Positions 1 to 11,445 of a stretch of DNA of 11,445 nucleotides are shown in pieces (the stretch's first letter is position 1; each line of letters starts with the position of its first letter). The stretch is from Treponema sp. (GTDB taxonomy: Bacteria > Spirochaetota > Spirochaetia > Treponematales > Breznakiellaceae), in the NCBI GenBank assembly GCA_031275035.1, contig JAISPH010000245.1, forward strand, positions 1-11,445, written 5' to 3'. Below the pieces are notes generated by a model. It searched no databases. It saw only the letters and a list, made by a program, of their open reading frames with translations, and was not told the DNA's origin. Made by a program: the position numbers and the translations under genes.

Positions 1-94
1 ATAGACGTATTGCGTATATATCGCCGCCCCGGTAAAGGCCGCCCCTCCACTCTTCGCATTTGGTGCTGTTTCTTGATATTTGCTTACATTTATC

Positions 95-155
95 TGCAAT
101 TTCTTGCAAATATAATCCGTCTTTTTACCCGGACAGGTCATTTTCTCAAGAAAAT
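95..155. promoter_or_regulatory. AT-rich leader with two small inverted repeats upstream of a decayed gene
   Basis: An AT-rich stretch precedes the ATG at 210. It contains TGCAA-TTTC-TTGCA (95-108) and ATTTTCT-CA-AGAAAAT (140-155). The words GTCATTTTCT at 138-147 and 159-168 repeat directly. A TATAAT at 111-116 could be a -10 box, but no good -35 lies at normal spacing. This looks like the old control region of the pseudogene that follows. No binding protein can be named. Confidence 0.3.
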
Positions 156-209
156 AAGTCATTTTCTTCAGCGAACAAAGCGTTTTTACAAGATAAGGAG
201 TGTACAGGT

Positions 210-560
210 ATGCGTGAAAAAACAGACTGGACGCCCGGCAGGCGGGCTTGCCATGTTCCGCAGATGGACCGCCTGGGGCATCCCCTTGGCCGCGTATACG
301 GAATTTGTAACCCTCTGCGGCACGGCCCGGACCCTGCCTTCCGGCGGGGGAGCTTCAGGGCGGGGAGGTTCATTTCCTCGTTCCGCCCCTTACAAATTCG
401 GACACCGTAAACCTGTCAGATGCTTAAAAAGGGGGAGCGCCGCTATGGCAGAGACCCGCACGGACAAGGCCAGAATGGCACAGTACCGGTTTTTTCTGAT
501 TCCGGCATATTTGGCGGCGCGAACCCCCGGGTTTCTGTATAGCGCCGGCCAAACGTCATC
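210..560 (+). pseudogene. Frameshifted remnant of a hypothetical protein gene
   Basis: A start-like site is present: AAGGAG (195-200) lies 9 bases before the ATG at 210, opening with MREKTDWTPGRR. The reading frame then seems to slip by one base near 240-250, because the coherent protein continues in the next frame as GLAMFRRWTAWGIPLAAYTEF. Around 342-420 the sequence becomes GC-rich and hairpin-rich and stops looking like protein. A further piece, MAQYRFFLIPAYL, is readable near 475-515. From memory this pattern (KTDW start, LAM..W, AWGIP, TEF, then a RxFFLIP-like segment) matches a family of roughly 200-residue hypothetical proteins of unknown function in termite-gut treponemes; this was not verified. 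No single frame gives a plausible intact protein, so I call it broken. The 3' limit is approximate. Confidence 0.4.
301..399. repeat. GC-rich hairpin block bounded by a 10-base inverted repeat
   Basis: GAATTTGTAA at 301-310 is the exact reverse complement of TTACAAATTC at 390-399. Inside, GGGCGG (358-363) pairs with CCGCCC (383-388) and GAGG with CCTC to form a long imperfect stem. The 19 bases at 353-371 occur again, on the opposite strand, at 11300-11318. The block sits inside the decayed gene and breaks its readable protein, so it may be a small inserted repeat. The left arm also encodes EFV of the remnant protein, so part of the inverted repeat may be chance. Confidence 0.35.
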
Positions 561-599
561 CAAGCGCAGGTTCGCAGCAACCGGAATGTTCTATCCGGC

Positions 600-2144
600 T
601 CATCCCGGAGACGGCAGCGCTATCATGGCATCCCCCAGATCCGAGAGGTATCCCGATGCCTGATTATAGACTGCCATCAGCCTGTCGTAGAAGGCCATGT
701 TGGCAGGGATGGGAGAAACCCGTTCCTCGATAGTGTGCAGAGAGTCAATACGGTCAAAACCGCTCCACAGGCCGGTTCCCACCGCCGCACAGGCGGCGGC
801 TCCCAGGGCGGAAGCCTGTTGATCAACGTTGGATTTCAGAACCGTGGTCTTATAAATATCCGCATATATCTGCCTCCAGACGGGGCTCTTGCTTCCGCCC
901 CCGGCCAGGAGCATCTCATCGCTGATATCCGTCAACTCCCGCATTTTATCCAGACAAACCCTAAGGCTCATGGAAATGCCCTCCATCGAGGCCCGCAGCA
1001 TGTCGGCGCGGGTATGAACCAACTCAAGGCCGATAAAGGAACCCCGCAGGTTGTAACTCTTATCCATCGGCATACCGCCGCCGAGGCTGGGATTAAAAAG
1101 CAGCCGGTTTGCCCCCAGGGGGGATTGTAATGCCTCCCGGGTCATAAGCTCATATTCATCCCCGCCGGTTTTTTTTGCCTCCTCCTTCAGATCCCTGCAA
1201 AGGACATCCCGCATCCAGCGGAACGCAGTTCCTCCGGTGGTTACGCACAGGGCGGAGGCATAGTAACCCGGCACCACATGGGTAAAGACATAGGGCCTGG
1301 ACTTTTTATCAAGAAGCGGTTTTTGGGAGGAAACGGCAATCCAGGCGGAAGAACCAAGGTTGTTGTATACCCGCCCTTCCTTAAATGCTTTGGCGCCCAG
1401 GGCCATACATGCATTGTCCACCCCTCCCGCTACTACCTGTACGTTTTTATGGAGCCCTAAAATTTCCGCCGCCTCCGGCGTAATAGAACCGATTACTTCG
1501 GTGGAGGCGACAATCTCGGGAAAGATAGACCGGTCAAGCCCCATGGCGTCGATTAACTCCTGGGAATAATCCCACCGTAATAAATCCCACATGCCGCAGC
1601 CGGAGGAATAGGAAGGTTCGGAACAGATCCGGCCGGTTAATTTATAATTGATATAATCCTTGGAACCGATAAATTTTTCTATTTCGTTAAAGATCTGGGG
1701 CTCATTATCTTTATACCAGAGCAGCTTGAAGGCCGTATAGAAGGCAGGCGTAAAACCATTGCCGGTCTTCATGTACCAGGATTCTTCATCGAAATGAGAG
1801 AATACCGCTTCGGCCTGCTTAAAAGCCCGGCCGTCCGACCAGATTGGAATGCTTTCCTTGAGCAGTCCGCCCCCCTTGCCGATAAGCACCGGTACCAGGC
1901 TGTGCCCGGAAATGCCGCAGCAGGAGATGTCTTCTTTCGCTACCCCGGACTTTTCGACAAGCAGCCTGGTACTTTTGACAACGGCATCCCACCAGTCGCC
2001 GGGACGCTGCTCGTGCCATCCGTGGGCGGGGTATGCAGTATTATAGGCAATAAAAGTATCCGCAATACAGGCGCCATCGGCATCATAAAGAGAGGCCTTA
2101 TTGCCGCTGGTACCCAAATCCCAGGCAATGATCTTCTTACTCAT
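600..2144 (-). CDS. FGGY-family carbohydrate kinase (xylulokinase-like), kinase 1
   Basis: An ATP-dependent cytoplasmic sugar kinase of 514 residues, the usual FGGY length (about 480-520). The N-terminal phosphate loop WDLGTSGNKASLYD lies at residues 8-21. The WSDGRA segment is at 102-107. GGVDNACMA at 240-248 carries the expected catalytic Asp243. The C-terminal nucleotide-binding motif AGGGSKSPVWRQ is at 414-425. The start is fixed by AGGAGG 8 bases upstream (2153-2158). The gene overlaps the upstream aldolase by 8 bases, so the two are almost certainly co-translated. It is clearly paralogous to the kinase at 9765-11297 along its whole length. FGGY kinases usually act on ketoses or polyols such as xylulose, ribulose, rhamnulose or erythritol. 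The exact substrate cannot be assigned, and 'xylulokinase' would only be a family label. Confidence 0.93.
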   Translation of the reverse strand: MSKKIIAWDLGTSGNKASLYDADGACIADTFIAYNTAYPAHGWHEQRPGDWWDAVVKSTRLLVEKSGVAKEDISCCGISGHSLVPVLIGKGGGLLKESIPIWSDGRAFKQAEAVFSHFDEESWYMKTGNGFTPAFYTAFKLLWYKDNEPQIFNEIEKFIGSKDYINYKLTGRICSEPSYSSGCGMWDLLRWDYSQELIDAMGLDRSIFPEIVASTEVIGSITPEAAEILGLHKNVQVVAGGVDNACMALGAKAFKEGRVYNNLGSSAWIAVSSQKPLLDKKSRPYVFTHVVPGYYASALCVTTGGTAFRWMRDVLCRDLKEEAKKTGGDEYELMTREALQSPLGANRLLFNPSLGGGMPMDKSYNLRGSFIGLELVHTRADMLRASMEGISMSLRVCLDKMRELTDISDEMLLAGGGSKSPVWRQIYADIYKTTVLKSNVDQQASALGAAACAAVGTGLWSGFDRIDSLHTIEERVSPIPANMAFYDRLMAVYNQASGYLSDLGDAMIALPSPG

Positions 2145-2859
2145 CCGCGGTTCCTCCTAAAAACAGTTCTCCCCTTGCTTCCCTTTGCTTTGCCTCTTCC
2201 AGAATAGCCTGGGAGGATCGGGTTCCGATTCTGGCAGTTCCGGTGGCGATAACAGCCAGGGCGTCATCAAGCGTTCTGACGCCGCCGGCGGCCTTTACCC
2301 GCATACCGTCCGCGTGTTTGACCATGGTAATTAAATCGGAAATGACGGCCCCGCCGGGGGCATAACCGGTGGAGGTCTTGACGAAATCGACTCCTCCCTG
2401 CCTGCATATCCTGCAACACTGGATAATTTGTTCGGTTGAAAGGTAATAGTTCTCGAAGATGACCTTTAACAGGGCGCCGCCCCCATGGGCGCATTCCGCC
2501 GCCGCGGCGATCTCCTCTTCCACGTACCGGACTTCCCCGGAGAGAAACCTGGCATAGTTCATCACCATATCGACTTCCACGGCCCCCTTATCCAGGGCGT
2601 CTTTAATTTCAAAGAGCTTTGACTCTGTGGCGGCGGTTCCATGGGGAAAGGCAATAACGGTAGTGGACAGTACTTCGCTTCCCTTTAAGCTTTCTATGAC
2701 GACGGGCAGATCCGACGGCCTGACGCAGACCGAAACACAGCCGTATTGTCTGGCGGTATCACAGCCTTCTCTTACTTCTTTGATTGTCAGTTCCGGGCGC
2801 AGAAGCGAGTGATCCAGCGTAAAGGCTATATCAGCCACGGTGAGGGCACGCTTTCCCAT
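2137..2859 (-). CDS. deoC: Deoxyribose-phosphate aldolase (DeoC), aldolase 1
   Basis: A class I Schiff-base aldolase of 240 residues. The family cleaves 2-deoxyribose 5-phosphate to acetaldehyde and glyceraldehyde 3-phosphate in the cytoplasm. It has the canonical motifs: LDHSLLRP (15-22), CVSVCV (41-46), EVDMV with Asp97, FVKTSTG with Schiff-base Lys161, VKAAGGVR with Lys189, and the phosphate loop GTRSSQ (212-217). I chose the ATG at 2859 because GGGAGG (2864-2869) precedes it by 4 bases and the DeoC homology starts just after it. A longer frame extends upstream to 2940, but those residues are unlike the family and run through the promoter. This is the most orthodox of the three aldolases in the window. 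It is first in a two-gene operon with kinase 1. A kinase-aldolase pair fits sugar catabolism better than nucleoside salvage, since no nucleoside genes are present. Confidence 0.92.
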   Translation of the reverse strand: MGKRALTVADIAFTLDHSLLRPELTIKEVREGCDTARQYGCVSVCVRPSDLPVVIESLKGSEVLSTTVIAFPHGTAATESKLFEIKDALDKGAVEVDMVMNYARFLSGEVRYVEEEIAAAAECAHGGGALLKVIFENYYLSTEQIIQCCRICRQGGVDFVKTSTGYAPGGAVISDLITMVKHADGMRVKAAGGVRTLDDALAVIATGTARIGTRSSQAILEEAKQREARGELFLGGTADE

Positions 2860-2881
2860 TTGGCCTCCCTTGCATTTGTCT

Positions 2882-2910
2882 ACGATACCATGATCCCGGT
2901 ATGCTGTCAA
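2882..2910 (-). promoter_or_regulatory. Sigma70-type promoter for aldolase 1 and kinase 1
   Basis: Reading leftward, TTGACA (2905-2910) is followed after exactly 17 bases by TATCGT (2882-2887). This predicts transcription starting near 2875, with a leader of about 16 bases containing the ribosome site. The -35 box lies in the 11-base word TGTCAATAAAA (2905-2915), repeated at 2989-2999. Confidence 0.6.
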
Positions 2911-2941
2911 TAAAAACGTTAAGTTCCGGGGAAAAAACAAG

Positions 2942-2970
2942 TTGACACAGAAGTCATATCATGCTATGGT
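2942..2970 (+). promoter_or_regulatory. Sigma70-type promoter for the ABC importer
   Basis: TTGACA (2942-2947), a 17-base spacer and TATGGT (2965-2970) form a near-consensus promoter. It predicts a start near 2977 and a leader of about 45 bases before the permease ATG. It is divergent from the aldolase 1 promoter, with the two -35 boxes about 31 bases apart. Confidence 0.65.
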
Positions 2971-2993
2971 CATTATGTTATGACATAATGTCA
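2971..2993. promoter_or_regulatory. Candidate repressor operator over the importer start site
   Basis: Two overlapping perfect inverted repeats lie just after the -10 box: CATTATGT-TATG-ACATAATG (2971-2990) and TGACAT-A-ATGTCA (2981-2993). They cover the expected transcription start, the classic place for a repressor. The nearby GntR-type regulator is the obvious candidate ligand, but that link is inference. Related half-sites (GACATAAT, TTGACATAAC) recur before the third aldolase at 8966-8973 and 8987-8996. Confidence 0.5.
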
Positions 2994-3021
2994 ATAAAAC
3001 CGCAGTCATAGGGAATGTTTT

Positions 3022-4008
3022 ATGGAAACAGCAAAAAAAGACATAAAAAAGAACGACCATCGCATAGCCGATATTATAGCAAAACCGGAAGCCATGGTTG
3101 CGCTTGTTTTGGTTCTGCTCTGTCTGCTGTTGATCTTTCTTCGTCCGCTGTCCTTTCCCACCCCAAGAAATATTTTTAATGTTTTAAGGCAGTCGTCCCT
3201 GGTGGCTATCCTGGCGGTAGGCATGGGAATGGTGATAATCACCGGCGGCATCGATCTTTCGGTGGGTTCGGTAATAGCCTTCTCCGCCTGTATGAGCATG
3301 GCCTGTTACCGGGCCTTTGCCGTACCTCCCATAGTGGTCCTTTTTCTTGCCCTGGGGGGCGGACTCCTCATGGGAACGATAAACGGCCTCCTCGTATCCA
3401 AGCTGGGTATTCCCCCCTTCATCGTAACCCTGGGTATGTTGAGTGTCGGGAACGGCGCCGCCCTGGTAATATCCAACGGGAATCCCATCAAGTATCAGGC
3501 AAGCTGGGTTTCGGTATTCGGCGGGGGTTATATAGGACTTATGCCGGTAACCGTCCTGGTCATGGTGTTTGTACTGATCCTGGGCCATATCTTTGCCAAC
3601 TATACCCAGACAGGGAGAAACATCTATGCGGTGGGGAACAGCCAGCAGGCGGCGAAACTGTCGGGCATCTTCGTGGACCGGGTGATCATAACCGTTTATG
3701 CGATCACCGGATTCCTGGCCGGTCTCTGCGGCCTGATCCTGGTGGGCCAGATGGACAGCGGGGACCCTTCCTTCGGCAAGGGATATGAACTGGACGTTAT
3801 TGCGGCGGCGGTAATCGGCGGCATCAGCATGACCGGCGGCGAGGGCAATATACTGGGGGTTCTCCTGGGGGCCCTTCTCATGGGCGTATTAAAAAATCTC
3901 TTTATCCAGCTTGCGGTATCAGGGTACTGGCAGACCATAGTCCTGGGACTGGTAATCGTGGGGGCGGTGGCTATCGACTGTATCCGCAAAAAACGGGCGG
4001 CCCGCTGA
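3022..4008 (+). CDS. ABC sugar importer permease (RbsC-like)
   Basis: An inner-membrane permease of 328 residues in the branched-chain amino acid/ribose permease family (BPD_transp_2), working with the binding protein and ATPase encoded downstream. After a charged N-terminus there is a hydrophobic segment at about 25-40 and then a run of hydrophobic segments to the C-terminus, which ends IRKKRAAR. Family landmarks are GGIDLSVGS (75-83), the cytoplasmic loop NIYAVGNSQQAAKLSGI (200-216), and GYELDVIAAAVIGGISMTGG (254-273). Length matches RbsC (about 320). The ribosome site is weak (GGGA at 3011-3014). Being first in the operon, before the binding protein, is unusual. The sugar is not predictable from the sequence; ribose, xylose, galactose and AI-2 importers all use this permease type. 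Confidence 0.93.
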   Translation: METAKKDIKKNDHRIADIIAKPEAMVALVLVLLCLLLIFLRPLSFPTPRNIFNVLRQSSLVAILAVGMGMVIITGGIDLSVGSVIAFSACMSMACYRAFAVPPIVVLFLALGGGLLMGTINGLLVSKLGIPPFIVTLGMLSVGNGAALVISNGNPIKYQASWVSVFGGGYIGLMPVTVLVMVFVLILGHIFANYTQTGRNIYAVGNSQQAAKLSGIFVDRVIITVYAITGFLAGLCGLILVGQMDSGDPSFGKGYELDVIAAAVIGGISMTGGEGNILGVLLGALLMGVLKNLFIQLAVSGYWQTIVLGLVIVGAVAIDCIRKKRAAR

Positions 4009-4077
4009 ACCCCGTGAGGATCCATTTGGATTTTTGCCGGAATTTCCGGAAATATATTTTTATTTGAGGAGGAGATT

Positions 4078-5121
4078 ATGTTTAAGAAGGCGATAATCGT
4101 TGTTTTTGTTGCCGTGTTGAGTCTTTCCTTCCTTGCCGGTACGGTATTTGCCGCCGGCCAGCAGGCGGGTCCAAAGGGACCGATGACCCCGGCGGCCCAG
4201 ATAAAGGCCCCTCCGGGAAAGACGCTCCTGTCTCTGCCGGTGGATCAGGTATCGTCCAAACCCCTGCGGATTGCCGCCATCATGGTACAGAACAACCCCT
4301 TCGGCGTAGCGGTACTGCAGGGCCAGAATTTCGCAAAGCAGATTCTTGCGGACCGGAATTGTATCGTGGACCCCCTTTCTGTTCCTGACTTCGACGCCCA
4401 GAAATGGACCAGCGTTATCGACAACTGTATCGCATCGGGCTACAACGCCATCTGCGCCTTTGGAGTCTCCGATGCCCTGTCGCCGGTTATCAAAAGGGCG
4501 GCCGATGCGGGTATCCCGGTATATCTTTTTAACAGCCAGCTCAGCGAACCCCGGTATCATGTCGCATTTTACGGACAGGGCGGCGTTGACGGCGGCAGGC
4601 AGTGCGGCGAGGCGCTGGCGAAACTTCTGAACAATTCCGGCAAGTACGCCATTATCACCGGCGATTTCGCCGCCATCGGCCACGAACAGCGCCGGACCGG
4701 AGCCCGGGAAGTACTGGACAAGATTCCCGGCATACGGCTTGTGGGCGAAGTGATGAACAACGATAAAGCCGAAGAAGCCTATAACCATGCGGCCAACTTT
4801 ATCACCGCCAACCCGGATCTGAAGGGCATCTATGTAACCGCCGGCGGCCCCTCCGGAGCGGCTAAGGCGGTGGAAGACGCCGGAATGAAGGGCAAGATCT
4901 TCGTGGTATGCCATGATGTGCTCGCCGAATCGGCTCCCTATGTGGGCAGCGGTACGATCAGCGCATGCCTGGACCAGGATCCCTTTAATCAGGGATATCA
5001 GTGCGTGATCGATGCTTTCAACCAGCTGGTAACCGGACAGAAGCCTCCCGCCGAAACCTATTACAAAGGCGTCATGGCGACTCCCGATACCGTAAAACAG
5101 CTTTTCCCGGAACTTTTCTAA
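4078..5121 (+). CDS. Periplasmic sugar-binding protein of the ABC importer (RbsB-like)
   Basis: A Sec-exported solute-binding protein of 347 residues in the periplasmic-binding-protein type 1 fold (Peripla_BP_4 group). The signal peptide is MFKK, a hydrophobic core at about 5-21, and likely signal peptidase I cleavage after VFA (residue 25). There is no lipobox cysteine, so it should be soluble in the periplasm, not a lipoprotein. The mature protein opens with a low-complexity linker (about 26-60). The binding fold then begins at KPLRIAAIMVQNNPFGVAVLQG, with later landmarks AGIPVYLFNS (144-153) and the hinge-side segment near GIYVTAGGPSGAAKAVED. A strong GAGGAGGAG (4066-4074) before the ATG suggests high expression, as usual for binding proteins. 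It lies 69 bases after the permease. The ligand is unknown. Confidence 0.92.
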   Translation: MFKKAIIVVFVAVLSLSFLAGTVFAAGQQAGPKGPMTPAAQIKAPPGKTLLSLPVDQVSSKPLRIAAIMVQNNPFGVAVLQGQNFAKQILADRNCIVDPLSVPDFDAQKWTSVIDNCIASGYNAICAFGVSDALSPVIKRAADAGIPVYLFNSQLSEPRYHVAFYGQGGVDGGRQCGEALAKLLNNSGKYAIITGDFAAIGHEQRRTGAREVLDKIPGIRLVGEVMNNDKAEEAYNHAANFITANPDLKGIYVTAGGPSGAAKAVEDAGMKGKIFVVCHDVLAESAPYVGSGTISACLDQDPFNQGYQCVIDAFNQLVTGQKPPAETYYKGVMATPDTVKQLFPELF

Positions 5122-5125
5122 GTAT

Positions 5126-5159
5126 CACAGCTTCCCTGCGGACCCGCGGGGAAGCTGTG
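5126..5159 (+). terminator. Strong hairpin just after the binding-protein gene
   Basis: CACAGCTTCCC (5126-5136) pairs perfectly with GGGAAGCTGTG (5149-5159). Four more pairs, GCGG/CCGC, form inside around an AC turn. It begins 4 bases after the stop codon. No T-run follows, so it is more likely a partial terminator or an mRNA 3'-end protector that raises binding-protein output over ATPase output than a full intrinsic terminator. Confidence 0.55.
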
Positions 5160-5175
5160 TAGAATGCATTAGCGT

Positions 5176-5204
5176 TAACCGCGGGAGACTGTCTTCCGCG
5201 GTTA
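5176..5204 (+). terminator. Second hairpin before the ATPase gene
   Basis: TAACCGCGG (5176-5184) pairs with CCGCGGTTA (5196-5204). The stem continues inward through AGAC/GTCT across one G-T wobble, leaving almost no loop. The following TCTATCTATC is only mildly T-rich. With the hairpin at 5126-5159 it fills most of the 118-base gap, so transcription into the ATPase is probably reduced. Confidence 0.5.
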
Positions 5205-5239
5205 TCTATCTATCGAAGAACAGTATCAGGCGGTTTTCC

Positions 5240-6766
5240 ATGGCCCAGAATGTAATTTGCAGGATCAGCAATATTACAAAGACCTTTCCCGGCGTTACAG
5301 CTTTAAAGAATATCACCATCGAAATTGAACGGGGCAAGGTCCATGCGGTGGTTGGTGAAAACGGAGCGGGAAAATCAACGCTGATGAACATTCTCTCCGG
5401 CGTATATCATGCCGATGAGGGAACCGTAGAATTTGAGGGCGCCCCCGTATCCTTCGACCAGCCCCGGGCGGCCAACCTTGCGGGGATAGCCATGATTCAC
5501 CAGGAGCTTTCCCTGGCCCAGCACATGTCGGCGGCGGAAAATATCTTTGAAGGCCGCATGCCCAAAAATAAGCTGGGGTTTATTGACCGGAAAAAAATGT
5601 ACCGGGACTGTGAAAGCCTTCTTTCCCGTCTTGGCGTTACCCATATCAATCCTAAAACCCTGGTTAAAAATTTAAGCGTATCCGAAATGCAGCTTCTGGA
5701 AATTGTAAAGGCCCTGTCCCTTGAGGCCCGGATGCTGATCATGGATGAACCGACTTCTTCCCTTACCACGGGGGAGATCGACTTCCTCCTTAAAATCGTA
5801 GACAAACTCCGCAGCGAAGGAGTCGCCACCCTGTACATTTCCCACAAACTGGAAGAAGTCATGTATATCGCCGATACCATTACGGTGCTCCGGGACGGTC
5901 AGCATATCGCCACCAGACCCAAGGCCGAGATGGATGAAAAAACCATGATAAACCTGATGGTAGGCCGGGACTTTAACACGGTGGTACACCGGGACTACAT
6001 GACCAGCTACGGGAACAAAGCCCCCCTTCTGGAAGTGAACAATCTTTCAGATATGAACGGCAGGGTGCGGAATGTTTCCTTCAACCTGTACCCCGGAGAG
6101 GTACTGGGGCTGACCGGCCTGGTCGGGGCGGGCAGAACCGAACTGCTCCAGTCCATTTTTGGCGCCCAAAAAATAAAATCAGGAACCATACTGATGAACG
6201 GCAAAAAGGTTGTCATCAAACATCCCCGGGACGCCATCAATCTGGGCATGGGGCTTATCCCGGAGGGACGAAAACTCCAGGGGCTCTTCCTGAAGATGCC
6301 TGTAGAAGACAATATGATTATGGTGTATCTAAGGCGCCTCTGCAATAAATTCGGCCTTATTAAAAAGGGCAAGACCCGGGATCTTGTTGTAGAGTATGTA
6401 GATAAGCTGGCGATCAAGACCCCTTCGGTTCACCAGATTGTCAACAACCTCTCCGGAGGAAATCAGCAGAAAACTATCGTAGCCCGGTGGCTTATGAACG
6501 ACCCCAAGATCCTGCTTATGGATGAACCCACCCACGGTATCGACATCGGAGCCAAGGCGGAAATTTACCGGATCATCGACGAGCTTTCCAAAGCGGGCGT
6601 TTCGGTCATTCTTCTTTCCTCGGAACTGCCGGAGGTGCTTTCCCTCTGCGACCGTATCATGGTCATGCACCACGGGGAGATACGGGGTATTCTGTCCCAC
6701 GGCGAAGCGGATCAGGTAAAGATCATGTCCTTTATTCTGGAAAAAGCTGAAAACGCAAGCGCCTAA
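5240..6766 (+). CDS. ABC sugar importer double ATPase (RbsA/MglA-like)
   Basis: The cytoplasmic energy unit of the importer, 508 residues with two fused nucleotide-binding domains. Domain 1 has Walker A GENGAGKS (39-46), Q-loop IHQE (86-89), a divergent signature LSVSEMQ (145-151) and Walker B LIMDEP (166-171). Domain 2 has the degenerate P-loop GLVGAGRTE (293-301) with Arg in place of Lys, signature LSGGNQQK (404-411) and Walker B LLMDEPTHGID (425-435). This asymmetry is normal for the RbsA/MglA/XylG group, in which only one site is fully active. Length fits the family (about 500). The start is supported by homology; the ribosome site is poor (AGGCGG at about 5228-5233, 6 bases off). Last importer gene, convergent with the GntR gene 32 bases beyond. 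Confidence 0.94.
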   Translation: MAQNVICRISNITKTFPGVTALKNITIEIERGKVHAVVGENGAGKSTLMNILSGVYHADEGTVEFEGAPVSFDQPRAANLAGIAMIHQELSLAQHMSAAENIFEGRMPKNKLGFIDRKKMYRDCESLLSRLGVTHINPKTLVKNLSVSEMQLLEIVKALSLEARMLIMDEPTSSLTTGEIDFLLKIVDKLRSEGVATLYISHKLEEVMYIADTITVLRDGQHIATRPKAEMDEKTMINLMVGRDFNTVVHRDYMTSYGNKAPLLEVNNLSDMNGRVRNVSFNLYPGEVLGLTGLVGAGRTELLQSIFGAQKIKSGTILMNGKKVVIKHPRDAINLGMGLIPEGRKLQGLFLKMPVEDNMIMVYLRRLCNKFGLIKKGKTRDLVVEYVDKLAIKTPSVHQIVNNLSGGNQQKTIVARWLMNDPKILLMDEPTHGIDIGAKAEIYRIIDELSKAGVSVILLSSELPEVLSLCDRIMVMHHGEIRGILSHGEADQVKIMSFILEKAENASA

Positions 6767-6798
6767 GATTCCAAAACGTCCCGCCAGGGCCGGATGAT

Positions 6799-7509
6799 TT
6801 ACCGTCCCGTGGTCTTGACCTCAAACTGATACCGGTCCGCCCGCATGGTACTTATATCGCAGGTTACAGGCCTTCCATTCTGATAGGTAATCCGGCGTAT
6901 CTCTAAAAGGGCCGATCCGGCTTTAATGTTCAGCATCTGCGATTCTGCAAAATCCGCATTTTTGGCGAAAATGGTATCTGCGGAAGAATCTATAATAATA
7001 TCGTATTCAGATTCCAGAAATTTATAAAAGCGGAAAATTTTTCCTGTTTTTTCATCAAGTCCCGGTACTGCATTCACACTAAGATAGTTCAGCAATATGG
7101 CTGTGGGAACAGCATCCGCCGAAAGCACCCGCTGTATCCGGTAAAGTCCCGCGTTTTCTTTTACTCCAAGTTTTTCCGCTATATGCAGAGGAGCCTCTAT
7201 CCGGTCTATGTAAATATCTTTAATAGTTACCTCATAGCCCTTCTGCTGCAAAGTATCGGATACCGAGGTTACCCGGTTCAAACTTTGGGTATACTGGTAA
7301 TCCAGTACCCTGGTACCCCGGCCCTGTTTTACTTCGATATACCCGTCGGAGACAAGTATTTCCATCGCTTTACGGATGGTCGTCCGTGAGACTCCGTAAA
7401 TATTCTCAAGCTGGTCTTCGGTGGGCAAAAAATCGCCGGCCATATATTCGCCGGTGGTAATACGTTTTCTCAGTTTAAAATACACATCCTGGTATATCGG
7501 ATTTTTCAC
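6799..7509 (-). CDS. GntR-family (HutC/UTRA) transcriptional regulator
   Basis: A DNA-binding regulator of 236 residues. The N-terminal winged helix-turn-helix (about 5-70) shows the classic pattern FLPTEDQL (27-34), YGVSRTTIRKAMEIL (38-52) and the wing KQGRGTRV (61-68). The rest (about 80-230) fits the UTRA effector domain, including the YRIQRVL strand and the late LEIRRITY-NGRPVTCDISTMRADRYQFE stretch. UTRA regulators usually bind a sugar phosphate and release the operator. The start is GTG at 7509, with AAGAGG about 8-10 bases upstream. It is convergent with the importer and divergent from aldolase 2, so it is the natural local regulator. Candidate operators are the palindromes at 2971-2993, 7564-7584 and 8076-8097, but these do not share one clear consensus. 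Confidence 0.92.
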   Translation of the reverse strand: MKNPIYQDVYFKLRKRITTGEYMAGDFLPTEDQLENIYGVSRTTIRKAMEILVSDGYIEVKQGRGTRVLDYQYTQSLNRVTSVSDTLQQKGYEVTIKDIYIDRIEAPLHIAEKLGVKENAGLYRIQRVLSADAVPTAILLNYLSVNAVPGLDEKTGKIFRFYKFLESEYDIIIDSSADTIFAKNADFAESQMLNIKAGSALLEIRRITYQNGRPVTCDISTMRADRYQFEVKTTGR

Positions 7510-7563
7510 AACCTTGCCTCTTAATATCAGCGTACACAGGGGAGAAACGTTAATGGACTTGTT

Positions 7564-7584
7564 CGATAACCCGGTTGGTTATCG
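7564..7584. promoter_or_regulatory. Inverted repeat upstream of the GntR gene, possible autoregulatory operator
   Basis: CGATAACC (7564-7571) and GGTTATCG (7577-7584) are perfect inverted arms around 5 bases. The site is 55 bases upstream of the GTG start of the regulator. A second short palindrome, CGGACT-AA-AGTCCG (7585-7598), abuts it. The position fits autoregulation, but no binding consensus confirms it. Confidence 0.4.
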
Positions 7585-7620
7585 CGGACTAAAGTCCGGC
7601 GCAAGTCCTTTTTAAGCGGA

Positions 7621-7652
7621 AGCTGTTCGGAAACTGAAGTTTCCGAACAGCT
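7621..7652. repeat. Perfect 15-base-arm hairpin (terminator-like or dispersed repeat)
   Basis: AGCTGTTCGGAAACT (7621-7635) and AGTTTCCGAACAGCT (7638-7652) are exact reverse complements around GA. CTATTATTTTT follows on the + strand, so it could work as an intrinsic terminator. However, it lies upstream of both flanking genes, where no known transcript ends. Its apex AAACTGAAGTTT resembles the apex of the hairpin at 9023-9054, which suggests a dispersed hairpin repeat. Confidence 0.55.
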
Positions 7653-7744
7653 CTATTATTTTTCCAAATATACAGTAATTCTATTTTTGTTTCAATTATA
7701 CAATATCCGGTTATACATATCCGGTCAGAAAGTACAAGTAAAGG

Positions 7745-7900
7745 GAAGCCCTGGGGATATCTGGGGACGGGCTTTGGCTTTTTCCCCGCCTGGGACAGCA
7801 TCGCAACTGCGGGCGGCAGCTTCGCCGCCGGCATGTTCGAAAACTGCTCCGTCGCCGCGTTTACCATGCCGGGTTCCGGGGGTCCCCCGAAAAAACCGCT
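7745..7900 (+). pseudogene. GC-rich island with a short coding-like remnant
   Basis: Within an otherwise AT-rich 613-base spacer this stretch is GC-rich. In one + frame it reads as plausible protein (GKPWGYLGTGFGFFPAWDSI, then ATAGGSFAAGMFENC and VAAFTMPGSGG), with no start codon, ribosome site or family I recognise. The 20 bases at 7851-7870 match aldolase 2 at 8237-8256 at 19 positions in the same reading phase (VAAFTMP in both). It may be a decayed fragment of an aldolase paralogue or of something unrelated. The rest of the spacer (7655-7744 and 7901-8039) is AT-rich and shows only a small hairpin at 7961-7980. Confidence 0.25.
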
Positions 7901-8039
7901 AATTTATTGTAATATAAACAATTACGACAAAAAGATTTTCTCCACGGGGTAAAAAAAGCCCTGAAAACTGCATTTTTCAGAAATTCCCTGAAGAAAAAAC
8001 AGGTAAAATTCGGAATTCCCAAAATTTGTATAAAAAATG

Positions 8040-8068
8040 TTGACGGCAATAGATCATTATATTATCAT
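8040..8068 (+). promoter_or_regulatory. Sigma70-type promoter for aldolase 2
   Basis: TTGACG (8040-8045), a 17-base spacer and TATCAT (8063-8068) match a vegetative promoter. The predicted start near 8075 lies at the edge of the 22-base palindrome that follows. The surrounding DNA is very AT-rich. Confidence 0.6.
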
Positions 8069-8075
8069 AAAATAA

Positions 8076-8097
8076 CCGAAAGATAATTATCTTTCGG
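8076..8097. promoter_or_regulatory. Perfect 22-base palindrome between promoter and start of aldolase 2
   Basis: CCGAAAGATAA (8076-8086) is immediately followed by its exact reverse complement TTATCTTTCGG (8087-8097). It lies directly after the predicted transcription start and 25 bases before the ATG. As DNA it is an ideal dimeric operator; as RNA it could form a leader hairpin near the ribosome site. Its sequence differs from the operator candidate at 2971-2993, so it may serve a different regulator. Confidence 0.55.
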
Positions 8098-8122
8098 CAT
8101 CTTGTATATTTATGGTGGATGT

Positions 8123-8824
8123 ATGCCTTTATCCCATGCCGAAATCGTTCGCATGATCGATGTCAGTTGTGTCAGGACCGACGTAACCCGTGCAGAACTG
8201 GAACAGGTTGCGGCGGCGGCAGTCAATTACCGCTTTGTCGCCGCCTTTACCATGCCCTGTTATAACGAAGCCCTGGGCAAGCTGCTTAAAGGTTCGGAGG
8301 TGCTGCTTGGGGGAACTGCGGGTTTCCCTTCGGGGGCGGATACCATCGATCAGAAAAGGGACTGCGCCAAGTATATGAAATCCATAGGCTGCGATGAGCT
8401 TGACATGGTGATCAATGTGGGCACTCTGAAATCGGGCGGGGATCAGTATGTCTACGATGATATAAAGGCGGTCATCGGCGCCGCTTATCCTATCCCGGTT
8501 AAAGCCATTCTGGAATGCGCCTATCTTTCGGATGAAGAAATTACGCGGGCCTGTAACATAGCCGTCGAGGCCGGGGCCGCCTTTGTTAAATCGGGAACAG
8601 GCTGGGCTGCCAGACCAACCACGGTGGAAATGATCAGGATAATGAAAAGCGCCGTGGGGAACCGGGCCCAGGTTAAGGCGGCGGGGGGCATACGATCCCT
8701 GGCGGTTCTTGAGGAGATGTACGACGCCGGGTGCCGGAGATTCGGCATCGGCCTGCATTCGGCGCTTGGCATATTAAAGGAGGCTTATCAACGGGAAGGC
8801 AAATCTTTTGAGGGGATAAATTAG
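8123..8824 (+). CDS. DeoC-like class I aldolase with altered pocket, aldolase 2
   Basis: A cytoplasmic aldolase of the DeoC family, 233 residues. It keeps the catalytic set: ELDMVINVG with Asp94, VKAILE (126-131), FVKSGTGW with Schiff-base Lys156, and VKAAGGIR with Lys185. It departs from true DeoC in places that shape the substrate site. The N-terminal LDHTLL-type motif is IDVSCVRT (12-19), the CVxVCV strand is FVAAFTMPC (38-46), and the phosphate loop is FGIGLHSA (207-214). It therefore probably acts on a different phosphorylated substrate. I chose ATG 8123 (GGTGGA at 8114-8119, close spacing) because a decayed copy at 8933 matches from exactly this ATG. TTG at 8102 is an alternative. It stands alone between its own promoter and the remnant. 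Confidence 0.85.
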   Translation: MPLSHAEIVRMIDVSCVRTDVTRAELEQVAAAAVNYRFVAAFTMPCYNEALGKLLKGSEVLLGGTAGFPSGADTIDQKRDCAKYMKSIGCDELDMVINVGTLKSGGDQYVYDDIKAVIGAAYPIPVKAILECAYLSDEEITRACNIAVEAGAAFVKSGTGWAARPTTVEMIRIMKSAVGNRAQVKAAGGIRSLAVLEEMYDAGCRRFGIGLHSALGILKEAYQREGKSFEGIN

Positions 8825-8862
8825 CGTGGACAGGCCGGCTTTGCCTGTGAATTATGTTATCC

Positions 8863-8933
8863 AATTGACTGCCGCTGCCTGTTCGGGGCCGATATTTGAT
8901 CATGCGGATGGTTTCGGCATGAGATAAGATCAT
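8863..8933 (-). pseudogene. Inverted, decayed copy of the 5' end of aldolase 2
   Basis: Reading leftward from an ATG at 8933 the frame begins MILSHAETIRMI, against MPLSHAEIVRMI in aldolase 2. The DNA agrees as well, with CATGCCGAAA and CGCATGATC identical. Further in, GAACAGG (8878-8884) and GCGGCAGTCAATT (8863-8875) both match aldolase 2 (8198-8229), but with bases lost between the blocks and the frame shifted. Nothing beyond codon 35 or so of the parent can be traced. This is a truncated paralogue with internal deletions, facing away from aldolase 3. Confidence 0.72.
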
Positions 8934-8950
8934 AGTCCCGTTTGACGGTA

Positions 8951-8996
8951 TTGGCTATTTGTCAAGACATAATTACATATTATTTCTTGACATAAC
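8951..8996 (+). promoter_or_regulatory. Possible promoter and operator half-sites for aldolase 3 and kinase 2
   Basis: TTGGCT (8951-8956), 17 bases and TACATA (8974-8979) are a modest promoter. The region also holds TGTC-AA-GACA (8961-8969, approximately), GACATAAT (8966-8973) and TTGACATAAC (8987-8996). These repeat the half-sites of the candidate operator at 2971-2993, consistent with control by the same repressor. TTGACA at 8987-8992 is an alternative -35, but no good -10 follows it. Confidence 0.35.
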
Positions 8997-9022
8997 CGAT
9001 AAACATGGAGGACAATATCCGG

Positions 9023-9054
9023 GAACCCCTAAAAACTGAAGCTTTTAGAGGTTC
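9023..9054 (+). repeat. Leader hairpin before aldolase 3
   Basis: GAACCCCTAAAA (9023-9034) pairs with TTTTAGAGGTTC (9043-9054) with one mismatch, around an 8-base loop ACTGAAGC. It ends 32 bases before the aldolase 3 ATG, in the expected 5' leader. The apex AAACTGAAG is shared with the hairpin at 7621-7652. Confidence 0.5.
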
Positions 9055-9086
9055 ACATCCATAAAATCCAACCGGAGGATCTAACC

Positions 9087-9761
9087 ATGACTGCTCAGGA
9101 AGCCGCCAGGCTGATCGATATTAGTGCGGTACGTACCGCCCATACCCTGCCGGACATTGTAAACATCGTGAACATCGCCAAGGAGTACCGTTTTATCAAT
9201 GTCCATTCCCTTCCCTGCTGGACGGCCACAGTCCGGGAACTGCTTGCGGGGGAACCGGACATCTATGCGGGGGCTCCCGTGGGCTTCCCGGGAGGCGCCC
9301 ACAAGACCGAGATCAAGCTTCTGGAGGCGGAACATCTGATAAAGGACGGCGTTCAGGAGATGGATATTGTGATGAATGTGGGCCGCTTTAAAAACCGGGA
9401 ATACGATTATGTGCTGGACGAATTAAGACAGATAGTCGCCGTTACCCCAAAGCAGGTGCGGACCAAGGTAATTATAGAGATAAACGCCCTTACCGATGCG
9501 GAGATCGACAAGGCCTGCGAACTGGTTCCCCTGTCGGGGGCGGAATTTATCAAGACCGGTACCGGCTGGATTCCCGGACCGGTAAACATTCCCCGTATTG
9601 CCCGGATCAGGGAGCTGACCCGGGGCAGGATAAAGGTCAAAGCCTCCGGGGGCATTCGTACCAGGGACGAATTTGAACAGCTTGCCGCCCTGGGGGTTGA
9701 GCGTTTCGGGATCAACCTGCAGTCGGCTTTGGAAATTGTTTCTTCCTATCCCAAGAGTTAA
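9087..9761 (+). CDS. DeoC-like class I aldolase with altered pocket, aldolase 3
   Basis: A 224-residue DeoC-family Schiff-base aldolase, cytoplasmic. Catalytic residues are present: EMDIVMNVG with Asp93, TKVIIE (126-131), FIKTGTGW with Lys156, and VKASGGIR with Lys185. Like aldolase 2 it has an IDxSxVRT motif (10-17) instead of LDHTLL, YRFINVHSLPC (34-44) instead of the CVxVCV strand, and FGINLQSA (208-215) instead of the usual phosphate loop. The two thus form a subfamily apart from aldolase 1. The start is clear: GGAGG (9074-9078) lies 8 bases before the ATG. The stop is 3 bases before the kinase 2 ATG, so the pair is one operon and translationally coupled. It probably cleaves the product of that kinase; the substrate is not known. 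Confidence 0.87.
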   Translation: MTAQEAARLIDISAVRTAHTLPDIVNIVNIAKEYRFINVHSLPCWTATVRELLAGEPDIYAGAPVGFPGGAHKTEIKLLEAEHLIKDGVQEMDIVMNVGRFKNREYDYVLDELRQIVAVTPKQVRTKVIIEINALTDAEIDKACELVPLSGAEFIKTGTGWIPGPVNIPRIARIRELTRGRIKVKASGGIRTRDEFEQLAALGVERFGINLQSALEIVSSYPKS

Positions 9762-9764
9762 GCC

Positions 9765-11297
9765 ATGGAGTATGTCATTGCCTACGATCTGGGGACCGGG
9801 GGCTTAAAATCTTCAATTTTTGATGAACGGGGCATTTCCGTTGGCAGTGATTTTAAGCAGTGTGAAACGTTCTATCCAGAGCCGGATTTCCGGGAACAGC
9901 GGCCCGGCGACTGGTGGGATATGTTTACCGCCGGTACCAGGGATCTTCTGCAAAAAACCGGGATGCCGGTTAAGGATATTGCCGCCGCGGCCTGTTCCGG
10001 GCACAGCCTTGGGGTGGTGCCCATAGGAAAGGACGGCCGGGTCCTGGCGGAGTATGTGCCCATCTGGTCCGACGCCCGGGCGTCCAAACAGGCACGGGAA
10101 GTCTTTGCCCGGATCAAAGAGGAAGAATGGTACCTCAAGACAGGCAACGGCTTTCCCGGTCCCCTCTATGCGGCCTTCAAGATCCTCTGGTATAAGCAGA
10201 ATCGTCCCGATCTGTACGAAGAGGCCGCTTATTTTATCGGAACCAAGGATCTGCTCAATTACCGCCTGACCGGGATGATCGGAACCGATTATTCCTACGC
10301 CTCGGGCAGCGGCGTCTACGATCTTATTAAATGTGATTACGACAGGGACTATATTGAAGCCTTCGACCTGGACCCGGCAAAGTTTCCGCCCCTCTATGAA
10401 TCCTCTGAAATTCTTGGAACCATCAAACCGGAGATTGCCGCAGGGCTGGGACTTCCCCCGGAATTGAAAATTGCCGCAGGGGGCGTGGATAATGCCTGCA
10501 TGGCGGCCGGCGCGGGATGTGTCGAGGACGGGATGGCCTATACCTCTTTGGGGACATCTTCGTGGATAGCGGTTTCAACCCATAAGCCGGTGCTGAATTA
10601 CAAAACCAAGCCCTATGTATTCAGCCTGCTTATCAAGGGAATGTATACTTCGGCGGAATCAATCTTTTCCGCGGGGAATACCTTCAGGTGGGTACGGGAT
10701 ACGCTTTGCCCCGATTTGGTTGAAAAAGAGAAGGCCGGAGGAGAGGATGCGTATAAGGTCATGGACAGGCTTGCCCGGAAATCCGTGCCCGGAGCCAACG
10801 GTCTCTTCTTTATTCCTACCCTTGCCGGGGGAACCGCCCTGGACAGATCAGTCAATGTTAAGGGCGCCCTGGCGGGACTGGATCTAAAACATACCCGGAA
10901 CGATATTATCCGCGCCGCCCTTGAGGGGGTCTGCTTCGGTCTGAGAATCGCCCTGGATGAACTAAAAAGAAACGCCCGATTCTCCGGGGAAATGCTGATC
11001 GTGGGAGGAGGCTCCAAGAGCCCCTTCTGGCGGCAGCTTTTTGCAGAGATTTACGGCCTTGACATTACCGAATCGGCGGTGGGAGAAAACGCCGGTTCCC
11101 TGGGGGCCATGGCCTGCGCCGCCATCGGGGCGGGCTTCTGGAAGGATTATACCCCGCTGATTCAACTGAACAAGCCCGTCAACACCATAAGGGGGGATCC
11201 AAAAAACAGAGCCCTTTACGATGCGGTCTACCGGATATTCTGCAAAGTCAACGAAAGTCAAAGCGACATCGCCGAATACCGGGAACGGACCGGCTAA
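9765..11297 (+). CDS. FGGY-family carbohydrate kinase (xylulokinase-like), kinase 2
   Basis: A sugar kinase of 510 residues and a full-length paralogue of kinase 1. Landmarks: N-terminal phosphate loop YDLGTGGLKSSIFD (7-20), EQRPGDWWD (44-52), WSDARA (101-106), GGVDNACMA (239-247) with catalytic Asp242, and C-terminal VGGGSKSPFWRQ (413-424). The motif spacing is almost identical to kinase 1. The DNACMA and WYxKTGNGF segments are shared, while the loops facing the sugar differ, so the two may take related but different substrates. There is no strong ribosome site before the ATG, which lies 3 bases after the aldolase 3 stop; translation is probably coupled. Substrate unassigned: pentuloses, deoxyketoses, polyols and AI-2-like compounds are all phosphorylated by FGGY relatives. 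Confidence 0.93.
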   Translation: MEYVIAYDLGTGGLKSSIFDERGISVGSDFKQCETFYPEPDFREQRPGDWWDMFTAGTRDLLQKTGMPVKDIAAAACSGHSLGVVPIGKDGRVLAEYVPIWSDARASKQAREVFARIKEEEWYLKTGNGFPGPLYAAFKILWYKQNRPDLYEEAAYFIGTKDLLNYRLTGMIGTDYSYASGSGVYDLIKCDYDRDYIEAFDLDPAKFPPLYESSEILGTIKPEIAAGLGLPPELKIAAGGVDNACMAAGAGCVEDGMAYTSLGTSSWIAVSTHKPVLNYKTKPYVFSLLIKGMYTSAESIFSAGNTFRWVRDTLCPDLVEKEKAGGEDAYKVMDRLARKSVPGANGLFFIPTLAGGTALDRSVNVKGALAGLDLKHTRNDIIRAALEGVCFGLRIALDELKRNARFSGEMLIVGGGSKSPFWRQLFAEIYGLDITESAVGENAGSLGAMACAAIGAGFWKDYTPLIQLNKPVNTIRGDPKNRALYDAVYRIFCKVNESQSDIAEYRERTG

Positions 11298-11361
11298 ACG
11301 AACCTCCCCGCCCTGAAGGGCGGGGCATCTTGTAAGCGTTGCATTGTTTACGAGGTTCGTT
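11297..11361. mobile_element. Nested inverted repeats, possible end of an IS200/IS605-type element
   Basis: AACGAACCT (11297-11305) pairs with AGGTTCGTT (11353-11361). Enclosed directly beside the left arm is CCCCGCCCT-GA-AGGGCGGGG (11306-11325), and then a weaker GTAA/TTAC pair (about 11332-11350). The fold would be a three-way junction starting at the kinase 2 stop codon. GC palindromes of this form, with a TTCA or TGAA apex, are typical near tnpB-side ends of IS200/IS605-type elements; that is family knowledge recalled, not searched. No transposase is readable in the 84 bases left. The inner hairpin could instead be the terminator of kinase 2, though no T-run follows it directly. Confidence 0.4.
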
Positions 11362-11445
11362 CTGTAAGGAAGTTATTAACGTGGGGTCTACTACCATTTT
11401 TTTGTTGGCGTTGCCAACTCTAACCGCCCTAAAGCTCGCACACGA

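Follow-up and report, generated by a model that had tools for sequence, protein, structure and literature searches.

The window, by which we mean the whole 11,445-nucleotide stretch of Treponema sp. DNA that was analyzed, carries aldolase and sugar kinase genes at both of its ends. The nine genes scanned encode three intact DeoC/DERA-family aldolases (A1, A2, and A3), two FGGY kinases (K1 and K2), a single CUT2-type importer, and a single GntR-UTRA regulator. The importer is complete, with an ATPase, a binding protein, and a permease of the RbsA/B/C type. The locus contains the following features:

600–2144, minus strand: K1, FGGY sugar kinase, 514 amino acids, of the SGHS / PIWSDxR / TGNGF / GGVDN clade (Pfam FGGY_N 179.4 and FGGY_C 102.5 bits; tree; motifs)
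2137–2859, minus strand: A1, class I aldolase of the DERA family; its pocket is near-canonical (Cys47, KTSTGY) but has Arg in place of Ser238 (TIGR00126 193.3 bits; residues)
2970–2983, no strand: candidate regulator site TCATTATGTTATGA in the divergent promoter region of A1 and the permease (exact sequence matches)
3022–4008, plus strand: permease of importer 1, RbsC-like, CUT2 (Pfam BPD_transp_2 148.3 bits)
4078–5121, plus strand: substrate-binding protein of importer 1, rare family (Pfam Peripla_BP_4 168.6 bits)
5240–6766, plus strand: ATPase of importer 1, RbsA/XylG-like, with two ABC domains (Pfam ABC_tran, two stretches)
6799–7509, minus strand: GntR-UTRA regulator (Pfam GntR 74.5 and UTRA 109 bits)
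8054–8067, no strand: candidate regulator site TCATTATATTATCA upstream of A2 (exact sequence matches)
8123–8824, plus strand: A2, aldolase of the DERA family with KSGTGW and with Phe in place of Cys47 (TIGR00126 180.1 bits, for a query with one extra residue at its start; residues)
8825–8942, no strand: probable deletion junction, where an SDR and another importer are located in a Treponema relative (contig overlap, alignments)
8960–8992, no strand: inverted repeat TGTCAAGACATAAT / ATTATTTCTTGACA, located upstream of A3 and for the most part conserved in the Treponema relative
9087–9761, plus strand: A3, aldolase of the DERA family with KTGTGW, His in place of Cys47, and Asn in place of Ser238 (TIGR00126 156.6 bits)
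9765–11297, plus strand: K2, FGGY sugar kinase, 510 amino acids, of the same clade as K1 (Pfam FGGY_N 162.2 and FGGY_C 100.3 bits; tree; motifs)

The open frames and family matches confirm the arrangement described in the initial annotation, with an aldolase–kinase pair at each end of the locus in opposite orientation and a single regulator gene, identified by Pfam, between the pairs. The frames of K1 and A1 overlap by 8 bases, and A3 is separated from K2 by 3 bases. Family models detected neither a sugar isomerase nor a nucleoside enzyme among the nine genes, as the initial annotation had held. The window also lacks dehydrogenase and epimerase genes, and its Rfam and tRNA scans gave no match. 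The aldolases share the family TIGR00126 and the catalytic Lys/Asp set with DERA of the deo operon (EC 4.1.2.4). However, deoC of E. coli adjoins deoA, deoB, and deoD, which are absent from the nine genes, whereas the aldolases of the window are linked to kinases. The locus is therefore not the textbook deoxyribonucleoside operon, in line with the earlier reading.

Kinases and aldolases of the locus

The kinases K1 and K2 are full-length paralogues, as initially proposed: both contain FGGY_N and FGGY_C domains, they are 46% identical over 501 aligned positions, and both retain the GGVDN motif. In a phylogenetic tree that left out frames shorter than 400 or longer than 600 residues and the loci of one separate scan, K1 and K2 group together in a clade of 33 rows (100/98), which does not include eight E. 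coli FGGY kinases, among them XylB and LsrK; the branches of the reference kinases are long. FucK and RhaB are also positioned outside the clade. The best-scoring named model for both kinases is XylB, which would agree with two ordinary xylulokinases that lie by chance beside unrelated housekeeping copies of DeoC. However, K1 (332.1 bits) and K2 (300.8 bits) do not reach the cut-off of 380.25 bits of the xylulokinase model TIGR01312, XylB has GQMHG where K1 and K2 have SGHSL, and the pairing with DeoC is recurrent (see below). Ordinary xylulokinase activity of K1 and K2 is less likely because of the missed cut-off and the position of E. coli XylB in the tree, and we consider the chance placement of such enzymes beside DeoC highly improbable.

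All three aldolases pass the cut-off of 117.3 bits of the deoC model TIGR00126, while the Pfam DeoC model gave no match for A3. The pairwise identities are 35% for A1 and A2, 35% for A2 and A3, and 30% for A1 and A3. The equivalents of residues D16, D102, K167, and K201 are present in all three. By contrast, the canonical pocket of Cys47, Ser169, and Ser238 is replaced by Cys, Ser, and Arg in A1, by Phe, Gly, and Gly in A2, and by His, Gly, and Asn in A3, with position 238 read by eye from the sequence tails. Relative to E. coli DERA, residues 18, 20, 47, 169, 172, and 238 are changed in A2 and A3. The aldolase tree was calculated from 68 frames, which remained of 103 after the removal of identical tails; two divergent L016 paralogues, L115, and L116 were excluded, and E. 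coli DERA is represented once, as EcDeoC. One deep DERA clade (100/100) contains both A2 and A3 and is characterized by a KTGTGW-type motif, His or Phe in place of Cys47, and retention of the catalytic Asp and Lys residues, whereas A1 is in a separate clade of three rows with Blautia and the Treponema relative. The view that the aldolases have diverged into two types, with a third gene in between, is borne out by this topology.

The locus is a variation on an already known operon type. Operons of the fuc and rha type likewise contain an FGGY kinase and an aldolase for a phosphorylated ketose in one gene set; in E. coli, fucO adjoins fucA. However, their aldolases are of class II (FucA/RhaD), a class that is absent from the nine genes scanned, whereas the aldolases of the window belong to the class I DERA family and its kinases are set apart from FucK and RhaB.

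Importer and the closest relative

The binding protein of the importer belongs to a rare family, with matches in 1 of 398 Bacillota genomes (E ≤ 1e-60) and in 4 of 392 Spirochaetota genomes (E ≤ 1e-50; identities of 94, 53, 39, and 38%); at most the best five candidates per genome were scored, and a genome may contain more. Searches of solved structures returned generic DERA, FGGY, and CUT2 matches and no near relative of the binding protein; therefore, the substrate cannot be read from the importer. The CUT2 importer and the FGGY kinases resemble in outline the lsr gene set for uptake and processing of the autoinducer-2 (AI-2) signal, in which a DeoC/LacD-superfamily protein is presumably a further point of likeness. 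However, LsrK is outside the K1/K2 clade, the LsrK model gives 207.5 bits for K1 and 181.5 bits for K2 against a cut-off of 528, and the LsrB model gives the binding protein 37.8 bits against a cut-off of 384. The kinases and the binding protein of the window are thus not LsrK and LsrB, and we regard an AI-2-like function as extremely improbable. Of the substrates suggested initially, a polyol-derived ketose or a deoxy sugar is retained as the likely class, and AI-2 is dropped.

The closest relative of the locus comes from a Treponema metagenome-assembled genome, with a DNA identity that is 88–90% across most of the locus but lower in the regulator (82%) and in A2 (74%); the two K1 proteins are 93% identical. 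Between A2 and A3, the relative contains a second importer (SBP2, ATP2, and two permeases) and an SDR, which directly adjoins A3-K2 on the upstream side. For this reason, the single importer of the strain studied here is probably the result of a loss rather than the general arrangement. The suggestion that one family of compounds enters through one importer does not hold, since the half of the locus with A2, A3, and K2 has its own importer and dehydrogenase in the relative. The candidate regulator site at position 2970 is repeated exactly at position 8054 and at two corresponding places in the relative; its pattern was derived from those same four places.

Recurrence of the kinase–aldolase pairing

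A search with K1 alone of 398 Bacillota and 383 Spirochaetota genomes (781 in total), in which at most the best three candidates per genome were scored and more matches per genome are possible, identified at least 20 places. A DeoC gene is located within 2.8 kb of 17 of the 20 matches listed, and for 16 of these the distance is at most 0.35 kb; the other three have none in reach. As a control, FGGY matches were collected genome-wide in Blautia schinkii and Faecalicatena contorta: of 60 in total, three have a DeoC match within 3 kb, and all three are K1/K2-clade kinases. In a set of 49 loci with W-type DeoC, 36 have a clade kinase, defined by at least 40% identity to K1 or K2, within 10 kb. The remaining 13, several of which are at contig ends, include four with another FGGY kinase. 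Among the 49 are the window itself, the two contigs L001 and L097 of the Treponema relative, and two near-identical Eubacterium loci (L035 and L036); L034, one of 36 loci from an earlier search, has no full aldolase frame and was left out. The pairing of DeoC with FGGY kinases is not due to chance. It is also not private to the K1/K2 and W-type clades, because Eubacterium barkeri has four loci of other DeoC types with a different FGGY kinase within 1.1 kb.

The initial annotation had proposed a genome search for adjacent DeoC and FGGY genes with RbsABC-type importers, and would have taken absence of the pairing from related genomes as evidence against it; the pairing recurs in them, and a CUT2 ATPase is present at 26 of the 49 loci. 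Since aldolase reactions are generally reversible, the enzymes could instead join an aldehyde to a triose phosphate. By contrast, the frequent CUT2 ATPase, together with the importer, sugar kinases, and local GntR regulator of the window, indicates uptake and breakdown, and the condensing direction is very remote.

Across the 49 loci, neighboring genes such as dehydrogenases, epimerase, isomerase, and OYE were labeled from BLAST matches at 1e-12 rather than with curated models. By these labels, SDR, MDR, iron, or glycerol dehydrogenases are found at 28 of the 49 loci, with iron alcohol dehydrogenases at five. The cultured species Blautia schinkii has the full complement of genes (L007): a related importer and the A1-K1 and A3-A2-kinase sets adjoin genes for a GolD/DthD dehydrogenase (321.4 bits, cut-off 286) and for a D-psicose 3-epimerase, which scores 369.9 bits against a cut-off of 300. 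A DUF4432 gene is also present there. In a spirochaete that also has importer 1 (L135), the locus includes two SDRs and an epimerase-like gene, whose score of 194.7 bits is under the cut-off. Together with the SDR of the Treponema relative, these neighbors point to a polyol or ketose as the substrate class. Elsewhere, the contexts include OYE, Gfo/Idh, KDPG aldolase, and glycyl radical enzymes (GRE); given this variety, the substrate may differ from locus to locus.

The neighbors of alsE and a permease in Klebsiella include an A3-like DeoC and an FGGY kinase. The DeoC, with His47 and KTSTGW, is followed by the kinase as in the window; however, a fucose-symporter-like permease, AlsE, and a ribokinase take the place of the ABC importer, and the kinase, which is split into two frames in record L115 of K. 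pneumoniae, is outside the K1/K2 clade in the tree. PMC6020474 reports that deletion of that permease impaired the growth of K. pneumoniae on psicose; it tested the permease, not DeoC or the kinase. A DeoC-type aldolase also occurs in a proposed catabolic setting in the SPU microcompartment loci, including those of Atribacteria, according to PMC4207490, whereas the nine genes of the window include no shell protein, RpiB, or aldehyde dehydrogenase. Searches of open-licence papers, among them PMC7671976, PMC6244999, and PMC12636525, gave none on a DeoC–FGGY catabolic module, which is weak evidence of absence.

Proposed catabolic pathway

In two spirochaetes (L104, the same place as L018, and L141), GRE and activase genes of the PFL/dehydratase type adjoin aldolase–kinase pairs. 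Such enzymes could yield deoxy sugars from polyols. A 2-deoxy or other deoxy sugar, imported or formed by dehydration of a polyol, could then be phosphorylated by the FGGY kinase and cleaved with genuine DERA chemistry to acetaldehyde (or propanal) and glyceraldehyde 3-phosphate, and removal of acetaldehyde would suit the iron alcohol dehydrogenases. The match of all three aldolases to the deoC model and the Cys47 and KTSTGY of A1 agree with such a route. However, the pockets of A2 and A3 are altered, GRE genes are present at only 2 of the 49 loci, and the known bacterial deoxyribokinase is of the PfkB type. Table 1 of PMC3245297 lists nine FGGY functions, all with ketoses, polyols, or gluconate as substrates, which also argues against a deoxy sugar, and we judge this route, the main alternative, to be less likely than the one favored below.

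We favor, with a probability of about 55%, a polyol/ketose catabolic system of two parallel kinase–aldolase pairs. We infer the reaction, its order, and the substrate class, whereas gene content, intact catalytic residues, the recurrent pairing, clade identity, and context are direct observations. The CUT2 importer would take up a sugar, a sugar alcohol, or a near relative, which an SDR or MDR dehydrogenase, absent here and present in relatives, sometimes together with a ketose 3-epimerase, would convert to a ketose. The ketose would be phosphorylated by the FGGY kinase, and the class I aldolase would form a Schiff base with the ketose phosphate through its Lys167 equivalent and split it. The products would be a triose phosphate and a small aldehyde or ketone, the latter serving in some relatives as a probable substrate of iron-containing alcohol dehydrogenases that reduce it. 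A1 would be paired with K1, and A2 and A3 with K2, perhaps for epimers or chain-length variants. Against this reading, the window itself lacks the dehydrogenase and epimerase, and the donor of known DERA is acetaldehyde, whereas a ketose donor is a proposal. The W-type loci that lack a clade kinase, the K1 matches that have no DeoC neighbor, and the pairing outside the two clades also count against it.

More tentatively, and at somewhat less than even odds, the W-type DERA and SGHS-type FGGY clades could be partners in an undescribed pathway spread over eight phyla. In this pathway, the kinase would act first, and a class I aldolase whose donor is not acetaldehyde would then cleave the phosphate of a ketose (or deoxyketose). 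His or Phe47, Gly169, and Trp172 would shape the donor pocket for this new specificity.

DERA is a much-studied biocatalyst, and a natural clade in which the pocket is re-shaped and the aldolase has its own kinase would, if confirmed, be a source of aldolases for new donors. The curated annotation model names A1, A2, and A3 deoxyribose-phosphate aldolases, a likely misannotation that would be corrected if the reading is true. The K1/K2 kinase–aldolase module probably splits an uncommon sugar or sugar alcohol, and it would thus provide anaerobes of the gut and sediments with a route for using uncommon sugars or polyols.

Gene content and active sites of the window

The window contains nine intact genes, identified from open frames and searches with family profiles:

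600–2144, leftward: FGGY kinase (K1)
2137–2859, leftward: DeoC-family aldolase (A1)
3022–6766, rightward: CUT2 importer, comprising permease, binding protein, and ATPase (importer 1)
6799–7509, leftward: GntR-UTRA regulator
8123–8824, rightward: aldolase (A2)
9087–9761, rightward: aldolase (A3)
9765–11297, rightward: kinase (K2)

The identity of K1 to K2 is 46%, and those among the aldolases are 35% (A1/A2 and A2/A3) and 30% (A1/A3). All three aldolases pass the cut-off of the deoC model; A3 has no match to Pfam DeoC in the profile search. A tree of 55 FGGY kinases places K1 and K2 in a clade of 33 rows (support 100/98), or 34 with one long-branched row (100/99). All eight Escherichia coli reference kinases, whose branches are long, fall outside it. 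The motifs PIWSDxR, TG[NSG]GF, G[ST]KD, and GGVDN[AS]CMA are common to 33 of the 34 clade rows, and SGHS occurs in 27; none of the 21 tree rows outside the clade has any of the five. Among 69 DeoC proteins placed in a tree, a clade of 49 rows (100/100), here called W-type, contains both A2 and A3. It has two branches, that of A2 with 23 rows (98/98) and that of A3 with 25 rows (88/78) and a 22-row core (100/97); one row is in neither. A1 forms a three-row clade with proteins from Blautia and the Treponema relative described below (100/99).

Residues D16, D102, K167, and K201, numbered on E. coli DERA with an alignment ruler, are retained in A1, A2, and A3. Most rows of the A2 and A3 branches contain KTGTGW, whereas E. 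coli DERA has KTSTGK. Position 47 is histidine in all tabulated rows of the A3 branch, two rows added afterwards (L138 and L139) have VHTLP there, and the A2 branch has phenylalanine or another residue. The phosphate-loop position Ser238, read by eye from sequence tails where the alignment is broken, is arginine in A1, glycine in A2, and asparagine in A3. According to PMC7671976, C47 of DERA lies at the cleft bottom, about 5 Å from K167; S238 and K172 are positioned at the substrate phosphate. The pocket changes in A1–A3 may affect specificity. At locus L016 (10721–11407), A3 is followed directly by a DeoC-like gene with cysteine aligned at the Schiff-base lysine position, the product of which is possibly not an aldolase. 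At locus L012 (3172–4659), an open frame of 495 residues terminates in A3 and may represent a fusion with the preceding gene.

Recurrence of the kinase–aldolase pairing

The two kinase–aldolase pairs proposed in the initial annotation are real, and the arrangement recurs elsewhere. A search with K1 only (E ≤ 1e-110) of 398 Bacillota and 383 Spirochaetota genomes matched three places in two genomes and 17 places in 14 genomes, respectively. A tblastn recount placed a DeoC gene within 2.8 kb in 17 of the 20 contexts (Bacillota 3/3, Spirochaetota 14/17), and within 0.35 kb in 16; two of the 17 paired cases (G407 and G472) show a third type of motif, KTTTGV. Of the contexts without DeoC, G458:C181 has none on its 12-kb contig by tblastn, G465:C153 is a 3.8-kb contig with only 460 bases on one side, and the match in G420:C229 (36% identity) lies 478 bases from the contig end. 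The loci of three genomes (G001, G005, and G006; seven places) had started from an aldolase scan; without them the count is 10 of 13, and without five further genomes met in an aldolase search it is 5 of 8. The control was a pair of whole genomes, Blautia schinkii and Faecalicatena contorta, with 60 FGGY and nine DeoC matches between them. A DeoC gene is within 3 kb of three of the 60, namely the clade kinases at L007 and L004.

The aldolase-side sample of 51 W-type DeoC genes at 49 loci is non-random, collected with A3, K1, and deoC-family queries; a clade kinase lies within 10 kb at 36 of the 49 loci, and within 3.6 kb of 36 of the 51 genes. The loci span eight phyla according to record titles and taxonomy lines, plasmid matches included: Spirochaetota, Bacillota, Atribacterota, Chloroflexota, Planctomycetota, Actinomycetota, Synergistota, and Pseudomonadota. 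Many records are MAGs. Scanning the species-genome collection with A3 yielded 36 loci. The binding protein of importer 1 is rare (1/398 Bacillota and 4/392 Spirochaetota genomes); its relatives (52–57%) adjoin kinase–aldolase pairs in three Atribacteria MAGs.

Among nine DeoC contexts of other types, five contain a different FGGY kinase and four contain none. Four of the five are from Eubacterium barkeri, with the kinase within 1.1 kb (L098, L099, L100, and L111); in Blautia L107 it is 8 kb away. Therefore, DeoC–FGGY pairing is a wider theme, of which the pairing of K1/K2-type kinases with W-type DeoC is one well-marked branch. In E. barkeri L098 (8581–14230; genome of L035), four other-motif DeoC paralogues lie beside an FGGY kinase, together with apparent split transketolase genes, labeled by eye.

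The closest relative and a second importer

The nearest relative found is Treponema MAG Im510_bin16 (L001, genome G005; A3 92%, K2 91%); from isolate names, we take such MAGs to be of termite-gut origin. The rest of its locus is on contig C72 (L097), with protein identities to the window of 94–95% for the importer, 93% for K1, 89% for A1, 83% for GntR, and 73% for A2. DNA identity is 88–90% over most of the locus; the GntR–A2 segment (6797–8823) is lower than both flanks (regulator 82%, A2 74%), a pattern that replacement or faster evolution of A2 might produce. Exact copies of TCATTATRTTATSA occur twice in the window, upstream of importer 1/A1 (2970) and of A2 (8054), and at both corresponding places in the relative. 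With two mismatches allowed, shuffled sequences average 0.22 matches, and two were reached in 3 of 200 shuffles; because the pattern was derived from the very sites scored, it is only a candidate GntR site.

The reverse complement of C72 ends in exactly 119 bases that are identical to those at the start of L001; "k119" appears in the record title, so this may be an assembly-graph overlap. The joined contigs read K1-A1 / permease-SBP-ATP / GntR / A2-SBP2-ATP2-permease-permease-SDR-A3-K2 (SBP, binding protein). A2 and A3 of the window are separated by 262 bases. Upstream of A3, the relative still matches 8943–9021 and from 9064 onward, with an extra inverted repeat of the window (9023–9054) between these stretches; 8825–8942 has no match to the relative in the alignment. 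The order A2-SBP-ATP-permease-permease-SDR recurs in an Actinomycetota MAG (L022; identities to the relative: SDR 70%, ATPase 58%, permeases 43 and 38%, SBP 41%). The simplest reading is that the window strain lost the second importer and SDR; misassembly of the window, or wrong joining of the relative's two contigs, is a possible alternative. Loss in the window strain weakens the initial argument from a single importer.

The stretches 330–374, 7552–7608, 7609–7655, and 9023–9054 comprise short repeats that also occur at several places in the relative, and inverted repeats, including one perfect 15-nt pair (7621–7652); they are perhaps REP-like elements. Beyond K1, L097 (10434–13555) encodes proteins resembling rhamnulokinase (FGGY family), class II aldolase, and 1-phosphofructokinase. 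At L141, a rhamnulokinase-like/FucA-like pair adjoins a DeoC–FGGY pair.

Neighboring genes and the likely substrate

Labels assigned by BLAST at the 49 W-type loci include CUT2 ATPases (26 loci), dehydrogenases (SDR 14, MDR 12, iron alcohol dehydrogenase 5), OYE-type reductases (8), TIM-barrel isomerase-like genes (10), psicose-epimerase-like genes (3), and a glycyl radical enzyme (GRE) with activase (2). In B. schinkii, two genes that score above their curated cut-offs, for D-psicose 3-epimerase and GolD/DthD dehydrogenase, stand ahead of the related importer, the A1-K1 pair, a gene for a DUF4432 protein, and A3-A2-kinase-GntR. A clade kinase also occurs with an A3-like DeoC on pSymB of Sinorhizobium meliloti, where their neighbors are an importer, SDRs, a glycerol dehydrogenase, and a "D-threitol dehydrogenase". 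At the Klebsiella psicose locus, the psicose genes are accompanied by a DeoC with His47 and by an FGGY kinase that falls outside the K1/K2 clade; in the K. pneumoniae record this kinase reads as two frames. The permease of that locus matters for growth on psicose, according to PMC6020474. Varying neighbor sets at the aldolase or kinase loci L003, L004, L008, L017, L027, L112, and L163 include KDPG-aldolase-like, cupin glucose-6-phosphate-isomerase-like, shikimate-dehydrogenase-like, and phosphoglycerate-dehydrogenase-like genes, partly named by eye.

Of the initial interpretation, the recurrent pairs stand, while the single-importer premise and AI-2 as substrate lack support; LsrK falls outside the kinase clade. 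A deoxy sugar is kept as the second choice because GRE and activase genes lie beside aldolase–kinase pairs at two loci, L104 (8728–11858, the place of L018) and L141 (16344–19001). Neither GRE protein reaches the cut-off of a named model, and the L104 activase exceeds that of the general subfamily model only. The Blautia, S. meliloti, Klebsiella, and 49-locus contexts favor ketoses and polyols as the substrate class, with a polyol-derived ketose as the first choice.
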